Below are positions 1 through 8,083 of a DNA stretch of 8,083 bases, piece by piece. The stretch covers positions 1 to 8,083 of the forward strand of contig JAAENB010001001.1 in assembly GCA_024224995.1 (NCBI GenBank). Reading direction: 5' to 3'. Below the pieces are notes generated by a model. That model ran no database searches and was not told the DNA's origin. It worked only from the letters and a program-made list of their open reading frames with translations. The stretch is from a bacterium (GTDB taxonomy: Bacteria; Spirochaetota; UBA4802; UBA5550). Position 1 is the stretch's first letter. Each line of letters starts with the position of its first letter. A program made the translations under genes and the position numbers.

Positions 1-27
1 AGTTTCTGACCTATTTTTCCCGGCCAT

Positions 28-56
28 CCGGTGTCTGAGCGGAGCCGAAGACCCGG
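28..56. repeat. REP-like hairpin, GAGCGGAGCCGA loop
   Basis: CCGG-T-GTCT (28-36) pairs with AGAC-CCGG (49-56), leaving a single bulged T and the loop GAGCGGAGCCGA. The layout recalls the common dispersed 'tcctgagcg...cgaagga' palindromes of many bacterial genomes. That resemblance is from memory and would need a genome-wide count to confirm. Confidence 0.45.
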
Positions 57-101
57 GTCCGCACTCTTAAGAAACTAAGATATAAATCAGGGCCTTCTTT
101 T

Positions 102-134
102 TCATAACGAGGGGCTGGAAGCCCCACGCTATGA
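102..134. repeat. Imperfect hairpin with GGGGCT/AGCCCC core
   Basis: TCATA (102-106) pairs with TATGA (130-134), CG (108-109) with CG (127-128), and GGGGCT (111-116) with AGCCCC (120-125) around a GGA loop. Two mismatches interrupt the stem. It lies in a gene-free stretch and is likely a dispersed palindromic element rather than a terminator, because no T-run follows on either strand. Confidence 0.5.
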
Positions 135-169
135 GAAAAACCCATCACCCAGGTGAACTTATTTATAAA

Positions 170-236
170 CAGAGCCTGTTCTACCGGAAGATGTTATCCG
201 GGGTTCTGCTCTGTTGCCCCTTGGGGTTAAAACCCC
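170..236. repeat. Nested hairpin followed by GGGGTTAAAACCCC palindrome
   Basis: CAGAGC (170-175) pairs with GCTCTG (209-214) and encloses CCGGA (184-188) pairing with TCCGG (197-201). Immediately after is GGGGTT-AA-AACCCC (223-236). The same GGGGTTAAAACCCC core recurs at 6844-6857, and a relative, GGGGTTTCAACCCC, at 6987-7000. The core is therefore dispersed in both gene-free flanks of this locus. Confidence 0.55.
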
Positions 237-398
237 GGGCTGAGATTGGCTCATTTTCAAAAATTCTTGCGCACCCCTTGTCGGAATCTCCATAACCCTG
301 GCATTAATGGCCTCGGTTAACTGGTGAGCCCTGTACCCGGCTCTTTTGAGGCGGAGACTCTTTATTATATTTATATCTGGTCATAGTAAAGTCTCCGG

Positions 399-1217
399 TT
401 ACGGCGCGACAGAATAATCACTGTCAACAGAATTCGACCTGCCTCCGCTAATGGCGGAAGACAAGCCGTTCGCGGAATTTTCCATTCCCCCGCTAACACT
501 GGAGCTCTGTCCCCGGGCAGTATTATAAACACCGCCGCTAACACTGGAATGTAAATTTACCGCGGAGTTCCTGCTGCCGCCGCTCACGCTGGAGTGCATG
601 CCGCTTGCGGTATTATTCATGCCGCCGGAAACGCCGGAACTATAACCGTCCGCGGTATTATAACTGCCTCCGCTTACGCTGGAAAAATTCCCGCCGGAAT
701 TGTTATAACTCCCGCCGCTTACGCAGGAAAACCAACCGCTGATAGTATTATAATACCCGGCAGCAATACCGCCGTATGATAAAAAATTATTATACTGGCC
801 AACCACCATATTATGCGAGCCTGTCCGGTCGTTTCCATAAGTACGGGACTCATTATAGCCAATAACCAGGTTGCCCAGGCCGTTCACCTCTCCGTCCGTA
901 GATCCGGTGCCGTTTAAGATTTGAACATTAACGCCGCTAAAAACAATAGTATCCCCGGTTCTGGAAACTCCTGAAAAGACTTCGCTTAAATCGGAGGTTT
1001 CCCCGGTAGCTGGCTCACTGCCTCCTTCGGGAATGTTCGAAACAGCCTCTTTTAACGTTTCAATTTCATTCCGCATGGAATCCATTTGAGTGTAGATATC
1101 GGAAAAGCTGAAATTTTCTCCTGAGTCATTACTGCTGAGACCTTCTTCGCACCCGGAAAATAACAGGACAGGTATAATTATAATTCCGGCAAGCTGTTTT
1201 AATATTGTTGTTTTCAT
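399..1217 (-). CDS. Lipoprotein with YadA/Hep_Hag-type head repeats
   Basis: This 272-residue protein is predicted to be exported and lipid-anchored. A hydrophobic N-terminus (residues 8-22) ends in the lipobox FSGC with Cys23. A short stretch at about 38-62 has heptad-like spacing and could be a trimeric coiled coil. From residue 113 come the motifs NLVIGYN and NMVVGQYN typical of trimeric autotransporter heads, then seven tandem 15-residue VSGG repeats (166-270). The ATG is preceded by AAAGGAG nine bases upstream. The protein stops abruptly with 'YSVAP', where another VSGG unit would be expected. It has no YadA barrel and no peptidase-S74-like tail, so it may be C-terminally truncated. It is the third gene of the leftward block, 103 bases after the second STAS gene, and could share its control. 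It is probably a trimeric surface protein or adhesin; its ligand is unknown. Confidence 0.85.
   Translation of the reverse strand: MKTTILKQLAGIIIIPVLLFSGCEEGLSSNDSGENFSFSDIYTQMDSMRNEIETLKEAVSNIPEGGSEPATGETSDLSEVFSGVSRTGDTIVFSGVNVQILNGTGSTDGEVNGLGNLVIGYNESRTYGNDRTGSHNMVVGQYNNFLSYGGIAAGYYNTISGWFSCVSGGSYNNSGGNFSSVSGGSYNTADGYSSGVSGGMNNTASGMHSSVSGGSRNSAVNLHSSVSGGVYNTARGQSSSVSGGMENSANGLSSAISGGRSNSVDSDYSVAP
402..722 (-). repeat. 45-nt tandem coding repeats (VSGG units)
   Basis: Seven degenerate 45-nt units encode the 15-residue pattern [VI]SGG-x2-N-[ST]-x-x(6). The unit length is a multiple of three, so unit gain or loss by recombination would keep the frame. The last unit is 14 residues and is followed by VAP and a stop. 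Confidence 0.85.
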
Positions 1218-1320
1218 GGTTTTTATCTCCTTTAATAATTAATCATTGAATTTTGAGTAAAATAAAATATGCGTAATGAGGGCAATACAAAGCCCCACCG
1301 CGCACCCCGCGATTAGCCCG

Positions 1321-1659
1321 TTAATCATTTATTTCCCATTCCTTTTTTACAAGGTCCGGCACATCAAAGTTTGTTACCTGTAAGGTGTATCCTTTATTGT
1401 TCTGATTCATCTTTGTTACACTAAGGACCGACCATACTACCAGGTCCGTTTCCTTTACTTTACGCATATCGACAATAATATTCCGGGTATTGCTCTCAAT
1501 AAAAGTATCAAGCACTCTCCCGAGCATTAGCGCCCTGTTGAAATCTATTATGTTGTCCAGAAGAAAAAAAACAGCTTCGCCTTTGTTCCCTTCTCTTTGC
1601 CGGTAATTTAAACTCTCTTCCGGTAACTCGTCAAAATGTGGATTGTCTTTCTCTTTCAT
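1321..1659 (-). CDS. STAS-domain protein lacking the phospho-acceptor serine
   Basis: This 112-residue cytosolic protein matches the STAS (anti-sigma-factor antagonist) pattern. It has an N-terminal extension of about 20 residues, then strand-helix elements around FFLLDNIIDFNRALMLGRVL, the central strand NIIVDMRKV, and a C-terminal helix. In active antagonists this strand is followed by D-S-x-G-L, whose Ser is phosphorylated by an anti-sigma kinase. Here the aligned segment reads D-L-V-V-W (about residues 73-77), so the acceptor Ser and the Gly are gone. It may be a constitutively unphosphorylated or purely structural STAS partner. The ATG lies nine bases after the stop of the upstream STAS gene. 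The AGGAG overlaps that upstream end, with a rather long spacing of about 14, which suggests translational coupling. Sequence divergence makes the family call weaker than for its neighbour. Confidence 0.7.
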   Translation of the reverse strand: MKEKDNPHFDELPEESLNYRQREGNKGEAVFFLLDNIIDFNRALMLGRVLDTFIESNTRNIIVDMRKVKETDLVVWSVLSVTKMNQNNKGYTLQVTNFDVPDLVKKEWEIND

Positions 1660-1668
1660 GATGTTTTT

Positions 1669-2004
1669 TTATACTCCTGAATATGTTTCTTCAAATTTCT
1701 GTTTGCTTACGGGCTTAAAAATACGATCCCAATTATTCCTCGAAAAAAGCTCATCCATAACCGCGCTTAAGCCGTAAACAATGAGCTCAATGTCATTCTC
1801 TTTGCTATACCGGGCCACCCGTATGAGCCCGCCCAGGCCTATTGAATCAATAAAGGTCATGCCCTCACAGTTGACCCCTATTACCTTGAGCTCTTCACCG
1901 GAATAGTCCGCCAGGATCGTCTCCATTTCCCCGCCTGTTCTATAATCACAATTTTTCCCGGTATGTAATATAATTACCCGGTCGCTGTATTGTTCTGTTT
2001 TCAC
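1669..2004 (-). CDS. STAS-domain anti-sigma-factor antagonist-like protein
   Basis: With the start chosen here, the protein has 111 residues and is a bare STAS domain. It has an N-terminal beta strand (RVIILHTG), the central strand VIGVNCEGMTFI, and then D53-S54-I-G-L. Ser54 occupies the position phosphorylated in RsbV/SpoIIAA-type antagonists. I start at GTG 2004-2002 because AAAGGAG (2013-2019) lies eight bases upstream and the domain begins there. A TTG at 2088 would add 28 residues, but it has no ribosome binding site and sits at the edge of a terminator U-run. A following STAS paralogue lies nine bases downstream. No anti-sigma kinase (HATPase) is visible in the window, so its partner must be elsewhere. 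It is first in the leftward operon, opposite the ECF sigma gene, behind a predicted ECF-type promoter and a structured leader. Confidence 0.8.
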   Translation of the reverse strand: MKTEQYSDRVIILHTGKNCDYRTGGEMETILADYSGEELKVIGVNCEGMTFIDSIGLGGLIRVARYSKENDIELIVYGLSAVMDELFSRNNWDRIFKPVSKQKFEETYSGV

Positions 2005-2012
2005 AAGGCTTT

Positions 2013-2019
2013 CTCCTTT
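2013..2019 (-). promoter_or_regulatory. Ribosome binding site deciding the GTG start
   Basis: On the minus strand AAAGGAG is followed by eight bases and then GTG at 2004. It is the only good Shine-Dalgarno match in the upstream part of this frame. It therefore shortens the STAS protein to 111 residues, close to its 112-residue neighbour. Confidence 0.75.
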
Positions 2020-2086
2020 TACCTCAAAAAATATTCTTGACTTGAACCTGGAATATTGTTCCATATCCCTAATAACTGCTTTAAAC

Positions 2087-2174
2087 AAAAAAATAGAGGC
2101 CGGACCGTGAAACCGGGCGAAACGACAATCTCCCGAGGAAAGTCAGTAACCGGAATGGAAAGTCCGGCCCCCAT
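2087..2174 (-). terminator. Intrinsic-terminator-like stem and U-run before STAS gene
   Basis: On the minus strand a 13-bp stem (2174-2162 with 2105-2093; core GGCCGGAC/GTCCGGCC) leads directly into seven T (2093-2087), the first of which pairs with the stem. The apical part is long (56 nt) compared with a standard terminator but has its own nested pairs. It lies about 80 bases before the GTG of the first STAS gene. Read-through must therefore occur for that operon to be expressed from the upstream promoter, or a second promoter must lie within 2005-2086. Confidence 0.5.
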
Positions 2175-2200
2175 CGAACTACAAAACCCGTCAAGGTTCT
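2087..2200 (-). ncRNA. Putative leader RNA or small RNA ahead of STAS genes
   Basis: Starting about seven bases after the leftward -10 box (2208-2213), the transcript would run roughly 110 nt to a run of seven U. Most of it folds into one rod. A closing stem (2093-2105 with 2162-2174) surrounds CCGG (2150-2153) with CCGG (2113-2116), then GAC/GUC (2142-2144 with 2124-2126), then UCC/GGA with a UCG loop. The outer five pairs of the closing stem include two G-U wobbles that exist only in minus-strand RNA; the plus strand would have C-A mismatches there. That points to the minus strand as the functional one. It could be a stand-alone sRNA, an attenuator, or an undescribed riboswitch-like leader. 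I do not recognise any known family. Confidence 0.5.
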
Positions 2201-2205
2201 ATTTG

Positions 2206-2235
2206 TGTAGACGAATTAAACAGGCGATTGTCCTG
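2206..2235 (-). promoter_or_regulatory. Predicted ECF-type promoter for the leftward transcript
   Basis: Read on the minus strand: CAGGACAAT (2235-2227), 13 bases, then CGTCTACA (2213-2206). CGTCTA is a typical ECF-type -10, and the GGACA box at -35 distance fits the GGAAC-like class. The same two boxes with the same 13-base gap appear in mirror image on the plus strand at 2302-2331. The spacers differ. Conserved boxes with free spacers are the signature of a promoter. Predicted start is near 2200. Confidence 0.6.
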
Positions 2236-2301
2236 AAAAAAAACGGATAAGTTATTTTTTTTGAAATTATGATTTTTTTTTTGGATCTGTTGTTTTTTTT
2301 T

Positions 2302-2331
2302 CAGGACAATTTCGCTTTTTTTTCGTCTACA
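2302..2331 (+). promoter_or_regulatory. Predicted autoregulatory ECF-type promoter of the sigma operon
   Basis: CAGGACAAT (2302-2310), 13 bases, then CGTCTACA (2324-2331). Predicted transcription start is near 2336-2338, giving a leader of about 34 bases to the ATG at 2371. The spacer includes T8 (2316-2323), so slippage would change the -35/-10 distance. ECF sigma factors commonly drive their own operon, which fits the placement. A T9 run sits directly upstream of the -35 box. Confidence 0.6.
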
Positions 2332-2358
2332 TATATAGAGACATTTATCTATCAGGAT

Positions 2359-2367
2359 AGGAGGAGG
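2359..2367 (+). promoter_or_regulatory. Strong ribosome binding site of the sigma gene
   Basis: AGGAGGAGG ends three bases before ATG 2371, and the first AGGAGG in it is six bases away. It fixes the start at 2371 rather than at the in-frame ATG at 2269, which lies inside the inverted repeat and upstream of the predicted promoter. Confidence 0.8.
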
Positions 2368-2370
2368 TCC

Positions 2371-2919
2371 ATGACCGAAGTCCCGAAGAAAGTAAACAGG
2401 CTCAATGATATATTTAAAGATACCTATAGAGAAGAGTCCGCTGCCATAAACGGGGTAATTTATACCAAAACCGGCGACAGGGAAACAGCGGAAGACCTTA
2501 CACAGGAGGTGTTTATTGAATTTTTTCTGAATATGGAAACCATTGAGAAAACGAGAGCATGGCTGTATACAACCATGCGGAACAAACTTTTTGATTATTA
2601 TCGAAAAAAGAAAAACATGCCCGAAAACCTGGCCAGGCTTGAAGCTTCCGGTGATATTGCACTGACGTATATTAACGGGTTTAAGGATACACGGATTATA
2701 ATTCAAGAAGCTATGGAGAGTATCGCGGAAATTATGGATAACAGGGATGTTACTATTTTCGAACTAATCGCCGTTCAAAACTATTCTTACCGGGAAACGG
2801 CAAAGACCCTGGGTACCAGTAAAGGGAATGTGGAATACCGGTATAGTAAAGTTGTAAGTAACATCCTGGATTTCCTGAGGGGTAAAAAAGGAATAAAGAC
2901 GCTGGAGGAATTATTATAA
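2371..2919 (+). CDS. ECF-family RNA polymerase sigma factor
   Basis: This 182-residue cytosolic sigma-70-family protein of ECF size has only regions 2 and 4. Region 2 spans about residues 15-82. It contains the helix GDRETAEDLTQEVFIEFF (the D-x-x-Q-E-V-F core motif at 42-48) and the -10-reading segment WLYTTMRNKLFDYYRKKK (64-81). Region 4 spans about 115-170, with the helix-turn-helix YSYRETAKTLGTSKGNVEYR (138-157) that should read the -35 element. The next gene begins at 2919, overlapping the TAA by one base (TAATG), so sigma and presumed anti-sigma are translationally coupled. The upstream motif pair has ECF-type boxes and suggests autoregulation. The region 4 sequence is divergent, so no ECF subgroup is assigned. 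It is the likely regulator of the genes on both sides. Confidence 0.9.
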   Translation: MTEVPKKVNRLNDIFKDTYREESAAINGVIYTKTGDRETAEDLTQEVFIEFFLNMETIEKTRAWLYTTMRNKLFDYYRKKKNMPENLARLEASGDIALTYINGFKDTRIIIQEAMESIAEIMDNRDVTIFELIAVQNYSYRETAKTLGTSKGNVEYRYSKVVSNILDFLRGKKGIKTLEELL

Positions 2920-3614
2920 TGGCTGAATTAGATCAAAATATCACAACTATCAGGAAAGTTCTGGAAAAGTGCGGACTTGCTTACCCGGTCCCGGAGTCTT
3001 ATAAAGAGTATATTCGGAAAAACAGGCGCAGGTTCTATATTAAACTTATAAAACGGACCGGGCATTATACGCTCTGGGAGGGGCTTACCTCTTATATATA
3101 TTTCGGCTGTACCAGGTTTGGTCTTCAGCTTACGTCGCTTCAAAGCAGTGTTGCCTTTATCGCGGCTTCCGCTATGGCTGTCGCCGTAATTTCCACTGGC
3201 GGTTATTTCGCGGTTAAAATTTTTGTTTTTGATCCCGTTGAAATAAAACCTGTTCAGGTAGAAAAAACGGTTAACGCCGCTCCTGTTAAAGAGACAGTAA
3301 AAGCCAAACCCCGGCCCAAACCTTTTACCCTGAACCTGTTAATTGAAGGGTTTGGAAATATCGATAAAAAAACCACGACCAGTATTAGTCAAAAAGTTAA
3401 GCGCTACTTTATTAAAAACGGCATTAGCATAAATAAAAAGTATATTGTTTCCGGAGAGATTAAGGCCATTGAAGGAAATTATTACGCTAAGATCCGGGCC
3501 TTTAATAATAAAGCCGAGCAGGTTCATTTTAAACGGGAAACTATAAAGAGTCTTAACGATTTAGAGGACTTCTTTATTAAAGAATCTAAAAAAATTGCTC
3601 ATAAAATTAAATAA
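2919..3614 (+). CDS. Single-pass membrane protein, probable anti-sigma factor
   Basis: The protein has 231 residues. The N-terminal 75 are charged, arginine/lysine-rich around 31-46, and presumably cytosolic. One membrane segment lies at about 77-98 (SVAFIAASAMAVAVISTGGY), followed by a Pro/Lys/Val-rich linker (105-136) and a C-terminal domain (137-231) with alternating strand and helix pattern, expected to be periplasmic. The start overlaps the sigma stop codon by one base, and GGAGG lies upstream inside the sigma gene. Position, coupling and topology are those of FecR/RseA-like anti-sigma factors. There is no HxxxCxxC zinc motif and I do not recognise the N-terminal domain, so the function is inferred from context. 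The C-terminal part (about 176-230) resembles a segment of the next gene product, including S-x(7,8)-EGxY and a K-E-x-x-K end, which suggests a shared fold. Confidence 0.7.
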   Translation: MAELDQNITTIRKVLEKCGLAYPVPESYKEYIRKNRRRFYIKLIKRTGHYTLWEGLTSYIYFGCTRFGLQLTSLQSSVAFIAASAMAVAVISTGGYFAVKIFVFDPVEIKPVQVEKTVNAAPVKETVKAKPRPKPFTLNLLIEGFGNIDKKTTTSISQKVKRYFIKNGISINKKYIVSGEIKAIEGNYYAKIRAFNNKAEQVHFKRETIKSLNDLEDFFIKESKKIAHKIK

Positions 3615-3617
3615 GGA
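3612..3617 (+). promoter_or_regulatory. Ribosome binding site supporting a TTG start
   Basis: TAAGGA overlaps the stop codon of the membrane protein and is followed by seven bases and TTG at 3625. No ATG precedes the signal peptide. The next one, at 3649, would cut off the basic n-region. Confidence 0.65.
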
Positions 3618-3624
3618 AACCCCG

Positions 3625-4608
3625 TTGAGAACAAACAAATATATTTATATGGTCCTGTTTATTTTCCTGTTCGCGGCCTTTTTCCCGGCAGGCGCGCGGG
3701 CAGAGAAAATAACGGTTAAAAATGTCTATGTTTATGACGCTACGCCTAAAGGGCTTAAACTGGATACGGAAAAGATGATTATTAAAGACCTGCTTGAAGA
3801 GTCTATTAGCCTTAACAAGAAACTAAAGCAGCTTGTTATAGATGACTTTAAAGCAATGGCAAAAAAAATGAAAGTTCAGGAGTCCGATGAAGCCGGTGCG
3901 CTTGATATTGCCGAAAACGCCTTTAGTGATCTCTTCCTGTCCATGTCTCTTAATAAAACTCCCGAAGGGGAATACAGGCTTACGCTCAGGTTAAAAGACG
4001 TTAAAAAAAGACTTACCCTGTATACAAAAACTATTGAGTTCGATTCTGTAACCGAAGCCGAGCCCGACATTAAGGAAATGAGCAAGGTTATGTTTGAAAA
4101 AAGAAAACTGGAAAGCAGCCTTTTCCTGGATTTGAAACTTTGCTATTTGCAGCCCCTGGGCAATTATGCCGATATCTCTAACCCCGGGTTTGGTTTCGCC
4201 TTCAGGTTCGGCATTAGCAACCTGGTTTTTAACTATTGTTCCCTGGCCCTGGAAACAGGGTATTATCGTTTTACGTATAATAGTAATTCTAATGATACCA
4301 TTAATCATATCCCGGTTTTTGTATGCGCCGCGTACGAATTCCGGTTTTTAGATAAATTTTCCATTAGCCCGGTCTTTGGCTGCGGGATTGATTTTATTAT
4401 TACCAGTCATGACGCCGGAAAAGGATTCAGTTTAAAAGATAATTCCGGCGCCGCCAGTACGGAACAGCTGATTAAAACAGGTCTCGAATTTAAGATGATT
4501 ATTTCAGAGTCTACCAGTGTTTTAATCAGCACGTCGTATAACTTTATTTTCGAAGAAAAACGGCTCGATTTTTTTAATATAAATTCGGGCGCACAAATTA
4601 GATTATAG
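3625..4608 (+). CDS. Outer-membrane beta-barrel protein with periplasmic N-domain
   Basis: This 327-residue protein uses the TTG start. A signal peptide (RTNK, then a hydrophobic run, cleavage after A-R-A near residue 26) sends it to the periplasm. Residues 27-160 form a soluble alpha/beta region. Residues about 164-327 show alternating hydrophobic/polar strands (LFLDLKLCYL, FGFAFRFGI, LALETGYYRF, FSISPVFGCGIDF, SVLISTSYNFIF) ending in GAQIRL. This is consistent with a small barrel of about eight strands, although the terminal residue is Leu rather than the usual aromatic. The N-domain segment around residues 104-161 resembles the C-terminal domain of the preceding membrane protein. An outer-membrane barrel with a periplasmic domain, next to an anti-sigma-like protein, suggests a signal-relay role like FecA. 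No plug or TonB box is seen. A structural role, such as an OmpA-like anchor, is an alternative. Confidence 0.7.
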   Translation: MRTNKYIYMVLFIFLFAAFFPAGARAEKITVKNVYVYDATPKGLKLDTEKMIIKDLLEESISLNKKLKQLVIDDFKAMAKKMKVQESDEAGALDIAENAFSDLFLSMSLNKTPEGEYRLTLRLKDVKKRLTLYTKTIEFDSVTEAEPDIKEMSKVMFEKRKLESSLFLDLKLCYLQPLGNYADISNPGFGFAFRFGISNLVFNYCSLALETGYYRFTYNSNSNDTINHIPVFVCAAYEFRFLDKFSISPVFGCGIDFIITSHDAGKGFSLKDNSGAASTEQLIKTGLEFKMIISESTSVLISTSYNFIFEEKRLDFFNINSGAQIRL

Positions 4609-4621
4609 TGAGGTTATTTCC

Positions 4622-6430
4622 ATGAAAATTTTTTATTTATTTCTTTTGTCTATTGTCTTATTCGCGATTATATTTTGCGGCTGCAATCTCGACGGCAATG
4701 CCATTAGCCGGTCTACCGATGACGATACCATTCCCCCTGCCGTTACTATTACTTCGCCAACAAGCGGTAATACCTATGGTTCCGGTTCTATTGTTATCCA
4801 GGGAAAAGCTTCCGATGATATAAAAATTCTAAAGGTCGAAACCTGTATCGATGACGGGCCCTGTACCGAAGCCAACAGCAGAGGTTTCTCTTCCAGTTCC
4901 GACAACCTGGAATGGATTTCCTTTGTTGAGACAAGTACCTTGAGTGACGGGCCCCATACTATTACTGCCAGGGCCATAGATTTATGGGATAATGTTACTA
5001 CTGCCAGCATCAGTATCAATGTCGACAACGGTACTCCCCTGGCTGTTATTTCAGGAGTTCCTCCTGTCATTAGCGATACTACGGATTTAAATGTTTCTGT
5101 TTCAGGGGCCGGGATTGTTGCTTATAAGTATAAGCTTGATACCGGTGAATGGTCTCCGGAGACTTCTGTTGCGGTTCCTATTACCGCGTCAGGGCTTGGG
5201 GTAGGGGAGCATACGCTTTTGATAATTGGGAAGAAGGTTGTTAATTCGAAAGATGTATGGCAGGATGCTACTACGGAGGTTACGAAGTTTGTGTGGTCTG
5301 TGAATAAAAAGTATTATTTTACTGCTACTGATTCGGAAGCTGATGATTATTATGGACAAAGTGTAGCGGTATCCTCTGATGGGTGTACTATTGTTGTTGG
5401 TGCTCCAGGTGACGATGATAATGGGAGTAATTCCGGCACTGTATATGTATACAGCTGGACAGGTAGTACCTGGAATCAAACTGAACTCACACCCTCTAAT
5501 GCTGGTGCAGGGAGAAATTTTGGAAAGTGTGTAGCAGTATCCTCAGATGGCAGCACTGTTGTTGTCGGTGCTGTAGGCTGGATTAATAATGGGAATTCCG
5601 GCTATGTGTATGTGTTCAGCCGGACAGGTAGTTCCTGGCATGAAACTAAACTCATATTCAATGAAACTGCTTTTGGAGGGGATCATTTTGGATACAGTCT
5701 AGCCGTTTCCTCAAATGGGAGTACTATTGTTATCGGTGCTTCTCGGGATGAGGGAGAAACCGGCTGTGCATATGTGTACAGCCGGACAGGTAGTACCTGG
5801 AATCAAACTAAACTCAAAGCCAACGATGCTGATAGTGGTGATTATTTTGGGTATAGTGTAGCAGTATCCTCTGACGGTAGTACTGTTGTTGTCGGTGCTT
5901 ATTTGGATATGTTTGGCAGTGCATATGTGTACTGCCGAACAGGTAGCGCATGGAACCAAACAGCTAAACTCATAGCCGCCGATGGCGCTGGTGGTGATTA
6001 TCTTGGAAGGACTGTAGCAGTATCCTCTGATGGTAGTACTATTGTTCTCAGCGCTTATGGTGACGATGATAATGGGGGTGATTCCGGCAGTGTATATGTG
6101 TATAACTGGACAGGTATCGCCTGGGATCAAACTAAACTTATAGCTGTCGATGGTGCTTATGGGGATCATTTTGGATGGAGTGTAGCGGTTTCCTCTGATG
6201 GCAGTACTGTTGTTGTCGGTGCTATTAATGATGATGATAATGGGGAATCATCCGGCAGTGCATATGTGTATAACTGGACAGGTAGTTCCTGGGATCAAAC
6301 CAAATTCATAGCCAACGATGGTGCTGCTGGTGATTGTTTTGGGTATAGTGTAGCAGTTTCTTCTGATGGTAGCACTGTAATAGTAGGGGCTTGGGGTGGT
6401 CAAGGCTCGGTACACCTCTTCTACCCATAA
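4622..6430 (+). CDS. Lipoprotein with Ig-like domain and seven-bladed beta-propeller
   Basis: The protein has 602 residues. The signal peptide ends in FCGC with Cys21 as the likely lipidated residue. Residues 36-135 match a bacterial Ig-like domain (PPAVTITSPTSGNTY ... SDGPHTITARAIDLWDN). Residues 138-226 form a second beta-rich domain. Residues 229-602 hold seven FG-GAP-like units built on FGxSVAVSSDGSTVVVGA. Units 1, 5 and 6 have DDDNG loops that could bind calcium. The seventh unit ends after VHLFYP, and the segment KKYYFTATDSEADDY before unit 1 resembles the missing strand of each unit (WDQTKFIANDGAAGD). The propeller therefore appears to close by N- and C-terminal exchange and is complete. 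It is the last gene of the sigma operon, 13 bases after the barrel gene, with GAGG upstream. Likely a surface or periplasmic binding module; ligand unknown. Confidence 0.85.
   Translation: MKIFYLFLLSIVLFAIIFCGCNLDGNAISRSTDDDTIPPAVTITSPTSGNTYGSGSIVIQGKASDDIKILKVETCIDDGPCTEANSRGFSSSSDNLEWISFVETSTLSDGPHTITARAIDLWDNVTTASISINVDNGTPLAVISGVPPVISDTTDLNVSVSGAGIVAYKYKLDTGEWSPETSVAVPITASGLGVGEHTLLIIGKKVVNSKDVWQDATTEVTKFVWSVNKKYYFTATDSEADDYYGQSVAVSSDGCTIVVGAPGDDDNGSNSGTVYVYSWTGSTWNQTELTPSNAGAGRNFGKCVAVSSDGSTVVVGAVGWINNGNSGYVYVFSRTGSSWHETKLIFNETAFGGDHFGYSLAVSSNGSTIVIGASRDEGETGCAYVYSRTGSTWNQTKLKANDADSGDYFGYSVAVSSDGSTVVVGAYLDMFGSAYVYCRTGSAWNQTAKLIAADGAGGDYLGRTVAVSSDGSTIVLSAYGDDDNGGDSGSVYVYNWTGIAWDQTKLIAVDGAYGDHFGWSVAVSSDGSTVVVGAINDDDNGESSGSAYVYNWTGSSWDQTKFIANDGAAGDCFGYSVAVSSDGSTVIVGAWGGQGSVHLFYP
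5306..6430 (+). repeat. Tandem coding repeats of about 52-56 codons
   Basis: The marker G-T-A/C-T-A of 'VAVSS' (or 'LAVSS') occurs at 5363, 5531, 5699, 5858, 6014, 6182 and 6350, so the spacings are 168, 168, 159, 156, 168 and 168 bases. All are multiples of three. Units are well conserved at nucleotide level (for example GCAGTATCCTCTGATGG), which implies recent duplication or gene conversion. Confidence 0.9.
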
Positions 6431-6472
6431 ACCAACAAAGACGGAGGATCAACATCCGCGTCCGGTTCTCCC

Positions 6473-6509
6473 GCAGGATAGAGGCATGCCTCTACCCTGC
6501 GTCGCAGGG
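6473..6509. repeat. Two mutually exclusive hairpins
   Basis: GCAGGATAGAGGC (6473-6485) pairs with GCCTCTACCCTGC (6488-6500), with one mismatch; its core TAGAGGCATGCCTCTA (6479-6494) is a perfect palindrome. CCCTGC (6495-6500) can instead pair with GCAGGG (6504-6509) around GTC. The shared CCCTGC arm makes the two structures exclusive. A-rich, not T-rich, sequence follows, so this is not a rightward terminator. Confidence 0.6.
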
Positions 6510-6599
6510 AAAAAATACGGAAGAAACTGTGGGTATACCGGGTTGGGTTTGTGGAGATGCTTAGAGGAGTGGTTTCCTGGGAAGGAGAGACGTTGCGTG

Positions 6600-6625
6600 C
6601 AACGCCTTTACGGGTTGATTTTTTT
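6600..6625 (+). terminator. Probable rho-independent terminator of the sigma operon
   Basis: CAAC-g-CC (6600-6606) pairs with GG-GTTG (6612-6617) around TTTAC, with one bulged G, and is followed by A and then seven T (6619-6625). It lies about 170 bases after the lipoprotein stop codon. A competing palindrome CGTTGC-GT-GCAACG (6591-6604) shares its left arm. The stem is short, so confidence is moderate. Confidence 0.45.
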
Positions 6626-6645
6626 AAGATGCTTCGCAGGGGTCG

Positions 6646-6665
6646 CACCCCCGGAAACCGGGGTG
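6646..6665. repeat. CACCCC/GGGGTG hairpin
   Basis: CACCCC (6646-6651) pairs with GGGGTG (6660-6665), and inner GG (6653-6654) with CC (6658-6659) around an AAA loop, leaving one bulged C. It belongs to the cluster of palindromes in this gene-free stretch. Confidence 0.5.
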
Positions 6666-6668
6666 ATA

Positions 6669-6778
6669 CCGGAGTCTGTTTTTGTACAGGTTCCGGGGAG
6701 AATCAGCCGAAGATTCTTTCTGAAAGCGACGTGACGTCACGTTGCTTTCAAGGTACAGACCCCGGGCAATATCTTCGG
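6669..6778. repeat. Interleaved inverted repeats around a 30-bp palindrome
   Basis: The centre, 6721-6750, is a near-perfect palindrome (TGAAAGCGACGTGAC and its complement, one pair changed to G/T) with the perfect core ACGTGACGTCACGT. CCGAAGAT (6707-6714) pairs with ATCTTCGG (6771-6778). CCGGAGTCTGT (6669-6679) pairs with ACAGACCCCGG (6755-6765), with one mismatch. The last two pairings cross each other, so they are alternatives or a pseudoknot. GTACAG-N3-CCGGG occurs twice as a direct repeat (6684-6697 and 6753-6766). Confidence 0.65.
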
Positions 6779-6840
6779 AAACACGCCTGGTGTAAGTTAG
6801 AAACTGTTTATAGAAATGGATCGGTTTCAGCATGGGGCTA

Positions 6841-6860
6841 CCTGGGGTTAAAACCCCAGG
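6841..6860. repeat. CCTGGGGTTAAAACCCCAGG palindrome
   Basis: A nine-base perfect stem (CCTGGGGTT with AACCCCAGG) around AA. The core GGGGTTAAAACCCC is identical to 223-236 on the other side of the locus. It has the features of a dispersed REP-type element. Confidence 0.65.
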
Positions 6861-6957
6861 CTACATGACTAAACCCCTCCGGGGTATTTCTGGTATGGGA
6901 CCGAATCGCCCGCAGGGCATTGGTTGACCATTGGTTGATGCTGACCCAGGACAGAAA

Positions 6958-6972
6958 CGCCCCAGCGGGGCG
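6958..6972. repeat. CGCCCC-AGC-GGGGCG hairpin
   Basis: A perfect six-base stem with a three-base loop, fourteen bases from the GGGGTTTCAACCCC palindrome. The two may form one composite element. Confidence 0.55.
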
Positions 6973-6985
6973 ACGTATTGTAGCT

Positions 6986-7001
6986 CGGGGTTTCAACCCC
7001 G
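6986..7001. repeat. CGGGGTT-TC-AACCCCG palindrome
   Basis: A perfect seven-base stem. It is a variant of the GGGGTTAAAACCCC core found at 223-236 and 6844-6857, making this the third copy of the motif in the window. Confidence 0.6.
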
Positions 7002-7055
7002 TGAAACAGAGCATGGCCCCGGTTAAAATCCCCGGAAACAGGCCCTACTTTTTAC

Positions 7056-7070
7056 AAAGGTCAGACCTTT
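7056..7070. repeat. AAAGGTC-A-GACCTTT palindrome over the permease stop codon
   Basis: A perfect seven-base inverted repeat around one base, flanked by direct repeats TTTACAAA (7051-7058 and 7068-7075). The TGA stop of the leftward permease gene (7063-7061) lies at its centre, so the palindrome supplies the last sense codons and the stop. Confidence 0.7.
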
Positions 7071-8083
7071 ACAAATTCTCTTACTTTCTTCCTAACATCA
7101 TCTAAAATAACATACAAACACGGCAGCAGCATCAGCGTAAGCGGAGTAGCCAGAACCAGGCCCCAGCCCAGGGCGAGAGCCATAGGCGCGTTCGTAGGAT
7201 CGGTGCCGCCGATGCCGTAGGCAAGGGGAATAAGCCCGGCAGCAGTGGTGATAGTGGTCATAAGGATAGGCCGGAGACGGTCGGCAGTGCCCCTGGCAAT
7301 GACGGAAAAAAGGGATTCTTTATGGGAGCCGGATTTATTGTTGTTCTCTTTAATTTCTTTGTTTAAATGATCCACCAGCACCAGCGAGTCATTAACAACA
7401 ACCCCGGAGAGGCCAATAATACCCAGCATAGCCATAAAACTGAGCGGTTCATTATGCACGGCAAAGGTAAAGATAACGCCGATAAAACCAAAAGGAACGG
7501 CAGAGAGAACCATAAGGGGCTGGCTAAGCGAGTTAAAGAGGATAACCATAAGGAAGTAAATAGCCAGCACAGCAATGGCAAAAGTTCTGGAAGAAGTGGC
7601 AAGGGATTCTTTCTTTTTCTTCGCGGCGCCTTCTTCTTTGAAGCGCAAACCGGGATAGTCTTTGGCCAGGTTAAAGTTGTTAAGAACCAGGGCGGAAGCG
7701 TCTTCCGGAAGAATAATATTTTCGTCAACATTAGCCTGAACGTTGATGGTCCGTTCATTGTCGAAGTGGATAAAATTAGACGGGCCCGAAGTATTTTTAA
7801 ATTTGGCCACATGCTTGAGTTTAATAAGCCTGTTCTCGGCGTTGGGAATGGAGAGATCTTTCAGGTAAGAAAGATTTTTGCGGGAATAGGCAGGCAGCAT
7901 AACTCTAAATTCCGTTTCTTCTTCATCGTACTGAACGCGGGTAACAACTTCCCCGTCATAGGCAACACGAATGGTTTGAGCGGCATCAATAACGGTCATA
8001 CCCATGCGGGCAAGGGCGGCATAATCGAACAGGATCTCGACCTGTTCTTTCCCATCTTTGTCATCACGGGTAACATCCCGAAC
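7061..8083 (-). CDS. RND (HAE1/AcrB-type) efflux permease, 3' part
   Basis: The frame is open to the window edge; 340 residues are visible, roughly the last third of a protein of about 1,000. The visible part starts in the second porter/docking region (EQVEILFDYAALARMGMTVIDAAQTI) and continues through ...IKLKHVAKF. It then has the C-terminal membrane bundle: TM8 (FAIAVLAIYFLMVILFNS), TM9 (MVLSAVPFGFIGVIFTFAV), TM10 (MLGIIGLSGVVVNDSLVLVD), TM11 (RPILMTTITTAAGLIPLAYG) and TM12 (MALALGWGLVLATPLTLMLL). In AcrB, TM10 carries the proton-relay Lys940; the aligned residue here appears to be Asn in VVVNDS, as in many HAE1 relatives. It would export drugs, lipids or other amphiphiles using the proton gradient, together with an adaptor and outer-membrane channel that are not in view. 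It is convergent with the sigma operon and probably unrelated to it. Confidence 0.92.
   Translation of the reverse strand, partial: VRDVTRDDKDGKEQVEILFDYAALARMGMTVIDAAQTIRVAYDGEVVTRVQYDEEETEFRVMLPAYSRKNLSYLKDLSIPNAENRLIKLKHVAKFKNTSGPSNFIHFDNERTINVQANVDENIILPEDASALVLNNFNLAKDYPGLRFKEEGAAKKKKESLATSSRTFAIAVLAIYFLMVILFNSLSQPLMVLSAVPFGFIGVIFTFAVHNEPLSFMAMLGIIGLSGVVVNDSLVLVDHLNKEIKENNNKSGSHKESLFSVIARGTADRLRPILMTTITTAAGLIPLAYGIGGTDPTNAPMALALGWGLVLATPLTLMLLPCLYVILDDVRKKVREFVKV

What the first reader, a model, noticed from the sequence alone, without database searches (positions are those of the whole stretch)
2206..2331. Mirror-image ECF-type promoters with identical boxes and spacing
Outward from the centre both strands read CAGGACAAT, then exactly 13 bases, then CGTCTACA, while the spacers differ (CGCCTGTTTAATT against TTCGCTTTTTTTT). 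CGTCTA is a classic ECF -10. This predicts that the sigma factor encoded at 2371 transcribes both its own operon and the divergent STAS operon, and it gives a testable motif for the whole regulon.
Basis: partly seen in the sequence, partly recalled or inferred. Interest (0 to 1): 0.8.

Follow-up and report, generated by a model that had tools for sequence, protein, structure and literature searches.

The report
Paired outward promoters beside sigma gene
Between two divergent bacterial operons lie two matching start signals, pointing outwards, that the neighbouring sigma factor gene probably uses to switch on both itself and its neighbours; some related genes show the same layout with different letters, so the arrangement looks real but is of a known kind.

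Summary
In detail: CAGGACAAT-N13-CGTCTACA lies at 2206-2235 (-) and 2302-2331 (+), without mismatch; 0.01 matches were expected, and 0 of 1500 shuffles match the mirrored pair. Box and spacing fit ECF promoters, and the gene at 2371 is an ECF sigma factor. The window's genome is not held, so its regulon could not be scanned.

Relatives support the reading. Four of 60 fetched sigma loci carry mirrored pairs with other boxes (TTGTCC-N16-TCNAC), the second promoter facing a FecR-domain lipoprotein gene. Upstream boxes follow sigma kinship (0 of 2000 permutations). STAS, sigma and membrane-protein homologues have equal contig lengths in one relative (19376).

A rod-like hairpin followed by U7 stands between the minus promoter and the STAS start (GTG 2004), the strongest such site in a scan of the window. 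The leftward promoter may therefore give an attenuated leader or a ~110-nt RNA.

Autoregulated, divergent ECF promoters are known. The STAS partner, the leader and the subclade-specific boxes are the new parts.

The parts
2302..2331 (+). Rightward ECF-type promoter: CAGGACAAT (-35), N13, CGTCTACA (-10); preceded by T9 at 2293-2301; start point inferred near 2336-2338
   Evidence: exact match; shuffles; geometry like listed sigma-E promoters. Start point inferred
2206..2235 (-). Leftward mirror copy of the same promoter; preceded on its strand by T8 (A-run 2236-2243); start point inferred near 2199-2201
   Evidence: exact match; arms 2198-2243 / 2294-2339
2371..2919 (+). ECF sigma factor (182 aa), proposed to use both promoters
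   Evidence: Sigma70_r2 45 bits (cut-off 24), Sigma70_r4_2 28.8 (cut-off 25.7)
2919..3614 (+). Membrane protein with one predicted TM stretch (read by eye); N-terminal part conserved in 54 of 55 second genes (window included); candidate sigma regulator (anti-sigma function inferred)
   Evidence: alignment A3; only residues about 134-231 modelled with confidence
3595..4608 (+). Third operon gene, apparently exported; falls in one BLAST cluster with second and third genes of relatives (start codon uncertain)
   Evidence: cluster c0; no Pfam match for the window protein; L140's third gene matches LpoB and OMP_b-brl only below cut-off
4622..6430 (+). FG-GAP_2 repeat protein, lipoprotein-like by eye, possible end of the sigma operon
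2092..2175 (-). Rod-like hairpin in the leader of the leftward transcript; 15-bp outer stem; segment folds at -37.6 kcal/mol
2087..2093 (-). U7 tract directly at the end of the hairpin: terminator-like for leftward transcripts only
1669..2004 (-). STAS protein 1 (111 aa, GTG start at 2004; not the TTG at 2088 of the ORF list)
   Evidence: STAS 31.2 bits (cut-off 22.6) on the longer ORF; start placed by homologues P0030 and P0031 of 111 aa
1321..1659 (-). STAS-like protein 2 (112 aa), degenerate
   Evidence: STAS 14.2 bits, below cut-off 22.6
399..1217 (-). Lipoprotein-like protein with 15-aa repeats, possible end of the STAS operon
   Evidence: translation; 45-nt DNA repeats; no Pfam match

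Best explanation
The two sites are divergent promoters read by RNA polymerase carrying the ECF sigma factor encoded at 2371. The rightward one makes a positive feedback loop for sigma, its membrane regulator and two further proteins. The leftward one switches on, in the same condition, a transcript leading towards two STAS proteins and a repeat lipoprotein. That leftward transcript must pass a terminator-like hairpin before the first STAS codon, so its output is probably attenuated or split into a short RNA and a read-through mRNA. Shown: the boxes, the shared spacing, the recurrence of the layout in four relatives, the following of sigma kinship by the boxes, and the predicted hairpin. Inferred: that this sigma reads the boxes, the start points, the anti-sigma role of the membrane protein, and any attenuation.
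For: Exact mirrored boxes (0 of 1500 shuffles). CGTCTA -10 at 16 bp from CAGGAC, against 17 bp from GGGAAC in listed sigma-E targets. Sigma domains above Pfam cut-offs. Of 59 upstream regions scanned without naming a motif (window and 58 of 60 relatives), the best mirror is the window (z 6.8, 0 of 200 shuffles); the next mirrors are L190 (1/200), L184 (1/200) and L189 (2/200). These and L182 hold TTGTCC-N16-TCNAC on both strands, 4 of 4, and all four divergent genes encode FecR-domain proteins. The stricter form TTGTCC-N16-TCNACTTA hits 8 places in 45 genomes: 6 are three of the divergent pairs, 1 lies before an fn3-domain gene beside the sigma operon in G217, 1 before its 45%-identical relative at a second FecR-lipoprotein locus in G072. 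Two-box likeness between nearest sigma relatives is 9.60 against 8.68 for all pairs, 0 of 2000 permutations. A sigma-70 consensus scan lists no minus-strand site between 2004 and 2206.
Against: No expression data. Own genome not held, so no regulon test with the window's own boxes. 54 of the 59 regions show no convincing mirror pair. L182 was not picked by the restricted scan (another pair, 26/200). In an earlier unrestricted scan with 40 shuffles the window and L190 had 0 of 40, but so had L168 and L179 with unrelated-looking pairs; L189, L182 and L184 had 2, 3 and 5 of 40. The TTGTCC motif was read by eye from the same loci, and its genome-wide count (8) is below the backwards control (19); only its placement is informative. 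Terminator-like hairpin before STAS.
Confidence: 0.78

Rival explanations
1. The leftward promoter mainly makes a short sigma-dependent RNA of about 110 nt (about 2200 to 2087) ending at the hairpin and U7; the STAS genes are driven by another promoter or by a minority of read-through.
For: Hairpin folding at -37.6 kcal/mol followed by U7, the strongest such site in a scan of both strands; the minus strand folds better than shuffles (z -3.1, 0 of 200), the plus strand does not (z -0.9, 32 of 200). Sigma-E type factors driving small RNAs are known (recalled).
Against: No Rfam match at E up to 1 in this region; in 45 relatives only a 22-base match; the standard terminator scan did not list it, its loop being longer than that scan allows; no sigma-70-like minus-strand site between 2004 and 2206 to drive STAS otherwise. 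In relatives the mirror promoter leads into a protein gene: after 65 and 71 nt in L190 and L189 and about 67 nt in L182 (by eye), after 220 nt with hairpins but no U run of 6 in L184.
Confidence: 0.3
2. The inverted boxes are operators of a dimeric repressor or activator rather than ECF promoters.
For: A long inverted repeat (arms 46 nt) could bind a symmetric protein.
Against: Arms lie 50 nt apart and the boxes are not palindromic by eye; boxes and spacing fit ECF promoters; apart from sigma no DNA-binding domain is among the Pfam matches of the 8 proteins scanned, 3 of which had no match; comparable sites in relatives sit just before sigma start codons.
Confidence: 0.07
3. The arms are terminal inverted repeats of a small mobile element, or a chance inverted repeat.
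For: 46-nt arms; the window holds other repeated palindromes near its ends.
Against: Boxes agree 17 of 17 while spacers agree 6 of 13; no other copy in the window; 0 of 1500 shuffles. Copies in the own genome could not be looked for.
Confidence: 0.05

Closest known systems
ECF41 sigma loci (Bacillus licheniformis, Rhodobacter sphaeroides; PMC3426412, passages)
   Same: In divergent loci both the ECF gene and its neighbour are often preceded by the same promoter motif
   Different: ECF41 carries a fused C-terminal domain and neighbours COE genes; here a short sigma factor, a membrane protein and STAS genes
Sinorhizobium meliloti RpoE7 (ECF16; PMC6180224, passages)
   Different: Targets are conserved hypothetical proteins; mirrored boxes are not described in the passages seen
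Leptospira interrogans LIC_12757 / FecR-like LIC_12756 (PMC12155086 and review PMC12655853, passages)
   Same: Spirochaete ECF sigma, autoregulated, with an adjacent FecR-like membrane regulator; promoter with a CGT motif in the -10
   Different: Window regulator has no FecR match; no divergent target in the passages seen
Streptomyces coelicolor sigma-E promoters (PMC6767563, passages)
   Same: Sites of the type GGGAAC-N17-CGTCTA
   Different: -35 here is CAGGAC with N16; unrelated lineage
EcfG / NepR / PhyR partner switch (PMC4814048, listing and start of abstract)
   Same: An ECF sigma factor under an anti-sigma factor and its antagonist
   Different: The antagonist there is PhyR; here STAS proteins, whose role is not shown

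Membership tests
ECF sigma factor | Sigma-70 region 2 and region 4 only, about 180 aa | tested here: met
   both domains above Pfam cut-offs, 182 aa; TIGR02937 64.8 bits over cut-off 42.9
ECF sigma factor | Gene followed by a cognate anti-sigma factor | tested here: inconclusive
   Overlapping membrane-protein gene whose N-terminal part is conserved in 54 of 55 second genes, but no known anti-sigma domain matched
Autoregulated ECF locus | Sigma-dependent promoter upstream of its own gene | tested here: inconclusive
   Promoter-like site present and boxes follow sigma kinship; no transcription data
FecI/FecR surface signalling | FecR domain in the membrane regulator | tested here: not met
   No Pfam match in window 2919-3614 at E up to 0.1; the relative in L190 does have one, 47.3 bits
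FecI/FecR surface signalling | TonB-dependent receptor with signalling extension | tested here: not met
   None among the Pfam matches of the 8 window proteins; the rest of the genome is not held
SpoIIAA/RsbV anti-sigma antagonist | STAS domain | tested here: met
   STAS 31.2 bits; one search matches SpoIIAA, E 0.0014
SpoIIAA/RsbV anti-sigma antagonist | Phosphorylated serine (second S of DSSG; that this is the site is recalled) | tested here: not met
   FIDSIGLG in the window against FMDSSGLG in SpoIIAA: Ile at that place; P0030-P0032 also Ile, P0033 Thr. TM1442 itself has Ala there
Intrinsic terminator / attenuator | Stable stem followed directly by a U run | tested here: met
   -37.6 kcal/mol then U7; the loop is far longer than the 3-8 allowed by the scan; termination itself not testable here
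Known RNA family (Rfam) | Match to a covariance model | tested here: not met
   none in 2000-2340 at E up to 1

The most novel reading that the evidence does not exclude
The leftward promoter fires, together with sigma, a structured RNA of about 110 nt that works as a small RNA or as a signal-responsive attenuator. It gates two STAS proteins, at least the first without the usual phosphorylation serine, that feed back on an ECF sigma factor: a STAS partner grafted onto an ECF module whose promoter boxes diverge from paralogue to paralogue.
Probability: 0.25. Interest if true: 0.65.

Novelty: new member of a known kind. Interest (0 to 1): 0.42.

Why it matters
It gives an uncharacterised sigma family a concrete promoter pair. 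It also gives a comparative rule: boxes differ between paralogues, resemble each other among the nearest sigma relatives and, in five of the 59 upstream regions scanned, are mirrored on both strands. That rule lets one predict a paralogue's own promoter and its few targets, and test how ECF paralogues in one cell stay insulated from one another. It also points to STAS proteins as possible partners of an ECF system.

Tried and rejected
Own-genome regulon search: no genome is held. A looser form of the window's motif (AGGACA-N14-16-CGTCTA) in relatives: 15 hits in 12 of 45 genomes, none at a sigma locus, and more hits for the pattern read backwards; rejected as a motif shared with that order. 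Exact pattern in viral contigs: 0. First genome-contig scan with the single protein: no relative. Second scan with the alignment: one close relative (L001, 39% identity); the other 79 loci kept are distant ECFs; no window-type motif in L001 or its genome. Viral relatives (23 loci) are distant and were not used. FecR reading of the window's membrane protein: not met. A tandem second promoter: 1 of 59 tandem tests reached 2 of 200 or fewer (L142); not pursued. The Foldseek match of the C-terminal domain to ribosome hibernation factors is taken as a shared small alpha/beta fold (LpoB and TolB also appear), not as function. The hairpin element in 45 relatives: only a 22-base match.

Rows dropped: of 63 places at E 1e-22 or better, 60 were fetched. 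Of the window and these 60, L183 (no start codon found by the script) and L176 (contig begins 95 nt upstream) were left out, leaving 59. In one search, 55 loci had a gene in the position asked for. Start codons in the relatives were chosen by a script and some may be wrong.

Full report
What is there. CAGGACAAT-N13-CGTCTACA lies at 2206-2235 on the minus strand and 2302-2331 on the plus strand; nothing else in the window comes within 3 mismatches, and 0.01 matches were expected. A scan that names no letters, but asks only for two equal 8-mers with equal spacing pointing outwards, gives 13.6, where 1500 shuffles reach at most 12.0 (2173-2370) or 12.8 (2005-2370). The repeat finder gives arms of 46 nt (2198-2243, 2294-2339), so the likeness takes in the T run before each -35 and the letters up to the presumed start point. 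Spacers agree at 6 of 13 places, boxes at 17 of 17.

Gene setting. Rightwards: an ECF sigma factor (2371-2919), an overlapping membrane protein (2919-3614), a third protein, and an FG-GAP_2 repeat protein. Leftwards: a STAS protein, a weaker STAS-like protein, and a lipoprotein-like protein with 15-aa repeats. The ORF list starts STAS 1 at a TTG at 2088; homologues of 111 aa starting MKTEQ and MKTEL (P0030, P0031) place the start at the GTG at 2004. This leaves a leader of about 195 nt from the presumed start point near 2200.

The leader. Between the minus promoter and GTG 2004 stands a rod-like hairpin (2175-2092; the segment folds at -37.6 kcal/mol) followed at once by U7 (2093-2087). A scan of both strands for a U-rich octamer after a strong fold found this as the strongest; the only other hit was -25.6 kcal/mol near base 95 on the plus strand. 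The standard terminator scan does not list it, because it allows loops of 3-8 only. The minus strand folds better than shuffles (z -3.1, 0 of 200), the plus strand does not (z -0.9). Rfam has no match there. So the leftward transcript is probably attenuated, or partly released as an RNA of about 110 nt. A sigma-70 consensus scan lists no minus-strand site between 2004 and 2206, which speaks for the mirror promoter as the source of STAS mRNA.

Family. The protein search gave 23 hits, of which 9 besides the window's own protein are strong (E 1.3e-29 or better). The window's genome is not held, and its taxon is not known. An alignment-based scan led to a MAG titled Spirochaetes bacterium (L001). 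A search of 392 genomes of its phylum, drawn from a larger group, found matches at 1e-15 in 53. Those at 1e-22 or better (63 places in 27 genomes, up to 5 matches in a genome) all lie in one order with 46 genomes held. I fetched 60 of the 63. In 54 of 55 loci with a second gene in place (window included), that gene keeps a conserved N-terminal part and membrane stretch. The C-terminal part varies: FecR in L190, a small alpha/beta domain in the window (model confident only for residues 134-231).

Comparative test of the promoters. By eye, upstream regions of many of the sigma genes show a T run, a -35-like box, about 14-16 nt, and a -10-like box shortly before the start codon, with letters that differ by subclade. 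For 59 regions, two-box likeness between nearest sigma relatives (identity under 80%; 59 picks, reciprocal ones counted twice) averages 9.60 against 8.68 for all pairs; the largest of 2000 permutations is 9.07, and the 30 picks under 60% identity average 9.24. Shared ancestry can add to this. Mirrored pairs: with the forward site held near the sigma start, the window ranks first (z 6.8, 0 of 200), followed among mirrors by L190 (1/200), L184 (1/200) and L189 (2/200). Five of 118 tests reached 2 of 200 or fewer, where 1.8 are expected; 4 of the 5 are these mirrors, the fifth a tandem pair in L142. L182 was not picked (26/200) but carries the same motif. An earlier unrestricted scan with 40 shuffles put the window and L190 on top, but L168 and L179 also had 0 of 40. 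TTGTCC-N16-TCNAC is on both strands in 4 of 4 of these loci and on no minus strand in 56 other regions; the motif was read from these same loci, so that count is descriptive.

Targets in the relatives. The divergent gene in those four loci encodes a FecR-domain protein, 51.3 to 54.1 bits over a cut-off of 24, in one BLAST cluster with the sigma-linked membrane proteins. Its leader is 65-71 nt in L190 and L189, about 67 nt in L182 by eye, and 220 nt in L184, with no U run of 6. The stricter motif TTGTCC-N16-TCNACTTA occurs 8 times in 45 genomes: 6 are the pairs of G072, G159 and G199; one stands before an fn3-domain gene next to the sigma operon of G217; one stands before a 45%-identical gene elsewhere in G072, beside a second FecR-domain gene and one more, imperfect, back-to-back pair. 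Whether these fn3 genes encode outer-membrane proteins is open: OMP_b-brl matches one, below cut-off. The pattern read backwards gives 19 scattered hits, so number alone says nothing; placement does. The plus member of that last pair leads into what looks by eye like a truncated remnant of a sigma N-terminus.

Link to STAS. Equal length is strong but indirect evidence of one contig. The other two STAS homologues lie on short contigs (1257, 1595). STAS 1 has Ile where SpoIIAA has the second serine of DSSG (that this serine is the phosphorylated one is recalled); TM1442 has Ala there.

Known ground. [quoted passage not shown] RpoE7 of Sinorhizobium, acting on itself and four divergent genes (PMC6180224); autoregulated LIC_12757 with FecR-like LIC_12756 (PMC12155086; PMC12655853); CGTCTA in listed sigma-E targets (PMC6767563). 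A partner switch on an ECF sigma factor is known in EcfG/NepR/PhyR (PMC4814048, start of abstract only). A search for ECF sigma with STAS domain, divergently, promoter and anti-sigma factor antagonist (4 of 5 terms) listed 4 papers, none by title on an ECF sigma factor with a divergent STAS operon; that covers this open-licence library only. So the layout is a known kind. New here are the family, its subclade-specific boxes, the STAS partner and the hairpin leader.

Verdict. Observation confirmed; interpretation partly supported; confidence 0.78 that both sites are promoters of the adjacent sigma factor. That the STAS genes are its main leftward product is less sure.

Noticed in passing
window 2087-2175 (-): Rod-like hairpin with U7 in the STAS leader, the strongest terminator-like site in a scan of the window; candidate attenuator or small RNA.
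   Followed up: partly
window 2236-2323: A or T runs of 8, 8, 10, 9 and 8 bases at 2236-2243, 2255-2262, 2273-2282, 2293-2301 and 2316-2323; the first four are evenly about 19 bases apart, between the two -35 boxes.
   Followed up: no
window 222-241, 6841-6886, 6958-7003: Short palindromic repeats; the last two score below threshold against the Rfam family Acido-Lenti-1 (26.2 and 28.5 bits, cut-off 37).
   Followed up: no
window 399-1217 and 4622-6430: Both operons may end in repeat-bearing, lipoprotein-like proteins (15-aa repeats; FG-GAP_2 repeats), hinting at an envelope or surface regulon.
   Followed up: no
L201 1143-1206: Back-to-back imperfect promoter pair sharing GGACAAATTTTTTGTCC beside a second FecR-domain gene; the plus side leads into an apparent truncated sigma remnant (by eye).
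   Followed up: partly
L157, L165, L166, L168, L171 upstream of sigma: A GTAGACA element (L165, L168, L171) or GTGGACA/CTGGACA (L166, L157) about 120-140 bases upstream of sigma in one paralogue group; in four of the five loci a thioredoxin-like gene (WCGPC, by eye) lies divergently.
   Followed up: no
window 2919-3614 and second genes of relatives: Conserved N-terminal part with no Pfam match reaching its cut-off in the five proteins scanned, followed by differing C-terminal parts: possibly an undescribed sigma-binding domain.
   Followed up: partly
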